From Dyella silvae (GTDB lineage: Bacteria; Pseudomonadota; Gammaproteobacteria; Xanthomonadales; Rhodanobacteraceae), in assembly GCF_026421305.1 (NCBI RefSeq), contig NZ_JAPJBQ010000002.1, positions 1 through 64,000 of the forward strand: DNA of 64,000 bases, read 5' to 3'. Shown here piece by piece: positions 1 through 64,000 of this stretch; within the stretch, counting starts at the first letter, position 1, and each line of letters starts with the position of its first letter. A program made the translations under genes and the position numbers. Below the pieces are notes generated by a model that was not told the DNA's origin, made no database searches, and worked only from the letters and a program-made list of their open reading frames with translations.

Positions 1-79
1 TCCCGAACTCGGAAGTGAAACGCAGCTGCGCCGATGGTAGTGTGAATCCTCATGCAAGAGTAGGTCACCGCCAGGGGCT
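1..79 (+). rRNA. rrf: 5S ribosomal RNA, 3' part
   Basis: The first bases match the second half of bacterial 5S rRNA, with the conserved stretches CCGAACTCGGAAGTGAAACG, GCGCCGATGGTAGTGTG and AGAGTAGGTCACCGCCAGG. The 5' part lies outside the window, so this is the distal end of an rRNA operon read on the plus strand. The end is placed by comparison with the known 3' end of 5S rRNA and could be off by a few bases. Confidence 0.95.
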
Positions 80-88
80 TTATCCCTC

Positions 89-116
89 AAACGCCTTCCC
101 ATCCGGGAAGGCGTTT
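89..116 (+). terminator. rRNA operon terminator
   Basis: A perfect 12-bp stem (AAACGCCTTCCC with GGGAAGGCGTTT) around a 4-base loop follows the 5S rRNA by about ten bases and is trailed by a short T-rich stretch. This is the expected Rho-independent end of the rrn transcript. Confidence 0.85.
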
Positions 117-375
117 GTCTTTGCGCGATTCAAAAATTGTCTCGCCCGTGGTCGGGAAATGGCTGGTCATCCGAATCCAATCGGAAGTCTGATTGACGTG
201 GTGCGTGTGATGCATTCCAGACTTCATCGTCGATACGACAGATCGTCTATCGGGCCTCGAATACTTCCGCGCAATGCGCTTTCTCGGCCTTGAATAGCGG
301 CCATGCTATTCACTCGCCGTAACGTAGGAATTTGCGACCATCGTAGGTCCTCTTTCTTCCACGATGTGTTTGCGT

Positions 376-939
376 ATGACGACTCCCGGTAAGGACCGCC
401 TGGGCCCGCTCCCCTACCTGATCTTCTCCTCGCGCTGGCTGCAGCTGCCGCTCTACCTCGGTCTTATCGTTGCGCAGGCGATTTACGTGGTGCAGTTCTT
501 GCGGGAACTCTGGCACCTGGTGGACGCCACGCTGCTTGGCCATCTCGGTGAAGGTGCCAGCGCCGAAAGCGCGGAGACCACCATCATGCTGACAGTGCTT
601 GGTCTGATCGATGTGGTGATGATTTCCAACCTGCTGGTCATGGTGATCGTCGGCGGTTACGAAACCTTTGTTTCGCGACTGAAGCTGGAAAATCATCCTG
701 ATCAGCCGGAATGGCTGTCGCATGTGAACGCCACGGTGCTCAAGGTGAAGCTGGCGATGGCGATCATCGGCATTTCCTCCATCCATCTTCTGGCCACCTT
801 CATCAAGGCGAGCACGCTGAGCAGCGATACCATCAAATGGCAGTTACTGCTGCATCTGGCCTTTGTCGTATCGGCGCTGGCTCTGGCCTTTATCGATCGC
901 ATCATGCAGCCCGCTGGCAAGCCGGCACATCACGGATGA
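376..939 (+). CDS. YqhA/UPF0114 family inner-membrane protein
   Basis: This is a membrane protein of about 187 residues matching the UPF0114 (YqhA) family, whose biochemical role is not established. The N-terminal [13 protein letters not shown] segment, the central [20 protein letters not shown] helix and the FVSRL motif are typical. There are four probable membrane helices: one near the N-terminus, one in the middle and two near the end. The codon at 364 is an alternative start adding four residues; 376 was preferred because the family usually begins close to the SRWL motif. No clear ribosome binding site is visible for either. It stands alone between the rRNA operon and glpK. Confidence 0.85.
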
Positions 940-2532
<1,593 letters not shown>

Positions 2533-2538
2533 AACGAA

Positions 2539-2562
2539 CAAGGCCTCCATGCGGAGGCCTTG
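2539..2562. terminator. Bidirectional terminator between glpK and the PfkB kinase
   Basis: A perfect 10-bp inverted repeat (CAAGGCCTCC / GGAGGCCTTG) with a 4-base loop starts seven bases after the glpK stop. It also faces the end of the convergent kinase gene, so it can serve both transcripts. Confidence 0.75.
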
Positions 2563-2585
2563 TGTTGTTACCGAGGCGGCGGCTC

Positions 2586-3521
2586 TCAGTCGAGCGCGTA
2601 GCCGAACTGATCCTTGAACTCGGCAGCGAACTGCGCGTAGTCAAAGTGCTGGTTCTGCGTGCCCGGATGTTCGACCTTCAGTGCACCCATCAGCGATGCC
2701 ATGCGTCCGGTGGTCGGCCAATCCTTGCCATGCATGATGCCGAAGATCAGGCCCGCGCGATAAGCGTCGCCGCAACCGGTGGGGTCGATCACCTGGCGCT
2801 CGCGCGCTGCGGGAATCTCGTGCGTGATGCCATCGGTGTGGATCTGCGAACCGCGCGGGCCCAGGGTCACGATGTAGGCCTTTACCCGCGAGGCGATCTC
2901 CTGCGCGCTCCAGCCGGTGCGCTGCTGAAGCAGCTGCGACTCGTAGTCGTTGACGATGACATAGGTGGCTTTCTCGATCATCGACCGGAATTCGGCACCG
3001 TCGAACAACGGCATGGCCTGACCAGGGTCAAAGATGAAGGGCACGCCACGCGCGGCAAACTCATCGACATGCTGCAACATGGCGTCGCGGCCATCCGGCG
3101 CCACGATGGCGAAGCTGATTTCCGGAATGTCGCGCACATGGTTGCTGTGCGCACTCAGCATCGCACCCGGATGGAAGGCCGTGATCTGGTTGTTGTCCAG
3201 GTCGGTCGTGATGAAGCACTGCGGAGTGAACTGATCATCGAACACGCGCACGTAATCCAGCGGGATACCGCACTTTTCCATGTGCGCGCGATACGGACCG
3301 AAGTCCTGACCCACCGTGGCCACAGGCAGCGGTTCGCCGCCCAGCAACTTCAGGTTGTAGGCGATGTTGCCGGCGCAGCCGCCGAATTCGCGGCGCATCC
3401 GCGGCACCAGGAAGGACACGTTCAGGATATGCACCTGATCGGGCAGGATGTGGTTCTTGAACTGGTCCTGGAACACCATGATGGTGTCGTAAGCGAGCGA
3501 TCCGCAGATGACGGCAGACAT
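2586..3521 (-). CDS. PfkB-family carbohydrate/nucleoside kinase
   Basis: This 311-residue cytosolic kinase belongs to the ribokinase/PfkB family. Visible motifs are the N-terminal strand AVICGSLAYDTIM, the GGCAGNIAYNL substrate-binding loop (PfkB signature 1 region) and DPTGCGDAYRAG, which holds the anion hole and catalytic Asp (signature 2). Similar proteins are often annotated as adenosine kinases, but the substrate cannot be fixed from sequence alone. The start at 3521 (MSAVICGS) was chosen over the longer frame opening at 3587 because the family begins directly with the first beta strand. It is convergent with glpK and divergent from mreB. Confidence 0.88.
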   Translation of the reverse strand: MSAVICGSLAYDTIMVFQDQFKNHILPDQVHILNVSFLVPRMRREFGGCAGNIAYNLKLLGGEPLPVATVGQDFGPYRAHMEKCGIPLDYVRVFDDQFTPQCFITTDLDNNQITAFHPGAMLSAHSNHVRDIPEISFAIVAPDGRDAMLQHVDEFAARGVPFIFDPGQAMPLFDGAEFRSMIEKATYVIVNDYESQLLQQRTGWSAQEIASRVKAYIVTLGPRGSQIHTDGITHEIPAARERQVIDPTGCGDAYRAGLIFGIMHGKDWPTTGRMASLMGALKVEHPGTQNQHFDYAQFAAEFKDQFGYALD

Positions 3522-3711
3522 GATGCGAGGTGTTTTCCCTGGCAGTTGAACGGGAAACCGGGCGGCAGCTGGGCCTGCCTGGCTCAAAGTTCCAGATCAT
3601 ACCGGGATCTGGTGCTGCCTGCGACTTTTCTTGCGGTCGCAGGGTAATGTGCGCGAGCTCAAAAACGCGCATATCACTGTGTAGATAAAGGCTTTCTTAA
3701 CGAGATTATCC

Positions 3712-3740
3712 TTGCGATCCGGGGGTTTGCTGACTAGACT
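3712..3740 (+). promoter_or_regulatory. Candidate sigma-70 promoter for the mre operon
   Basis: TTGCGA at 3712-3717 and TAGACT at 3735-3740 are separated by exactly 17 bp, each matching four of six consensus bases, about 43 bases upstream of mreB. Predicted by eye only. Confidence 0.4.
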
Positions 3741-3758
3741 GGCCCGCTTACTTTTTAG

Positions 3759-4829
<1,071 letters not shown>

Positions 4830-4855
4830 TCGACAAGACGGGGGCGGGTTAGGCC

Positions 4856-5848
4856 ATGGCGCTGTCGCGCGAGGATTCCTCGCCCCTGTTTGCCGGCACG
4901 GTCGCCGGTACGCTCAAGCTCATTTTTTATCTTGCGCTGGCCATGGTGCTGATGGTGCTCGACCATCGCAATGGCTGGATCTGGCGCCTTCGCTATACCA
5001 CCTCGGTGCTGGTTGAGCCGGTGTACCGGCTGGCCAGCATGCCGGCCAATGGCATGCGCGCGCTCAGCGTGGCGTTTTCCGATCGCAAGCTGCTCACTGA
5101 GCAGAACCAGCGTCTGCGAGAAGATCTGCTGCTGGCCAATGCCAAGCTCAATCGCATGGCGGCGGTGGCCGAGCAGAACCAGCGCCTGAAAGAGCTGCTC
5201 GATACGCAACACAGCCTTGAATTGAATGTGCAGCTGGCCCGAGTGATCGACGTGGATCTCGGCGGCTCCCGTCATCGCATGATGCTCAACGTCGGCGCAC
5301 GCGATGGTGTGAAAGCCGGCCAGGTGGTCATCGACGCGCACGGCGTCATCGGACAGGTGGTGGAAGTCATGCGACGCACCTCGCTGGTGATGCTGGTGAC
5401 GGATCCTGATCACGCCATTCCGGTGGTCGTCGAACGTACGGGTCTGCGCACTGTGGCCTATGGCTCGCGCGATGGCGGCCTGCTGAGCCTGCCCAATATT
5501 TCCATGGCGGCCGACGTGCATCCGGGCGACAAGCTGCTTACCTCCGGTCTCGGTGGTCGTTTCCCGCCGGGCTTCCCGGTGGGTGAAATTCGCAGCGTCG
5601 AGCCGGCGGCGTCGGGCATGTTCCTCGAGGGGCGTGCGCGTCCCACCGCCGATATTGATCGCAGCGAAGATGTGCTGCTGCTGCATGACCTGGCTGAGCC
5701 GGTGGGGCCGCCTGAGCCGGTAGCGCCTGCGGGGCCGCCGGCTGACTTGGCGCCGGCTCCGGGCAGCTCCATCGCACCTGCGCCGCGCCCGGCGGAAGCC
5801 GCTTCATCCGCAGCGCCATCCACCCAGGCGCCGACGGTGCAACCATGA
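4856..5848 (+). CDS. mreC: Rod-shape determining protein MreC
   Basis: MreC is a periplasmic scaffold anchored by one N-terminal membrane helix; it links MreB filaments with PBP2/RodA and stimulates PBP2. The 330-residue protein has a short cytosolic start, one hydrophobic segment near residues 22-42, a coiled-coil stretch rich in EQNQRL near 80-115, and the beta-domain motifs LGGSRHRMMLNVGARDGVK and GGLLSLPNI. Beyond about residue 280 is a Pro/Ala-rich tail that is probably disordered and not part of the conserved core. Its last codons overlap mreD by the four bases ATGA. Confidence 0.96.
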   Translation: MALSREDSSPLFAGTVAGTLKLIFYLALAMVLMVLDHRNGWIWRLRYTTSVLVEPVYRLASMPANGMRALSVAFSDRKLLTEQNQRLREDLLLANAKLNRMAAVAEQNQRLKELLDTQHSLELNVQLARVIDVDLGGSRHRMMLNVGARDGVKAGQVVIDAHGVIGQVVEVMRRTSLVMLVTDPDHAIPVVVERTGLRTVAYGSRDGGLLSLPNISMAADVHPGDKLLTSGLGGRFPPGFPVGEIRSVEPAASGMFLEGRARPTADIDRSEDVLLLHDLAEPVGPPEPVAPAGPPADLAPAPGSSIAPAPRPAEAASSAAPSTQAPTVQP

Positions 5849-6330
5849 GCAAGCCACGTATCAGCCTGTTGTTGTTCGTGGGCTCGCTGGTGTTTGCGGT
5901 GGTCTCCATGCTGGTGCCGCTGCCGGCGCCACTGCAGCCATTCAAGCCGTACTGGCCGGCGCTGTTCCTGCTGTACTGGTCGCTGGAGTCGGGCGACCGC
6001 GTGACACTGGGGCTGGCCTTCATGGTTGGCCTGTGCGCTGACTTGCTCGATGGCGTGCTGCTGGGCGAACAGGCCATGCGCCTGTGTGCGCTGGTGTTCA
6101 TCGCGCTGCGCTTCCGTTCGCGTCTGCGTTTCTTCCCCATGTGGCAGCAGACGCTGGCCGTACTTGCCTTGCTGCTCAATGATCGTGTGTTGTTGCTGAT
6201 CGTGCGTACGTTTGCCGGCGAGTCATTGCCGGCGGCGACCTGGTGGATTTCGCCGTTCGTCGGCGCTGCGTTGTGGCCGTTCCTGTTTCTGCTCATGGAC
6301 GACCTGCGCATGCGTTTGCGCATCCAATAG
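5845..6330 (+). CDS. mreD: Rod-shape determining protein MreD
   Basis: MreD is a small polytopic inner-membrane component of the elongasome. The 161-residue protein has five or so hydrophobic helices, including the family-typical central FKPYWPALFLLYWSLE and the acidic GLCADLLDGVLLGEQA loop. It starts inside the mreC stop codon (ATGA overlap), implying translational coupling, and ends five bases before the PBP2 start. Confidence 0.95.
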   Translation: MSKPRISLLLFVGSLVFAVVSMLVPLPAPLQPFKPYWPALFLLYWSLESGDRVTLGLAFMVGLCADLLDGVLLGEQAMRLCALVFIALRFRSRLRFFPMWQQTLAVLALLLNDRVLLLIVRTFAGESLPAATWWISPFVGAALWPFLFLLMDDLRMRLRIQ

Positions 6331-6335
6331 CTGCC

Positions 6336-8441
6336 ATGGCCCTGCGGCGACGCTCCATCAAAGATACCCGTGGCGAAGCCGCGCTGTTCCGCGTGCGTGC
6401 GCTGGTGGGCTTTGTCCTGATTTTGATGGGCCTCAGCGTATTGGTGGTGCGCTACTCCTATCTGCAGGTGCAGCGTCACGACGAGTTCGCCTTGCGCTCG
6501 GAAAACAATCGTGTGAAACCGCGGGCGATTCCGCCGGCGCGTGGCCTGATCTTCGATCGCAGCGGCGTGTTGCTGGCCGACAACGTGCCCGCCTTTCGTC
6601 TGGAAGTGGTGCCCGAGCAGGTGAAGTGCATGCAAGGCATGTCGTCCTCCGTTAGTGAGGTGGCATCGCAGGACGACGGCGATACCGATACGTCCAAAAA
6701 GCAGCAAGTGAAGTGCATGCAGTCCATGTTGTCCGCCATCCGCGAGGTGGTGCCGCTGGACGATGGCGACATCGATGCCTTCAAGAAGCAGCTCAAGCAA
6801 AATCGCCGTTTCGACAGCGTGCCGCTGAAACTTCATCTCACCGAAGATGAAATCGCGCGTTTCGCCGTTAACCGCTGGCGTTTTCCGGGCGTGGACGTGG
6901 TGCCTTACCTCACCCGCCGCTATCCGTACGGCGCGTTGTTCGCACATGTGGTGGGCTACGTGGGCCGCATCGACGCGGACGACACGGCGCGGCTGGATCC
7001 CGATCGCTACAAGGGCACCAGTCATGTGGGCCGCAGCGGTCTGGAGCGCTCCTACGAAGACATCCTGCACGGCGAGCCCGGCTACGAGCTGGTCGAGGTG
7101 AATGTCGACGGCCGCGTGCAGCGCGTGCTGGAAACCCACGCGCCCATTCCCGGCAAGAATCTCTACCTCGGCATCGACGTGCGCGTCCAGAAGGCAGCGA
7201 ACGATGCGTTCCAGGGCCGCCCGGGCTCGGCCGTGGCAATCGACCCGCGCAACGGCCAGGTGCTGGCCATGGTCAGCGTGCCGAGCTTCGACCCCAATCT
7301 GTTCGTCAACGGCATCAGCAAGGCGGACTACACGGGCTACATGACGGCCGAAGACAAGCCGTTGCTCAACCGTGCCCTCAAGAGTGCCTATCCGCCGGGC
7401 TCGACAGTGAAACCGTTCCTGGCGCTGGGTGGCCTCGAGCTCGGCGTTCGCCGTCCTGAAGACACGGTGCTGTCCACTGGCGAATTCTGTATCCCCGGCC
7501 AGCAGCGCTGTTATCGCGATGACGTTCGCGGCGGTAACGGTACGGTGAACATGGTTCGCGCTATTCAGCTTTCCACCAATACCTATTTCTACAAGCTCGC
7601 GCTGGACATGGGCATCGACCGGCTCGCGAACTGGATGGGCAGCCTGGGCTTTGGCAAGAAGACCGGCATCGACCTGCTGGGCGAGGCGGAAGGCATCCTG
7701 CCGTCGCGCGAGTGGAAGGCCACGCGCAGCAAATACGCGTGGTTCCAGGGCGAAACCATCATTGCCGGTATCGGTCAGGGCTACTGGAACGTCACCGCGC
7801 TGCAGCTCGCGCACGCCACCGCAACCTTCGCAGGTCACGGTACGCCGTATGCTCCGCGCCTGGTCATGGCGACCCAGGCGGTGAAGGAGCGGCCGGTACC
7901 GTTGCCCAATCCGCCCGCCGGCCCTTCGTTGATTCGCAAGCCGCACGACTGGGATGTGGTGAATCAGGGCATGCTGGCCGTGGTCAATGAGGTAGGGGGT
8001 ACGGCCAAGGGGCAGTTCACCGGTTTTCCGTACCTCGTTGCGGGCAAGAGCGGTACGGCAGAGCGCTTCTCCCGTCGCAGCAACGATTACGACACCAACA
8101 AGAACACGGCTTATCTGGCGGCGCGCCATCGCGCGTGGTTCATCGGGTACACCCCTGCAGAGGCGCCGCGCATCGCTGTCGTGGCCATGTTGGAATCCGG
8201 TGCATGGGGTGCGTCGGATGCGGGTCCCATCGTCCGCAAGGTGATGGAGGCATGGATAGCGTCGACCGGTGGCCCCGTGCCGCCAAACAACACGCCGGAA
8301 ACGGCACCGGGTCCGGCGTCCGGCGAACCCAGCGCACCGGAAGCGCCCGAGGACACGCCGATGGCAACGCCCGCCGATATGTCCGCCATGCCGGCCGAGA
8401 ACACCAGCGCGCCCGCACCCGATGACGGAGGCAATCCATGA
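6336..8441 (+). CDS. mrdA: Penicillin-binding protein 2, elongasome transpeptidase
   Basis: PBP2 is the monofunctional transpeptidase that cross-links lateral peptidoglycan together with RodA. The 701-residue product has one N-terminal membrane helix (about residues 20-43), a pedestal domain, and a transpeptidase domain with SxxK as STVK (Ser356), SxN as STN, and KSG in GKSGTAE. It is longer than the usual 630 or so residues for two reasons: a 29-codon tandem duplication in the pedestal (see 6618-6791) and a Pro/Ala-rich C-terminal tail. The start at 6336, five bases after mreD, was preferred to an upstream in-frame ATG that would overlap mreD heavily. It overlaps rodA by ATGA. Confidence 0.96.
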   Translation: MALRRRSIKDTRGEAALFRVRALVGFVLILMGLSVLVVRYSYLQVQRHDEFALRSENNRVKPRAIPPARGLIFDRSGVLLADNVPAFRLEVVPEQVKCMQGMSSSVSEVASQDDGDTDTSKKQQVKCMQSMLSAIREVVPLDDGDIDAFKKQLKQNRRFDSVPLKLHLTEDEIARFAVNRWRFPGVDVVPYLTRRYPYGALFAHVVGYVGRIDADDTARLDPDRYKGTSHVGRSGLERSYEDILHGEPGYELVEVNVDGRVQRVLETHAPIPGKNLYLGIDVRVQKAANDAFQGRPGSAVAIDPRNGQVLAMVSVPSFDPNLFVNGISKADYTGYMTAEDKPLLNRALKSAYPPGSTVKPFLALGGLELGVRRPEDTVLSTGEFCIPGQQRCYRDDVRGGNGTVNMVRAIQLSTNTYFYKLALDMGIDRLANWMGSLGFGKKTGIDLLGEAEGILPSREWKATRSKYAWFQGETIIAGIGQGYWNVTALQLAHATATFAGHGTPYAPRLVMATQAVKERPVPLPNPPAGPSLIRKPHDWDVVNQGMLAVVNEVGGTAKGQFTGFPYLVAGKSGTAERFSRRSNDYDTNKNTAYLAARHRAWFIGYTPAEAPRIAVVAMLESGAWGASDAGPIVRKVMEAWIASTGGPVPPNNTPETAPGPASGEPSAPEAPEDTPMATPADMSAMPAENTSAPAPDDGGNP
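6618..6791 (+). repeat. In-frame tandem duplication of 29 codons inside mrdA
   Basis: Two adjacent 87-bp units (6618-6704 and 6705-6791) both encode a segment starting QVKCMQ and ending KKQ. They are identical at 18 of 29 residues. The second copy reads naturally into the conserved pedestal sequence (DAFKKQLKQNRRF); the first copy is the more diverged. Confidence 0.9.
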
Positions 8442-9556
8442 TCGACGCTCTCCAGGCGCGTTTTCTGCGTTTCGTGCGCCGTGTGATGACGCGGCCACGC
8501 ATCGACCTGCCGCTGGCCTTTGGCCTGTTCTTGCTTGCCTTGGTGGGCCTGGCGACGCTGTACAGCGCCAGTGGCGGCAACATGGCCATGATTGGCGGCC
8601 AGGCCACCCGTTTCGTCATGGGCGGCATGCTGGTGCTGCTGATTTCGCGCATTCCCCCGCCGGTGCTGCGCAGCTGGACGCCATGGCTGTTTGCGGCCAG
8701 CGTCGTCTTGCTGCTGATGGTGGCTGGCTTCGGCGAAGTACGCAGCGGTTCCAAGCGTTGGTTGAACCTGGGTGTGATGTCGTTCCAGCCGTCCGAGTTG
8801 CTCAAGCTCACCATGCCCATGATGGTGGCCTGGTATCTGCATCCGCGTCAGCTGCCACCGCGATGGAAGGACATCATCATGGTGGGCATCCTGATTGGTA
8901 TTCCCGCCGGCCTCATTGCTGAGCAGCCTGATCTCGGCACCGCGCTGCTGGTGTCGGCCGCCGGTGCGTTTGCGCTGTTCCTGTCGGGCATGGCGTGGTG
9001 GAAGATCGGCAGCCTGCTCGCCGCGGTGGGCGCCATGATCCCGGTAGCCTGGCACTTCCTGCACGACTACCAGCGCAACCGCGTGCTCACTTTGCTCGAT
9101 CCGGAGTCCGACCCATTGGGGAAGGGATGGCACATCATCCAGTCGCAAATCGCGGTGGGTTCCGGCGGCCTGTTTGGCAAGGGTTGGCAGCACGGCACGC
9201 AATCGCGGCTGGATTTTCTGCCGGAGCACACCACCGACTTCATCTTCGCCGTGTTCTCCGAGGAGTTCGGTCTGGTCGGCGTGATCTGCCTGATGCTGCT
9301 GTATGCCTTCATCATCGGACGCTGCCTGTGGATCGCCATGGAGGCGCGCGATACCTATTCGCGCCTGCTCGCCGGCGCCATCGGCATGAGTTTCTTCGTC
9401 TACGTGTTCGTCAACGGCGGCATGGTGGCCGGCATGCTGCCGGTGGTGGGTGTGCCGATGCCATTGGTGAGCTACGGCGGCACCTCGGCGGTGTCGCTGC
9501 TCACCGGTTTTGGCGTACTCATGTCGATTCACGCCAACCGCAAGACCCACTCCTAG
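8438..9556 (+). CDS. rodA: Peptidoglycan glycosyltransferase RodA (SEDS family)
   Basis: RodA polymerises glycan strands from lipid II in partnership with PBP2. The 372-residue protein has about ten membrane helices. SEDS hallmarks visible are GSKRWLNLG, the FQPSELLKL motif, EQPDLGTALL with the catalytic-region Asp, FLPEHTTDFIFAV, and the C-terminal PLVSYGGTSAVS. It begins inside the mrdA stop codon (ATGA), and the operon appears to continue to mltB after a 99-bp gap. Confidence 0.97.
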   Translation: MIDALQARFLRFVRRVMTRPRIDLPLAFGLFLLALVGLATLYSASGGNMAMIGGQATRFVMGGMLVLLISRIPPPVLRSWTPWLFAASVVLLLMVAGFGEVRSGSKRWLNLGVMSFQPSELLKLTMPMMVAWYLHPRQLPPRWKDIIMVGILIGIPAGLIAEQPDLGTALLVSAAGAFALFLSGMAWWKIGSLLAAVGAMIPVAWHFLHDYQRNRVLTLLDPESDPLGKGWHIIQSQIAVGSGGLFGKGWQHGTQSRLDFLPEHTTDFIFAVFSEEFGLVGVICLMLLYAFIIGRCLWIAMEARDTYSRLLAGAIGMSFFVYVFVNGGMVAGMLPVVGVPMPLVSYGGTSAVSLLTGFGVLMSIHANRKTHS

Positions 9557-9655
9557 GGCCACGCCGCATCGGCAGAACGTGAGTGCAAAAGGCCGGTTTT
9601 TGCCGGCTCGCATGCTAGGCTTGGCGCGAAGCCGTTCACGACAGCGAAGTCTTTC

Positions 9656-10669
9656 ATGCTCTCGATTCCCGCGTCGCTCCCGACTCGTCGCCTCGTTGCC
9701 ACGCTGGGCCTTCTATTCGCCGCGGCATGCATGCCGGCCCTCGCGGAAACCCATCCCGGACAAAACCAGCTCGTCAGCGAAGTAGCCAAGGACACCGGCA
9801 AGGATCCGCAGGCTCTCAACGCCTTGCTGGATGGTGCCCAGAAGCAACAAAGCATTCTCGACGCTATCAGCCGCCCGGCCGAAGCCAAGCCGTGGAAGGA
9901 CTACCGGCCGATCTTCATCACGCCCCAGCGCATCAATGACGGCATTGCGTTCTACCGTCAGCACCGGGCCTTGCTGGAAAACATCGGCAAGCAATACGGC
10001 GTGGCGCCCGAATACATCGTGGCGATCATCGGCGTGGAAACCTCTTACGGCCGCAACACCGGCAAGTACAAGGTGCTCGACGCGCTGGTGACGCTGGGCC
10101 TGTATTACCCGCCGCGCGCCACGTTCTTCCGCGAACAGCTGAAGACGCTGCTCGAGTTGCCGAACACCCAACTCGCCGGCCCGATCGACACGCTCACCGG
10201 TTCGTACGCGGGGGCGCAGGGCTGGGGCCAGTTCATGCCATCGAGCATCCGCGATTTCGGCGTGGACGCGGATGGCGATGGCCACATCGACCTGAAGAAT
10301 TCGCTGCCCGACATCTTCGCCAGTGTTGCCAACTACTTCGCCAAGCATGGCTGGCAGAAGGGTGGCCCGGTGGCAGCCCGCGCCCAGGCGGATAGCGCAG
10401 CCAAACCCATCACCGTGAAGGATTCCAAGCCGCAATGGCCGCTCGAGCAACTCGAAGCCTGGGGCTATGCGCCCGTGCAGCCGTTCAGTCCGGCGCAGCC
10501 GTCGAGCCTGCAGTCGCTGCAGGGCGCCGATGGCATGGAGTACTGGTTCACCTTCCAGAATTTCTACGTGATCACCACCTACAACCGCAGTCCCCTGTAC
10601 GCGCTGGCCGTGCATCAGCTGGCGCAGGCGATTGCCGCCGGGGCAGGCGAGATGGAAGCCACGCAATGA
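9656..10669 (+). CDS. mltB: Lytic murein transglycosylase B
   Basis: MltB cleaves peptidoglycan glycan strands to form 1,6-anhydro-muropeptides at the outer membrane or in the periplasm. The 337-residue protein has an N-terminal signal ending around ACMPALAE. The cysteine there could be a lipobox, but the preceding residues are not ideal. The catalytic region IIGVETSYGRNTGKYKVLD carries the family's catalytic Glu, and AQGWGQFMPSSIRDFGVDAD is the MltB/SLT_2 signature. It overlaps rlpA by four bases (ATGA), so the two wall-acting proteins are probably co-translated. Confidence 0.95.
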   Translation: MLSIPASLPTRRLVATLGLLFAAACMPALAETHPGQNQLVSEVAKDTGKDPQALNALLDGAQKQQSILDAISRPAEAKPWKDYRPIFITPQRINDGIAFYRQHRALLENIGKQYGVAPEYIVAIIGVETSYGRNTGKYKVLDALVTLGLYYPPRATFFREQLKTLLELPNTQLAGPIDTLTGSYAGAQGWGQFMPSSIRDFGVDADGDGHIDLKNSLPDIFASVANYFAKHGWQKGGPVAARAQADSAAKPITVKDSKPQWPLEQLEAWGYAPVQPFSPAQPSSLQSLQGADGMEYWFTFQNFYVITTYNRSPLYALAVHQLAQAIAAGAGEMEATQ

Positions 10670-11604
10670 GGTGGCAGCTTGCGCTGCCACTCCTGTTGAT
10701 CGCGCTGCTGGCGGGTTGTAGCAGCAACAAGACCCGGCCCTCGGCGAGCCATGGTGGCTCGTCGTCGCGTGGCGGGGTTTCGTCGGGCAGTGGCGGTGGT
10801 TATTCCCGCGGCGGCGTCAGCGACGACACCAGCCGCCCGCAGAACAGCCGCTATCGCGACAACGCCGACAGCGTGCCGGACGGCGCGCCACCCGACTTCA
10901 TCAACACCTTGCCCGAACCGGTGCCGAAGGTGGAGCCGCGCGCGCTCTACGGCAACAAGTCGCCGTACACGGTGCTTGGCCAGACCTACAACGTGCTGGC
11001 CAACCCCAACGGCTATGTGGAGAGGGGCGTCGCCTCGTTCTACGGCAACAAATTCCACGGGTACAAAACGTCGAGTCTCGAGGACTACGACATGTACCAG
11101 TTCACCGCCGCGCATAAGACGCTGCCATTGCCCAGCTACGCGCGTGTCACCAATCTGGAGAACGGCAAGAGCGTGATCGTGCGTATCAACGATCGCGGGC
11201 CGTTCCACGAAAACCGCCTGATCGATTTGTCCTACGCTGCGGCTGTGAAAATCGGCGTGTGGCCCAAGGGTACCGGCCTGGTGGAAGTACGGGCCATCGA
11301 TCCCGGCCAGCCGCTCACCGCACAGGCGCTGCCGCCGCCACCGCCGCCGCCCAAACCCGCCTCGCCGGGGCCAGGTATTTACCTGCAGGTGGGTGCATTC
11401 TCTGACGTGACTAACGCAGAGCGTGTCGCACAGCAGCTGCGAGCCGCCAATTTTGCGCCCGTACAGGTGGTGGATGCGCAAATCAACGGCCGCAGCGTCC
11501 GACGCGTTCGGGTGGGGCCGCTCTCAAGCGTCGATCAGGCGGACGACGTAACCTCCCGAATTGCCAACATGGGGCTGCCCCGGCCGCAGGTCGCGGTAGA
11601 CTGA
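10666..11604 (+). CDS. rlpA: RlpA family septal-ring lipoprotein (DPBB plus SPOR)
   Basis: RlpA proteins are outer-membrane lipoproteins; in Pseudomonas, RlpA is a lytic transglycosylase acting on naked glycans. This 312-residue protein has a lipoprotein signal LLLIALLAGCSSN and a Ser/Gly-rich linker. The double-psi beta-barrel (ASFYGNKFHGYKTSS through VRINDRGPFHENRLIDLS) has the expected Asp in NDRGPF. A Pro-rich stretch and a C-terminal SPOR domain (IYLQVGAFSDVTNAERV onward) that binds denuded peptidoglycan complete it. The start at the ATGA overlap with mltB is directly followed by the lipoprotein signal. Confidence 0.95.
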   Translation: MRWQLALPLLLIALLAGCSSNKTRPSASHGGSSSRGGVSSGSGGGYSRGGVSDDTSRPQNSRYRDNADSVPDGAPPDFINTLPEPVPKVEPRALYGNKSPYTVLGQTYNVLANPNGYVERGVASFYGNKFHGYKTSSLEDYDMYQFTAAHKTLPLPSYARVTNLENGKSVIVRINDRGPFHENRLIDLSYAAAVKIGVWPKGTGLVEVRAIDPGQPLTAQALPPPPPPPKPASPGPGIYLQVGAFSDVTNAERVAQQLRAANFAPVQVVDAQINGRSVRRVRVGPLSSVDQADDVTSRIANMGLPRPQVAVD

Positions 11605-11668
11605 CGCACTGATTTTCTCGCGGCGGCGTCTCGCTCGCCGCCATACAGCCATTGGATTGAACTGACAG

Positions 11669-12901
11669 ATGAACCTGATTCGCCGCACCCTTTCTTCGCT
11701 TGCCGTCGCCGCACTGGTCGTCGGCACTGCCGTCGCCCAGCAGACGCCGCCGAAGCCCGCGCCGGTGCCGCGCCCAGTGACGCCGGAGGCCCCGGTGCCG
11801 CCGCCGCCGGATGTGGATGGCAAGAGCTGGGTGCTGATGGATTACGCCACCGGCCAGGTGCTGGCGTCGAAAGAGCCGGACCTGCGCGTTGAGCCGGCCT
11901 CGATCACCAAGGTGATGACCGACTATGTGGTGTCCGCCGAGGTCGCCAACGGCAAGATCCACATGGCCGATCCGGTCAACATCAGCGAAAACGCCTGGCG
12001 CAGCGGTGGTGCGGGCACCGATGGCTCCACCAGCTTCCTCAAGCTCAACAGCCAGGTGCCGCTGAAGGATCTTCTGTACGGCATGATCATCCAGTCCGGC
12101 AACGACGCCGCCATCGCGCTGGCCGAGCACACCGCTGGCTCCGAGTCGGCGTTCGCCAACCTGATGAATGCCTATGCCAAGCAGCTGGGCATGACCAATT
12201 CCAACTTCCAGAACGCCTCGGGTTACCCGATCGCGAACCACTACTCGACGGCACGCGACATTGCGATTCTCTCGCGCGCGCTGATCCATGATTTCCCCGA
12301 GGACTACGCCATCTCGGCGGTCAAGGATTTCGAGTGGAACGGCATCAAGCAGCACAACCGCAATCTGCTGTTGTGGCGCGACAACACGGTGGATGGCATC
12401 AAGACCGGCCACACCGCTGCGGCAGGCTTCTGTCTGGCCGCCTCGGCCAAGCAGGGCGATTCGCGCATGATCGCCATCGTCATGGGCTCCACCAACGAGA
12501 AGAGCCGCGCCGATGCCGCGCTGGCGCTCATGAACTACGGTTTCCGCTTCTACGAGACCCACAAGCTGTATGACGGCGACAAGCCGCTGGCCACGCCGAA
12601 GCTGTGGAAGGGCCAGGCCAACCAGTTGTCGCTGGGCGTGGCCGACAATGTGCTGGTGACCGTCAAGCGTGGTGACTACGACAAGCTCAAGGCCACCATG
12701 GACATCCCGGCGACGCTGGTGGCCCCGTTCACCAAGGGCCAGCAGGTCGGTACGCTGCGTCTCACGCTGGATGGCCAGCCGGTGCAGAACGTGCCGCTGA
12801 TCGCCCTGAGTGATGCACCGCAGGCTGGCTTCTTCGGTCGCCTGTGGGACAGCATCATGCTGTGGTTCCACAGCGACAAGAAGCCTGACGAGAAAAAGTG
12901 A
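11669..12901 (+). CDS. dacC: D-alanyl-D-alanine carboxypeptidase (PBP5/6 type)
   Basis: This enzyme trims the terminal D-Ala of peptidoglycan pentapeptides in the periplasm. The 410-residue protein has a signal peptide ending near VVGTAVAQ and a Pro-rich linker. The S11 peptidase motifs are SITK (Ser78-Lys81), SGN (143-145) and KTG (245-247). The C-terminal domain resembles the PBP5 beta-rich domain, and the last residues (FFGRLWDSIMLWF) form an amphipathic membrane anchor. The dacA/dacC naming is by family only. It is followed after 13 bp by a ybeD homologue, the conserved arrangement seen in many gammaproteobacteria. Confidence 0.95.
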   Translation: MNLIRRTLSSLAVAALVVGTAVAQQTPPKPAPVPRPVTPEAPVPPPPDVDGKSWVLMDYATGQVLASKEPDLRVEPASITKVMTDYVVSAEVANGKIHMADPVNISENAWRSGGAGTDGSTSFLKLNSQVPLKDLLYGMIIQSGNDAAIALAEHTAGSESAFANLMNAYAKQLGMTNSNFQNASGYPIANHYSTARDIAILSRALIHDFPEDYAISAVKDFEWNGIKQHNRNLLLWRDNTVDGIKTGHTAAAGFCLAASAKQGDSRMIAIVMGSTNEKSRADAALALMNYGFRFYETHKLYDGDKPLATPKLWKGQANQLSLGVADNVLVTVKRGDYDKLKATMDIPATLVAPFTKGQQVGTLRLTLDGQPVQNVPLIALSDAPQAGFFGRLWDSIMLWFHSDKKPDEKK

Positions 12902-12914
12902 CGGAGGTGCACTG

Positions 12915-13205
12915 ATGCGCGATATCGACTCCATCGAGGCCCAGAAGGAAGGACAGGGCTTCCAGTTCCCCGGTGAATTCGAAATCACCGCCATGGGTAA
13001 TGCCAGCGCCGATCTGCAGGCACGCGTGCCGCAGATCCTGGAAGGCATTGGCCTGCACGTGCTGCATGAGACGGTGAAGCACCGCCACTCGCGGGAGGGC
13101 AATTTCCTCTCCGTCACGGTCAGCTTCCGCTGCGACACGCGCGAACAGTACGACTTGGCGCACTCGACGCTGCGGGCCGATCCGGATATCCGCTATACGC
13201 TCTGA
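12915..13205 (+). CDS. ybeD: YbeD/DUF493 family protein
   Basis: This 96-residue cytosolic protein has the DUF493 fold (ferredoxin-like, ACT-resembling), with FPGEFEITAMG and the HRHSREGNFLSVTVSF core. Its function is unknown, but it is conserved between dacA and lipB, as here. The start at 12915 has a strong ribosome binding site ACGGAGGTG, so the longer upstream frame overlapping dacC is rejected. Confidence 0.93.
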   Translation: MRDIDSIEAQKEGQGFQFPGEFEITAMGNASADLQARVPQILEGIGLHVLHETVKHRHSREGNFLSVTVSFRCDTREQYDLAHSTLRADPDIRYTL

Positions 13206-13320
13206 GGCGTTCTGACGTGGCGGGCCGGCCGTGCCCGCCACGCCACTGGTGACTTTCAGCCCTTGCAAGGGCCCTCTCACGGCCGCAGATACTTAGCCCC
13301 GTCCCCCAGGCCCGTCCCGC

Positions 13321-13989
13321 ATGTCTCTGCCGCTCAAAGTCCGCCGCCTCGGTCGCCAGCCCTATGCCGCGACCTGGGAGGCCATGAGCCATTTCACCAA
13401 CAACCGGGGCCCGGACACGCCGGACGAGCTGTGGCTGCTGGAGCACGATCCGGTATTCACCCAGGGCCAGGCCGGCAAGGCCGAGCACGTGCTGGCGCCG
13501 GGCGATATCCCGGTGGTTCAGGTGGACCGAGGCGGCCAGGTGACCTACCACGGTCCCGGCCAGATCGTGGGCTATCCGTTGATTGACTTGCGCCGCGCCG
13601 GCGTCGGCGTGCGCGAACTGGTCAACAAGATCGAGCAATCCATCATCGATACGCTGGGGCACTGGAATATCGGCGCCGAACGTCTCGAGGGCGCCCCCGG
13701 CGTCTACGTGGCGGGGGCCAAGGTGGCCGCGCTCGGCCTGCGCGTGCGTCGCGGCTGCAGCTTCCACGGCCTGGCCTTCAACGTGAACATGGACCTTGAG
13801 CCGTTTCACCGCATCAACCCCTGCGGTTACAAGGGTTTGGCGGTCACTCAGGTGTTAGACTTGGGCGGTCCGTCGCGCCTGTCGGACGTCGAAGACGCCC
13901 TGGTGGACGAGTTCTGTCGCCAGTTCGGATTCGTCGCCGAACCGGCCGCCCCCATCCTCCCTGAACTACCCGCTCGCGTAGCGGTCTGA
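13321..13989 (+). CDS. lipB: Octanoyltransferase LipB
   Basis: LipB moves octanoate from acyl carrier protein to lipoyl-dependent enzyme subunits, the first step of lipoate assembly. The 222-residue protein contains [20 protein letters not shown], the [14 protein letters not shown] region with the catalytic-pocket Lys, and [12 protein letters not shown] with the catalytic Cys. It ends ten bases before lipA, which performs the next step, so the two form a pathway operon. Confidence 0.97.
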
Positions 13990-13999
13990 GCTTGCCTAC

Positions 14000-15001
14000 A
14001 TGAGCGAAATGTCTACTTCCAAGGTCATCCCGATCAGTGTTGTTGGCGGCGCGCCCGTCGAAAAGCAGGTGGGTAACGACAAAATTGGCCTGAATCGCGC
14101 CGGTTTTGACACGAGCGTGCCGACGCTCCGCAAGCCCAGCTGGATTCGCGTGCGCCTGCCGCAAGGCAACGCCGTGCAGCAGCTGAAGTCGCGCCTGCGC
14201 GAGAACTCGCTGGTGACCGTGTGCGAAGAAGCCTCGTGTCCGAACATCCACGAGTGCTTCAGCAAGGGCACCGCCACCTTCATGATCCTCGGCGAAGTGT
14301 GCACGCGCCGGTGCTCGTTCTGCGACGTGGCCCATGGCCGCCCGGCCGCGCCCGATCCGATGGAGCCGGCGCGTCTGGCCGAGACCATTCGCGACATGCG
14401 CCTGAAGTACGTGGTGATCACCTCGGTGGACCGCGACGACCTGCGTGACGGCGGCGCTGAGCATTTCGCTGCGTGCATCCGCGCGACGCGTCACGCCAGC
14501 CCGAACATCAAGATCGAAATCCTCACGCCCGACTTCCGCGGCAAGGGCCGCATGGAGCGTGCGCTGGAAGTGCTCAAGGACTTCCCGCCGGACGTGTTCA
14601 ACCACAATCTGGAAACCGTGCCGCACCTTTATCGCGAAGTGCGTCCGGGTGCCGACTACCAGTGGTCGCTGGATCTGCTCAAGCGCTTCAAGGCGCAGCA
14701 TCCGGAGGTGCCGACCAAGTCCGGCATCATGCTGGGCCTCGGCGAAACCATGGAGCAGGTGCTGGAAACCATGCGCGATTTGCGCGCGCATGACGTGGAA
14801 ATGATCACCATCGGTCAGTACCTGCAGCCCACCCCGCACCACCATCCGGTGATCCGCTACTGGACCCCGGAAGAGTTCGAAACGCTGCGCGAAGCCGGCG
14901 AGGCGATGGGCTTCCATCACGTCGCTTCCGGCCCGCTGGTGCGTTCGTCTTACCACGCCGACCTGCAGGCCCATGCTGCAGGCGTCACTGAGCACGCCTA
15001 A
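14000..15001 (+). CDS. lipA: Lipoyl synthase LipA (radical SAM)
   Basis: LipA inserts two sulfurs into the octanoyl chain attached to the target protein. The 333-residue protein carries the auxiliary-cluster motif [12 protein letters not shown] and the radical-SAM motif CTRRCSFC, followed by [11 protein letters not shown] and the GLGETMEQV loop. The conserved C-terminal [11 protein letters not shown] supplies the Ser ligand. The first residues are poorly conserved, so the exact start is uncertain. Confidence 0.97.
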
Positions 15002-15027
15002 CTGAACTGGCACGCCATCGAGACCTT

Positions 15028-17283
15028 ATGAAACTGCGCCCCTCGCTAGCCCTGCTGCTTGCCCTTGCCGTCACCGGAGTCGGTGTCCACGCGCAGTCCG
15101 CCGCTGATCTGACCGATAGCGACACCGCGCCGCGCAAGTTTTCCACGCTGCCGCTGAAGCCCACGACCAACCAGTCGCAGGCAGCGCAGCTCTCCGCGCG
15201 CTTCCTCACGCGGTTCCACTACGACGCGCAGCCGCTCGACGATGCGATGTCGCAGAAGATCTACAAGGCCTATCTCGATAGCCTCGATGGCGAAAAGGTG
15301 TTCTTCACCCAGGCGGATCTGGCCAAGTTCGCGCCGCTGAAGACGCAGCTGGACGACGCCATCTGGAACCAGGACCTCACCGGTCCGTTCTCGATGTTCA
15401 ACTTCTACGTCACGCGCGCCATCGAACGCATGAACTATGCGCGCGGCCTGCTCAAGCAGGGTTTCGACTTCAACACCAACGAAAGCTACAACTACGATCG
15501 CAAGAAGGCCGATTGGCCGAAGGATCAGGCTGAGCTCGACGCGCTGTGGCGCGAGCGCACCATGAACGACTGGCTGCGCCTCAAGCTCGCCGGCAAGGCC
15601 GACGACGACATCCGCAAGACGCTCGACAAGCGCTACGCCGGCTACATCGATCGCGTGAAGCAGCTCGATGGTGAAGACGCGTTCCAGTCGTTCATGAACG
15701 CCTACGCCGAATCCACCGACCCGCACACCGACTACCTCGGCCCTCGTGCGGCGGAGAACTTCGACATCTCCATGAAGCTGTCGCTGGAAGGCATTGGCGC
15801 CGTGCTGCAGGCACGCGACGAGTACACCGCCATCCGTGAGATCGTGCCGGCCGGCCCCGCTGCCAAGTCCGGCAAGGTGCACGTGGGCGATCGCATCGTC
15901 GCCATCGGCGAAGGCACCAGCGGCCCCATGGTCGACGTGATCGGCTGGCGCCTCGATGACGTGGTGAAGCACATCCGCGGCAAGAAGGACACCACGGTTC
16001 GCCTGGAAATCCTGCCTTCTGACGCGGGCGTGGACGGCAAGCACGAGCTCATCTCGCTGGTGCGCCAGAAGGTGAGCATCGAAGAACAGGCGGCCAAGAA
16101 GAAGGTCATCGAGATCAAGGACGCCGGCGTCACCCGCAAGATCGGTGTGATCGACCTGCCGAGCTTCTACTCCGACTTCGGCGCGCGCCGCGAAGGCGAC
16201 AAGAACTTCAAGAGCGCGACCCGCGACGTGGCCAAGCTGCTCGGCGAGCTCAAGGCCGAAGGCGTCGAAGGCGTGGTGATGGATCTGCGCAACAACGGCG
16301 GCGGCTCGCTGGCCGAAGCCAACGAACTCACCGGCCTGTTCATCGACCAGGGTCCGGTGGTGCAGGTGCGCGATGCGCGCGGTGAAGTGCAGGTGCAGGG
16401 CGACGACGATCCGGGCATGTCCTGGAGCGGCCCGATGGCTGTGCTGGTAAACCGCGGTTCGGCCTCGGCGTCGGAGATCTTCGCCGCCGCCATCCAGGAT
16501 TACGGTCGTGGCCTGATCATCGGTCAGCCGACCTTCGGCAAGGGCACCGTGCAGAACCTGGTCGACCTCGACCGCTTCACGCACAGCACCAAGGAAAAGC
16601 CGCAATTCGGCGAGCTGAAGATGACCATCCAGGAATTCTTCCGCATCAACGGCGGCTCCACCCAGCTCAAGGGCGTGACGCCGGATATCCAGTATCCGAA
16701 GAACGGCGACGAGAAGGATTTCGGCGAGTCCACCTACGACAACGCACTGCCGTGGACGCAGATTGCGCCAGCCGACTACAAGCCGGTGGCCGACCTCAAG
16801 GCCTACCTCGGTCAGTTGCAGGCCAAGCACGAAGCCCGCACGGCGAAGTCGCCGGGTTGGAAGCTGATGCTTGATGAGCTGGCGCAGTACCGCAAGATGC
16901 GCGACAAGACCAGCATCTCGCTCAACTTCGCGCAGCGTCAGGTCGAACGTAAGGACCTGGATGCGATCCAGGCGGACTTCCGCGCCCGTCACAAAGCCAT
17001 CGACGGCGACGTGGACGGTCAGGACGATGTCGCGATGGACGATGGCCTCAACGCCAACGAGCGCAGCCTCAAGTCCGAGCTCAAGCAGGAGAAGGACGCC
17101 AAGAAGGCGGCCGATCCGCAGCTGGATGAAACGGCGCACATCCTGTTCGACGCGGTGGGCCTCATCAAGGGCGATGCCAAGCTGGCGGCAACGGTGCTGC
17201 CGTATGGCGGCCGCTTTTCGACCACGGCTACGGCCACTGCAACCGCTGACAAGCCGCAGCAGGCGAGTCCTGCCGGGCACTGA
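15028..17283 (+). CDS. prc: Tail-specific (C-terminal processing) protease Prc
   Basis: Prc is a periplasmic Ser/Lys protease of family S41 that degrades or trims proteins with nonpolar C-termini, including cell-wall hydrolases. The 751-residue protein has a signal peptide (LLALAVTGVGVHAQ), a long N-terminal helical domain, and a PDZ domain (GIGAVLQARDEYTAI to HVGDRIVAIGEG). The catalytic domain holds GSASASEIFAAA with the nucleophile Ser and TFGKGTVQN with the general-base Lys. It sits at the end of the cell-wall/lipoate block and is closed by a strong terminator. Confidence 0.95.
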   Translation: MKLRPSLALLLALAVTGVGVHAQSAADLTDSDTAPRKFSTLPLKPTTNQSQAAQLSARFLTRFHYDAQPLDDAMSQKIYKAYLDSLDGEKVFFTQADLAKFAPLKTQLDDAIWNQDLTGPFSMFNFYVTRAIERMNYARGLLKQGFDFNTNESYNYDRKKADWPKDQAELDALWRERTMNDWLRLKLAGKADDDIRKTLDKRYAGYIDRVKQLDGEDAFQSFMNAYAESTDPHTDYLGPRAAENFDISMKLSLEGIGAVLQARDEYTAIREIVPAGPAAKSGKVHVGDRIVAIGEGTSGPMVDVIGWRLDDVVKHIRGKKDTTVRLEILPSDAGVDGKHELISLVRQKVSIEEQAAKKKVIEIKDAGVTRKIGVIDLPSFYSDFGARREGDKNFKSATRDVAKLLGELKAEGVEGVVMDLRNNGGGSLAEANELTGLFIDQGPVVQVRDARGEVQVQGDDDPGMSWSGPMAVLVNRGSASASEIFAAAIQDYGRGLIIGQPTFGKGTVQNLVDLDRFTHSTKEKPQFGELKMTIQEFFRINGGSTQLKGVTPDIQYPKNGDEKDFGESTYDNALPWTQIAPADYKPVADLKAYLGQLQAKHEARTAKSPGWKLMLDELAQYRKMRDKTSISLNFAQRQVERKDLDAIQADFRARHKAIDGDVDGQDDVAMDDGLNANERSLKSELKQEKDAKKAADPQLDETAHILFDAVGLIKGDAKLAATVLPYGGRFSTTATATATADKPQQASPAGH

Positions 17284-17302
17284 TCGCTAGCTTCGATCCA
17301 CG

Positions 17303-17332
17303 AAAAAGGCGGCCCATGGGCCGCCTTTTTTT
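17303..17332 (+). terminator. Terminator after prc
   Basis: A perfect inverted repeat (AAAAAGGCGGCC / GGCCGCCTTTTT) with a 4-base loop ends in a run of seven Ts, 20 bases after the prc stop. It also faces the convergent M1 peptidase gene. Confidence 0.88.
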
Positions 17333-17378
17333 ATACCCGTGGGAAACCATGCGCTCCCACAAGGCGGTCATGAGCAAA

Positions 17379-19121
17379 TTACTTCGCGACCTTCGCCTTC
17401 ATCTCTGCCTGCTCCTTCTTCCACTGCTGGTACTCGACGAAGTGCGGCATCTCCCGTAGCACTTTGCTGCGAGGGTCCACGATCACCAGCGAGCCCGCAG
17501 GCGCGGGAATCGATGCATCGCCGCCATTCATGGGAACGGTCACCAGCCGGTCGCCCACCTGCACCTCGACCGGCATCGGAAACGGTTTGTTGTGCGGCAC
17601 CTGCCAGTGCAGGTACAGCGTGTTGCCTTGCTGGCGCGTTTCCAGCGCAGGCAGCGCCGACTCGTACAGATACACGTCGAAGAACCAGTGCAGGTCGCGC
17701 CCGCTCACCTGATTGACGATATCGATGTAGTCACGCGTGCTGGCGTAGTGCGGCGCAAAGTTGCCAGGCTTCGGATCTGGACGGCCATACACCAGCCGGC
17801 GCACGCTTTCGAAAAACGCCTGATCGCCGATCAGCTGCCGCAGCGTGTGCAGCATCAGCGAGCCCTTGTAGTAAATGTCGTTGCCCGGCCCGTGCTCCGC
17901 GTTGTACACCTCGTGCTCGAACAGGCTGCGGCCAGCCACCATGGGGAATGCATTCTTCACCAGGCTGCGTTCGTTCTGCAGCATCGAGAAATACGGCATG
18001 TCTCCATACAGATACTGGCCGTACAACGGCTGCATGTAGGTGCCGAAGCTCTCGTGAATCCACATGTCGTCCCAGTCGGCATTGGTCACCTGGTTGCCGA
18101 ACCACTCATGGGCAAACTCGTGCTGCAGCAACCAGTCGAAGCCGTACTCGCTGCGCGGATAGCCATGGCCGTAGGCGTTGATGGTCTGGTGCTCCATGCC
18201 CAGATGCGGCGTTTCCACCACGCCCATCTTCTCGTCGCCAAACGGGTAGGGGCCAATTTCCTGCTCGAAGAAATCGAGCATGCGCGGGAATTCGCCAAAG
18301 AGCTGTTTCGCCTGCGCTTCGTGACCGCGCAGATACCACATCTGCATCGGAATCGTGTTGCCGTAGCGGCTGTGGTAATCGCCCTTCAGCACGTCGAACG
18401 GGCCAATGTTGAGCGAGATCGCGTATGTGGCCGGGTGCCTGGTGCGCCAGTGGTACGTGTGGGTGGCACCGTGATCCTTGATGTCGACCAGCACGCCGTT
18501 GCCCGGTGCAGCAAGTGACTTGGGCACAGTGATATAGATATCCGCCAGATCCGGCTTGCCCTGCGGGTGATCGATGCACGGCCAAAGCAGATCGCAGCCT
18601 TCGCCTTCCACCGCGGAGGCCACCCACGGCTGACCATCGTCGGTGTGACTCCAGACAAAGCCGCCATCCCACGGCGCCTTCTGCGCCACGTGCGGTTTGC
18701 CGCCGTAGCGAATGTCGACGGTGGTTTTGCCGCCTTTCGCGAGCGGCTTGGGCAGCGTGATACGCAGGCGACCTTCGGGGTTGCTCCACTGGTCCGCGTT
18801 CAGCCGCTTGCCGTCGATAGTGATCTTGCTGATGGCAAGGTTGGGGTCCAGATCCAGCAGCAAAACGTCTGTTGCCTCGCGCGCGCTGAACGTCAGCGTT
18901 GCAGTCGCATCCAGGCTTTGCTGCGCAGGGTCCACATTGAAATGCAGCTCGGCATGCTCGAAGTGCAGACGCTGTTGTTCCGCGGGCATCGTGCCGCCGG
19001 ATCGCAGCGTCTGCTCGCTGAGCGGTGGTTGCGTGGCAGGTTTGGCGTCATCTGCGCGTGCGCCGCTGATGAGCGCAGCACACAGGGCCAGAGAAAGCAG
19101 GCAAGGGCGGAGTGTCGTCAT
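17379..19121 (-). CDS. M1 family zinc aminopeptidase, secreted
   Basis: This is a zinc aminopeptidase of family M1. The 580-residue protein has a signal peptide (LLSLALCAALISGARA), an N-terminal beta domain, and the catalytic core. The GAMEN-equivalent is GMEHQTINAYG and the zinc motif is HEFAHEWFGN followed by the distal Glu in IHESFGTYM. It ends shortly after the catalytic domain (HFVEYQQWKKEQ), lacking the long C-terminal helical domain of PepN-type enzymes, so it belongs to the short M1 group. The start at 19121 precedes a clean signal peptide; the longer frame would add 19 unlikely residues. Confidence 0.93.
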   Translation of the reverse strand: MTTLRPCLLSLALCAALISGARADDAKPATQPPLSEQTLRSGGTMPAEQQRLHFEHAELHFNVDPAQQSLDATATLTFSAREATDVLLLDLDPNLAISKITIDGKRLNADQWSNPEGRLRITLPKPLAKGGKTTVDIRYGGKPHVAQKAPWDGGFVWSHTDDGQPWVASAVEGEGCDLLWPCIDHPQGKPDLADIYITVPKSLAAPGNGVLVDIKDHGATHTYHWRTRHPATYAISLNIGPFDVLKGDYHSRYGNTIPMQMWYLRGHEAQAKQLFGEFPRMLDFFEQEIGPYPFGDEKMGVVETPHLGMEHQTINAYGHGYPRSEYGFDWLLQHEFAHEWFGNQVTNADWDDMWIHESFGTYMQPLYGQYLYGDMPYFSMLQNERSLVKNAFPMVAGRSLFEHEVYNAEHGPGNDIYYKGSLMLHTLRQLIGDQAFFESVRRLVYGRPDPKPGNFAPHYASTRDYIDIVNQVSGRDLHWFFDVYLYESALPALETRQQGNTLYLHWQVPHNKPFPMPVEVQVGDRLVTVPMNGGDASIPAPAGSLVIVDPRSKVLREMPHFVEYQQWKKEQAEMKAKVAK

Positions 19122-19277
19122 AAGCCGCACGGTATTGAGCCGACCCGCAGGATGACAACCCCCGAGCGCGAACGACATGGCCGGAAGACATGGCCAGGTG
19201 ATGTGCGCTTGTGGTCACCCCCGCGGCACGCGCATGCTTGAGCGAAGCGAGATCACCCCACCATCGAGGGGATGCGT

Positions 19278-19883
19278 ATGGATGCCGTGCAGAACCTGGC
19301 CCTCGCGGGCGGCCTTTCCTGGGCCAGCGGGTTTCGGCTGTATGCCACCGTGTTTATCGCCGGCTTGCTGGGGCGTCTTGGCATTGTGCATTTGCCCGAG
19401 GGGCTGCGCGTGCTGACCGATACCTGGGTGTTGGTCACGGCTGGCGCGCTGGGTCTGGGCGAATTTCTGGCCGACAAAATTCCCGCGTTCGACAGTGTGT
19501 GGGATGCGCTCAACACCTTTATTCGCATACCCGCGGGCGCCTTGCTGGCGTGGGGTGTGTTTCGCGATAGCGGACCCGGTGCGCAGTTTGCGGCAGGCCT
19601 GCTGGGTGGCGCACTGGCGTCCGGCACGCATCTGGCCAAAACCGGCGGACGGGCGTTGATCAACACCTCGCCCGAGCCCTTCAGCAACTGGGGCGCCAGC
19701 ATTGGCGAAGACATCTCGTGGATGGGTGGCCTGTACCTGATGTGGCAGCACCCTGCGGTGTTTCTGGTGTTGCTGGGTTTGTTCGTGCTGTTGCTGCTGT
19801 GGCTGGTGCCCAAAATTCTGCGTGGCCTGCGCACGCTGGCGCGAAAGTTGCGCGGTGCGAGAGTGGCGTCGCCGGGCACCTAG
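19278..19883 (+). CDS. DUF4126 family membrane protein
   Basis: This 201-residue polytopic membrane protein matches DUF4126, a family of unknown function. It has the typical LALAGGLSWASGFRLYATVF start, several Gly/Ala-rich helices, and the GTHLAKTGGRALINTSPEPFSNW segment. A GAGGGG-like ribosome binding site at a good distance favours the start at 19278 over the ATG at 19272. It is divergent from the M1 peptidase and convergent with the M17 peptidase. Confidence 0.88.
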   Translation: MDAVQNLALAGGLSWASGFRLYATVFIAGLLGRLGIVHLPEGLRVLTDTWVLVTAGALGLGEFLADKIPAFDSVWDALNTFIRIPAGALLAWGVFRDSGPGAQFAAGLLGGALASGTHLAKTGGRALINTSPEPFSNWGASIGEDISWMGGLYLMWQHPAVFLVLLGLFVLLLLWLVPKILRGLRTLARKLRGARVASPGT

Positions 19884-19920
19884 ATCCCTGTCGCCGCGCT
19901 CCTGCAGCGGGCACAAAAAA

Positions 19921-19942
19921 AGGGCGACCCGTGGGTCGCCCT
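19921..19942. terminator. Bidirectional terminator between DUF4126 gene and M17 peptidase
   Basis: The perfect 10-bp inverted repeat AGGGCGACCC / GGGTCGCCCT with a 2-base centre is preceded by a run of As and followed by TTTGTG, so it can stop both convergent transcripts. Confidence 0.8.
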
Positions 19943-19965
19943 TTGTGTTCAATCCATGCGTTGCA

Positions 19966-21345
19966 TCAACGCTTGTAGCGCTGCTGCAAAAACGCAAAGA
20001 ACGCACGCAGACCCAGCGCTTCGCCGCCGCGCGGCCGGCCGGGGCGATCCGCATCGTTCCATGCGTACGTATCCAGATGCAGCCACGGCGTGGTCTCAGG
20101 CACGAAGCGCTCGAGATACAGCGCCGCGGTGATAGCACCCGCATGACGCGACGCGCCCGAGTTCGCCATGTCGGCCAGGTACGACTCGAGCATCTTGCGG
20201 TACGGACGCCACAACGGCAGGCGCCACAGCGGATCGTTCACCGCACGGCCCGCCGCAAGCACGCGTTCGGCGGCGTCGTCGTTGTTGGCGAACAGCGCCG
20301 GCAGATCCGGGCCCAGCGCGATGCGCGCAGCACCGGTGAGCGTGGCGAAATCGATGATCAGCTCCGGCTTCTGCTCGCTGGCATAAGAGAGCGCATCGCA
20401 CAGTACCAGGCGGCCTTCAGCGTCGGTGTTATCCACCTCCACCGTGATACCGGCACGCGTGGTGATGACTTCGCCCGGGCGCATCGCCTCGCCGGATACG
20501 GCGTTCTCCACAGCCGGAATCAAAAGCTGCAGGCGCACCGGCAGCTTGGCCTGCATGATCAGGCCGGCCAGCGCGATCGCATGTGCCGCGCCGCCCATAT
20601 CCTTCTTCATCCAGCGCATGCCGTCGGCAGGCTTCAGGTCGAGGCCGCCGGTGTCGAAGCACACGCCCTTGCCGACCACGGCGATCTTCGGATCGCTGGC
20701 CTTGCCCCAGGTAAGTTCGATCAGGCGCGGCGCGCGATGGCTGGCGCGGCCCACCGCGTGAATGGTCGGGAAGTTTGCCTTGAGCAGTTCATCGCCCACC
20801 CATTCATTGACCTTGGCCTTATGCGCCTTGCCCAGCTGCTTCACGGCGTCGGCGAGATGCTTGGGGCCCATATCTTCGGTAGGCGTGTTGACCAGATCGC
20901 GCACCAGGGTGGTGGCTTCCATCAGCGGCGCCAGCACTTTCAGATCGGCGGTAGAAATAGCCAGCTTCGCCGGAGCGCGGCGCGCTTTGCGATAACGGGT
21001 GAACTCGTACGCGCCCAGCGCCCAACCCATCGCCACTGGCAGCGTGTCCTTGAACACGCTTTCGTCGGCGAGGTGGTAGGTGCCTTCGGGCAGGGTGCGC
21101 GGCAAAGCGCCCAGCGCGCTCAGCGGATCGTTGGCATCGACACCTACCAGCACGCGCACCAGTTTGCCGGCTTCGTCAGGAACCGGGACAAAGGTGCCCG
21201 GCGCCGCTTCAAAAGCGGAAGAGGCCAGCCACTGGCGTTGCGCAGCGGTAAGGCGGCGCTTGGTGGCGGCAAAACGGGACGGATCAGTAGTTTCGATGGC
21301 GATGCTCTGGCGCTCGCCGGCCTTGCGTTCGATCAGGACAGACAT
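19966..21345 (-). CDS. M17 leucyl aminopeptidase family protein
   Basis: This cytosolic two-metal aminopeptidase of family M17 has 459 residues. The catalytic domain shows VVGKGVCFDTGGLDLKP, the Lys-bearing MKKDMGGAAHA, and NTDAEGRLVLCDAL, the family signature with the metal-binding Asp/Glu and catalytic Arg. The N-terminal domain is diverged from E. coli PepA, as in the PepB-like branch. The start at 21345 (MSVLIERK) was chosen because the upstream frame contributes only seven residues with no clear ribosome binding site. Confidence 0.93.
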   Translation of the reverse strand: MSVLIERKAGERQSIAIETTDPSRFAATKRRLTAAQRQWLASSAFEAAPGTFVPVPDEAGKLVRVLVGVDANDPLSALGALPRTLPEGTYHLADESVFKDTLPVAMGWALGAYEFTRYRKARRAPAKLAISTADLKVLAPLMEATTLVRDLVNTPTEDMGPKHLADAVKQLGKAHKAKVNEWVGDELLKANFPTIHAVGRASHRAPRLIELTWGKASDPKIAVVGKGVCFDTGGLDLKPADGMRWMKKDMGGAAHAIALAGLIMQAKLPVRLQLLIPAVENAVSGEAMRPGEVITTRAGITVEVDNTDAEGRLVLCDALSYASEQKPELIIDFATLTGAARIALGPDLPALFANNDDAAERVLAAGRAVNDPLWRLPLWRPYRKMLESYLADMANSGASRHAGAITAALYLERFVPETTPWLHLDTYAWNDADRPGRPRGGEALGLRAFFAFLQQRYKR

Positions 21346-21478
21346 GAATTTCCTTACGCGGCGCACCCGCGGGCCGCTATGACAACGAGGGATACGTTAA
21401 TGATGCTCGCTTTTGGTGCGGGGGGCGAGGGAGTGGCTCATTTCTCGCTAGGTATGCCAGTGCGGCCGTTCTTTTGCT

Positions 21479-21615
21479 CGTCATTCCGGCGTAGGCCGGA
21501 ATCCAGTCGCGATATATCCGGGTTGTCGCGCCGGGCGGGCCGGTTGCCGGCAATGGATGATGCCGCGACAACCATGCGCCACAGTCACTAGATTCCGGCC
21601 TGCACCGGAATGACG
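21479..21615. repeat. Pair of REP-like palindromes in inverted orientation
   Basis: Two copies of a short palindromic unit (21479-21506 and 21588-21615), each built on ATTCCGG-spacer-CCGGAAT and edged by CGTC / CCAG or CTAG, face each other across about 80 bp in the intergenic space. This is the layout of bacterial REP clusters (BIME type). Related units occur at 23807 and 28581. Confidence 0.75.
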
Positions 21616-21659
21616 GTGTAGGTGGGGTTGAGGCAACGAAATCTGCCGTGCGCGGAGCG

Positions 21660-22364
21660 TTACTCGCCCTGCGCCTCCAGCCAATCCGCAAGGGCACTCA
21701 TATCGCGCACATCAAGATCGGGCGCCTTGCCCAATGCGCCCGGCCACGGATGGCCCGCGCGGTTGATCCACGCCGTACGCAGCCCCGCATCGCGCGCGCC
21801 GACAACATCCAGCTCCGGATCGTCGCCGACATGAAGAATGTCCCCCGGCGCCATGCCCAGCCGCTCGGCGGCGGCGGCGAAAATGCGCGGGTCAGGTTTG
21901 GCCACGCCGGTATCGCGGGCGCACACGTGATGCGCAAAGTGCGAGCGGATACCGATGCGGTCCAGGTCAGCGTTGCCGTTGGTGAGGCTGGCGATGGGCC
22001 AGTGGCTCGTGATGCGCTCGAGCGCCGGCAGGCTGTCGGGAAAGAGTTCGACGCTGTTGCGCGCCGAAAAGTAGATCTCCCACAGCGTGTCGAGCGGTGC
22101 TTGCTCGATGCCGCAGGTTGCAAACGCGCGCTGCATGGTGATGTAGCGCTGTGCGGTGAAGTCGTGCGCGAGGTCAGTACGCTCGGCGGCTACCTCCGCA
22201 CGCAGCGCGCGCATGGCGGGTATGGGCCATGCGCGCGCAACGTCCGGAAAGTGCTGGCGCAGATACGCGTCCAGATCACGGTCTGCGCGTTCCAGGGCCG
22301 GCAGAACCGGCCACAGGGTGTCGTCCAGATCGAGAGTGAGGGCGCGAATGCGCACGCGGGACAA
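21660..22364 (-). CDS. HAD-superfamily phosphatase (YigB/FMN-phosphatase-like)
   Basis: This 234-residue haloacid-dehalogenase hydrolase has motif I LTLDLDDTLWP (two catalytic Asp), motif II SLTNGN, motif III Lys in TGVAKPDPR and motif IV HVGDDPELDVVGA. The helical C1 cap between motifs I and II fits the YigB branch, which dephosphorylates FMN and related metabolites; the true substrate is unknown. It begins two bases after the stop of the upstream phosphate-binding-like gene, so the pair is probably one transcript. Confidence 0.88.
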   Translation of the reverse strand: MSRVRIRALTLDLDDTLWPVLPALERADRDLDAYLRQHFPDVARAWPIPAMRALRAEVAAERTDLAHDFTAQRYITMQRAFATCGIEQAPLDTLWEIYFSARNSVELFPDSLPALERITSHWPIASLTNGNADLDRIGIRSHFAHHVCARDTGVAKPDPRIFAAAAERLGMAPGDILHVGDDPELDVVGARDAGLRTAWINRAGHPWPGALGKAPDLDVRDMSALADWLEAQGE

Positions 22365-22366
22365 AA

Positions 22367-23542
22367 TCAGTTGCCGCTCACCTGCAGCACCTGACCCACC
22401 TTCACGTTGTCGCTCGACAGATGGTTCCAGTTGCGCAGCTGAGAAACCGACACCGAGAACTTCTTGGCGATGGACGACAGCACGTCACCCTTGGCCACGG
22501 TGTAGGTCTCGCCAGCAGCGGCAGCCTTTTCAGCGGCCGGGGCGGCAGCGGCCGCGGAAGCCACCGGTGCGCTCACCGCGGCATCCGTCGGAATCGGGTC
22601 GGCTTCGGCATCCATCTTGGTGCCGGTTTCAGCCAGCAGCTTCTGGCGGCGGGCCTTGTCGTTCTGGGCCAGCTGCGGCGCATCGATATACGGCACCAGC
22701 TGGTGGGCGCGGGCCAGCGACTTCACCTCGTCGGTGCGCAGGAACTGCATGAAGGTCTGGATCTGCGCGGCCTTCGGGCTGGTCTTGTTGGTCACCAGGA
22801 ACAGCGGGATGTACAGCGCGTACTCACCGTTGGAGATGGTGGAAAGGCTCGGACGCACGCCATCAACGCTGATCATGCGCACCTTGCTGTTGGAGGCCAC
22901 CGCAGACAGCGTGGTCACGCCCAGCGCGTTCGGGTCGAGCGTCACAGCCTCTTCCAGCTTGGCCGTGTTTACGTACAGACGCGGCGCAGCCACCGGCTGG
23001 TTGCCGCGACCGAACAACAAGCGACGCAGGCTGTATTCCACGCCGTCACCGGGGCTGGCCACGGCGTACAGGTCGATCGGCGCGTCCTTGCCGCCCACAT
23101 CACGCCAGTTGGTGATCTTGCCGACGTAGATGTCGTGCAGCTGCTTCGGGGTGAGGTTGGGAATGCTGTTGGACGGATGCGTGATCATCACCAGCGCATC
23201 GAACGCCACCGGGGTGAACACCAGGTCGCTCTCCGGGCCACCGGCGCTGGCGCGCGCACTGCCGGCGATGTCGGCCAGGCCGTGCTGAACCGCGTCCAGG
23301 CCCGACGCCGTGTTGAACGGCTGGATCTCGATACGGCCCTTACCGCTCTTCTCAAACGCCTTGCTCACGTCCTCCACCACGGCACGTGCGGTGGCGTAGT
23401 CGCCCCTCCAGACCAGCGCCGGTGCGGTAGACGCGGCGGGCTTCTTGGCGGACTTGCTGGTTTTGGTGGCGGCCATTGCGCCAGTGGCTGCGCATGCGGT
23501 GAGCAGCGCGACGATGAGTACACGGGAAAGTCGTAGAGACAT
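22367..23542 (-). CDS. PstS-like periplasmic binding protein fused to a LysM domain
   Basis: This 391-residue exported protein has a signal peptide (VLIVALLTACAATGAMA) and a phosphate-binding-protein-like type II domain at about residues 45-290 (IQPFNTASGLDAVQHGLADI, LTPKQLHDIYVGKITNWRDVGG). After an Ala-rich linker comes a C-terminal LysM domain (YTVAKGDVLSSIAKKF onward) that should bind peptidoglycan. No ABC-transporter permease or ATPase genes are adjacent, so uptake is doubtful and a wall-tethered sensor or binding role is possible. The start at 23542 leads straight into the signal peptide; the longer frame is rejected. Confidence 0.85.
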   Translation of the reverse strand: MSLRLSRVLIVALLTACAATGAMAATKTSKSAKKPAASTAPALVWRGDYATARAVVEDVSKAFEKSGKGRIEIQPFNTASGLDAVQHGLADIAGSARASAGGPESDLVFTPVAFDALVMITHPSNSIPNLTPKQLHDIYVGKITNWRDVGGKDAPIDLYAVASPGDGVEYSLRRLLFGRGNQPVAAPRLYVNTAKLEEAVTLDPNALGVTTLSAVASNSKVRMISVDGVRPSLSTISNGEYALYIPLFLVTNKTSPKAAQIQTFMQFLRTDEVKSLARAHQLVPYIDAPQLAQNDKARRQKLLAETGTKMDAEADPIPTDAAVSAPVASAAAAAPAAEKAAAAGETYTVAKGDVLSSIAKKFSVSVSQLRNWNHLSSDNVKVGQVLQVSGN

Positions 23543-23806
23543 GGCGGTGAGGAACCCCGGGATGTGATGAGTGGTGTTCGCAGGCCGCCGGAATAGGGCG
23601 CGCGTGCAGGAAAAAAAGTGGAACCCGGCTATTTCAGCCAGCTCAGGGCCAAACATCAAGCGCGATTCGGCGCTATGCGTTAGTAAAAACGCGATGGCGT
23701 GCACGCTCGCGTCACGCCGTTCATGAGCGGTTAGCTCGTCTCAGCACAAACCATACCGTCGCATGTGAACTGCGACACGAATGGTGCGTTGCAACCTCTC
23801 CTACAC

Positions 23807-23892
23807 CGTCATCCCAGCGAAAGCTGGGATCCAGCGACTTTGTCGCGGCCAAAAGCGAAAGGCACTGGATCCCAGCTTTCGCTGGGATGACG
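23807..23892. repeat. Inverted pair of REP-like palindromes
   Basis: CGTCATCCCAGCGAAAGCTG at 23807 and its mirror ending GCTGGGATGACG at 23892 are near-perfect inverted copies separated by about 30 bp; each copy is itself palindromic. The pair lies in the gap between the PstS-LysM gene and the Do-type protease. Confidence 0.8.
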
Positions 23893-23934
23893 CCCAAAAA
23901 AACCTTCGCAAGGCATTCAACGTTTGCGCACTAC

Positions 23935-25305
23935 TCAACGAACATCCACATACCGCACCCCGTCATCCCCCGACACCACCAGCACGAGCTGACGCGGATT
24001 CACGCCCGCCAGACGCTGCAGCGTGCGCAGGTCCGGCACGCGCAGGTTGCCCACGCCGATCACAATGTCCGTTCCCTGCAGCCCGGCCTGCGCCGCGCGG
24101 CTGCCGTTGCGCACCGCACTCACGCCGACACCGCTGATGCCCTGGCCGCGCAGATTCTGCGGAAGCTCACTGAAGGTCACGCCCGCCAGACGCGGATCGA
24201 GCTTGGCGCCATCCAGCGTCGCGAGCTTCTCTGGCGTCAGTTTGGTGGTGACCTCGCGCGCGGTGCCGTTGCGCAGCACGCCCAGCTTCACCGTGCTGCC
24301 CAGCGGCAGCAGCCCCTCGGCGTTACGCAGCTCCTGCGCATTGCGCAGCGGCTTGCCGTTGATGGCGGTGATCACATCGCCCATCTGAAGGTCGGCGCTC
24401 TCCGCCGCCGAGCCAGTGGTCACGCGCGTCACCACCGCACCATTGGTGTCCTTGAGGTTGAGCACCTTGGCAATGCGCGGGGTGATGTCCTGCGTCTCCA
24501 CGCCCAGGTTGCCGCGATTCACCTTGCCGTTGGTGACCAGCTGCTGCATCACCTCGCTGGCCAGATTGGTGGGAATGGCAAAGCCGATACCCACGTTGCC
24601 GCCCGACGGCGAGAAGATCATCGTGTTGATGCCCACCAGCTCGCCGCGCAGGTTCACCAGCGCGCCGCCCGAGTTACCCGGGTTGATCGAGGCGTCGGTC
24701 TGAATGAAGTTCTGATAGCCCGTGCCGCCCAGGCCCGAGCGGCTCAACGCCGACACGATGCCCGAGGTCACCGTCTGCCCGAGGCCAAACGGGTCGCCCA
24801 CCGCCACCACAAAGTCACCCACGCGCAGTCGCGACGAATCAGCCATGGGCAAGGCCTGCAGGCCGGTGCCCTGAATCTGCACCACCGCCAGATCGGTGTC
24901 CGGGTCCGTGCCCACCAGCTTGCCCTTGAAGTCGCGGCCGTCCTGCAGCGTCACCGTGATGTCGTCAGCGCCGCCCACCACATGATGATTAGTGAGCACA
25001 TAGCCCTTGGCGGCATCCACGATGACGCCCGAACCCAGGCTCTGCTCAATGCGCGAGCGAGACCCACCTTGCCGGCCAAAGAACTCGCGAAACACCGGAT
25101 CGTCAAAGAACGGATTGCGCACCTGCACACGCGTCTTGGTGGAAATGTTCACCACCGCCGGCGTCACCTTCTCCAGCATCGGCGCCAGCGAAGGCAGCGG
25201 TTGACCGTCCACCACAGGCGGTAGCGAGGCATGACTGGCAAGCGGCGCAGCGGCAACCAGAACCAGGGCCGCGGCGGCCAGTCGACGGACAAGACGGGCA
25301 AACAT
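23935..25305 (-). CDS. degQ: Do-type periplasmic serine protease/chaperone (DegP/MucD family)
   Basis: This periplasmic quality-control protease has 456 residues and a signal peptide (LVLVAAAPLASHA). The trypsin-like domain carries the catalytic triad as His in LTNHHVVGGAD, Asp in DPDTDLAVV, and Ser in NPGNSGGALVN. Two PDZ domains follow, the first around GAVVTRVTTGSAAESADLQM and the second around GVGVSAVRNGSRAAQAGL. degP, degQ and mucD cannot be separated by sequence inspection, so the symbol is provisional. A possible sigma-E-type promoter lies upstream. Confidence 0.94.
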   Translation of the reverse strand: MFARLVRRLAAAALVLVAAAPLASHASLPPVVDGQPLPSLAPMLEKVTPAVVNISTKTRVQVRNPFFDDPVFREFFGRQGGSRSRIEQSLGSGVIVDAAKGYVLTNHHVVGGADDITVTLQDGRDFKGKLVGTDPDTDLAVVQIQGTGLQALPMADSSRLRVGDFVVAVGDPFGLGQTVTSGIVSALSRSGLGGTGYQNFIQTDASINPGNSGGALVNLRGELVGINTMIFSPSGGNVGIGFAIPTNLASEVMQQLVTNGKVNRGNLGVETQDITPRIAKVLNLKDTNGAVVTRVTTGSAAESADLQMGDVITAINGKPLRNAQELRNAEGLLPLGSTVKLGVLRNGTAREVTTKLTPEKLATLDGAKLDPRLAGVTFSELPQNLRGQGISGVGVSAVRNGSRAAQAGLQGTDIVIGVGNLRVPDLRTLQRLAGVNPRQLVLVVSGDDGVRYVDVR

Positions 25306-25340
25306 GGAAGCTCCTTTTTCACTTTCGAATCGACGGTCGT

Positions 25341-25367
25341 TCGACTCGGCGTGCCGTCACCGGTTCC
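25341..25367 (-). promoter_or_regulatory. Possible extracytoplasmic (sigma-E type) promoter of the Do protease
   Basis: On the minus strand GGAACC is followed by a spacer of about 16 bases and GTCGA, resembling the GGAAC-N16-GTC pattern of RpoE promoters, about 35 bases before the protease start. Do-type proteases are commonly RpoE targets. Match is by eye and imperfect. Confidence 0.28.
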
Positions 25368-25446
25368 ATCGGTCGAACGCTGACAAAACCACTTTACAAC
25401 GATGCATACCGGGGGTAACGTTCACATCCGTTCGCGACCACAACAT

Positions 25447-25492
25447 CTTGTGTGACACCGCCGGGACTCAACCCAAGAGCTGGTGTCACAAG
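25447..25492 (+). other. Bulged stem-loop upstream of nrdJa
   Basis: CTTG-TG-TGACACC (25447-25459) pairs with GGTGTCA-CAAG (25482-25492): eleven base pairs with a two-base bulge and a 22-base loop. It sits about 155 bp upstream of nrdJa in the 341-bp divergent intergenic region. It could be a protein-binding dyad or an RNA leader structure; I do not recognise it as a NrdR box or a cobalamin riboswitch. Confidence 0.4.
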
Positions 25493-25646
25493 ACACTCGG
25501 GGGGAGTTGTCGAAGGTCGGGCAGGGAACGTCGGTCGGGCCGTAGCGCTGGCTTCGTTTTTCCAGTGCAAGGGCTGACGCGGGCGGTTTAGCCGATTAGA
25601 ACAACCAACGGGGCCGAAAGGCCGTACCGATGAGGTCAGGAAGCCG

Positions 25647-27794
25647 ATGAGCACCCAGCGTGCACCAGCTGTAATTCGAGATTCCGCAGCCATCCCGCTG
25701 CAGCCGGCGTCCTACGACATCTGGGACAAGAAATACCGCCTGAAGGACAAATCGGGCGCGCCGGTCGACGGCAGCGTCGACGAAACCTACCAGCGCGTCG
25801 CCCGAGCGCTTTCCGACGTGGAAGCCACGCCGGAGCTGCGCGAGCACTGGTTCGAGCGCTTCCTGTGGGCGCTGCGCCGCGGGGCCATTCCCGCTGGCCG
25901 CATCACCTCCAACGCAGGTGCGCTCGAGCACAAGCCCGCCACCTCCACCATCAACTGCACGGTGTCGGGCACCATCCGTGACTCCATGGACGACATCCTG
26001 GAGAAGGTGCACGAGGCCGGCCTCACACTGAAAGCCGGTTGCGGCATCGGCTACGAGTTCAGCACGCTGCGTCCGCGCGGCGCGTACGTGTCCGGCGCGG
26101 GTGCCTACACCAGCGGCCCGCTGTCCTTCATGGATATCTACGACAAGATGTGCTTCACCGTGTCGTCGGCCGGTGGCCGTCGCGGCGCGCAGATGGGCAC
26201 GTTCGACGTCAGCCATCCCGACGTGAAGGAATTCATTCGCGCCAAGCGCGAAGACGGCCGCCTGCGCCAGTTCAACCTCTCGCTGCTCATCACCGACGGC
26301 TTCATGCAGGCGGTGGAGCACGACCAGGACTGGCCGCTGGTGTTCCCGGTGCACGTCAAGGAACAGACCGAGATCGATCTCAACGACCCCACCAAGGTCG
26401 TGTGGCGCGAATGGCCCACCCACGAAAACTACGTGGAGCGCGAAGACGGCCTGGTCGCCTGCAAGATCTACGGCCACATCCGCGCGCGTCACCTGTGGGA
26501 CATGATCATGGTCTCCACGTATGACTTTGCCGAGCCGGGTTTCATCCTGATCGACAAGGTCAACGAGATGAACAACAACTGGTGGTGCGAGCACATCCGC
26601 GCCACCAACCCGTGTGGCGAGCAGCCGCTGCCGCCGTACGGCTCGTGCCTGCTCGGCTCGGTCAACCTCACCACCTTCGTGCGCGACCCGTTCGGCCCCA
26701 AGGCCCGCTTCGACTGGGACGAATACCGCGAAGTGGTCAAGGTGTTCACCCGCATGCTCGACAACGTGGTGGAGATCAACGGCCTGCCGCTCGAGCAGCA
26801 GCGCAACGAAATCCTCTCCAAGCGCCGTCACGGCATGGGCTTCCTGGGCCTGGGCACCACGCTCACCATGCTCAAGATGCGCTACGGCACCGCCGAGTCC
26901 GTCGCCTTCACCGAAGAGGTCTCCCGCGAAATGGCGGTGGCCGGTTGGGAAGTCGCGCTCGACCTCGCCAAGGAAAAAGGCCCGGCCCCGGTACTGGCGC
27001 GTGACTACACCGTCACCGGCGACATGCTGCGCAAGCGCCCCGAAATGGCCACCGACGGCTACAAAGTCGGCGACACCATCCCGGGCCGCGTGCTGCACGC
27101 CAAGTACAGCCGCTACATGCAGCGCGTAGCCACCGTGGCGCCCAACCTCATTGCCCAGCTGGCCGAAACCGGCGCGCGCTTCACGCACCACAGCTCCATT
27201 GCCCCCACCGGCACCATCTCCCTGTCGCTGGCCAACAACGCCAGCAACGGCATCGAGCCGAGCTTTGCGCACCACTACTCGCGCAACGTCATCCGCGAAG
27301 GCCGCAAGACCAAAGAGAAGGTCGAAGTGTTCAGCTACGAGCTGCTGGCCTACCGCGCGCTCATCAACGGCGATGCCATGCCGTACAGCGACGACCCCAA
27401 GGCCAAGCTGCCCGAATACTTCGTTGCCGCCGACGACATCACGCCCAAAGAGCATGTCGACATTCAGGCCGCCTCGCAGTTGTGGGTCGATTCATCGATC
27501 TCCAAGACGGCGAACGTGCCCACCGACTACCCGTACGAAGACTTCAAAGACATCTATTTTTACGCCTATAAACAAGGCTTGAAGGGTTGCACCACCTTCC
27601 GTTTCAACCCCGCAGCCTTCCAGGGCGTGCTGGTGAAAGAAGCTGATCTTGAGAACACCCTCTACCGCTTCGAATTGGAGGACGGTAGTGTTGTGGAACT
27701 GAAAGGCAACGAAGAAGTGGAATACGACGGCGAAATGCATTCCGCCGCCAACCTGTTCGATGCCTTGAAGGAAGGGTATTACGGAAAGTTCTAA
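25647..27794 (+). CDS. nrdJ: Class II (adenosylcobalamin) ribonucleotide reductase, catalytic subunit NrdJa
   Basis: This enzyme reduces ribonucleotides to deoxyribonucleotides with an adenosylcobalamin-generated thiyl radical, independent of oxygen. The 715-residue protein has the N-terminal YDIWDKKYRLKD, NCTVSGTIRDSMDDIL, the glycine-rich KAGCGIGYEFSTLRPRG, and the active-site NPCGEQPLPPYGSC with Cys323 and Glu325. It ends soon after the GCTTFRFNPAAFQG region and lacks the C-terminal redox-cysteine tail, which is encoded separately by nrdJb at 28711. This matches the two-piece nrdJab organisation known from Pseudomonas aeruginosa. Confidence 0.94.
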   Translation: MSTQRAPAVIRDSAAIPLQPASYDIWDKKYRLKDKSGAPVDGSVDETYQRVARALSDVEATPELREHWFERFLWALRRGAIPAGRITSNAGALEHKPATSTINCTVSGTIRDSMDDILEKVHEAGLTLKAGCGIGYEFSTLRPRGAYVSGAGAYTSGPLSFMDIYDKMCFTVSSAGGRRGAQMGTFDVSHPDVKEFIRAKREDGRLRQFNLSLLITDGFMQAVEHDQDWPLVFPVHVKEQTEIDLNDPTKVVWREWPTHENYVEREDGLVACKIYGHIRARHLWDMIMVSTYDFAEPGFILIDKVNEMNNNWWCEHIRATNPCGEQPLPPYGSCLLGSVNLTTFVRDPFGPKARFDWDEYREVVKVFTRMLDNVVEINGLPLEQQRNEILSKRRHGMGFLGLGTTLTMLKMRYGTAESVAFTEEVSREMAVAGWEVALDLAKEKGPAPVLARDYTVTGDMLRKRPEMATDGYKVGDTIPGRVLHAKYSRYMQRVATVAPNLIAQLAETGARFTHHSSIAPTGTISLSLANNASNGIEPSFAHHYSRNVIREGRKTKEKVEVFSYELLAYRALINGDAMPYSDDPKAKLPEYFVAADDITPKEHVDIQAASQLWVDSSISKTANVPTDYPYEDFKDIYFYAYKQGLKGCTTFRFNPAAFQGVLVKEADLENTLYRFELEDGSVVELKGNEEVEYDGEMHSAANLFDALKEGYYGKF

Positions 27795-27909
27795 ACTAGC
27801 GGCCGGTACCTGCCACCAGGTGCCGGCATGCTTGCGAGAGCAGCACCGGCATACCTAGAGGCAAGGCTCACTACAAGTTCCAAAATCCACGTCGGAGGGG
27901 AATACCCGC

Positions 27910-28497
27910 ATGTCCATCGATACCGAATTTGATATGAAAGATGAAGCCGTCATGGTCGTTGACGCGCCGGTTGAGGTTGCCGCAGTCGAAGTAATGCCGG
28001 CTGCCGCTGCCCCCAAGAAGGCTCGCGCCAAGAAGAAGTCGGCCGCGGCCAAAAAGGCTGCTCCGGCCAAAAAGGCTGCGAAGAAGGCGGTGAAGAAGGC
28101 CGCTGCCAAGAAGGCCGTCAAGAAGACCGTCAAGAAGGCTGCCGCCAAGAAGACCGTGAAGAAAGCGGTCAAGAAGGCAGCTGCCAAGAAGGTGGCCAAG
28201 AAGGCAGTGAAGAAGGCTGCCGCCAAGAAGGTCGCCAAGAAGAAGGTCGCCAAGAAGGCGGTGAAGAAGGTCGCACGCAAGGTCGCCAAGAAGGCCGTGC
28301 GTAAGGCTGCCGCCAAGAAGGTCGCACGTAAGGTCAGCAGCAAGAAGACGGCCAAGAAGGCCGCAGTTAAGAAGACGGCCCGTAAGGCCGCCGGTAAGAA
28401 GGCCGCCAAGGCGGTCAAGAGGTCCACTGCCAGCAAGAAGGCAGGCGTGAAGAAGGCCGTGCGCAAGCCGGCCAAGAAAGCCGCCCGCCGCAAGTAA
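27910..28497 (+). CDS. Histone H1-like Lys/Ala-rich DNA-binding protein
   Basis: The 195-residue product has a short acidic N-terminus (about residues 1-33) followed by a long run of AAKK and AVKK type repeats with almost only Lys, Ala, Val and Arg, ending PAKKAARRK. This is the composition of H1-like nucleoid proteins (AlgP/Hc1-like C-terminal tails) that bind DNA nonspecifically. A good ribosome binding site (CGGAGGGG) precedes the ATG. It lies between the two halves of the class II ribonucleotide reductase, an unusual place discussed in the findings. The repeated codons make length variation by recombination likely. Confidence 0.85.
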   Translation: MSIDTEFDMKDEAVMVVDAPVEVAAVEVMPAAAAPKKARAKKKSAAAKKAAPAKKAAKKAVKKAAAKKAVKKTVKKAAAKKTVKKAVKKAAAKKVAKKAVKKAAAKKVAKKKVAKKAVKKVARKVAKKAVRKAAAKKVARKVSSKKTAKKAAVKKTARKAAGKKAAKAVKRSTASKKAGVKKAVRKPAKKAARRK

Positions 28498-28506
28498 GCC
28501 GTACCC

Positions 28507-28540
28507 GATTCGGCCCGGCGTTCATCCGCCGGGCCGAATC
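28507..28540 (+). terminator. Strong hairpin after the histone-like gene
   Basis: A perfect 14-bp stem (GATTCGGCCCGGCG / CGCCGGGCCGAATC) with a 6-base loop starts ten bases after the stop codon. The following bases lack a clear T run, so it may be a weak terminator or an mRNA-stabilising hairpin. Confidence 0.6.
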
Positions 28541-28580
28541 GTTCCGAAGTAGCCGTCAAGACGCGACACCCTCTCAGTCC

Positions 28581-28610
28581 CGTCATTCCAGCGAAAGCTG
28601 GAATCCAGTG
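28581..28610. repeat. Single REP-like palindrome
   Basis: CGTCATTCCAGCGAAAGCTG followed by GAATCCAG is the same kind of unit as the pairs at 21479 and 23807, here as one copy in the gap before nrdJb. Confidence 0.7.
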
Positions 28611-28710
28611 CCTTTAATGCTCTGGACCACGAGTCTCCACTGAGACATCGGTTTTGCCAGCCACTTCAAGCTGTCGCGCGCCGCCAATCACCTGAAAAGA
28701 AGCACACACC

Positions 28711-29451
28711 ATGGCGATCAAGATCGAAAAGAAGATCAAGGGCTACAACGTCGTAAAGCCCGAGGACAAGGCCGCGTCCGCCGCAGCACCCGCCCCGGCC
28801 GCTCCGAAAGAAGCGCCCAAGGCCGAAGTCATCCAGATGCACGAGAGCCTGGAGCGCCCCGAGACGCTCGTCGGCTCCACCTACAAGATCAAGTCGCCGC
28901 TGTTCGAGCACGCGTTGTACGTCACCGTCAACGACATCGTGCTCAACGCCGGCACGCAGTATGAGCAGCGCCGCCCCTTCGAGATCTTCATCAACTCGAA
29001 GAACATGGACCACTTCCAGTGGATCGTGGCGCTCACCCGCATCATCTCCGCCGTATTCCGCAAGGGCGGCGACGTCACCTTCCTCGTGGAAGAAATGAAG
29101 GCCGTGTTCGACCCGCGCGGCGGCTACTTCAAGGCTGGCGGCGTCTACATGCCCAGCATCGTCGCCGAGATCGGCGCCGTCATCGAGCAGCACATGAAGA
29201 TGATCGGCCTCATCCACGACCCGGAGATGGACGAGTCCACCCGCAAGCTCATCAACGAAAAGCGCGCTGCTTATGAAGCGGCTGCCAACGGCAAGAGCGC
29301 CAAGCCTGCCGCTGAAGCAAGCGCTGAACCCACCAACGCCAACGGCTTCCCGCCTGGCGCCACGCTGTGCGCCAAGTGCAATACGCAGGCGCTGGTGCTG
29401 ATGGATGGGTGTCAGACTTGCTTGAATTGTGGCTATAGTAAATGCGGCTGA
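28711..29451 (+). CDS. nrdJb: Class II ribonucleotide reductase accessory/C-terminal subunit NrdJb
   Basis: This 246-residue protein corresponds to the C-terminal part of class II ribonucleotide reductases. It has an Ala/Pro-rich N-terminus, a TSCPD-like domain (LYVTVNDIV to IFINSKNMDHFQWIVALTRI), and a cysteine-rich tail with CAKCNTQ and CQTCLNCGYSKC. In the split Pseudomonas enzyme NrdJb is required together with NrdJa, its terminal cysteines being implicated in re-reducing the active site. It follows nrdJa but is separated from it by the histone-like gene and a REP-like element. Confidence 0.9.
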   Translation: MAIKIEKKIKGYNVVKPEDKAASAAAPAPAAPKEAPKAEVIQMHESLERPETLVGSTYKIKSPLFEHALYVTVNDIVLNAGTQYEQRRPFEIFINSKNMDHFQWIVALTRIISAVFRKGGDVTFLVEEMKAVFDPRGGYFKAGGVYMPSIVAEIGAVIEQHMKMIGLIHDPEMDESTRKLINEKRAAYEAAANGKSAKPAAEASAEPTNANGFPPGATLCAKCNTQALVLMDGCQTCLNCGYSKCG

Positions 29452-29472
29452 TGCCGACATATTAAATAGATG

Positions 29473-29500
29473 AAAGGCGACTCAAAGTCGCCTTTTTTTT
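29473..29500 (+). terminator. Terminator after nrdJb
   Basis: AAAGGCGACT and AGTCGCCTTT pair around a 3-base loop and are followed by a run of Ts, 22 bases after the nrdJb stop. It separates core genes from the accessory region that follows. Confidence 0.88.
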
Positions 29501-29534
29501 GCCTGTAGTGGAGCGAACGGAGGCAGGGGGCTAA

Positions 29535-30566
29535 ATGGACACTAAAATTGTCACTCTATACAACAACAAGGGCGGAGTTTCCAAAACGACGACCCTGTTC
29601 AATCTGGCTGTTTATCTTTCTATCACGGGTAAGCAAGTCCTGATCGTAGATTGCGATCCCCAGTGCAATGTTACCGAGTTGTTTTTTGCTGCTACCGAAG
29701 ACTCTGATAGTCCGGACATAGATTTACCCGGAACGTCCATTTATCAGGCTCTTCTGCCCCGATTCAAAGGGCAGCAGGCCGTAATTGATCAGAAATCAGT
29801 TGAGTTGGTTCCGCATGCTTTGTATCAGAATTTGTCGCTCTTTAAGGGGGATCTAGAGTTCGCGCGTGCGGAGACATACTTCGGTACTGCGTGGAATCAA
29901 GCAATCACCGAAAACATCCACGAAAAGAACTCCTATGTGGTCTTTGAGAGACTTCTTCGTGCGCTTGGCAATGAGAGATCCTTTGATTACATACTGTGCG
30001 ACGTCGGGCCTAGCACGGGTGCTATTAGTCGTACCGTCATATTGAGTTGTGATGAGCTGGTTATCCCTCTGGTTCCCGATCGGTTCTGCTATCAAGCAGT
30101 TAAGCTGCTTGGGTCGATTATTAAGGAATGGGTGGATCGGCACAAAATAATAAGCGCTTCGCTCGTTCCATTTGAGATTACTCCGTTTGTTGGTGAGCCT
30201 AAGCTTGCGGGCACAGTTGTTCAGAACTTTAAGGTTCACAGTGGTGCAAAGGCTAAGCAGTCCTACATAAAATGGCAGGACAAGATCACGCAGCAAATTA
30301 AGACGTCACTAATTGGCCCGGGTGCACTTACGCCGAAGGCGGAGTTCGACGAAAACAACCCATACACGGCATCTATTAGAGATGTAGCGGTTCTTGCACC
30401 GATCGCTCAGATGTTCGGACGAGCGATATTTGACATCCAAAAAGAACATACGCGGGAAGCTTCAACGGACGGAAGCATGTACTACGGGTCCGTTTGGACT
30501 CCATGGGAGGAGCGCATGGATGCCTACAAGAAGGAAATAGCAAAGCTTGCCGAGGCGATTTCATGA
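29535..30566 (+). CDS. ParA/Soj-like ATPase (deviant Walker A)
   Basis: This 343-residue P-loop ATPase of the ParA/MinD class has the deviant Walker A motif KGGVSKTT (residues 12-19, signature Lys12), the A' motif DCDPQCN (39-45), and Walker B ILCDVGPS with Asp156. The C-terminal third has no recognisable domain. There is no ParB gene or parS-like cluster nearby, so plasmid-type partition is unlikely. Base composition is clearly more AT-rich than the core genes before it, suggesting horizontal acquisition. It overlaps the next gene by ATGA, so the ATPase and the cyclase-like protein are almost certainly co-translated partners. Their joint function is unknown. Confidence 0.88.
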   Translation: MDTKIVTLYNNKGGVSKTTTLFNLAVYLSITGKQVLIVDCDPQCNVTELFFAATEDSDSPDIDLPGTSIYQALLPRFKGQQAVIDQKSVELVPHALYQNLSLFKGDLEFARAETYFGTAWNQAITENIHEKNSYVVFERLLRALGNERSFDYILCDVGPSTGAISRTVILSCDELVIPLVPDRFCYQAVKLLGSIIKEWVDRHKIISASLVPFEITPFVGEPKLAGTVVQNFKVHSGAKAKQSYIKWQDKITQQIKTSLIGPGALTPKAEFDENNPYTASIRDVAVLAPIAQMFGRAIFDIQKEHTREASTDGSMYYGSVWTPWEERMDAYKKEIAKLAEAIS

Positions 30567-31237
30567 ATCCCTCCTATGCCTACTGTGCGCTAATAGATGT
30601 TCTAGGCTATCGCAGCAGGTTGAAGGGCGATCAAGAGAGCGGCTCTTTTGCCTTCAAAGATGATTTGGAGGAGGCCCTGAGATGCTTCGATGGAGTCAAT
30701 TCGGCAGTATTCGGTGTTCATGCGATTTCAGATACCGTCATATTGACATGCACCACGCATGCAAATTTCATTGAATTCCTTCAGGTCATTAAGTCCGTTT
30801 TCTTGGCTTTTCTGAAGAGAGGTCTGTTTGTTCGCGGTGGAATTGCCTATTCGAAGCATTTTCAAAATAACAAACTAACTTACAGTCATGCGATCGCGCG
30901 ATCCTATGAGCTTGAATCCTCTAGGGCGATACATCCTCGTATCGTAATAGACGAAAACATCATCCAGATGCACTCAGGTCCCGGCAGTACAGTTCAATTG
31001 CGTAAGGCCGATTTAGTTGCTCAGCAGAATGGCGTGTACTTTCTTCACGTTCTGGCTGACCCACAGTGGCCCGCGATCTATATGTCCGCCAAGGCTGCTT
31101 ACGAGCGCGACAAGAATGGACTGATCGCTAATGAGGCAGCATTGGGTAAGCACGTTTGGTTTGAAGAGTATCTCCGTACCTTTGTTCCCACGGAGTCGAA
31201 ATTCGAAGCCTATATAGAGCGTGCCAGTCTTTACTGA
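30563..31237 (+). CDS. Class III nucleotide-cyclase-like protein
   Basis: I propose that this 224-residue protein has the fold of class III nucleotidyl cyclases. ALIDVLGYRSRL (Asp12) fits the first metal-binding strand, AISDTVILTC (Asp57) the hairpin carrying the second metal Asp, VRGGIAYSKHF (90-100) the RVGI-type strand, and AIARSYELESSRAIHPRIVI (110-129) the segment that in cyclases reads VNxAxRLE...G.I.IS. All are visible in the right order and spacing; the assignment is inference, since overall similarity is low. It overlaps the ParA-like gene by four bases. Activity, if any, and nucleotide choice (cAMP, cGMP, cUMP, cCMP) are unknown. Confidence 0.6.
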   Translation: MNPSYAYCALIDVLGYRSRLKGDQESGSFAFKDDLEEALRCFDGVNSAVFGVHAISDTVILTCTTHANFIEFLQVIKSVFLAFLKRGLFVRGGIAYSKHFQNNKLTYSHAIARSYELESSRAIHPRIVIDENIIQMHSGPGSTVQLRKADLVAQQNGVYFLHVLADPQWPAIYMSAKAAYERDKNGLIANEAALGKHVWFEEYLRTFVPTESKFEAYIERASLY

Positions 31238-31254
31238 GCTTACAAAAGCAGAAC

Positions 31255-31300
31255 TAAAGGGGCGGAGGCAGTTAAATTAGCTAAAACCTCCGTTCACAGG
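31255..31300. repeat. Degenerate copy of palindromic repeat family A
   Basis: TAAAGGGGCGGAGGCAGTTA is followed by a decayed inverse arm (ACCTCCGTTC). It is a diverged copy of the perfect elements at 32747 and 34194. Confidence 0.6.
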
Positions 31301-31336
31301 ATTTGTCTTTAGTTGTAATTGGGCTAGTGGCCATCT

Positions 31337-32044
31337 ATGGAAAATAAAGGAAGCGGAAGTCCGTATCCGTTCATTGCAAAGCTGTGCACCTGGCCGCTAG
31401 TGGTTGGGTTCTTCTTCGGCATGGGCTTTGTAATTTTCGTTGTGTACCCACCTCACGCAGGTTGGGGTGAAGGTGAGAAATGGGGTGATATTGCTACGTG
31501 GTTTGCGGGCTTCGCCGGAGCGGCTGCAGCGTTAGCCACCTATTACACGGCGAGAACGGCCATCCGAGTTGCGATGCTTCCGCTTCGTCAGGCCGAGGAG
31601 TTTCGCGCCGCAAAGGCGTGGAATGTTGGAAATGCCATTGCTGACGAGCTCATGTCGTGTCTCATACATTTCCATAGCGTCGTCGATGGCCTCGGATTTG
31701 CTGCGGACACCGGGTTGATAGGAAGAACTCGAACTAGCGCAAAGAGGCTAAAACTTGAAGGCATACCCATGATCGAAAAGTTCATGGATCAGCTCGATTG
31801 TTTTCAGGATGAAGACGGGAGAAGGATCGTTCGAGCCTGCTTCGCAACGCTGCATGCGCGGCAGCGCCTGAGGATGGTTGCCGAAGTAGATCTCAAGGAA
31901 CTCCGTCGGTGGGCGGGCGAGAGTTACTACACATTCATAGCTAATCGAACTGTCGAAAGTGCAAGGCTGGCGATCATCGAGATAGAGGCGGCAATGCCGT
32001 CGCTGACTCGAATGGGTGTGATTCTGCAGAATCGAGACACGTAG
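31337..32044 (+). CDS. Two-TM membrane protein of unknown function
   Basis: This is a 235-residue protein with two N-terminal membrane helices (about residues 19-38 and 52-71), the second within WFAGFAGAAAALATYYTA, followed by a long soluble, mostly helical region rich in Arg and Glu. I recognise no domain. It lies 100 bp downstream of the cyclase-like gene on the same strand, separated by a degenerate repeat, so it may be either a third member of that unit or an independent gene. The layout of two TMs plus a cytosolic domain is common for membrane effectors, but no nucleotide-binding motif is visible. Confidence 0.6.
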   Translation: MENKGSGSPYPFIAKLCTWPLVVGFFFGMGFVIFVVYPPHAGWGEGEKWGDIATWFAGFAGAAAALATYYTARTAIRVAMLPLRQAEEFRAAKAWNVGNAIADELMSCLIHFHSVVDGLGFAADTGLIGRTRTSAKRLKLEGIPMIEKFMDQLDCFQDEDGRRIVRACFATLHARQRLRMVAEVDLKELRRWAGESYYTFIANRTVESARLAIIEIEAAMPSLTRMGVILQNRDT

Positions 32045-32059
32045 GGCCGGGCGCAAATA

Positions 32060-32112
32060 AGGGGTCAGAGTGCTTTTCCCTTAGGCTAAAGGGGACGGTG
32101 GTAGTTAAGTCA
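32060..32112. repeat. Composite element: half family B plus half family A
   Basis: AGGGGTCAGAGTGCTTTTCC (family B left arm) runs directly into TAAAGGGGACGGTGGTAGTT (family A left arm). Neither right arm is present, so this looks like two truncated elements joined together. Confidence 0.65.
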
Positions 32113-32140
32113 GCTAGCGCTAGAAGGGGAGATGTTGGGC

Positions 32141-32749
32141 ATGGCGGCGATTGGTGCAGAAGGGTTTTCGCTAAAGCGGCTACGCAGATACTGGCGACAG
32201 TATTTAGCGGATGCTTACTGGCAGGCGATCATCCTTGGTGGATTTGTTTGCGTTGGTATCTACCTGAGCCTTCTATCCAATAGCGACGCGTTAGCCAACC
32301 TGTCCGTATCGCTCATGGATGGCCGTCCGTGGATGTTTCTCCTCGTGGCTTGGTGCGCAGTGAGATTCGTTCAACTGGCGAGCCATTCATTCCTTCCAGC
32401 AAAGATTCGAGCGAGCAGATTTCCAAGGCGTATTTGGAAGGCATCGATTGATGCTCTGACCGTAGCAATTGGTTCGTTTATCGGAACCGTCCTGGCCTTG
32501 CGGGCTTATGGCATAAGGCGTCCAGATGATCTTTGGGCAATCTTTCTCGTGCTGTTCATAGCGCTTTTCCATCTGTTTGCCATCGCCCAAGGCATGTATG
32601 GCCACCGGTTTTTGAATGTCAGCACGATTCACAGGCGCTGGCTTGGCTTGGCCTTTGCTGCTTCCCTCCTGGCGATTCTCGCGGTGAGTGGCAATATGAC
32701 GGAGCGAGAGAAGAGCCCACATTCCTGCCCCGTAGTGAAAGCGCAGTAA
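32141..32749 (+). CDS. Polytopic membrane protein of unknown function
   Basis: This is a 202-residue protein with about five hydrophobic helices (around AIILGGFVCVGIYLSLL, WMFLLVAWCAVRFV, ALTVAIGSFIGTVLA, AIFLVLFIALFHLFAI and LAFAASLLAILAVSG). No known domain was recognised. The ATG at 32141 is preferred over the one at 32132 because AAGGGGAG is then at normal spacing. The stop codon TAA is the first three bases of the family A palindrome at 32747, so the gene ends exactly where the repeat begins. Confidence 0.6.
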   Translation: MAAIGAEGFSLKRLRRYWRQYLADAYWQAIILGGFVCVGIYLSLLSNSDALANLSVSLMDGRPWMFLLVAWCAVRFVQLASHSFLPAKIRASRFPRRIWKASIDALTVAIGSFIGTVLALRAYGIRRPDDLWAIFLVLFIALFHLFAIAQGMYGHRFLNVSTIHRRWLGLAFAASLLAILAVSGNMTEREKSPHSCPVVKAQ

Positions 32750-32795
32750 AGGGGGCGGAGGTAGTTACGCCAGTTAACTACCTCCGTCCCCTTTG
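32747..32795. repeat. Family A palindrome, intact copy
   Basis: A 49-bp near-perfect palindrome: TAAAGGGGGCGGAGGTAGTT, a short centre, then AACTACCTCCGTCCCCTTTG. It differs from the copy at 34194 at only two central positions. It contains the stop codon of the preceding gene and could act as its terminator. Confidence 0.85.
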
Positions 32796-32832
32796 TTAGG
32801 CGCATTTCGCACAATCAGAAAAGGATGCTTCG

Positions 32833-33135
32833 GTGAATCGAGCACAACGTCGTCAGCTGCTTCTTTATATGCGTCTTCGGGATCGCGATGTATCCGTAGC
32901 CGCTATGTTTCTCTACAACTGGCGTATCTACGTCGTCATTCTTGCCGCCGCCATTGGTTCGGTTGGTGCCATGCTCTATTTGGGCCAGTGCTTCTGGGCA
33001 GGGCTGCTTGCGGTGGCATACGTCTCCATCTTTCTGAGGGACGCGGGCCAATTCCTGAAGATGAGGCGGACGTGGCCGTTGACCCGGGAGCTCCTCGATT
33101 GGTCGAAAGTGGAGCAGAAGATGGCCGAGATGTAA
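32833..33135 (+). CDS. Small two-TM membrane protein of unknown function
   Basis: This is a 100-residue protein starting with GTG after AAGGA at seven bases. A basic N-terminus (RAQRRQLLLYMRLRDRD) is followed by two membrane helices (IYVVILAAAIGSVGAML and WAGLLAVAYVSIFL) and a charged C-terminus. Nothing more can be assigned. It sits between an intact family A repeat and a small lipoprotein gene. Confidence 0.55.
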   Translation: MNRAQRRQLLLYMRLRDRDVSVAAMFLYNWRIYVVILAAAIGSVGAMLYLGQCFWAGLLAVAYVSIFLRDAGQFLKMRRTWPLTRELLDWSKVEQKMAEM

Positions 33136-33236
33136 TCTCAGGCGGCTTCATTTCTCGAACAAGCGATGCGGGTAGGGCGGGGCGTTGAGCCCGGCTCGTG
33201 ACGACAGAACTGGGGAGCAGTCATGTTGGAGGGGGT

Positions 33237-33617
33237 ATGCGTTTTCTGAAAGTCACCCGATGGCTCGCGGTTTTCTTCGCCATCGCGCTCGCCACAGCCT
33301 GCGCCTTCAAGCAGGAAGCAGATGCCAAGTTTGGCGACCAGCACTTCAAGACAACCATTGCGCTTGTCGAGCTCTACAAGTTGCGGCATGGCAGCTACCC
33401 CGAGACGCTTCATGACCTGACCTTTACAGGGGATTGGGATGCCATCGCATTGAACTCTGTGAGCTACCGTCGCGTGGGTGACGGTTATGAACTCGACATT
33501 GCACGCGGCTGGGTCGGGCAGCCGACGCTGACGTATCCGCCGGAATTCTGGAAGGGCCTGGGGCTGGTTGCGTCCAATGTCGGTGGTGCGCCGGCTGCTC
33601 CGCAACAGGGGAAATAA
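33237..33617 (+). CDS. Small lipoprotein of unknown function
   Basis: This 126-residue protein has a lipoprotein signal (WLAVFFAIALATACAF) with a plausible lipobox Cys. The mature part contains IALVELYKLRHGSYPETLHD, which resembles the loop after the N-terminal helix in type II secretion/pilin-like proteins, but the rest does not match clearly. The start at 33237 is supported by a strong GGAGGGGG site; the GTG at 33198 would put extra residues before the signal. The gene ends four bases before the repeated segment at 33621. Confidence 0.6.
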   Translation: MRFLKVTRWLAVFFAIALATACAFKQEADAKFGDQHFKTTIALVELYKLRHGSYPETLHDLTFTGDWDAIALNSVSYRRVGDGYELDIARGWVGQPTLTYPPEFWKGLGLVASNVGGAPAAPQQGK

Positions 33618-33620
33618 GGG

Positions 33621-33708
33621 GGTGGAGTGCTTTTCTCCAAGGTTCTTGGCATCGCTGACTAGCGGCGAAAAGGAAGCGCTCGCGCCTTTCTCTCCACGGA
33701 TCGCCGAG
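33621..33708 (+). repeat. 88-bp duplicated segment, copy 1
   Basis: This segment matches 36514-36601 at 74 of 88 positions without gaps. Its left edge (GGAGTGCTTTTCTCC) is the family B repeat motif. In this copy the position equal to the GTG start of the gene at 36575 reads GCG, so it cannot initiate there. Confidence 0.8.
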
Positions 33709-33744
33709 TAAAGGCGAGTAAAGGGGACCTAAATGGGAGTAGAC

Positions 33745-34182
33745 ATGAAAGTACGTATTGCGTGGGCCGCATCGTTGATGTTCACGGGATTGGCGATTGC
33801 TGGGAGCATGCCAGTGGCCTACAACAACCTATCTCCGGGCGGCCGAACAGCGCTGGATCAGAAGGCCCACGACGCGCTCGACAGCCAGTACAACATCATC
33901 GATTTTGACCTGGCTAAGCACCACTATACGTCGCCGCACCCGGTGGCCGGGTCTATGCCGCACGCCCCAGAGAATGCTGATGGAACTCAGCTTCACGGCT
34001 ATGTCATGTTGGCATACGTCGTGACTACCGATGGACGCGCGGCGTCGCCAACAATCGTCAAGTGTACGGCTCCCAAGCTATGCGATTTAGCCATAGAGGC
34101 GACGCGTGGCTGGCGCTTTGAGGCTGCCACACTTGACGGAAAAACAGTAAGCACCATTGCCCTTCAAGAGTTCAATTTTTGA
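33745..34182 (+). CDS. Exported protein with a TonB-C-terminal-like domain
   Basis: This is a protein of 145 residues with a signal peptide (WAASLMFTGLAIAGS). The second half, GYVMLAYVVTTDGRAASPTI through ATRGWRFEAATLDGK, follows the pattern of TonB C-terminal-type domains (V.f.v..dG.v....v..s......a..a...wrf.Pa...G). It has no N-terminal TonB helix or Pro-rich spacer, so it is not a canonical TonB. Similar stand-alone domains are common in Xanthomonadales. The start at 33745 directly precedes the signal peptide; the family A palindrome follows 11 bases after the stop. Confidence 0.65.
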   Translation: MKVRIAWAASLMFTGLAIAGSMPVAYNNLSPGGRTALDQKAHDALDSQYNIIDFDLAKHHYTSPHPVAGSMPHAPENADGTQLHGYVMLAYVVTTDGRAASPTIVKCTAPKLCDLAIEATRGWRFEAATLDGKTVSTIALQEFNF

Positions 34183-34193
34183 TTGAATTTCAG

Positions 34194-34242
34194 TAAAGGG
34201 GGCGGAGGTAGTTAAGTCAGTTAACTACCTCCGTCCCCTTTG
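34194..34242. repeat. Family A palindrome, intact copy
   Basis: This is the same 49-bp palindrome as at 32747, with two differences in the centre, in the same position relative to the upstream gene. Confidence 0.85.
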
Positions 34243-34274
34243 TTTGCGGCCTTTTGCAGGGAGAAGATACGAGT

Positions 34275-35018
34275 ATGGAAGAAGTTGTCTGCTCAAGCTG
34301 GACAGATTTCAAGAGTCGGATTATCGCTGATCTATTTCACGGGGAGCGATTCTCTCGCGGAAGATTTTTGTTCCGAGGCCAAGGCAGCGCATCTTGGTCG
34401 TTGATGTCTTCTTTTGATCGCTGGTATCAGGGATATAGTGGTAAGTTGGCCACCAAAGCCAAGACTGCTGATCTTCTGTTGGATGCTTTTGCTAAAGAGT
34501 GTGAACTCGAGGATATATCCTCTGATGTTCGGAAAAATAAGCTTCTCATGCTTAGCCTCGCACAGCACCACGGACTTCCGACTCGTCTCCTTGATTGGAG
34601 CGAGAGCCCTTACGTAGCTGCATTTTTTGCGTTCAGTGGACACATTCGGCACATAGTGCCTTTGGAAAAGCATGTCGCAATCTGGGTGCTTGACAGTGCC
34701 GACGAGTGTTGGAGTTCGGAGTTCGGTTGCGAGATTGTCGATGTGCCAAGTTTTGGCAATGAGCGGATTAGAAATCAGCATGGGCGCTTTAGCTATTTGA
34801 AAGCACCATCGGATTCACTCGAACAATACGTTGCTCAATTTCCTAATAGTTCAAAAGCGTTGTTAAAGTATCTGGTGCCTGTGGCCGGCGCTGGCCACGC
34901 GATGGCCGATCTCGATGCAATGGGGTTGAGCCACTCAAGGATTTATCCAGGGCTGGGAGGGAATGCCAAGGCGGCGGAAGTGCGCGTGGTGTTAAGTATG
35001 TACGGTGAGGGGTCTTGA
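34275..35018 (+). CDS. FRG-domain protein
   Basis: This is a 247-residue cytosolic protein with an FRG domain: FLFRGQGSASWSLMSSFDR near the N-terminus and LAQHHGLPTRLLDWSESPYV in the middle are the defining motifs. FRG domains occur in stand-alone proteins of genomic islands and prophages and have been linked to anti-phage functions; biochemistry is not settled. The start at 34275 has GGAGAAG at good distance, better than the upstream in-frame ATG. Codon use is AT-richer than the core genes. It is flanked by a family A palindrome on the left and a family B half-element on the right. Confidence 0.82.
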   Translation: MEEVVCSSWTDFKSRIIADLFHGERFSRGRFLFRGQGSASWSLMSSFDRWYQGYSGKLATKAKTADLLLDAFAKECELEDISSDVRKNKLLMLSLAQHHGLPTRLLDWSESPYVAAFFAFSGHIRHIVPLEKHVAIWVLDSADECWSSEFGCEIVDVPSFGNERIRNQHGRFSYLKAPSDSLEQYVAQFPNSSKALLKYLVPVAGAGHAMADLDAMGLSHSRIYPGLGGNAKAAEVRVVLSMYGEGS

Positions 35019-35025
35019 GAAAAAA

Positions 35026-35050
35026 AGGGTCAGAGTGCTTTTCCCTTAGG
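35026..35050. repeat. Family B half-element
   Basis: AGGGTCAGAGTGCTTTTCCC plus TTAGG is the same left arm as at 32060; it begins a few bases after the FRG gene stop. Confidence 0.65.
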
Positions 35051-35094
35051 TGAAAAGCCTCCGATCCTTTTCTATGCCTCGACGCGCCGAGGCC

Positions 35095-35259
35095 TCAAAA
35101 GGAAATGGGCGGCGCTTGCGCGGCCGCCCATCTGTCGTCCATCCAGCCGTCGTCAGTGGGCTGTTGGTGCTCCGCCAGTAGGGCGGTCGCTCGCTCCGGG
35201 GAGTCATGCGGATCTCTCGGGAGCAGGGCCAGATTAAGCGAGCGATTGTTGTATCCCCA
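35095..35259 (-). pseudogene. Possible remnant of a small gene
   Basis: On the minus strand a 54-codon open stretch has protein-like composition (SLNLALLPRDPHDSPERATA is a representative part) but no start codon: it opens just after a stop codon. I do not recognise the family. The 430 bp between the FRG gene and higA otherwise contain only family B repeat pieces (including a decayed one near 35328). Confidence 0.2.
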
Positions 35260-35410
35260 TCAGAAGGATCTTTAGAAGTCGTAAAAATCTGCCGGCCGCG
35301 CAAAAAAATGCAGAGCTTGAAAGCGTAGGGTCAGACTTCTTTAGAAGGGATGAGGGCACGCCGCCGCTTTGGCTTATGAAACTGGGGTGTTAGCAAGCGA
35401 GCGCGGAAGA

Positions 35411-35430
35411 GAGGGCAGAGTGCTTTTCTG
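35411..35430. repeat. Family B half-element, degenerate
   Basis: GAGGGCAGAGTGCTTTTCTG matches the left arm of family B; no right arm follows. Confidence 0.5.
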
Positions 35431-35448
35431 CTTCCTTTTCTGGGCGAC

Positions 35449-35775
35449 CTAACGGGAAGAAGCACCTGGCCCCTTTATCGCGACATCGCGCCCGCGCCGT
35501 TCCCGCTCCAGATCGCACTGCACTTGCAGCAGCATCCAGTAGAGCGCACTGGTGTCGAGGACAACGGCGAGGCGAAGGGCGACATTGGCGCACATGGGTA
35601 CCTCGCCGATCACGAGCCGACGCAGGCGTGGCGCTCTGATCCCCGTGCGGCGGGCGAGGGCGGAGAGGGTCATGGCGCGGGGTTTCAGGTAGTCGTCCCG
35701 CAGCACCTCACCGGGGGTGCGCAGGTGCCATGAGGGGTCCACCCGCAGCTGCGGGTCGGGGCGAATCAGATTCAT
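35449..35775 (-). CDS. HigA-family antitoxin-like XRE regulator, apparently orphan
   Basis: This 108-residue protein matches the HigA addiction-module antidote family. HLRTPGEVLRDDYLKPRAMT is the conserved N-terminus, followed by the helix-turn-helix LSALARRTGIRAPRLRRLV and the NVALRLAVVLDTSALYW segment. HigA binds DNA and neutralises the HigB ribosome-dependent RNase. No HigB gene is found: the 148 bp upstream are too short, and neighbours do not resemble RelE/HigB. It may be a solitary regulator. GGAAA precedes the ATG at six bases. Confidence 0.75.
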   Translation of the reverse strand: MNLIRPDPQLRVDPSWHLRTPGEVLRDDYLKPRAMTLSALARRTGIRAPRLRRLVIGEVPMCANVALRLAVVLDTSALYWMLLQVQCDLERERRGRDVAIKGPGASSR

Positions 35776-35923
35776 CGGATTTTCCGGTCAGGCACGGCAA
35801 GGCGACGCATCAGGGATGACATCGATGCGTGTCGGGGAATGTCCTGCGACGCTGTGGGTGATCGCCTAGGTGTGGCGCATCGATGGGTATCGACGCGCCA
35901 CGGGGAACGATCACAGGACGGGG

Positions 35924-36253
35924 CTAAGCGTTCACTCTCAACGCCTCACCGGACCCATCCACCAGACGTTCAAGGCACTGGATAGCGGTGGCCACTGCAA
36001 TGGCCACGGAGGCCGAGAGCGGCCATTCCAACGACTTGTGGGGAAACCCCTGGGTGCGGGCGTGCAGGCACTGCTCGTGATCGATGCGCAGACGCGTCAG
36101 GGCGTACGCAGCCAGGGCGAGGTCTTCGCGGGTGAACACGAGCTCAGGAGGGGGTGCCGACGCCGACGCCGTGAGGGTGTCGGGTGGAAGAGTGTGGGTG
36201 CTGCCGGCGGGAACGGGCAGGCGTGCGCGTGCCGTATGATCGTGGGTAGCCAA
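35924..36253 (-). CDS. Hypothetical protein
   Basis: This is a protein of about 109 residues with a disordered N-terminus rich in Thr and Pro, then a helical region (ELVFTREDLALAAYALTRLR, SLEWPLSASVAIAVATAIQC). No family is recognised. The start is uncertain: TTG at 36253 has GAGGAG at six bases, and another TTG at 36259 is too close to that site. It is upstream of higA on the same strand, with 148 bp between them. Confidence 0.45.
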   Translation of the reverse strand: MATHDHTARARLPVPAGSTHTLPPDTLTASASAPPPELVFTREDLALAAYALTRLRIDHEQCLHARTQGFPHKSLEWPLSASVAIAVATAIQCLERLVDGSGEALRVNA

Positions 36254-36281
36254 GATCAACTCCTCAGGTTGGCTTTGGTTA

Positions 36282-36316
36282 GCGGGTCGTGAGTGTTCGT
36301 TGCACTCGCGGCCCGC
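36282..36316 (+). other. Strong hairpin upstream of the 35924 gene
   Basis: GCGGGTCGTGAGTG and CACTCGCGGCCCGC can form a 14-bp stem on the plus-strand RNA (two G-U pairs) with a 7-base loop. No T run follows. It lies in a 320-bp gap (36254-36574) where I see no gene; the rest of the gap holds only the family B / 88-bp repeat start. Confidence 0.4.
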
Positions 36317-36513
36317 GCTTCATGACATCACTGCCATGGTCACTCGCGGCAACCGGTGAACAGACACCGCGAGCGACCTACCGAGAGTACTCAGGGCCGC
36401 CACGGGCCGCTGTAGGGGTTTGCCTTGACGCGCTACCCTTGTCTCGGCCGGCAAGCCGACCGAATGGGCTGACGGCAGAACTTAGTTCACGATGGCGACC
36501 TCGGAGAAAAAGA

Positions 36514-36601
36514 GGCGGGGTGCTTTTCTCCAGGGTGCTTGGCATCACTGACTAGCGACAACAAGGAAGCGCGCGTGCCTTTCTTTCCACGGACCGCTAA
36601 G
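36514..36601 (+). repeat. 88-bp duplicated segment, copy 2, containing a gene start
   Basis: 74 of 88 bases match 33621-33708. This copy contains the AAGGAAG ribosome binding site and GTG start of the exported protein at 36575 plus its first nine codons. Confidence 0.8.
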
Positions 36602-37489
36602 AAATGGGTGATTGACCTTGCGCTGGTGACGCTCGCCAGCCTGCCCGTTGCCACAGTGCATGCTTCCGGCGCGGACGCTACCGCCTACCTCGCCGTCCGT
36701 GACAAAGCTGTAGCCGAGTTCAAGGCGGTGACCGATGTGAACCCGGCGATCGAACACCGGCATAGCGACGTGCTGCACCAGTTGCAGGGCATGCTGAAGG
36801 CCATCGTCGAGCCGATACGGTTGGAAGGTTACGCGTCGAGCGGTACGTACAACATCGAGACGCTTTTCCCGGAGCTTGGCTACGGCAAGCTCGATGCCAT
36901 GGTGGTGAATGCGCTGAATGGGAAGTCAAAGGCCTATGTGTCCACGGTGCCTTTGATGGTGGCGTGGCTGGGTAGCGATCCGGACGTCCTCAAACACCCG
37001 GCGCGGTCGCCTGCCAACGATCTGGCTGAGGCGTTTGCCTCCGAGGACTTTTATACCTTCGCCATTTCCAACGATGCGCATTACTACCTGTACGCCGAAC
37101 TGCCCGTCACGCCGGTGGTGGCATCGGGGCGTGCACACGCGTCGCTGTACGCCGCGGGGCAGGATGTCACCGCCCCTTATCCGCCCAGCGGGCTAGTGGT
37201 CGCCGTGATGAGCGGCGAACGTGTGGTGATCTTTGACGAGCCGGTGTCGGTGCCGGATGTTCCTGACTGCGCTGCGGCGTATCAAAAAGACATGAGTAAG
37301 GCCGAGGCAGTGTGGGCGGCTTATCGCGCGTCTCGGTCTTCCGACAAAGCTACCGTGGACAAGGCGGAAGGCCTGGAAGACACGGCAGCCCGCCACTTCT
37401 ATCAGTGCTACGCGCAACACCTGCCGGGCACGCCGGTCTACGCCGCGCTGGTGGGCGAAGCGCAGGCCCTGGTGGACAAGGTGCGATGA
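36575..37489 (+). CDS. Exported protein of unknown function
   Basis: This 304-residue protein has a signal peptide (WVIDLALVTLASLPVATVHA). The mature part is acidic and mostly helical at the ends, with GYASSGTYNIETLFPELGYG in the middle; no domain is recognised. The GTG start at 36575 is chosen because AAGGAAG stands at normal distance; the TTG at 36539 lies inside the repeat. It overlaps the next gene by ATGA. Its translation start lies in the duplicated 88-bp segment, which is unusual. Confidence 0.65.
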   Translation: MPFFPRTAKKWVIDLALVTLASLPVATVHASGADATAYLAVRDKAVAEFKAVTDVNPAIEHRHSDVLHQLQGMLKAIVEPIRLEGYASSGTYNIETLFPELGYGKLDAMVVNALNGKSKAYVSTVPLMVAWLGSDPDVLKHPARSPANDLAEAFASEDFYTFAISNDAHYYLYAELPVTPVVASGRAHASLYAAGQDVTAPYPPSGLVVAVMSGERVVIFDEPVSVPDVPDCAAAYQKDMSKAEAVWAAYRASRSSDKATVDKAEGLEDTAARHFYQCYAQHLPGTPVYAALVGEAQALVDKVR

Positions 37490-37806
37490 AGCGAAAGCTC
37501 TCACTGCTGCTCACCATCATCGCGTGGATCGTGGTGCCGCTTTTGGCTTATCTGAGGGGCGAGGCGGAGGCCCGCGAGTTGCTGGCCCACGGCAATGCCT
37601 GTGGCATGCCCATTCTGGGTCTCTATATGGCCGCGTTGTTCTTGTCGGGGCTTATCTCGGCGGTAGCGTTGGTGCTTGGGGTGCTCGCTTATCGCAAGCT
37701 GGCGCGGCCGCGCCCGATGGTTCGCGTGTTGGAGCTGGCGGTAGTGGGGTTGCCGCTGCTATTGGCGTTGGTGGTCGTCGTTGGCCTGGTGGTCACGGGC
37801 GGCTGA
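37486..37806 (+). CDS. Small three-TM membrane protein
   Basis: This 106-residue protein has three hydrophobic helices (LLLTIIAWIVVPLLAYL, LYMAALFLSGLISAVALVL, LAVVGLPLLLALVVVVGLVV). Function unknown. It starts inside the stop codon of the exported protein (ATGA), so both are translated together and probably act together at the envelope. Confidence 0.65.
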   Translation: MKRKLSLLLTIIAWIVVPLLAYLRGEAEARELLAHGNACGMPILGLYMAALFLSGLISAVALVLGVLAYRKLARPRPMVRVLELAVVGLPLLLALVVVVGLVVTGG

Positions 37807-37816
37807 CTCCGTTTGG

Positions 37817-37839
37817 GTTAACTACCTCCGTCCCCTTTG
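37817..37839. repeat. Family A right half only
   Basis: GTTAACTACCTCCGTCCCCT followed by TTG is identical to the right arm of the palindromes at 32747 and 34194; the left arm is missing. Confidence 0.75.
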
Positions 37840-37919
37840 TTCTCGTGACTAGGTGACTTCGGCGCTAACGGCTAAGCTGAGCCTGTTCGGCGCGGGGGCG
37901 CCGATCTACAGGGGGAACA

Positions 37920-38819
37920 ATGACGATCCGTTTGAATGGACCGTCGGCTGGCTTCGGCTGGCTGACGAATGGTTTCAGCGTGGGCTTCCGTCACCCGAAG
38001 CCATTGCTGGGCGGGGCCGCCTTGCTGATCGTGGCGAGCTTGCTGCCCGCCATGGTCACGCTGCCGATGCAATTGCACGCGATGGCTACGGGCACGCCGC
38101 AGAGCCCGGTTACCTTTGTCGGCCTCATGGCCATCTCCATGCTGGTTAGTCTGCTGATCGTGCCGCTCTATGCAGGTTATTTGCGGGTGGTCGATGCAGC
38201 CGAGCGCGGCATGCCGGCTCGCGCCAGTGACATTTTCAATCCTTATCGGCAAGGCGAAGCATGGCGTCTGATGGGGTACGGGCTCACGAAGATGGGGCTC
38301 TACTTCGCCCTTTTCGGTTCCGTCATCGCGCTGACGGGAGGCGGCATTGCGAGCTGGTACATGCAGGTGGTGACGGCCCAGGCCTCCCATCAAGCACCAC
38401 CAGCGCTGCCTCCGGGCTTTGGAATCGCCGTGGCACTCTTCATGGTGCTCGGCATTTTCATGTTGGGTTTCTACGCGATCAGCCTTGGCCAGGTCGCGCT
38501 GGGCCGGCGCAGTGTGTTCGGCGCCATTGGTGATGGCTTAGTTGGTGCGCTGAAGAACCTGTTGCCGTTGCTCGTGTTTGCAGTGAGCCTCGCGCTTGCC
38601 TGGCTCGTTGCGATCATCGCCTTGGCTATCGTGGTCTTTCTCTTGGCCCTGATTGGCAAGCTCATTGCCCCGTGGCTGATTTTTGTTCTGATCCTTCCAC
38701 TCTATGTCGCCCTGATACTGGCGATGATCGCGGTGATGTTCGGTGTGATGTATCACCTGTGGCGTGATGTGTGCGGTGACGACGTCATGACTGGCACGGA
38801 AGCTGCGGTCGCACCCTGA
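37920..38819 (+). CDS. Polytopic membrane protein (BPSS1780-like)
   Basis: This 299-residue protein has six or so membrane helices in pairs. The opening GWLTNGFSVGFRHPKPLLGG and the repeated Leu/Ala/Val-rich helices resemble the BPSS1780 family of membrane proteins, whose function is unknown; this is recalled similarity, not a search result. It is preceded by GGGG-rich sequence (CAGGGGGAACA) acting as the ribosome binding site. A complete family B palindrome follows 34 bases after the stop. Confidence 0.65.
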   Translation: MTIRLNGPSAGFGWLTNGFSVGFRHPKPLLGGAALLIVASLLPAMVTLPMQLHAMATGTPQSPVTFVGLMAISMLVSLLIVPLYAGYLRVVDAAERGMPARASDIFNPYRQGEAWRLMGYGLTKMGLYFALFGSVIALTGGGIASWYMQVVTAQASHQAPPALPPGFGIAVALFMVLGIFMLGFYAISLGQVALGRRSVFGAIGDGLVGALKNLLPLLVFAVSLALAWLVAIIALAIVVFLLALIGKLIAPWLIFVLILPLYVALILAMIAVMFGVMYHLWRDVCGDDVMTGTEAAVAP

Positions 38820-38853
38820 TAGGCACTGAAGAAGGCTCAGAAAGCCGGGGCCA

Positions 38854-38904
38854 AAACCGGGGTCGGAGTGTACTTTTCCAGAAGGTCCACTCTGACCCCG
38901 TTTC
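38854..38904. repeat. Family B palindrome, complete
   Basis: GGGGTCGGAGTG (38859-38870) and CACTCTGACCCC (38888-38899) form the arms around a CTTTTCC-AGAAGG centre, flanked by AAAACC and GTTT. It shows the full structure of which many half-copies occur nearby. Confidence 0.85.
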
Positions 38905-39067
38905 TGCAGCAAGAGAGACACCCAGTTCAGTGCCTGATGACCCGCGCGTGGTGCCCGGTCACCCATGTTGCCGCGTCTTCACGAGATCGTATCAATTCGC
39001 TCAGCATGGTCGGCGAACAATACGAAGCGTAGGCAATTGATCCGCCTACGGGTTCTGGAGAGCAGTC

Positions 39068-39304
39068 ATGACCAGCAAAGAAACGTACAGCGTTTCGGAC
39101 GCGAAAACGCAAGAACGCGGGACAGCAAGCCAAAGCGACGAGGCCAAGCATCGCCTCGCGCAACCGATCGATAAAGAAGCCAGCGCACCCGCCCACCCGG
39201 TCGCCAACCAGGGTGCTCCAGGCGGCACCTGCGATGACGACGGCGACAGCGATAACCAGCAGGACGTCACTCGCCGCGCCTCATGGCATGCCGACAAAGA
39301 GTAG
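39068..39304 (+). CDS. Small hydrophilic hypothetical protein
   Basis: A 78-residue, highly charged protein, probably disordered (DDDGDSDNQQD near the end), starts seven bases after GGAGA. No family recognised. An opposite-strand frame over the same bases is less convincing because it has no ribosome binding site. Confidence 0.4.
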   Translation: MTSKETYSVSDAKTQERGTASQSDEAKHRLAQPIDKEASAPAHPVANQGAPGGTCDDDGDSDNQQDVTRRASWHADKE

Positions 39305-39395
39305 GGCTGGCAGCGGCTTCTTTCGCTTACACGGAGCGAGCTGGAAGGGCGAAGGTAGCTCTATAAAGGGGCAGGGTTCTGTGTCTCGGCCATTT

Positions 39396-39421
39396 CAGAG
39401 AAAAGCACTCTGACATCTTTT
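39396..39421. repeat. Family B right half
   Basis: CAGAGAAAAGCACTCTGACA followed by TCTTTT is the right arm of family B; a decayed left part (AAAGGGGCAGGG) lies 25 bases upstream. Confidence 0.65.
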
Positions 39422-39430
39422 CGCGCCCGC

Positions 39431-40360
39431 TCAGGGAGAGCGTTTCGGCTGTGCAGCTTGATAAGCTCCGGTCGTAAAGCGCGTTTTGGCTGAAGGCCGC
39501 TGAGTCGAGTCCGTACAGTCGTCGCCGTACAGGTACATAGTTCCTATCGCGCGAGTGGGTGTCGTTTGGTCGAGGATGACGCGATTTCCACCGCGGACGT
39601 TGGTCGTCGTCAGCTCCATCCCCGCTGCCAGCCCGGCCTTGGCGCCGTGATCGAGTTCGAGCCGGTATCGGCATATAAAATGATCGGGATCCTTGTCGGG
39701 CAGCCGGGTTGCTGAGATCACGCCAACCGCCAACGGCGCCTGCTGAATCAGCCGTTTTGCCTCCGGTGGTAGCGCGGGCAGCCCAGATGCCTGGCGCTGC
39801 TCGTCTCCTTCGCGCATGAGGAATAAGCCAAACGCGCTCGTCCGCGGCTCGTCGCCTAAATTAACGGCGCTGGCGAATTCGGCTAGTTGCTTCTCAGGGA
39901 TCAGATACATCCGCTCGCCCCAGGCGACGGGCACGACATGGTCCGCGAAGCCGATGCCCCTCTCATCGTTGGGCTGCTCGTATTTCAGCAGCAAGCTGCC
40001 GTCGGCTTGCGGGATCACGGCACCTTTGTTGGCAGCGTAGGTTCCCATGCATCCTCGCGATGTAGCGGCGACACCGGCATGGGGCGCGAGAGACAGCCTG
40101 ACGTTGGTGCCCGTGCCGTCGCCGTTATAGAAGTTGCCAGCCCAGGGCGCCTTCGCGGCCGCCGCGTTCTCGTTGGCAATACGGTCACGCTGTACTTCCA
40201 CGGCACGCTCCAATGCATGTTGAGCTGCGATTTCTCGAGCGCCATCTGCAGGCGATGAAGCCTGCTGCAGCGGTGTCGCGTGGACGAGTGATGCACAGCC
40301 GAGCAGAGCCAGGCGTAGCAAAAAAGGAAGGAAAAGACGTCGTAGCACAAGCGAGTTCAC
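39431..40360 (-). CDS. Exported hypothetical protein
   Basis: This 309-residue protein has a hydrophobic N-terminal signal (LFLPFLLRLALLGCASLVHA); it could be a lipoprotein at the Cys in LLGC or cleaved after VHA. The mature part includes NFYNGDGTGTNVRLSLAPHA, a segment ERGIGFADHVVPVAWGERMY, and a C-terminal GYRLELD-like strand region. No domain recognised. It lies between two family B elements and is transcribed opposite to its neighbours. Confidence 0.6.
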   Translation of the reverse strand: MNSLVLRRLFLPFLLRLALLGCASLVHATPLQQASSPADGAREIAAQHALERAVEVQRDRIANENAAAAKAPWAGNFYNGDGTGTNVRLSLAPHAGVAATSRGCMGTYAANKGAVIPQADGSLLLKYEQPNDERGIGFADHVVPVAWGERMYLIPEKQLAEFASAVNLGDEPRTSAFGLFLMREGDEQRQASGLPALPPEAKRLIQQAPLAVGVISATRLPDKDPDHFICRYRLELDHGAKAGLAAGMELTTTNVRGGNRVILDQTTPTRAIGTMYLYGDDCTDSTQRPSAKTRFTTGAYQAAQPKRSP

Positions 40361-40463
40361 GATCCCTGTCTCCCCAAAAGGTGAAGTGCCGTGGCCGGCC
40401 TACTTCCGTTTAAGTCGCCCGGACAGAATGAATCAGAGCGTACTTTTCTTGAAAATAGAAAGC

Positions 40464-40510
40464 AGGGGTCAGAGTACTTCTTTTAAGAGAAAAGCACTCT
40501 GGCCCCGTTT
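40464..40510. repeat. Family B palindrome, complete
   Basis: GGGGTCAGAGTACTTCTTTT and AAGCACTCTGGCCCCGTTT form inverted arms. A further half copy (AATCAGAGCGTACTTTTCTT) precedes it at about 40433. Confidence 0.82.
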
Positions 40511-40640
40511 GTCCTGGTGGCAACCAATCATCACAAAATCCTGAGGTTTTCGTGCGATTTCCTCATGATTCCTGGGGGCAAGGAGTTCATCATTGATGGT
40601 TACCCCGGTGGGTGCATCCACGTCACAGGAGGCCATCATC

Positions 40641-40961
40641 ATGAAGCGCCTGATGATCCCCGCGGTTATCGCCCTAGGATTCGCTTGCATAGGAAATGCC
40701 AACGCTGCTGTTGAAGCTTACACCGTCGATATGAATGGCTATGTCGTCGTGGCCTATGTCGGCGCAACACCCGCTGAAGTCGCCCAGGCGGAACATCTGG
40801 CAAAGAACTGGGAAGCTCAGCGTCGCATGATGCTGAGGCCGCAATCGACCATCGCCGTTGCGGCACGCCAGTCGCCTACCGTCGCCCTGACGCAGGCTGA
40901 AATACGCGAAGCCATCGCACACAAAGCCAACGTCGGAGCCGCATTGGTAAGCGTGCCTTGA
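40641..40961 (+). CDS. Small exported protein of unknown function
   Basis: This is a 106-residue protein with a clear signal peptide (LMIPAVIALGFACIGNANA). The mature domain (YTVDMNGYVVVAYVGATPAE...) is not recognised. An excellent AGGAGG ribosome binding site at eight bases fixes the start at 40641 rather than the upstream frame opening. Confidence 0.68.
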   Translation: MKRLMIPAVIALGFACIGNANAAVEAYTVDMNGYVVVAYVGATPAEVAQAEHLAKNWEAQRRMMLRPQSTIAVAARQSPTVALTQAEIREAIAHKANVGAALVSVP

Positions 40962-41035
40962 ACTTCAGCCATGGGCAGAGTGCACGTGCTGTTTGCTTGC
41001 TAGTCAGCGAGAGAGAAGGTTGACATCGAAGTACT

Positions 41036-41080
41036 GGGGTCAGAGCGCTTCTTCCAACATGGAAGCACTCTGGCCCTACT
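41036..41080. repeat. Family B palindrome, complete but short-centred
   Basis: GGGGTCAGAGCGCTTCTTCC and GGAAGCACTCTGGCCC form the arms, separated by ACAT. Confidence 0.8.
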
Positions 41081-41626
41081 CTTTCTGATCTTCTCGAGAA
41101 AAGACCAGCAAGCCAGGGTGGGGTGCGCTTAGCGATCGCCTGTCATTGCAGTGGTGTGGATGCCGGCCTCGGTCAAACGCCACGTTGGGGATAAAGAGCA
41201 TCACGGTTTTTTTTGCGTGAGGCCTATTAGAAAAAATCTCTCGCCTCATCCTGGACCGACACCGCGGCGTGTCTGTTTTCTCTCATATCTTCGTATGGTG
41301 TCTATACGGGCGTCCGTCTGCATGACGCCCCCAACAGTCTTTGGCCTGGATTTGAGATTTTTCTGATATCAGGCCGGCGCCACGGACACTACCGTCATCG
41401 TTCAGTTGTTCGCGCTATGGCGCTCGATGTCGCGAGAACACTTCGAACAATTCAGGCGGATTCACACGAATTCGCCATAGCGATATCAGTGGTGACGGTC
41501 TCAAGTTTGTCTTAGCCCCGAACAAGCTCAAGCAATGTCAGCGAATCGCGACGTTGGGGCAGGCGAGTCACATCGCCTTCATGTGCATAGCGACACGAGT
41601 TGTTCCAACAAAAGGGATCAAAAGCG
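41081..41626 (+). promoter_or_regulatory. Long upstream region of the autotransporter, no gene seen
   Basis: No credible coding region is visible in this 546-bp stretch. It contains an inverted repeat, CGCTATGGCG (41413-41422) and CGCCATAGCG (41473-41482), 50 bp apart, and a run of eight Ts near 41210. It most likely holds the autotransporter promoter and control sites, but I cannot place them. Confidence 0.35.
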
Positions 41627-44600
41627 ATGAAATCGACGCATGGATGCAACGAAATGGCCCGGCGCATGTTGGTGAACGCCGTTTTAGTGGCGCTGCTTGT
41701 GCCTCTGGCAACGCACGCGACGAGCGGACAGCAGGTCGCCAATGGCACAACACTCGTACTTGCTCCCGATAGCTATGTGACGAATGGTGTGCCAGCGCTA
41801 TCTATCGTCAATGGGGGCAACATCACGGCAGGTGGCGGCATTGTGGTGAGTACCTCGGGAAATAATGCGGCGGGGGCAAGGGTCAATGGCGCCGGCAGCT
41901 CGTTGTTGTTCAGCGGCGGCAGGATCGGGACTACGGGTTCCTATGGCTATGGCGTCCTTGCCCAGGCGGGTGCTTCAGCCGCCATCGGCCGGGACCCCCT
42001 TGGCGCCGGTACAACCATCACCACGTCGGGACTGGAAGCCTATGGTCTGTATGGCATCGATGCAGGTACCGCCATCAGCGGCGTAGGGGTCACGATTAAT
42101 GCGACGGGAATTTCGGGTCACGGCGCGCGGATAAGTGGTGCCAAGCTTTTCTTGACCGATAGCAGTATTAGCACTGTGAACGCCTACGGCATCTTCGCCG
42201 ATGCGGCCGTCACCGGTGCCGCATCGCCTGGACTGATCACTCTCAACAACGTTTCGATCACGACGCGTGGTGACAGTTCGCACGCGGTGTATCTCGACGG
42301 ATCGCGAGCGGGCGTCATCGCCAATTTAAACGGCGGTTTGTACACCACGTCGGGGCGCGGGTCGGCTGGTATCCATTTGACGCAGGGCGCCAAGGCAACC
42401 GTGACCGGTGCACGTGTGAAGACGTCGGGCGACTTCGCGTATGGCGTCAGCATGAACCAGGAAGGCTCGGCCATTACGCTGTATGACGTCTCGATCACCA
42501 CCACGGGCGTTCGCTCCGATGCGGTGTGGGCGCCGAGCAATACCGTGATTACGGGCGACCGCGTCGACATTCAAACGACCGGAAGCAACTCGCTTGGCAT
42601 TGACAATCGGGCCTCTACCATCAGCCTGGCCAATAGCCGCCTATCGACCGAGGGGGCCAGTAGCTACGCACTGTACGCATCGCGAGAGAGCGCTAGCGAC
42701 ACGATTATCACTGGTTCAAATCTGGTGATTCGTACATCCGGGGACAAGGGCGTCGGAGCCTTGGCGCGACTGGGTGGCCGCATATCGCTGACCGGAAGTG
42801 ACATTGCCACCCAGGGCAGTACCGGTATCGGTGTTTGGTCAGATGCGCGAAGCAACATCGCCTTGGATGGCACCACCGTGGAAACCAGCGGCGACGGCGC
42901 CTTTGGTGCCTATGTGGTTGGCACGGCGAGCATGATCAATGGGCACGTCCATACGGGTGGCCATAACGCCTACGGTTTGCTGGTGCAAAACGGAGGGCAG
43001 GCTGAGCTGAGTGGCGTTGAAGTGCTGACCCAGGGTGCGGATGCCTATGGCGCAGCGATTGGCGGTACGAGTGGTACGTTGACCATGGATGGTGGCTCGA
43101 TCACCAGCACGCAATCTCACGCCCTTGTAGCGGCGGGCAATGCCACGATCAACCTTACGCACGGCCTGCAAGCGATGGGTGGAAGCGGCGTGCTGTTGGA
43201 CGTCATCGATCCGGCAGCGCATGTTGCATTGACCATGGACGATCAGGTGGCAGCACAAGGCGACATTATTTTTGATCCTTCGCTTATGCAGAATCAGCCA
43301 GTGCCGGCGGCTAACACCATCGTTTCGCTGAGCAATGGATCTCAGTGGACTGGTGCCACGCAACATGTCGTGAGTAGTTTGTCGATGGATAGCGGCAGCC
43401 AGTGGGTGATGACTGGCGACTCCTCGGTTGGAGCGTTGACATTGGGTAACGCCACCATCCAGTTCGCACCACCGGCTAGCGGCTACAAAACGCTGGCGGT
43501 CAACGGTGATCTGGTCGGAAACGGCGGCACGATGGTGCTGAACACCTCTCTCAACGACGGCGGCGTGCTTTCCAATCAGTTTACCGATCGGGTGCTGGTG
43601 GATGGCGACATCAGTGGCACGACGTATCTGAAGGTCGTGGGTTCGGGCAGTGGTGCGTCCACCGATACCAACAACAACGGAGTGATGGAAGCAAACGAAG
43701 GCATTTCGTTGGCGCAAGTGTCGGGCCAGGCGACCGCAACGAGTTTTGCGTTGGTTGGTAGTTACGTCGCGGTCGGTCCCTGGCGTTATGACCTGATGAC
43801 CTATCAACCTGGCTCGTCAGACCCTTCGCAGCGCGTGGTTGCAGGTTCGGGTAACGGGTATTGGGATTACCGCCTGCAAAACGCCACCGTACCTGACCCG
43901 ACACCCACGCCCACTCCGGATCCCACACCAACGCCCGACCCGACACCGACGCCTGATCCAACGCCCACACCCACACCCACACCCACACCCACACCCACAC
44001 CCACACCCACACCGACGCCGACGCCCACACCTGCGCCCACACCGCGTCCAGAAGTTGTGCCGCAGGTGCCGTCATACCTCAGCGCATCCAACGCGATGTT
44101 GTCTTACGGCATGCGTAACCTGGGCACGCTGCACGATCGCCTTGGCGAGATCCATCAGGATGATGTGTCAGTGGCTGGCAATACGGGCGAGTTCTATGCA
44201 CGCGTGTTAGGCGGTAACTACCAATACAGCAGTGATCGTAGCTTCAGCCAGTTTGGCTATGGCTTCCGTCAGAACGACCGCGGTATCCAGATCGGTGGTA
44301 CCTGGCTGAAGACAGGTGGTGATGCGTCCACGTTCCGTCTTGGCATGTACGGCAGCATCGGTACCTCGCACATCATGCCGCAAGCGGTTGATGGAAGCAG
44401 TGACATGCGCATGAATGCACGGAGCATTGCCGCCACCGGTACTTACGTCACCGGCAACGGCTTCTATGTCGACGGCGTGGTGGCGCGCAACTACTACGAC
44501 ACACGTGTTGATACCGCGCTCCGTGGCTATGACATGGCGCGCTTCAAGACGCACGGTTGGTCGTACTCACTGGAAAGTGGCTATCCGTTCGTGTTCGCCA

Positions 44601-45025
44601 ACGGGCTGCGTCTCGAACCGCAGGCGCAGGTGGTCTATCAGACATTGCATACCAACCGCTTCACAGACAGCGATGACCTGAGCGTGACCCCGCAGAACAC
44701 GGGCGCGTGGATCGGGCGAGTAGGTGCCAATCTCGGTAAGACTTTTGATACGGCTGGCGGACAGCGTTGGACGCCATGGGCGCGCGTGAACTACCTCTGG
44801 AGCGCAAGCAGTCGAAGCATGGTCACCATGTCGAGCGACGTCTGGGGCGTCACTGGCAGCCTTGCCAGCGGTAGCTGGGGGCAAGCATGGCAGTTGGGTA
44901 TCGGCGTGACGGGATCGCTAAGCAAGACACTCTTGATCTACGGCAGCGCGGACTACCAGACGGCCCCTGGCAGTGCCGGCGAACAGGGCTGGTCTGCCAA
45001 TATGGGACTGCGCTGGCAGTTCTGA
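41627..45025 (+). CDS. Type V autotransporter with beta-helix passenger
   Basis: This 1132-residue outer-membrane autotransporter has an extended signal peptide ([17 protein letters not shown] after a basic Arg-containing start). The passenger (about residues 40-740) is built of Gly/Ser/Thr/Asn-rich turns such as [17 protein letters not shown], typical of a right-handed beta-helix like pertactin. A Pro-Thr linker covers about 754-808, and a beta-barrel translocator of about 300 residues ends GLRWQF with terminal Phe for BAM recognition. Likely an adhesin or surface protein; no protease triad is seen. The start at 41627 follows AAAGGGA; the longer frame is rejected. A hairpin terminator follows at 45038. 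Confidence 0.9.
43893..44043 (+). repeat. Hexanucleotide repeat coding for the Pro-Thr linker
   Basis: Tandem CCCACA/CCGACA-type hexamers encode alternating Pro-Thr with interspersed Asp-Pro. The purest run, about 43962-44012, is uninterrupted CACACC units. Being six bases long, changes in copy number keep the frame and only alter linker length. Confidence 0.9.
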
Positions 45026-45037
45026 TTCGACTAACGA

Positions 45038-45064
45038 AGGGCGACGGCGCTGCTGTCGCCCTTT
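45038..45064 (+). terminator. Hairpin after the autotransporter
   Basis: AAGGGCGAC and GTCGCCCTT pair around a 9-base loop, 12 bases after the stop, followed by TC. Confidence 0.7.
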
Positions 45065-45120
45065 CACCGGTCTACGGCATCGCTTATGGCGGCGGTACAC
45101 CTTGCAGCGTTGATCCAAGA

Positions 45121-45150
45121 AAAAGGCCGCGCAGTGCGCGGCCTTCTTTT
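45121..45150. terminator. Second hairpin terminator, probably bidirectional
   Basis: AAGGCCGCGC / GCGCGGCCTT with a short centre, preceded by As and followed by CTTTT. It lies between the autotransporter and the convergent endonuclease gene. Confidence 0.78.
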
Positions 45151-45158
45151 TGGAAATC

Positions 45159-45186
45159 AGGGGTAGTCCAGAGTACTTTTCTTTAC
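45159..45186. repeat. Family B half-element, degenerate
   Basis: AGGGGTAGTCCAGAGTACTT plus TTCTTT resembles the family B left arm. Confidence 0.5.
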
Positions 45187-45201
45187 GATGGCTCGTGACG
45201 C

Positions 45202-46200
45202 TCAATGCGCTGGCGCTGTTTCCAGCTCCGGCGTGGTCTTCTCCAGAATTTTCATGGCCTCGCGATTTCGCTTCTCCCAGTCGCGTAGCTCTTCATTCGA
45301 CATGGGTGGGTCTGCCTTGTAGACCTTGGGGGCTGGAGACGCAGCGGCCTGCACGGGCGCGGAAGCGGTCCGAGTCGCAGGGATGCCTTGCGTGGCTCCG
45401 GCGCTTTGAAGGGGTGGAGGTGCGGGCGCCAATGGCGCGCTTGGCGCGTCGGCACGTTGTGCCGGTTGCTGTGTAGGCAGTGCGAACGCGATCAGCAGGC
45501 AGGTCAACGCGCCACCCGCGAAGAACAATGGATTGTCCAAGGCAGCTTCAGGCTCATTTTTTGCCTGAATGCCCATGACCGTGGCGAGCAACATGCGGCC
45601 ATCGATCAATTCGATTCGTTTGCCTCGAGCGAATGCCGCGGCATCGGGCGTGTAGCTGCCAAGCGCGACAATCTTTACGGCGGCGGCGCCCCGGTCCACC
45701 AGAATGCCGAACATCTCCCGGACGACCTGCACGGGTACGCGCTGCGAGCGCCACTGCTTGCATTGAACCAACGTGGTCAGGCCCTCCTTGCGCAGCACCA
45801 GATCGATTCCGCCGTCAGCGCCGTCCTGGCCGGTCTCCTCCACGGTGTAGCCTTGCCGCCGAAAAGCTTCGCCCACCAGCCGTTCAAAAGTTCGCCAGTC
45901 CATGCTGCGAAGACTGTCCATGCCGGTCTGGGATTCCAGCAAGCGCCGACGCCTGCGTCGACGGAGGAATGATCCCAATGCCGCGAGGCAGCAGCCGATC
46001 AGGGCGAACCACGCAAATGGCGAGTAGATGCCCGTCGAAGCCACCTTGGCGAAGGCCGCCAAATACGGGTTGCTGCTTGATCTCCACAGCCAGCCGATGC
46101 CGTACTGAATACCGACGAAGGCGCTCAATCCCAGTACCAGGCCTGCGGGCCAGGACATCGACGTGACCACATCGAAACCGCTTTCCTTGCGCTTTCCCAT
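45202..46200 (-). CDS. Membrane-anchored Mrr-like restriction endonuclease domain protein
   Basis: This 332-residue protein has two N-terminal membrane helices (LVLGLSAFVGIQYGIGWLW and FAWFALIGCCLAALGSFL) and an Arg-rich stretch. A Mrr_cat/PD-(D/E)xK domain follows (about residues 95-215): MDWRTFERLVGEAFRRQGY, GADGGIDLVL with the metal-binding Asp, and LVQCKQW with the Gln-x-Lys. A third helix near FFAGGALTCLLIAFAL and a Pro/Ala-rich tail end it. Such membrane-tethered Mrr-like proteins are known but their targets are not. GGGGGA precedes the start at 46200; the longer frame opening at 46329 is unlikely. Confidence 0.8.
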   Translation of the reverse strand: MGKRKESGFDVVTSMSWPAGLVLGLSAFVGIQYGIGWLWRSSSNPYLAAFAKVASTGIYSPFAWFALIGCCLAALGSFLRRRRRRRLLESQTGMDSLRSMDWRTFERLVGEAFRRQGYTVEETGQDGADGGIDLVLRKEGLTTLVQCKQWRSQRVPVQVVREMFGILVDRGAAAVKIVALGSYTPDAAAFARGKRIELIDGRMLLATVMGIQAKNEPEAALDNPLFFAGGALTCLLIAFALPTQQPAQRADAPSAPLAPAPPPLQSAGATQGIPATRTASAPVQAAASPAPKVYKADPPMSNEELRDWEKRNREAMKILEKTTPELETAPAH

Positions 46201-46381
46201 GCATCCCCCTGAGTAACGGTCGCCCCAAGATGCTGAGCTGCCGGTATGCCTGAAGGCTATCGCTGCGTGGAAGTCTGCGCCAGGGCCTCTTGGGCACGGT
46301 ACGATCTGGAGTGCGAGCGGCGCTAACACCGCGCTGCCTCGCCGGTGGCGAAGTTGGGCAGCTGGGGCACTTGGTCGAAGT

Positions 46382-46594
46382 CTAAGGGCTGCGAGTTTTC
46401 TCGTACCGCCGCGTTGCTTTGAGTGAATGCTCTCTCATGTCCATCTGGCGAGGTGGCTCTCGACGTTGACTGATTTGGTGGTGAAACTTCAGCGCGGCGG
46501 CGCGGACCTCGGGAGGCGCGTAGAGCAGTTCGCAGTCTGCATTGGCGCGACTCATCAGGCTAACCATCATGAGCAGGCCAGCGATGCGTTTCAT
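46382..46594 (-). CDS. Small exported protein
   Basis: This 70-residue protein has a signal-like N-terminus (IAGLLMMVSLMSRANA), then a Cys and a hydrophilic Arg-rich tail. The start at 46594 has GGAGA at six bases; the frame extends 11 residues upstream without support. Function unknown. Confidence 0.45.
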   Translation of the reverse strand: MKRIAGLLMMVSLMSRANADCELLYAPPEVRAAALKFHHQISQRREPPRQMDMREHSLKATRRYEKTRSP

Positions 46595-46679
46595 GAAATT
46601 CTCCCGGTCGATGCGGCAGGATTTCATTCGCGCGGGACGGGGGCTATCCGGATCTTGTGCTGAGAAAGAATGAAGCCAT

Positions 46680-46704
46680 GGGCCAGAATGCTTTTCCAGG
46701 CCCT
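46680..46704. repeat. Family B element, most distal copy
   Basis: GGGCCAGAATGCTTTTCCAG followed by GCCC is the last recognisable family B copy; none is seen from here to the end of the window. Confidence 0.5.
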
Positions 46705-46754
46705 TGTTCTAACATCCATCCAGTCAGGCTAAGCCCTGCAACACGGAGTGTTTT

Positions 46755-47585
46755 ATGCGGTTGGTGCTTGGCGTACTCGTTCTTCTGTTTGCAGCGATAA
46801 CCGCTCCGCCGGCGTGGGCAGGCGCGGACTTCAATCGACTGTATGTGTTTGGCGACAGCTACTCGGACATGGGTGCGGGTTATTTGTTGGCGAACGGCCC
46901 AACGTCGGTGGCGTATCTTGCGAAACGGATGCATATACCGTTCACGCACGCCATGGACAAGAACGCCAACGGCGGCAGCATCGATTTCGCGGTGTCGGGC
47001 GCAGGCACTGGCCTCAATCCGGGCGAACGGACAAATGGGGTGCTGCTGGAAGTGGGCATGCTCAATCAGGTGCAGGACTTTGCAGCGCGCGTGCGGGCCA
47101 AGTCGATCGCTTTTGATCCGAACAAGACGCTGTTCTTCATCGCGGGTGGCCTCAACGACGAGAAGGTTCCCGTTGAAGTCAGCGTGGCGAATATCACCCG
47201 GCAGATCGAGATGCTGAGATCGGTGGGTGCACGCCACATGGTTCTGGCGTTGCTGCCCACCAAAGTTCCGGATTTTTCCGTGCCAGCGCTTCGGTTGAAC
47301 CCCGCTTATGAAAAGCTCGTACCCGAGTTGCGCGAGAGACTGGGGATCGATCTTCGGCTCAGCCAGTGGGGCCGTTATTTCGACGAGATCATGGAGCATC
47401 CCCAAGCCTACGGCATCGCCAACGCAAAAGACCCGTGCGGCTTCAGCGCGGTGCTCGGCGAGAAGGGTGAGCCGTGCTCAGATCCCAGAAAATATTTCTA
47501 CTACTACAGCGGCCACCCATCGGCCTGGGTCAACAAGCTGGTAGGCGACAGGTTGTATGACGAGATGAAAACGCATCGTCGATGA
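46755..47585 (+). CDS. Secreted GDSL/SGNH-hydrolase-like protein
   Basis: This 276-residue protein has a signal peptide (VLVLLFAAITAPPAWA) and SGNH-hydrolase blocks: VFGDSYSDMG (block I, catalytic Ser), the Gly region SGAGTGL (block II), and FIAGGLND (block III, Asn). Block V reads YYYSGHPSAWVN: the His is present but the position three before it, normally the catalytic Asp, is Tyr. It may therefore use a Ser-His dyad or be inactive. It probably acts on ester bonds outside the cytoplasm; substrate unknown. Confidence 0.82.
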   Translation: MRLVLGVLVLLFAAITAPPAWAGADFNRLYVFGDSYSDMGAGYLLANGPTSVAYLAKRMHIPFTHAMDKNANGGSIDFAVSGAGTGLNPGERTNGVLLEVGMLNQVQDFAARVRAKSIAFDPNKTLFFIAGGLNDEKVPVEVSVANITRQIEMLRSVGARHMVLALLPTKVPDFSVPALRLNPAYEKLVPELRERLGIDLRLSQWGRYFDEIMEHPQAYGIANAKDPCGFSAVLGEKGEPCSDPRKYFYYYSGHPSAWVNKLVGDRLYDEMKTHRR

Positions 47586-47610
47586 TGGCGAACAGATGTA
47601 AGCAGACAAC

Positions 47611-47643
47611 GTAGCCCGGATGAAGCGCGGGGAGAATCCGGGG
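47611..47643. repeat. REP-like motif, family C
   Basis: GTAGCCCGGATGAAGCGCGG followed by GGAGAATCCGGGG is a short imperfect palindrome (CCCGGAT...ATCCGGG). A related remnant (GCGGATGAAGCGTAGCGAGG) follows the gene ending at 50584. Confidence 0.55.
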
Positions 47644-47704
47644 CACGTGCAATGATGCTCCGGTTTTAGCAAATACGTTTAGCCTTGGTTGTAAGGATCG
47701 AACC

Positions 47705-48220
47705 ATGACTGCCTTTGTTGCTTTGTTGCGCGCAGTGAACGTCGGTGGCACCGGTAAGCTCGCCATGACTGACCTCAAGGCCATGTGCGAGGACGCCGGG
47801 TTCGAGCATGTGCGCACCTACATCGCCAGCGGCAATGTCGTATTCACCAGCAAGAAGACAGAGGCGCAGGTGAAGTCCGCCCTCGAGAAGCGTTTGCAGG
47901 CTTATGCGGGCAAGCCGGTTGGCGTGCACGTGCGAACCGCTGCCGAGATCGCGGCGGTGGCTGCCGCCAATCCGTTTACCAAGGAAGCGCCCAATCGGGT
48001 GGTGGCGATTTTTCTCGATGCGGCGCCGCCGGCGGACACGCTGGATTCCGTCACCGGGCTCAATGGCGAAGTGGTCAAGCTGGGCAGCCGCGAGATCTAC
48101 GTGCATTACGGCGACGGCATGGCTGATTCCAAAATGAAGATCCCTGTTGCCAAGACCGGCACGGCGCGCAATATGAACACGGTGGCAAAGCTCGCGGCGA
48201 TGGCTGCCAAGCCGCAGTGA
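47705..48220 (+). CDS. DUF1697 family protein
   Basis: This 171-residue cytosolic protein matches DUF1697: FVALLRAVNVGGTGKLAMTD at the start, FEHVRTYIASGNVVFTS, and the C-terminal TGTARNMNTVAKLAAMA. The family is widespread and uncharacterised. Confidence 0.9.
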   Translation: MTAFVALLRAVNVGGTGKLAMTDLKAMCEDAGFEHVRTYIASGNVVFTSKKTEAQVKSALEKRLQAYAGKPVGVHVRTAAEIAAVAAANPFTKEAPNRVVAIFLDAAPPADTLDSVTGLNGEVVKLGSREIYVHYGDGMADSKMKIPVAKTGTARNMNTVAKLAAMAAKPQ

Positions 48221-48429
48221 TGGCGCGTTGCGCGCGTCAAAACCGGGATGGGGCATGCGGCTGACGCCAGCGTGCATCGTTACGCCGATATCGGGCAGCT
48301 GACGACGCTTCCCGGCATTTTCCACCGTCGTTTTCACCTGCAGCGCCATCTCGCATTCACGTCGCCACCCCGGCTGTGGGCTCATGGTTACGATCCAGGG
48401 TCCACCCCAGGGCTAGAGGAGTGAATGTC

Positions 48430-49122
48430 ATGACTCCCGAAAGAGCAAACGTTCACGTGACCGTGTCCAGGAACGGTCCGTATCTGGTCGTTGGCGATAT
48501 CGCGCTCGCGAAACAAACCGTGGTCGCGGATGGCGCGGGCGGTTCTGAAGCGTGGGAGGAAGGGCCGCCGATCGAGCACCCGCCAACCTATTCGCTATGC
48601 CGTTGCGGTATGTCGCAGACGAAGCCGTTCTGCGATGGCTCGCATAAGAAAGTTGGCTTTGATGGCACTGAAACGGCAAGCCGGCAGTCTTACGCCGATC
48701 AGGCGCAGGTGCTGAATGGCCCATCGCATGCGCTTACGGACGTGGAAAACCTCTGCGCGTTTGCGCGGTTCTGCGATCCCAACGGGCAGGTCTGGAACCA
48801 GGTTGCCGAGACCGACAACCCGGGTGTGCGTGCTGCCTTTATCCGTCAGGTCAACCGGTGCCCGTCCGGGCGTCTGGTGGCGTGGGACAGGGCGACCGGG
48901 GAGCCGGTTGAAGATGCCTTGCCGGTTTCCATCGGCCTCATCGAAGACCCAGTTGAAGCATGCAGCGGCCCGCTGTGGTTGCGCGGAGGCATCCCCGTCA
49001 TCGCCGCTGACGGATTCACGTACGAGGTGCGTAACCGGGTCACACTCTGCCGATGCGGGCAATCAAAGAACAAACCCTTCTGTGATGGCTCACACGCCGC
49101 AGTGCATTTCAGAGACGATTGA
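48430..49122 (+). CDS. Double CDGSH iron-sulfur domain protein
   Basis: This 230-residue protein has two CDGSH motifs, CRCGMSQTKPFCDGSH near residue 57 and CRCGQSKNKPFCDGSH near the C-terminus. Each provides three Cys and one His for a 2Fe-2S cluster. Between them is a Cys-containing stretch (LCAFARFCDPNGQVWN) like the DUF1271/Fer4_19-type segment often associated with CDGSH proteins. Likely a redox or cluster-transfer protein. GAGGAG eight bases ahead fixes the start at 48430. Confidence 0.9.
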   Translation: MTPERANVHVTVSRNGPYLVVGDIALAKQTVVADGAGGSEAWEEGPPIEHPPTYSLCRCGMSQTKPFCDGSHKKVGFDGTETASRQSYADQAQVLNGPSHALTDVENLCAFARFCDPNGQVWNQVAETDNPGVRAAFIRQVNRCPSGRLVAWDRATGEPVEDALPVSIGLIEDPVEACSGPLWLRGGIPVIAADGFTYEVRNRVTLCRCGQSKNKPFCDGSHAAVHFRDD

Positions 49123-49320
49123 TCTGCACGTGGAGAACGGCGAGTAGCGGCCAGCGTGCGTCGTCACGCCCATATAGGACACGTAACGTCCTATATCCCC
49201 ATTAGCTTGGGCCGGCCTTGCGGGCACCCTTGGCTTATCGACTCGGGTTCTTTGGCCGCTGGTTTGTTCGCCCACGTTGGCTTTTGCCGGCTTCTTCTCT
49301 CCCCACCTGCAGGTTCCCCA

Positions 49321-50091
49321 ATGACGATCGTCTCGCCTTCTGACAGCGCGCCCCGGTGTTCCACGGATGACCAAGCCGAGTGCTCGGTGATTGAGCTTCG
49401 CCAGTACACGCTGCATCCGGGCAAGCGGGACGTTCTGATCGAACTGTTCGAGCGGGAGTTTGTTGAATCGCAGGAAGCGCTGGGCATGCCGCTGCTCGGA
49501 CAGTTTCGTGATCTGGACCATCCCGACATGTTCGTCTGGATGCGCGGATTCCAGGATATGGCGTCACGCGAGGCTGGGCTGACGGGGTTCTACACCGGTC
49601 CTGTCTGGACGGCGAATCGCGGTGCCGCCAATGACACGATGATTGATTCGGACAACGTGCTGCTTCTCAAGCCGGCCTGGACGGGTGCGGGCCTGAAGTA
49701 CCAGCCGCTCAAGCGCGCTGCCGTTGGCACGCACATCGATCCGCCGGGCCTGATCGATATGACGGTGTTCTCGCTGAAGGCCGCTGCTGACCAGCGCCTG
49801 CTGGATTTTTGCGGGCAGGATATGACGCGCGTGCTTGAGAACGCCGGAGCGCATGACATCGCGTGGTACGTCACCGAGGACGCGCCCAACAACTTCCCAC
49901 GGCTACCGGTTCGAACCGGCGAACATGTGCTGGTCGGCGTGGCCGTGTTTCGCGACGCGCAGCACCATGACGCGTTTATCACCTCGGGCGCCTGGGATCG
50001 CCTGATCGCTCCGACTCTCGAGACGTGGCTGACGGGTCAGGTCCAATCCATGCGGCTGACTCCCACGCCGCGTTCCGCGTTGCACGATTAA
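49321..50091 (+). CDS. NIPSNAP family protein
   Basis: This 256-residue protein has two copies of the alpha/beta-barrel-like NIPSNAP fold: VIELRQYTLHPGKRDVLIEL with FVWMRGFQDMASREAGLTGF, and a second half around FRDAQHHDAFI. The family lacks an established enzymatic role. The start at 49321 is chosen since upstream codons are not protein-like. Confidence 0.88.
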   Translation: MTIVSPSDSAPRCSTDDQAECSVIELRQYTLHPGKRDVLIELFEREFVESQEALGMPLLGQFRDLDHPDMFVWMRGFQDMASREAGLTGFYTGPVWTANRGAANDTMIDSDNVLLLKPAWTGAGLKYQPLKRAAVGTHIDPPGLIDMTVFSLKAAADQRLLDFCGQDMTRVLENAGAHDIAWYVTEDAPNNFPRLPVRTGEHVLVGVAVFRDAQHHDAFITSGAWDRLIAPTLETWLTGQVQSMRLTPTPRSALHD

Positions 50092-50179
50092 CGGGCTGGT
50101 GCGGTACGGAACCTCTCGGCGGGTGGCGCGCGCTGGCCACCCGCGAATATGCTGAGCGATCCCGCATCAGGTTCCCTCC

Positions 50180-50584
50180 ATGACCGCACCCATGCTGTTT
50201 CCGTACGCGGCCTATCTCGAAGCACTGGAACATCCCAACCACGCCGCCGTCGCAGGCGCGACGGCATCAGCGTCGCTGATTCCCGTACTGAAGGCTTATC
50301 GGGCCACGCTGCAGGCAGCGTTTGATACCAAGCTGGCGGCGGACGAGTTGCGCCGATATCAGAAGTACGCGAAACCGGGGAAGCCGTCTGCGCATACCGT
50401 GCAGTTGCGGCAGAAGCAGGCAGCGGCACGGCAGGCGACAAGCCTTGCGCGACAGTCGCTGATCAAGGCGGCTGCGGCTTTTGTTCGTGAGGCCGGCATC
50501 GCGGTGGGGGAGCGGACGCCGCTGGATGAATTCATCATCGCCTGGATCGAGGGCAACGTGCCCAAGGATGCCAGCGGCACGTAA
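50180..50584 (+). CDS. Hypothetical helical protein
   Basis: A 134-residue, Ala/Lys/Gln-rich, mostly helical cytosolic protein; the core reads LIPVLKAYRATLQAAFDTKL and the end PLDEFIIAWIEGNVP. No family recognised. Codon use is like the core genes, which supports it being real. Confidence 0.55.
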   Translation: MTAPMLFPYAAYLEALEHPNHAAVAGATASASLIPVLKAYRATLQAAFDTKLAADELRRYQKYAKPGKPSAHTVQLRQKQAAARQATSLARQSLIKAAAAFVREAGIAVGERTPLDEFIIAWIEGNVPKDASGT

Positions 50585-50736
50585 CGCGGATGAAGCGTAG
50601 CGAGGAGTCGGCGAGCTATGCCGAATGACTCGCTTGGGATTGTGCAGTGCGGCGTTGTCCCGGATTTCGCCGGTGGCTCCTTCCGGGCTATTTGGTGGCA
50701 GTTTCCTGGGTTCGCGGGATCCGGAACAACGCAAGG

Positions 50737-51252
50737 TCACTTCGCGCAGAGGGTCAGCCCGATCACGAAGCCCCACTTGCTGGCGATCCAGCCCGAGAGA
50801 TAGAGACCCAAACCGAAGACCGCGTGTGTCACCAGGCTGTGGAGCCGCGCCATGTTGGGGCGTGGCGTTCGGCTGGCGGCAATGCCTGCGCCCAATGCGG
50901 GCTGCAAGACAAGCAATGGCGCCGCTACGCTGATCATGCCGACAAGCAGGGCGGGGCCCACGGTCGGCTGGCAAAGCCATGCGTCTTGCCAGATGCCGAT
51001 GAGCGCCGCAGCGAAAACCATGCCGATGCCGTAGTGAGCGATCCAGCCCATCGCACGCTCACCCGGCACGGAGGGCGTCGCAGCGATGGGGTGATGGAAG
51101 AAACGCCCGCGAGGCAGGTAGGCGATCCAGCGGCCCACCAGCGCGTAGTCGAGTGGTGGGATCCCCAGCGCGTGCTTACGGAGGACCGCCCATAGATCCA
51201 TCACGCCGGTAGCGCCCGCACCGATCAGCAAGATGAGTATCAACGTGCTCAT
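50737..51252 (-). CDS. DUF2938 family membrane protein
   Basis: This 171-residue membrane protein matches DUF2938: GAGATGVMDLWAVLRKH near the N-terminus, the GERAMGWIAHYGIG segment, and a final GLGLYLSGWIASK helix. It has four probable helices. It follows the SAM methyltransferase by nine bases and should share its MerR-controlled promoter. Confidence 0.87.
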   Translation of the reverse strand: MSTLILILLIGAGATGVMDLWAVLRKHALGIPPLDYALVGRWIAYLPRGRFFHHPIAATPSVPGERAMGWIAHYGIGMVFAAALIGIWQDAWLCQPTVGPALLVGMISVAAPLLVLQPALGAGIAASRTPRPNMARLHSLVTHAVFGLGLYLSGWIASKWGFVIGLTLCAK

Positions 51253-51261
51253 GGCAGATAA

Positions 51262-52119
51262 TCACCTCGATCCGGACGATGCGCGGGCGCGGATCAGCCA
51301 GCAGGCAGCGGTGTAACGGACGTCCGTTCCGCGAACATGGGCATCGTACGAAGGCCGTACGGTTTCGATCACGCGCGCTCGCGTGTGCTCGTCGGATTGT
51401 TTCAGTGCGAGCCCGACAGGGCCGAGGCGGGTGAAGTAGCCGGTCAGTTCGGTTTCGGGGAACGCGCATTCGATATCGATGGGCGTCATGTCGATGCCGC
51501 TCCATCCGCTGTCTTTCAGGATGGCAGTCACCCGGTCCTTATCAGCAAACGCGAACTGTCCCGGCGCGCCGGGCTGGCGGGCGGGCATCTCTGGCAATAG
51601 CGGTGCAGCCATGCGTTCGGCGATGGTCATGAAGGGGTTTTCCGTCGCGGAGCGCCACGCGATAAGGCACAACGAGGCACCGTCTCGCATGGCGTGCCTC
51701 AGGTTGGAAAACGCCTGCACAGGCTGCTCGAAGAACATGACGCCGAAGCGCGATATCAGCATGTCGAAACGGGCGGGTTGAAAGGCGTGGTGCTGCGCGT
51801 CGGCGCAGATGAACTCCGCTGATGAACCACTCTGCCGGGCGCGCGCGATAGCGGCGGTGATCATCGGTGCAGATAGGTCTATGCCGGTGCAGTGACCTTG
51901 CGTACCAAGGAGCTGGGCGACAGCGAGCGTGGTGGCGCCGGTGCCGCAGCCTACGTCGAGCACGCGGCTTGCCTTGTCGGAGCGCACCGCATCAACGAGC
52001 ACGTCTGCCATGGGCTTGAACATCTGATCCAGCACGGCCTGCTCTTCGACCCAGGCGTGACCCGATGGGCCGTTCCATAGCGTACTTTGCGGATGGCTGG
52101 CGGATGGGCGAGTGTTCAT
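51262..52119 (-). CDS. Class I SAM-dependent methyltransferase
   Basis: This 285-residue methyltransferase has the SAM-binding motif I VLDVGCGTGATTLAVA, the acidic residue in CTGIDLSAP, and ICADAQ (motif II region). The target molecule is unknown; the sequence is of the UbiE/ubiquinone-type small-molecule group. A GGGAGA ribosome binding site supports the start at 52119. It is divergent from a MerR regulator whose operator lies between the genes. Confidence 0.87.
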   Translation of the reverse strand: MNTRPSASHPQSTLWNGPSGHAWVEEQAVLDQMFKPMADVLVDAVRSDKASRVLDVGCGTGATTLAVAQLLGTQGHCTGIDLSAPMITAAIARARQSGSSAEFICADAQHHAFQPARFDMLISRFGVMFFEQPVQAFSNLRHAMRDGASLCLIAWRSATENPFMTIAERMAAPLLPEMPARQPGAPGQFAFADKDRVTAILKDSGWSGIDMTPIDIECAFPETELTGYFTRLGPVGLALKQSDEHTRARVIETVRPSYDAHVRGTDVRYTAACWLIRARASSGSR

Positions 52120-52157
52120 GGTGTCTCCCTTGCGCGTCGGCTGGAAGCGGGAGCTAA

Positions 52158-52188
52158 ACTGTGCCACTTCAAGTCGACTTGAGGTCAA
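52158..52188 (-). promoter_or_regulatory. MerR-type promoter and operator
   Basis: On the minus strand TTGACC (52183-52188) and CACAGT (52158-52163) are spaced by 19 bp, the overlong spacer typical of MerR-activated promoters. The spacer contains the dyad CTTCAAGTCGACTTGAGG (plus strand 52167-52184), whose 14-bp core TCAAGTCGACTTGA is a perfect palindrome. The promoter reads into the methyltransferase-DUF2938 pair. Confidence 0.7.
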
Positions 52189-52192
52189 AAGG

Positions 52193-52642
52193 GTGAAACT
52201 CCTGGATATCGCCGATGTGGCGAAACAGTCTGGCCTCCCCGCCTCGGCGCTGCGTTATTACGAAGAAAAAGGGTTGATCACCTCAGTGGGTCGGCGAGGG
52301 TTGCGCCGTCTGTTCGATGCGGGCGTGGTCGAGCAACTGGCCCTGATCGCGCTCGGGCGCGCCTCCGGCTTCTCGCTCGATGAGATCGCGCTGATGTTTA
52401 CCAAGGACGGCAGGCCACATATCAAGCGCCGCATGCTTTCCGCCAAAGCCGACGAGCTGGACGAAAGCATCCGCAAACTAAGCGCCATGCGGGACGGCCT
52501 GCGGCACGCCGCTGTCTGCCCTGCACCAAGCCATATGGAATGCCCCACCTTCCGCCGCATACTGAAGGCTGCGGCATCCGGTGCTATCGGGGGCCGAAGT
52601 GAGAAAGCCACGTCCACCCCAAAAAGGCGGCCGGCCGGATAG
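52193..52642 (+). CDS. MerR family transcriptional regulator
   Basis: This 149-residue regulator has an N-terminal winged helix (LLDIADVAKQSGLPASALRY YEEKG), a dimerisation helix (SIRKLSAMRDGLRHA) and a C-terminal Cys-containing effector region (CPAPSHMECPTFRRI). It lacks the CxxCxC iron-sulfur cluster of SoxR, although its operator resembles a SoxR box. The GTG start at 52193 with GAGGTCAAAAGG upstream is preferred. It is divergent from the methyltransferase operon, which it presumably controls. Confidence 0.88.
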   Translation: MKLLDIADVAKQSGLPASALRYYEEKGLITSVGRRGLRRLFDAGVVEQLALIALGRASGFSLDEIALMFTKDGRPHIKRRMLSAKADELDESIRKLSAMRDGLRHAAVCPAPSHMECPTFRRILKAAASGAIGGRSEKATSTPKRRPAG

Positions 52643-52792
52643 CAGCGCGTGCGGCGCCGAGTCGATCTCCTTGCGCGACGTATGTGCGCAGCCCTAAACC
52701 GCCGCCACCAGCGATGGTTGAACCGTTACCGGAATGGGCGCCCGCTCCGTTATGCTCACTTCCTGACGCAAGCCCAATTCGGACAGCAGCAC

Positions 52793-53323
52793 ATGAGCGA
52801 CTTCGACGACGATTTTCAGACTGACCATCACTTCGATGATGACGAAGATTCGTTGGATGCGAAGGTCTGGCAGCTCCTGCTGCTGATCAATCCGGGCGAT
52901 GACGATTCCGCGTTTCAGCAGTTCACTGCCTATCGCGATGCGGTCGGTGATACGCCCGAGGATGAGGTCGACGTGGCGCAGGTGGTGGTGCAGGTGGCTG
53001 ACTGGCGATCGGCCTTCCGGGTGGATGCCGAGGATACGCGTGTGCTCGTGCAGGCCATCAACGAGCTGGCCTCACGCTGGAATCTGTCGATCGATTGGGA
53101 TGGCGATCCGGACGAGGATGAATTCCACGCCGACATCGACTCAGGGACGCTGCTCGGCACCGCCTATGACAACCTCGCGCCGCATGGATACGCCCTGTGG
53201 GTGATCGACACCGAAGACGACAGCGTTGCCGGCTGGATGGCGCTTGCTCGTAACACCGAAGGCATGCGCGAACTGGCGACCGAGCTGGGCATTCATCTTC
53301 GTCTTGGCAGCGAAGTGGGCTGA
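52793..53323 (+). CDS. Acidic hypothetical protein
   Basis: This 176-residue, strongly acidic cytosolic protein starts DFDDDFQTDHHFDDDEDSLD and continues with an ordered alpha/beta domain (AKVWQLLLLINPGDDDSAF, ELASRWNLSIDWDGDPDED, YALWVIDTEDDSVAGWM). It may be related to DUF6630-type proteins, but I cannot confirm this. It ends 13 bases from the convergent TetR gene. Confidence 0.68.
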   Translation: MSDFDDDFQTDHHFDDDEDSLDAKVWQLLLLINPGDDDSAFQQFTAYRDAVGDTPEDEVDVAQVVVQVADWRSAFRVDAEDTRVLVQAINELASRWNLSIDWDGDPDEDEFHADIDSGTLLGTAYDNLAPHGYALWVIDTEDDSVAGWMALARNTEGMRELATELGIHLRLGSEVG

Positions 53324-53336
53324 GAACCGCTTCGCT

Positions 53337-53924
53337 TCACTCCGCCTGCAGCAGCGTCAGCGCCTGATGCCGTGCTGACGCCCGTAGCGACTTGCGCAAG
53401 CCGGGGTCGTTGGTCGTGCGCGCAAGCACCATGCCACCCACGCAAAGGGAAACCACCGATTCCGCGCGCCGATCCGCATCGTGCACGCCATCGAGAGCGG
53501 CGCGGTAGATGTTGCTCATGCTGCGTATGAGATCGGTGTACGCCTTCTGCGGCTCAAGACCCGCACGAGCGACATCGCCTGGCAGTCCGTACAACGGGCA
53601 ATGCAGGTCGAGATTTTCCAGGACTTCGTCGCTGAGATAGAGGTCGATCAGCATACGGGCGAGCTGTCGTGGATCGGTAACGGGCGTCGCCGCATGGGCC
53701 ATATGCGAGGTGAAGGGATTGCAGGTGATGAAGCTCGCGACCGAGGCCGCATAGAGCTCATCCTTGCTGTCGAAGTGGTGATAGAACGCGCCGCGCGTCA
53801 GCCCGGCCGCCGTCATGATCTGGTCGATGGTGACCTTCTCAAAACCGTGATGGTTAAACAGCCGCCGTGCGGATTCGACAATGCGCGCGCGCGTACGAAC
53901 TTTGTGCTCAGGGGTATAGGACAT
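53337..53924 (-). CDS. TetR family transcriptional repressor
   Basis: This 195-residue repressor has an N-terminal helix-turn-helix: ARIVESARRLFNHHGFEKVT, IDQIMTAAGLTRGAFYHHF. The C-terminal ligand domain is unassigned. GGAGAG at eight bases supports the start at 53924, though an upstream ATG at 53960 is possible. It is divergent from a glutathione S-transferase gene with a perfect palindrome between them, so autorepression and control of the transferase are likely. Confidence 0.9.
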   Translation of the reverse strand: MSYTPEHKVRTRARIVESARRLFNHHGFEKVTIDQIMTAAGLTRGAFYHHFDSKDELYAASVASFITCNPFTSHMAHAATPVTDPRQLARMLIDLYLSDEVLENLDLHCPLYGLPGDVARAGLEPQKAYTDLIRSMSNIYRAALDGVHDADRRAESVVSLCVGGMVLARTTNDPGLRKSLRASARHQALTLLQAE

Positions 53925-53960
53925 GACCGTGCTCTCCGAACGTTCGGTATAGCAGCTCAT

Positions 53961-53986
53961 CAAAATATGTTCTTTAACATATTTTG
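53961..53986. promoter_or_regulatory. Likely TetR operator
   Basis: CAAAATATGTT and AACATATTTTG form perfect 11-base arms around a 4-base centre in the intergenic region between tetR and the glutathione S-transferase gene. Its AT-rich symmetry stands out from the surrounding high-GC DNA. Confidence 0.78.
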
Positions 53987-54037
53987 CCGGAGCGTATGTT
54001 GAGTGACGGTCGTGAACACACACACCGGAGCGAAGAC

Positions 54038-54688
54038 ATGAAAATCTACTGGATCAAGACACAGGCGCCGCGACGGGTGCTCGCGCTGGTCAAGCACCTT
54101 GGCATCAAAGCGGATTTCATCCATGTCGACCTTAAGGCCGGCGGTTTGAAGCATCCGGATTACGCGGCGCTCAACCCCAACTGCAAGGCGCCGACCCTGG
54201 TGGATGGCGATACGGTGCTGTGGGAGTCATCCGCCATCATGGCGTACCTTTGCATCAAGGCTGGCTCGGACATGTGGCCAGCACATAACCCCATGGAACA
54301 GGTGGATGTGCTGCGCTGGCTGTCGTGGAACGACAACCATTGGTTGCGCGCCGTGGGCCCGTTCTACTTCGAGCATGTGATCAAGCCACAGTTCCATTTT
54401 GGCGAGACCGACCGGTCACAGCTGGCAGCCATGATTCCCACCGTGAAGACGCTGGCGGCCGTGCTGGATCATCATCTGGACGGAAAGGCGTTCGTCGCAT
54501 GCGGCAGGCTTACCATCGCCGATTTCCAACTGGGCTCCATGGCGTGCGATTGGCAGCAGAGCGAGGTGCCGCTGGAGGATTTCCCTCATGTCCGGCGCTG
54601 GCTCGATGGCCTCATGCGCATTCCCGCCTGGGCGGACCCATGGCCCGTCAGCCCCAGGGAGACGCCCTTGGCCGCGCTGGCCGAGTGA
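54038..54688 (+). CDS. Glutathione S-transferase family protein
   Basis: This 216-residue cytosolic protein has a thioredoxin-like N-domain (MKIYWIKTQAPRRVLALVKH, with the glutathione-binding NPNCKAPTLVDG and ES in LWESSAIMAYL) and an all-helical C-domain (LTIADFQLGSMACDW, the N-capping box motif). It probably conjugates or removes electrophiles. GGAG at eight bases supports the start. It is likely repressed by the divergent TetR protein. Confidence 0.88.
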   Translation: MKIYWIKTQAPRRVLALVKHLGIKADFIHVDLKAGGLKHPDYAALNPNCKAPTLVDGDTVLWESSAIMAYLCIKAGSDMWPAHNPMEQVDVLRWLSWNDNHWLRAVGPFYFEHVIKPQFHFGETDRSQLAAMIPTVKTLAAVLDHHLDGKAFVACGRLTIADFQLGSMACDWQQSEVPLEDFPHVRRWLDGLMRIPAWADPWPVSPRETPLAALAE

Positions 54689-54772
54689 TCTGACAACCAC
54701 GCGCGTTGCGCCCTCCACGACGAAAGAAATCCACCCAGCGAGCACCGAAGCGTCACCACCACGGAGCAAAGC

Positions 54773-55126
54773 ATGAAGAACTATCTGGCGGTTTATATCG
54801 GTTCGGAGGCTTCGTTCGAAGCATCCGGTTGGAATGCGCTGAGCGAAGCGGAGCGCAAGCAACGCGAAAACGCAGGCATGCAGGCGTGGGGCCAGTGGGT
54901 CGCTCAGCACCAGAGCGCTATCGTTGATGCCGGCACCCCACTCGGAAAGACGTTGCGCATATCAAGCAACGGTATCGAGGGCGCCCGCAACCAGCTCACC
55001 GCCTATACCGTGGTGCGTGCGGAGTCGCACGAGGCAGCGGCAAACATGTTCGAAGGGCATCCTCACTTCGCCATCTTTCCGGGTGAATCGATTGAAGTGA
55101 TGGAGTGCTTGCCTATGCCGAGGTAA
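54773..55126 (+). CDS. YCII-domain-like protein
   Basis: This 117-residue protein (MKNYLAVYIGS..., MQAWGQWVAQHQSAIVDAGT, AYTVVRAESHEAAANMFEGH) has the alpha/beta pattern of YCII-related (DGPF-type) small proteins. Enzyme activity unknown. It follows the glutathione S-transferase by 84 bp, so may belong to the same transcript. Confidence 0.8.
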   Translation: MKNYLAVYIGSEASFEASGWNALSEAERKQRENAGMQAWGQWVAQHQSAIVDAGTPLGKTLRISSNGIEGARNQLTAYTVVRAESHEAAANMFEGHPHFAIFPGESIEVMECLPMPR

Positions 55127-55142
55127 GGAGAAAGTACGCGGT

Positions 55143-55349
55143 GTGGAAACCACTGCGGCGCTGGATGCGCCTTTGCCGATGTCGACGCTGTATCCAGCTC
55201 CGTTCTTTTACGGACTCGCAAGCAATAGTTACACCGTCGATACACCTGTCCGCCGCAGTGTGATCCCCCGTGTGATCTGCATAGCAAATCGCGAAAGTGC
55301 GCTGCACTGTCTTCAAATATTCACCCGTTGCTTACGACGGCGACCTTAG
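55143..55349 (+). CDS. Candidate small ORF before the ATP-grasp operon
   Basis: A 68-codon frame opens with GTG twelve bases after AGGAG, a rather long spacing. The product (PLPMSTLYPAPFFYGLASNS in part) is not a known family. It is the only plausible small gene ahead of the beta-propeller/ATP-grasp operon, but coding is uncertain; the 336-bp gap may simply be promoter sequence. Confidence 0.22.
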   Translation: METTAALDAPLPMSTLYPAPFFYGLASNSYTVDTPVRRSVIPRVICIANRESALHCLQIFTRCLRRRP

Positions 55350-55462
55350 GCTTCGCGCGTTCTCAGCGCCCAGTTTCGCTGGACCGACACCCAGGCGCGG
55401 TGTCAGGACGATTCCCGTTTTCCGGTTGCAGATGCAAGCCCCATCGATATGGGAGAGCGCAT

Positions 55463-57229
55463 ATGGCTGGCTGGACCCCTCTGACCACGCAACCCGGCTT
55501 CAGCGCCAATCACATGATGCTGATGACCGACGGCACGGTGCTGGTGCAGGAACTCGCTACGGCAAACTGGCACAAGCTCAGCCCTGATGCCTTTGGCAGT
55601 TACGTCAATGGCTCATGGACGTCGCTAGCGGTGGGGCCGGTTGGCCCAACCTACTTCGCCTCGGCGGTGATGCGGGATGGCCGCATCTTCATGGCAGGCG
55701 GCGAGGACAATTTCGGTTCCGACAGCGTGGACATCAACGCCTGCGAAATCTACGACCCGGTAAACAACACCTGGACCACGATCAATGGGCCAGGCTGGGC
55801 AAACATCGGCGATGCGCCATGCTGCGTGTTGCCGGATGGAAGAATCTTGCTGGGCAACATCAACACCACGGCTACCGCTATCTACGATCCCGTGGCCAAT
55901 AGCTGGTCCAACGGTGCAACCAAGAATGACGCCAGCTCCGAGGAAACCTGGACGCTGCTGCCGGACCAAACCATTCTGGTGGCGGAGTGCAGCAATCACC
56001 CGGCGACAGAGAAGTATGTAATCCCGGGCGAGAAGTGGGTGAGTGCGGGCTCCACGCCTGCGGGGCACGATCTGGTTCAATCGTCCATCGGCTCGTCGAA
56101 CGAGATTGGCCCGGCCATTCTCATGACCGATGGACGTGTATTTGCCATCGGCGCTTCGGGGCATACGGCCATCTACACCATGCCACCGGTTGCGGATCAG
56201 CAGGGCACGTGGACGGCGGGGCCTGATTTTCCCAGCGACAGCATGGGGCGGCCATTTCAGGCTTTCGACGCGCCAGCGGCGCTGCTGCCAAACGGCCACG
56301 TGCTGTGCCTGGCGGGGCCGGTCAAGTCAGACGGCTGGGCCGGGCCATGCCATTGCTACGAGTTCGACGGCACATCGCTCAACCCGGTGCCCGATCCACC
56401 CAATGGCGGCGGTACGGTAGAGACGTGGTACGCGCGCATGCTGTTGTTGCCCACCGGCGAAGTGCTGCTGTCAACGCGCAGCAACGACATTCGCGTGTAC
56501 CAGGCGGACGGCACGCCCGATCCGTCGTGGGCGCCACAGATCACCAGTTGCCCGAGCAATCTCAAGCCCGGTTTCAGCTACACGGTGCAGGGAAGGCAGC
56601 TGAATGGCCTGTCGCAGGCGAACAGCTATGGCGACGACGCCACCATGGCAACGAACTTCCCATTGGTGCGCATCACCAACTCGTCGACCGGCCACGTGCG
56701 TTATTGCCGTACCCACGATTTCTCGACCATGGCGGTTGCCACGGGCAATGTCGTGCATTCGGCCAAGTTCGACGTGCCCTCGGACATCGAGCTGGGTCCG
56801 TCGATACTCTGCGTGGTGGCCAATGGCATCGAGCAGTGCATCTCGGTATCGGTAAGCCACAAGCTGTGGAAGGAGCTGAAATGGGAGATCAAGGAGATCA
56901 AGGAGAACGTCAAGGTTGAGGTGGACGTGATCCAGAAATCCATCGTGGCGGATCTGCCCAAGTTCAAAGACAACGAAGGCGATCCCTTCCTTCCCAATGC
57001 CGGCGATCCGCAGTGGATGCAGATCATCCAGATGATCATCGAGCGCACCGATCAGTTGCAGGCGCAGATGACGGAACTTCGCACGTTCATCCGAGGCGAA
57101 GAGCGGCCACAGCCCGGAGAAAGCGCGCTTGCCGCCGAAGTGCCGGCGCCTGCGGCGAAGCCAGCGTCGAAGACTGCGAGCAAGAGCACGAAGGACACCG
57201 GCCCCAAAGGCAAGGGCAGCAAGAGGTAG
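55463..57229 (+). CDS. Kelch-like/galactose-oxidase-like beta-propeller protein
   Basis: This 588-residue protein is built of repeats with Gly-Gly and Trp near strand ends (DGRIFMAGGEDNFGS, YDPVNNTWTTING, DGRILLGNINTTATAIYDP), forming a kelch-type beta-propeller (about residues 10-360). An immunoglobulin-like C-terminal domain (TNFPLVRITNSSTGHVRYCR) of the type found in galactose oxidase follows, then a coiled coil and a Lys/Ala-rich tail. No signal peptide is seen, so it is probably cytosolic. GGGAGAG precedes the start at 55463. The next gene starts five bases after its stop. Confidence 0.82.
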   Translation: MAGWTPLTTQPGFSANHMMLMTDGTVLVQELATANWHKLSPDAFGSYVNGSWTSLAVGPVGPTYFASAVMRDGRIFMAGGEDNFGSDSVDINACEIYDPVNNTWTTINGPGWANIGDAPCCVLPDGRILLGNINTTATAIYDPVANSWSNGATKNDASSEETWTLLPDQTILVAECSNHPATEKYVIPGEKWVSAGSTPAGHDLVQSSIGSSNEIGPAILMTDGRVFAIGASGHTAIYTMPPVADQQGTWTAGPDFPSDSMGRPFQAFDAPAALLPNGHVLCLAGPVKSDGWAGPCHCYEFDGTSLNPVPDPPNGGGTVETWYARMLLLPTGEVLLSTRSNDIRVYQADGTPDPSWAPQITSCPSNLKPGFSYTVQGRQLNGLSQANSYGDDATMATNFPLVRITNSSTGHVRYCRTHDFSTMAVATGNVVHSAKFDVPSDIELGPSILCVVANGIEQCISVSVSHKLWKELKWEIKEIKENVKVEVDVIQKSIVADLPKFKDNEGDPFLPNAGDPQWMQIIQMIIERTDQLQAQMTELRTFIRGEERPQPGESALAAEVPAPAAKPASKTASKSTKDTGPKGKGSKR

Positions 57230-57234
57230 GCGGC

Positions 57235-57945
57235 ATGTTGGTGATCGTTGGCAGCCATCATGATCGGGTGGCCCGCGATCTGGTGGCAGCGTGGGCGCCG
57301 GACGCCGCGCTGCTGACCTGCGAGGATCTCTCCACGCGCGGGTGGCGATACCACCTGTGCGACCGCGCCGCCTCCCGTGCCGTGGTGGCGGGGCACGTGT
57401 TGCCTGAAAGCGCGATCGACGGTGTCGTGGTGCGGCGTCTGGCCATACTGCCCGACGAGTTGGCCCATGTCGCCGTGGACGACCGCGCTTATGCGGCGGC
57501 GGAAATGCACGCGTTCCTGTTCTCCTGGCTATCGAGCCTGACGTGCCCCGTGCTCAACCGGCCCGCAGGAACCTCACTATGCGGACCAGATTGGCGGCCG
57601 TTGCAGTGGGTGCACATGGCGAGACTCGCAGGGCTCGACACCGACGTTGTGCATTGCCAGGTTCCCGCCCCTCGCCGTCGCGTGGTGGAAGCACACGTAA
57701 CGACCAGTGCACCGTGGGAGGTCAACGTGGTGGGGCCGCAGTGCCTTGGTGCGCCGGACGTTCGCTACGAAGCGGCGGCAAAGCGCCTTGCCGCCTTTGC
57801 CAACACACCGCTGCTCACCGTGCGCTTCCATGCGGAACGAAGCGCGCCATGCTTTCATTCCGCGAGCTCGTTGCCTGACATGTCGGATGCAAGGCTGGCG
57901 CAAGCCGTGCGCGATCACTTCGATGCGTGTCTGGCGCAGGCGTAG
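57235..57945 (+). CDS. Degenerate ATP-grasp-like partner protein
   Basis: This is a 236-residue protein of no recognised family, but it aligns by eye with the ATP-grasp protein encoded just downstream. RAYAAAEMHAFLFSWLSSLT and CPVLNRPAG (residues 104-112) mirror RAFAFDNALTSWIELTPALV and VVNRPSA (111-117) there. The C-terminal PCFHSASSLPDMSD sits where the ligase has YCFEANPSPGFSYY. The central ATP-grasp lobes with the ATP-binding Lys and the metal-binding Glu/Asn are reduced or missing, so it is probably a pseudo-enzyme or regulatory/substrate-binding partner. Part of a three-gene operon. Confidence 0.65.
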   Translation: MLVIVGSHHDRVARDLVAAWAPDAALLTCEDLSTRGWRYHLCDRAASRAVVAGHVLPESAIDGVVVRRLAILPDELAHVAVDDRAYAAAEMHAFLFSWLSSLTCPVLNRPAGTSLCGPDWRPLQWVHMARLAGLDTDVVHCQVPAPRRRVVEAHVTTSAPWEVNVVGPQCLGAPDVRYEAAAKRLAAFANTPLLTVRFHAERSAPCFHSASSLPDMSDARLAQAVRDHFDACLAQA

Positions 57946-57952
57946 ACGACCT

Positions 57953-58924
57953 ATGATCCTGCTATGGGGCATTGCATCGGATGGCCCGCTCGCTCAGGTA
58001 CGTAGCGCGCTTTTGCGTGCCGGCGCGCCGATGGTCTTTCTCGATCAGCAGCGCGTCTTGCAGGACCGGATAGTGCTGTCGCTCGATGACGGGATCCGTG
58101 GAAGCCTCCACACCGGTGGCCAGGTGCTGGATCTGTCGGCGGTGACGGCCGTCTATGTTCGCCCTTACGACACGCTGCGCATGCACGCCATGCAGGGTGC
58201 GAAGCCCGGCGGCCGGCGGCATCAGCGGGCCTTCGCGTTCGACAACGCGTTGACATCGTGGATAGAGCTGACCCCGGCGCTGGTGGTGAATCGGCCCTCT
58301 GCCATGTCGTCAAATCATGCCAAGCCCTATCAGCTGGATTTGATCCGCAAGGCGGGCTTCGCGGTGCCGGATACGCTGGTCACTACCGACCCGGATGCCA
58401 TCGCCGGCTTCTGGGAGCGCCATCGCCAGGTGATCTACAAGTCGGTTTCCGGCATGAGGAGCATCGTGACCCGATTGGGCGACGAACATCGCGACCGCTT
58501 GCACGACGTATCGGCATGTCCCACACAGTTCCAGCAATGCATCGATGGCACTGACTATCGCGTGCATGTCGTGGGGCAGGCAGTGTTCGGCTGTGAAATA
58601 CGGTCAGAGGCGCACGACTACCGTTACCCGCATCGTCAGTTGGCTGATGTGAGCCTGCATGCGTGCGACATACCTGGTGATATCGCAGATCGATGCCGAC
58701 AGCTGGCGGCGTCACTGGGCCTGGCGGTGACCGGCATCGATCTGCGCCGCACGCCGGAAGGGGCGTGGTATTGCTTTGAAGCGAATCCATCGCCGGGATT
58801 CTCGTACTACGAAGAGTCCACGGGACAGCCGATCAGCGATGCGATAGCCCATGTGCTCATGCAGGGGAGCGTCGGCGGGTTTGCGGCCTTGGGCACGAAG
58901 GTGGCCGATCCCGTACACGCGTGA
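57953..58924 (+). CDS. ATP-grasp ligase (RimK-like)
   Basis: This 323-residue ATP-grasp enzyme has a pre-ATP-grasp domain (ILLWGIASDGPLAQVRSAL), an ATP-binding lobe with the Lys in VIYKSVSGMRS (Lys163), CIDGTDYRVHVVG, and the C-terminal metal-binding FEANPSPGFSYYEE. Such enzymes join a carboxylate to an amine via acyl phosphate, for example in peptide ligation or RiPP maturation. It begins seven bases after the pseudo-ATP-grasp gene. The substrate is unknown. Confidence 0.83.
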   Translation: MILLWGIASDGPLAQVRSALLRAGAPMVFLDQQRVLQDRIVLSLDDGIRGSLHTGGQVLDLSAVTAVYVRPYDTLRMHAMQGAKPGGRRHQRAFAFDNALTSWIELTPALVVNRPSAMSSNHAKPYQLDLIRKAGFAVPDTLVTTDPDAIAGFWERHRQVIYKSVSGMRSIVTRLGDEHRDRLHDVSACPTQFQQCIDGTDYRVHVVGQAVFGCEIRSEAHDYRYPHRQLADVSLHACDIPGDIADRCRQLAASLGLAVTGIDLRRTPEGAWYCFEANPSPGFSYYEESTGQPISDAIAHVLMQGSVGGFAALGTKVADPVHA

Positions 58925-59176
58925 GGACAGTACGCCTCGTCGTCTTTCGATACTCCCGATGCCTGGCTCCCGTCGAGCCACGGTGACTCCGTCAAAGGAG
59001 CGAGGAATCATCTTGGTGGGAAAACAGCCTTCTCCGGATTCACGCCCCTCGTCGTATCGATGGCTCATTGAATGATCGCGTATGCGTCAGATCTAACGAA
59101 AATAAGTACTTGCACATGCTTCCATGCATGGCTACTCTGCGCGTCCCATCAACCCGGCCACAGGAGGAATAGAACA

Positions 59177-59221
59177 ATGATTGTTGTAGCAGCAGCCTCC
59201 GCCGGGTCGACGCGCGTCTGA
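59177..59221 (+). CDS. Putative 14-residue leader peptide
   Basis: AGGAGGA lies about nine bases ahead of ATG, followed by 14 codons (MIVVAAASAGSTRV) and TGA. The ribosome binding site is among the strongest in the window, yet the frame is tiny and ends 110 bases before the RsgA-like gene. A hairpin starts eight bases after its stop, so it may be a leader controlling the downstream gene. Elsewhere in 58925-59331 I see no gene. Confidence 0.45.
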   Translation: MIVVAAASAGSTRV

Positions 59222-59228
59222 TCGTCTT

Positions 59229-59245
59229 GCCAGCTCTTCGCTGGC
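59229..59245 (+). other. Small hairpin after the leader ORF
   Basis: GCCAGC and GCTGGC form a perfect 6-bp stem with a TCTTC loop; it could be an attenuator element, but no T run follows. Confidence 0.35.
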
Positions 59246-59331
59246 GCGCTTCATCTTTCTGCTTCGCACTCTGGCGATTCGTTCGGCTCCGATCTGGCGG
59301 CCGTCGCTCCCCATGCTCTCAGGGTGTTTCC

Positions 59332-60117
59332 ATGTCTTTTCAGACGTTTTCGCTGTACCAGCTCGGCTGGCGGCTTGAGTACGCACAGCATCTGACCCTT
59401 GCCGATTTTGAAGCCGGTTATCCCGCGCGTGTCATCGCTGTGCATCGCCATGGCCTTTCGGTGCTTTCCTCGCGCGGTTACGTCTCGGTTGTGTTGCCTC
59501 ACCACCTTATCGACACAGAGGTGGCCTTAGGCGACTGGGTGCTGGTCGAGCACGATGCACAGCGGGTACTGCGCCTGGTGGAGCGTCGGTCGCTGATCGC
59601 ACGCGTCATCGAGGGTAGTGATTGCCGGCGCCAGGTGATGGCGGCGAATATCGATACGTTGTTTGTCGTGTCGTCATGCAACGATGACTTCCGCTTGCCG
59701 CGTCTCGGGCGCTATCTCACGCTCGCGCTCGATGCCGGTGTCACGCCGGTGATCGTACTGACCAAGGCGGACCAGAGCGCAGCAGTGGATGCCGATGTGG
59801 CCCTGGTGGCGAGCCGGATGCCAGGTATCGCCGTGATAGCTGTGAATCTGGGGACACACGATGCGGCGTCGCCGCTGTCGCCATGGCTGGCGCCCGGTCA
59901 AACGGTGGCGTTCGCAGGTCCGTCAGGGACGGGCAAGTCCACGCTGGTAAACCACGTGACGGATGACCTCGAGCTGCAGCACGCCGCCGCGCGCGGCATG
60001 GTGCCTGCCAGTTCGGGCGCATGGGTGATCGATACCGCGGAGATGCGCGAGCTTTGCTTCAGTGCACCCGAGTGGAATCAGGGCGAAGTGTCCGGCGCGA
60101 TCGAAGCCTTGGTTTAA
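59332..60117 (+). CDS. Degenerate RsgA (YjeQ) paralogue GTPase
   Basis: RsgA is a circularly permuted GTPase acting in 30S ribosome maturation. This 261-residue protein has the N-terminal OB-fold (ARVIAVHRHGLSVLSSRG), G4 as LTKAD, and G1 as GPSGTGKSTLVN. However, the switch segment normally reading GRHTTTHR is absent between G1 and G3, G3 is DTAEM instead of DTPGM, and the protein stops before the zinc-binding Cys-His domain that ends the 330-360-residue family. It is therefore likely inactive as a GTPase or has changed role. Full-length rsgA should exist elsewhere in the genome. Confidence 0.8.
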   Translation: MSFQTFSLYQLGWRLEYAQHLTLADFEAGYPARVIAVHRHGLSVLSSRGYVSVVLPHHLIDTEVALGDWVLVEHDAQRVLRLVERRSLIARVIEGSDCRRQVMAANIDTLFVVSSCNDDFRLPRLGRYLTLALDAGVTPVIVLTKADQSAAVDADVALVASRMPGIAVIAVNLGTHDAASPLSPWLAPGQTVAFAGPSGTGKSTLVNHVTDDLELQHAAARGMVPASSGAWVIDTAEMRELCFSAPEWNQGEVSGAIEALV

Positions 60118-60235
60118 GTCACCGTCGAAGGTCGCCCGGATACGGTGGAATCCGGCGCGCGTTGTGGGAGTGGGTGGGCATGACTGGGTTCGGGAAGTTG
60201 CCTATAGTGCCGGCGTCGTTCCTCGGGATTGGTCC

Positions 60236-60784
60236 ATGAATACCCCGCTGATCGTGCGCGATGGTCGCCCGGAAGAGTTTCACGCCCTTGGCCAGTTAAT
60301 GGTCGAGGTGTACAGCGGGTTGCCGGGGTTCCCCACGCAGGCCGAGCAGCCGCGCTATTACGAGATGCTGGCGAACATCGGCGACTTTGCGAGCAAGCCG
60401 TCGACGCGTGTGCTGGTGGCGCTCCATAGCGAAGGGCAGTTGCTGGGTGGCGTGGTCTACTTCGGTGACATGGCGCACTACGGGTCCGGCGGCGCGGCGA
60501 CGTCGGTGACAGATGCGTCGGGCATTCGTCTGTTGGGCGTCCATCCGTCCGCGCGGGGTATGGGTGTGGGCAAGGCGTTGACCGAAGCATGCATTCAGCT
60601 CGCCAGGGATCAGCAGCGTGCGCGTGTGGTGCTGCATACTACCGAGGCCATGCGTCTGGCCTGGCGCATGTACGAGCGTCTGGGATTTCAGCGTGCGCTC
60701 GATCTGGATTTCATGCAGGGCGCGTTACCCGTGTTTGGATTCAGTCTCGTGTTGCATGCCGATGATCTGGAGGGCGCCGCATGA
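60236..60784 (+). CDS. GNAT family N-acetyltransferase
   Basis: This 182-residue acetyltransferase has the acetyl-CoA-binding motif A IRLLGVHPSARGMGVGKAL and the C-terminal MYERLGFQRALDLDF typical of GNATs. Acceptor unknown. The start at 60236 lies in the most protein-like part of the frame. It overlaps the next gene by ATGA. Confidence 0.85.
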   Translation: MNTPLIVRDGRPEEFHALGQLMVEVYSGLPGFPTQAEQPRYYEMLANIGDFASKPSTRVLVALHSEGQLLGGVVYFGDMAHYGSGGAATSVTDASGIRLLGVHPSARGMGVGKALTEACIQLARDQQRARVVLHTTEAMRLAWRMYERLGFQRALDLDFMQGALPVFGFSLVLHADDLEGAA

Positions 60785-61176
60785 CTCAGCGCGTTGCCAC
60801 CTGCAGTTGTCGGCAGTTGATGTTGCGCACGACGGAGGAGCCGCTGCGCATCTCCATCTGCCACTGCCATGCCTGTCAGCGCCGCACCGGCAGCGCCTTT
60901 GGCGTGCAGGCGCGCTTTCGCGAAGCTGGCGTGGTGATACGCGGCAACGCGACGCAGTATGTGCGCGTGGGTGATACCGGTGGTTCGGCGACCTTCTATT
61001 TCTGCCCGGTGTGCGGCGCCACGCTCTATTACCGGCTGGATACCGTAGAAGGCTTGATTGGCGTGCCTGTGGGCGCGTTTGCCAATCCGGCGTTTCCGGC
61101 GCCGTCCATCTCGGTGTTCGAAGAATGCATGCATTCGTGGGTGCTGCTGCCCGACGATATGGAGCACGAACGATGA
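60781..61176 (+). CDS. GFA family zinc protein
   Basis: This 131-residue protein of the glutathione-dependent formaldehyde-activating (GFA) fold has zinc-binding Cys in CSCRQLML, ICHCHACQRRTGSAFG, and FYFCPVCGATLYY. The original Gfa enzyme activity is debated, so function is uncertain. Its start overlaps the GNAT stop (ATGA). Confidence 0.88.
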   Translation: MTQRVATCSCRQLMLRTTEEPLRISICHCHACQRRTGSAFGVQARFREAGVVIRGNATQYVRVGDTGGSATFYFCPVCGATLYYRLDTVEGLIGVPVGAFANPAFPAPSISVFEECMHSWVLLPDDMEHER

Positions 61177-61354
61177 TGCCGGCCGGCCGGTTTTAACGTC
61201 GGGGCACGCGAGCCCCGCAGTCTCATGGTTGACGCGACAAATGAACCTGGGATCCGCCGCACAGGTGCGTAAATTTTTGCGCATCAAGGAAGGCGAATGA
61301 GCGCCGATACCCCTGCCGGGGGGGATTCGACCCTTCTCTCGGGGCATTTTGATC

Positions 61355-63031
61355 ATGCGTTTTACTGTTCGTCTGAAAATCGTCGCGGCCATGGGTATCG
61401 CCCTGGCCATCGCTGTTGCCGTTGGTCTGGTCGGTTTGTTTGGCGTGCGTGCCACGTACCTGCTGGTCGATGACATGTATCGCTCCAATGTGCAGGCCAT
61501 TGTGGCGGTCAGCGACATCCGCACTGCCATCATTGATGACCGGCTGGCCTTAAACCGTTCCATCATCGACCCAAGCCAGCGGACGGCAGTCAAGAAAATC
61601 ACGGACGACAAAGCACGCCTCGAAGAGGTCTGGCATCGCTATTACCCCGGCATGATTTCTTCGGATGCCGAGCGCGCGTTGGCGCAACAGTTCGAGCAGA
61701 TCCTCACAAGCACCCAGCCGTTGGTCACCGAGGAAGCCGAGTTGCTCGACGCGGGCAAGACGCAGGAAGGCCGTGCGCTGCACATCGCCAAGACGGCTGA
61801 TGGTATGAGCAGCGAGACCAAGGCCATCGACCAGCTCATTGCCATCAACGAGAAACAGGCTAAAGGCTCCGCTGAAGCGGCTGCTCTGCGCTACGCGCAC
61901 ACCTGGCAGATAGCGCTGGCAGTGCTGCTGCTTGGTGTGTTGGTGCTGCTCGGGGTAGCCGTGGTGCTGGTACGCGCCGTGACGCGTCCTTTGGACAAGG
62001 CACGCGCATTGGCGGGAGCTATTCAGGAAGGCAAGCTCAACAACGCCACCGACATCACTGGAAACGACGAATTCAGCGACACACTGCGTTCTCTGGATGA
62101 CATGGATCGCCAACTCACCAGCATCGTCACGCAGGTGCGCGATGTGGCAGAGCAGGTGACCGCGGCGGCACGCGATCTGTCGCAGGGCAACGACGACCTG
62201 TCGCAGCGTACGCAGGAGCAGGCCAGTTCACTGGAAGAAACGGCCGCGTCGATGGAGGAACTGTCGGCTACCGTGAAGCAGAACGCCGAAGGCGCAGGCC
62301 AGGCCCGCGAAATGGCGCAACGCATGCGCAAGCGTGCCGAAGAAGGTCGCGCGGTGGCGGGTTCCGCGGTGGGCGCCATGCAGGCGATTACCGATGCCAA
62401 CAAGCAGGTCGGCGATATTGTCGGCATGATCGATGAGATTGCCTTCCAGACCAATCTGCTCGCGCTCAACGCCGCGGTGGAAGCCGCACGCGCGGGCGAA
62501 CAAGGCCGCGGCTTCGCCGTGGTGGCGACGGAGGTGCGTAACCTCGCCCAGCGCAGCAGCGTGGCGGCGAAGGACATCAAGGTGTTGATCAAGGACACCA
62601 CGGACAAGGTGTCTGAAGGCGCCGAGCTGGTGCAGCGGACGGGTAGCGCGCTCAACGACATCGCCGGCGATGTGCGCGAGGTAAGCACCATCATCGAAGT
62701 GATTGCAGCGGCCTCCGAAGAACAATCCGCCGGCATCGGTCAGGTCAACAACGCGGTCGTCACGTTGGACGAAGTCACCCAGCAGAACGCGGCACTGGTG
62801 GAAGAGGCCAGCGCGGCGAGCCGAAACACGCTGGATCTTTCGCAGGTGCTGATGAATCAGGTGTCCTATTTCACCGTGCAGGGTGACGTGGTTGCCGCCA
62901 AAACGCCCGCAAGCACGGTGCCGATGGCGGAGCCCGCGAAACGGATGGCGCCGGTAGCTGTGCCTGCGGCCCCGCGCCACCGGGCTCAGGCCGGGCTGGT
63001 GACCGCCGGTGACGACTGGACGGAGTTCTGA
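61355..63031 (+). CDS. Methyl-accepting chemotaxis protein
   Basis: This 558-residue chemoreceptor has a first membrane helix (residues 8-30), a periplasmic four-helix-type sensing domain, a second helix (IALAVLLLGVLVLLGVAVVL), a HAMP linker (RPLDKARALAGAIQEGKL), and a long coiled-coil signalling domain with the hairpin tip IDEIAFQTNLLALNAAVEAA. The last residues DWTEF fit the xWxxF pentapeptide that tethers CheR/CheB. The ligand is unknown. The ATG at 61355 is chosen over the TTG at 61349. Confidence 0.93.
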   Translation: MRFTVRLKIVAAMGIALAIAVAVGLVGLFGVRATYLLVDDMYRSNVQAIVAVSDIRTAIIDDRLALNRSIIDPSQRTAVKKITDDKARLEEVWHRYYPGMISSDAERALAQQFEQILTSTQPLVTEEAELLDAGKTQEGRALHIAKTADGMSSETKAIDQLIAINEKQAKGSAEAAALRYAHTWQIALAVLLLGVLVLLGVAVVLVRAVTRPLDKARALAGAIQEGKLNNATDITGNDEFSDTLRSLDDMDRQLTSIVTQVRDVAEQVTAAARDLSQGNDDLSQRTQEQASSLEETAASMEELSATVKQNAEGAGQAREMAQRMRKRAEEGRAVAGSAVGAMQAITDANKQVGDIVGMIDEIAFQTNLLALNAAVEAARAGEQGRGFAVVATEVRNLAQRSSVAAKDIKVLIKDTTDKVSEGAELVQRTGSALNDIAGDVREVSTIIEVIAAASEEQSAGIGQVNNAVVTLDEVTQQNAALVEEASAASRNTLDLSQVLMNQVSYFTVQGDVVAAKTPASTVPMAEPAKRMAPVAVPAAPRHRAQAGLVTAGDDWTEF

Positions 63032-63120
63032 GGGTTTTCTTTGATGGCATTCAACGCATGGAGCGCTCGCGCGTTCCATGCGAGAACCGCCATTAAGAAT
63101 GCAAAGGCCAGGGAGCATGC

Positions 63121-63366
63121 ATGCAGGCGAAGGAATTTGATCGATGGGCGAGAACGCGCGGACAGGGCATGCTTCGGTATGTGCTGTTGAGCGGCGTGGT
63201 GTGTTACGGCCTGCCCATGTTTCTCATCATGACCTTTCTGATTCCGCATCCGCGCCTGACGACGGCACAGTCAGCCTTCCTGTGGCTGTGTGCGGGCGCA
63301 GGCTACGGCGTGGCCATGTGGCTCGTTCAGGAACGCCGTTTTCGCAAGGTACGCAGTCGCTTTTGA
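63121..63366 (+). CDS. Small two-TM membrane protein
   Basis: This 81-residue protein has two hydrophobic helices (VLLSGVVCYGLPMFLIMTFL and AFLWLCAGAGYGVAMWLV) and a basic C-terminus. Family unknown. It follows the chemotaxis receptor by 89 bp. Confidence 0.6.
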   Translation: MQAKEFDRWARTRGQGMLRYVLLSGVVCYGLPMFLIMTFLIPHPRLTTAQSAFLWLCAGAGYGVAMWLVQERRFRKVRSRF

Positions 63367-63603
63367 ACGGCTCGCTTATCAGGTGGCCCGGATGTCACCA
63401 AGACGCCATCCGGCACGATGCCGCGTTCATGTGCCGTTTTGTTATCGCGGCGTGTGCACTGGAATTGGACGTCTGATCGTCGCAAACCACTAGCGCCAAT
63501 TATGCGTTTGCTTGACATGTGACATGGATACTCCTTTGTTGCGACCACGTATGCCGTCGACGGCGGCGGGTGTGCGCGCATCACCCACGAGAGGAGACAC
63601 GTC

Positions 63604-64000
63604 ATGGCAAGGGTGAGCTCTCGAATCGGTTATGGGTTCGTCGGTGTACTGGTCGTCGCGCTCGGCGGCTGCACGGGTTACGTCAAGCAGACTGATTTTG
63701 ACGCGGCCATTTCGGAGTTACGCAGCAACGATCAGAAGCAGCAACAGGAGATCGACGCGATAACGCAGGAAATGCATCAGAAGTTCGCACAGTACGACAC
63801 GCAGATCACGCAGATGGCAGGACGCATCAGCGTCGATACGATCGCGCATTTCGATACAAACCAATCCACCTTGCGCGATGAAGACAAGAAACGTCTCGAC
63901 GATTACGCCAAGGTCATGCGCGAGCACCATGCCGATGCGGTGATTACCGCCGAAGGTTTTACCGATCCATCGGGCAGTGCGGCGCACAACAAGCGTCTGG
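63604..64000 (+). CDS. OmpA-family lipoprotein, cut by the window end
   Basis: The visible 132 residues begin with a lipoprotein signal (VGVLVVALGGCTGYV). A Gln-rich, probably coiled-coil stretch follows, then the start of an OmpA-like peptidoglycan-binding domain (IAHFDTNQSTLRDEDKKRLD, EGFTDPSGSAAHNKRL). It should anchor the outer membrane to peptidoglycan. The C-terminus lies outside the window. Confidence 0.88.
   Translation, partial: MARVSSRIGYGFVGVLVVALGGCTGYVKQTDFDAAISELRSNDQKQQQEIDAITQEMHQKFAQYDTQITQMAGRISVDTIAHFDTNQSTLRDEDKKRLDDYAKVMREHHADAVITAEGFTDPSGSAAHNKRL

Follow-up and report, generated by a model that had tools for sequence, protein, structure and literature searches.

A conserved, mobile gene pair that joins a ParA-type ATPase to a class III cyclase-like protein

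What kind of unit is formed when the gene for a ParA-type ATPase overlaps one for a protein that resembles a nucleotide cyclase? The question is raised by a locus of Dyella silvae (assembly GCF_026421305.1), in the first 64,000 nucleotides of contig NZ_JAPJBQ010000002.1, a stretch analysed on its forward strand and referred to here as the window. The features on which the argument draws are as follows.

28711..29451, + strand: core gene upstream of the pair, the insertion site, outside the module (found in all 20 genomes of the genus, with differing DNA beyond)
29472..29496, + strand: hairpin resembling an intrinsic terminator, after the upstream core gene and ahead of the pair
29535..30566, + strand: ParA/Soj-type ATPase, 343 aa (ORF call, AAA_31 match and kept residues)
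30563..31237, + strand: second gene, class III cyclase-like protein, 224 aa (ORF, profile comparison and residue conservation)
31337..32044, + strand: membrane protein gene, 235 aa, downstream of the pair (ORF)
34278..35018, + strand: FRG-domain protein (E 4.9e-22), PADLOC candidate PDC-S15 (E 1.8e-58), a neighbour only, in the same variable stretch

A first-pass annotation of this DNA had described the two genes as overlapping by ATGA, AT-richer than the core genes before them, and placed after a terminator, and all three descriptions are borne out. The mechanically called ORF of the second gene begins at 30494, and the ATG that overlaps the ParA stop lies at 30563, giving a protein of 224 aa, with the ParA gene ending at 30566. 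GC content is 0.48 in the ParA gene and 0.47 in the second gene versus 0.60–0.63 in the three preceding genes, and the hairpin-like element occupies 29472–29496.

That the two genes belong together is established by their recurrence. A scan of species genomes with a profile of four paired ParAs confirmed at least 561 relatives, the best 80 of which were retained. Within these 80, the second gene is directly downstream in 42 of the top 43 (L015–L057), the sole unpaired member (L055) being cut by a contig end, and it is found beside none of the remaining 37, several of which are on short contigs; scores also leave a gap, with the paired group reaching E values up to ~1e-57 and the unpaired relatives starting from 1e-41. 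The pairing is far beyond chance, and the proposal that ParA is the fixed partner of the second gene is confirmed by this co-occurrence across genomes. The distance from ParA to its partner is −8 to +12 bp in 44 of 45 listed cyclase pairs, 20 of them overlapping by 4 bp, in a count that took the start codon nearest the ParA stop, and so favours short gaps, and that includes Dyella sedimenti twice.

The distribution of the pair is wide and patchy. The 43 records among the best 80 matches comprise 31 from Pseudomonadota, 7 from Bacillota, 2 from Thermodesulfobacteriota, 1 from an archaeal metagenome-assembled genome (MAG) whose contig may be misbinned, and 2 unplaced. Nearer to the window, a cyclase-like match was present in 4 of 233 genomes sampled from the family and in 12 of 369 sampled from the class, the window's own genome included in both counts, and the three strongest matches in the class are paired. 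The paired ParAs form one clade of 45 rows, with SH-aLRT values of 98 and 99 in two trees, the first built without ParAs more than 92% identical and without L005, L097 and L008, the second without L234, which has a long branch; among duplicate rows, L026 and L008 are one record, and L005 and L036 come from one genome. The window ParA clusters with those of Sideroxydans, Grimontia and Thalassotalea, and within a set of 12 also with those of Paenibacillus and the archaeal MAG. Because this set spans distant hosts, transfer of the pair between distant hosts is likely. The look of an acquired module noted in the first-pass annotation is in keeping with this: a single ParA clade takes in hosts from three bacterial phyla as well as the archaeal MAG.

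The ATPase itself has the hallmarks of its family. It matches Pfam AAA_31 (E 5.7e-27) and carries a deviant Walker A motif, KGGVSKTT; K12, G13, G14, K17, T18, D39, D41 and D156 are invariant in 40 of 40 aligned paired ParAs. The window's own genome encodes one ParA of this type, two further places matching over ~45 residues only. Judged by family recurrence, every gene family other than those of the pair is confined to 4 or fewer of the 43 loci, and no ParB partner is therefore seen.

The second protein falls outside the families searched. It has no Pfam match above cut-off (best E 0.11) and no NCBIfam or PADLOC match at E up to 1; PADLOC models, Pycsar included, matched 0 of 43 paired members; a PDB search returned no relative at E up to 10 and, when the protein was used as a profile, one chance match (E 1.5); phage records searched with it gave no match; and no HEPN domain was found in it or its 42 aligned relatives. 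Conservation within the family is strong, with D12, S56, D57, R91, G92, H99, S108, E118, P125, R126 and K196 invariant in all 43 paired proteins. When a profile of 78 proteins (43 paired and 35 others) was compared by hhalign with nine PF00211 domains, the alignments covered 124–125 columns, with probabilities of 71% with the window protein as reference and 55% with L011 as reference, against a maximum of 2.1% for 100 column-shuffled profiles of the L011-row version. The match is weaker with fewer relatives, at 27% for a middle-sized set and 1.3% for the paired set alone; the ParA control gave 0.2–0.3%.

Class III cyclases bind metal through two aspartates and use an Asn and an Arg in the transition state. 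D12 and D57 align with the two metal-binding aspartates, and both are present in 43 of 43 paired proteins. At the transition-state positions, the placing of which depends on the profile alignment, none of the 43 paired proteins has the Asn and only one has the Arg. The second protein thus resembles class III cyclases in its profile and in both metal-binding aspartates, which would suit the proposed fold, but the transition-state residues expected of such an enzyme are not kept. Because these are missing, the partner is unlikely to be a cAMP/cGMP cyclase of the ordinary kind.

Single-gene relatives of the cyclase-like protein occur without ParA. Of the 35 proteins initially counted as solo, three are in fact paired (L139–L141, identical to L161, L162 and L160), leaving 32, with the near-copies L148/L149 and L151–L153 among them. 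H99 is kept in all 43 paired proteins and in none of these 32, near-copies included, which links this residue to ParA as partner or else to an altered reaction. No common partner of the single-gene relatives was found beyond those shared by near-copies of one locus or by pairs of loci. One single-gene relative, L011, adjoins dsr1.

The gene that follows the pair by 100 bp encodes a protein with two membrane stretches, read by eye, and no Pfam, PADLOC or NCBIfam match. Its family is absent among those that recur in three or more of the 43 loci, so that the membrane protein was rejected as a fixed effector, and the gene is probably independent of the pair. The earlier suggestion of a Pycsar-type scheme with a downstream membrane effector is consequently unsupported, because no membrane gene recurs and the cyclase transition-state positions are lost. 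Pycsar-like signalling, in which infection would prompt the second protein to make a cyclic nucleotide, to be detected by a separate receptor, for instance the membrane protein downstream, while ParA would sense or regulate, strikes us as quite unlikely: the class III-like profile, the two metal-binding aspartates and the proximity of the membrane protein gene speak for it, but no third gene is present in more than 4 of 43 loci, Asn and Arg are lost from the paired proteins to the extent given above, and there is no PADLOC match whatever, Pycsar included.

A different indication of function comes from the partners of related ParAs. In 116 of 117 such loci from species genomes and viral contigs (L090, with no ParA ORF, was left out), the gene directly downstream is of HEPN type in 25, carries a RelA/SpoT domain in 5, and is cyclase-like in 5. 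Of three HEPN-type examples scanned, two score above the PF18735 cut-off and the third narrowly misses it; both RelA/SpoT examples scanned pass PF04607. In one genome (G044) a ParA overlaps a SIR2 gene, the product of which matches ThsA and KomC (PDB 8wc0, 8zsf), and SIR2 fills the partner slot in 3 of 3 viral relatives of that ParA. A phylum sample of 30 ParA loci contained 3 HEPN, 3 SIR2, 2 RelA/SpoT and 2 cyclase-like partners (one being the window), and 20 with none of these. With the nearest start chosen, the spacing from ParA to partner ranges from −17 to 23 bp for HEPN (28 loci), from 2 to 55 bp for RelA/SpoT (7 loci), and from −8 to 16 bp for SIR2 (6 loci). On the ParA tree, the cyclase and SIR2 types form one clade each, and two label changes are needed for RelA/SpoT and three for HEPN. 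In two published accounts, a dyad of HEPN (MAE_18760) and a ParA/Soj ATPase is postulated to be a toxin–antitoxin (Anantharaman et al. 2013, PMC3710099), and MinD/ParA-like domains, predicted to be inactive, are noted in other conflict systems (PMC7159879). Such swapping of cyclase-like, HEPN, RelA/SpoT and SIR2 proteins in one slot suggests that the cyclase-like protein would be the effector and ParA the regulator. The same comparison bears on whether an orphan ParA could instead be a positioning or partition device, placing the cyclase-like protein or DNA in the manner of McdA. Conservation of the signature Lys and of the Walker residues in all 40 aligned ParAs would suit such a device, but related ParAs are paired with HEPN, SIR2 and RelA/SpoT proteins, no recurring third gene is fit to be a ParB, as judged by family recurrence, and occurrence is patchy (12 of 369 class genomes with a cyclase-like match, 3 of those paired), which makes a positioning role very unlikely.

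A further recurrent feature is found upstream. The core gene at 28711..29451 is one that we take to be NrdJb-like, as we do for the ribonucleotide reductase (RNR) names used in the window generally. An RNR gene is directly upstream of the pair on the same strand, at 5–367 bp, in 6 of 42 loci as well as in the window, where the gap is 83 bp. These six are from two pseudomonads, three sphingomonads and Dyella sedimenti, with a gap of 5 bp in one Sphingomonas (L032), and RNR-adjacent pairs fall at five places of the ParA tree. No RNR was found beside the pair in the other 36 of the 42 loci, none in 20 control regions, and, near 112 other ParA loci, one only, ~1 kb off (L061). If there are 3 such gene ends per 4,000 genes, a rate that was set after the pattern had been seen, the chance of 5 RNR-adjacent loci in 42 is ~2e-10. 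A Pfam batch scan named RNR chains without showing which member, and some of the search queries were themselves taken from these loci.

One reading of this adjacency is that the pair regulates nucleotide supply and is linked to ribonucleotide reductase, repeatedly 3′ of its gene. We regard this as highly improbable: the RNR-adjacent loci at five tree places and the 5-bp gap in L032 speak for it, and against it speak the 36 of 42 loci in which no RNR was found, the terminator-like hairpin that parts the RNR gene from the pair in the window, and the other genes that other strains have at the Dyella site. The presence of other genes at this site fits an insertion hotspot, and such a hotspot is a simpler reading than a functional link. 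A search for direct repeats of the RNR 3′ end on either side of the pair found none in the window or in L027, L030, L032, L036 and L040; L057 has one GC-rich 29-nt match of 83% to the RNR 3′ end, which is probably due to chance. In another genome, G060, copies of the RNR 3′ end are real, yet nothing in this genome matches the second protein.

The contents of the Dyella site can be followed across the genus, where the core gene is universal in the 20 genomes and the DNA beyond it could be taken from 18 of 19 other genomes, two of the stretches being short. The pair recurs there in only one of these 18 (G053), in a divergent form with a ParA 39% identical, and at the limits used no DNA in common with 29535–35000 was found at this site in any of the 18. 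Other strains have genes there that we read by eye as defence-like, including SIR2 with a related ParA, a deaminase-domain protein and DUF262. Four proteins were taken for a PDB search by eye from the sites of the 18 genomes, a selected and non-blind choice: the SIR2, deaminase-domain and DUF262 proteins, and an ATPase that gave only a generic Rad50-type P-loop match.

The defence-island enrichment for which a search had been suggested did not appear. At 1e-10, 26 PADLOC families were matched in 140 proteins beside 20 pair loci versus 51 in a control set of 136 proteins drawn from those genomes, a comparison that counts families, not proteins, and in which many matches look like housekeeping cross-matches. 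By this measure there is thus no general defence-island signal, and a defence island shown by PADLOC-enriched neighbours was dropped as an argument.

Mobility is also apparent from viral contigs, which carry the pair in the best 5 of 80 kept, two of these (L158, L161) being near-copies of genome loci (L015, L039). L158 has terminase and portal genes nearby, with the pair beyond the portal gene; judging by gene order, this is presumably the gpQ side of P2. In E. coli, the gpQ–gpA stretch of P2-like phages is a defence hotspot, according to PMC9122126. Filamentous-phage genes are beside the pair in L159, a DnaB-like helicase and NinB in L160, and a spanin in L162; the flanks of L161 do not reveal the phage type. 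Neighbours of P2-like, filamentous and lambda-like kind are thus all represented on the pair-bearing viral contigs.

A rival reading is an addiction module that merely keeps mobile DNA in place and has no antiphage role; for it speak the viral (prophage) contigs and the variable site in the chromosome where the pair is found, and the toxin–antitoxin role postulated for HEPN–ParA dyads in PMC3710099. We consider this unlikely, as the pair is also found at chromosomal places directly after RNR genes, and the neighbours at the Dyella site, chosen by eye, are of defence type.

We lean slightly towards reading the pair as a mobile, ParA-controlled two-gene conflict module, antiphage or toxin–antitoxin-like, with a cyclase-fold effector. 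In such a module ParA would be a nucleotide switch, probably dimerising on ATP, that keeps the cyclase-fold partner idle or else puts it in position; when infection or loss of the module disturbs the ATPase, the partner would be released or activated, and as the effector it would be a metal-dependent enzyme acting on nucleotides. The division of roles, the activity, the trigger and any protection from phage are what we infer from the comparisons above, and defence against phage would be plausible. Our preference for a conflict module is tempered by the PADLOC families, which are not enriched beside the 20 pair loci, and by PADLOC models, which match 0 of 43 second proteins; by the 20 of 30 ParAs in the phylum sample that lack all four partners and the existence of single-gene cyclase-like relatives; and by the hand-picking of the Dyella-site proteins and the generic nature of the Rad50-like match. 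More doubtful, and to be taken as a tentative extension, is the idea that ParAs of this family are a general immunity control unit that is combined now with one, now with another enzyme for killing or arrest (RNase, NADase, RelA/SpoT-type and cyclase-fold), of which the cyclase-fold member would be a new effector class that uses its two-metal site for chemistry other than cNMP synthesis, for instance nucleotide destruction or nucleotide transfer onto a target. If true, this would bring into bacterial conflict systems an effector of cyclase fold and an ATPase switch common to several modules, with a single ParA family serving four kinds of enzyme partner. The pair would then be a direct test of how toxicity could be gated by ParA ATPases, whose known task is to place DNA and cargo.

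How the pair relates to known systems can be stated for each of its parts. Among the open-access matches listed, mostly titles and the beginnings of abstracts, no paper was recognisable as describing a ParA–cyclase pair. The first-pass remark that ParA as a partner is not known from described systems is to be qualified, as a ParA dyad of another type (HEPN) is described in PMC3710099. With the ParA of plasmid and chromosomal ParABS systems, Soj and McdA, the window ParA shares the ATPase family and the signature Lys, but no ParB is seen among the genes that recur beside it, it has a fixed enzyme-like partner, and it is set apart by a long branch from the one or two same-genome ParAs used as outgroup. 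Pycsar, which according to PMC11224242 combines the class III cyclase PycC with PycTM or PycTIR, is similar in its class III-like profile, its two metal-binding aspartates and a possible conflict setting; the window pair differs in having a ParA partner, no recurring receptor–effector gene, no transition-state residues and no PADLOC match. SIR2 NADases of the ThsA and KomC kind (8wc0, 8zsf) occupy the partner position next to a related ParA, including at the Dyella site, but they have another effector fold and are outside the window's module. The nearest likeness is to the HEPN–ParA dyad (PMC3710099), likewise built of two genes, one for a ParA/Soj-type ATPase and one for an enzyme, and related ParAs bear HEPN proteins in the partner slot; the arrangement typical of ParA/Soj–effector dyads, a ParA gene fixed beside an enzyme gene, is found in 42 of the 43 best relatives. 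The window partner is cyclase-like whereas that of the HEPN type is an RNase, and the ParAs of the two types are in separate clades. As HEPN is lacking from the second protein and its 42 relatives, the window pair is a variant and not a HEPN-type member: a conserved, mobile two-gene module that is new among ParA–enzyme dyads.

The pair, a ParA-type ATPase gene overlapping a class III cyclase-like gene, is immediately preceded by a ribonucleotide reductase gene at loci L027, L030, L032, L036, L040 and L057 as well as in the window, where that gene lies at 28711-29451. On the ParA tree, the pairs with such a gene upstream are spread over five positions. Genome G060 carries three copies of the NrdJb-like gene's 3' end (L241:441-740, 1725-2024 and 3573-3872), separated by short stretches, an arrangement resembling what would be left after repeated insertion at that end.

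Downstream, the GC-poor stretch that holds the pair also includes the following gene:

34278-35018, (+) strand, FRG-domain protein gene, matching PADLOC candidate PDC-S15

REP-like repeats lie between the genes 3' of the pair (31254-35428), and likewise in G060 (L241:5583-11175), which holds related copies of those in the window. They are of two kinds, a GGAGGTAGTTAA palindrome and a AAGGGGTCAGAGTGCTTTTC element.

Relatives of the cyclase-like protein also occur as single genes, one immediately 3' of dsr1 on an Agrobacterium plasmid (L011:5974-6825) and others on viral contigs (L142-L157). Viral-contig relatives of the ParA (L165, L167-L169, L173, L192, L197-L201, L205-L208 and others) mostly have no cyclase-like, HEPN, RelA/SpoT or SIR2 partner; beside such ParAs the same type of upstream gene recurs, at 24 loci, and by eye it looks like a phage repressor-type regulator.

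Elsewhere, a RelA/SpoT-domain protein directly follows ParA (L059, L071, L078, L082, L094, L285 and L305), the first five of these loci sharing an additional upstream gene. ParA-SIR2 dyads were found at L288, L298 and L307, in all three viral relatives of the ParA of genome G044 (L278-L280), and in G044 itself, where, at the same Dyella site as the window's pair, a ParA of the pair's family overlaps a ThsA/KomC-like SIR2 gene (L244:3671-5664).
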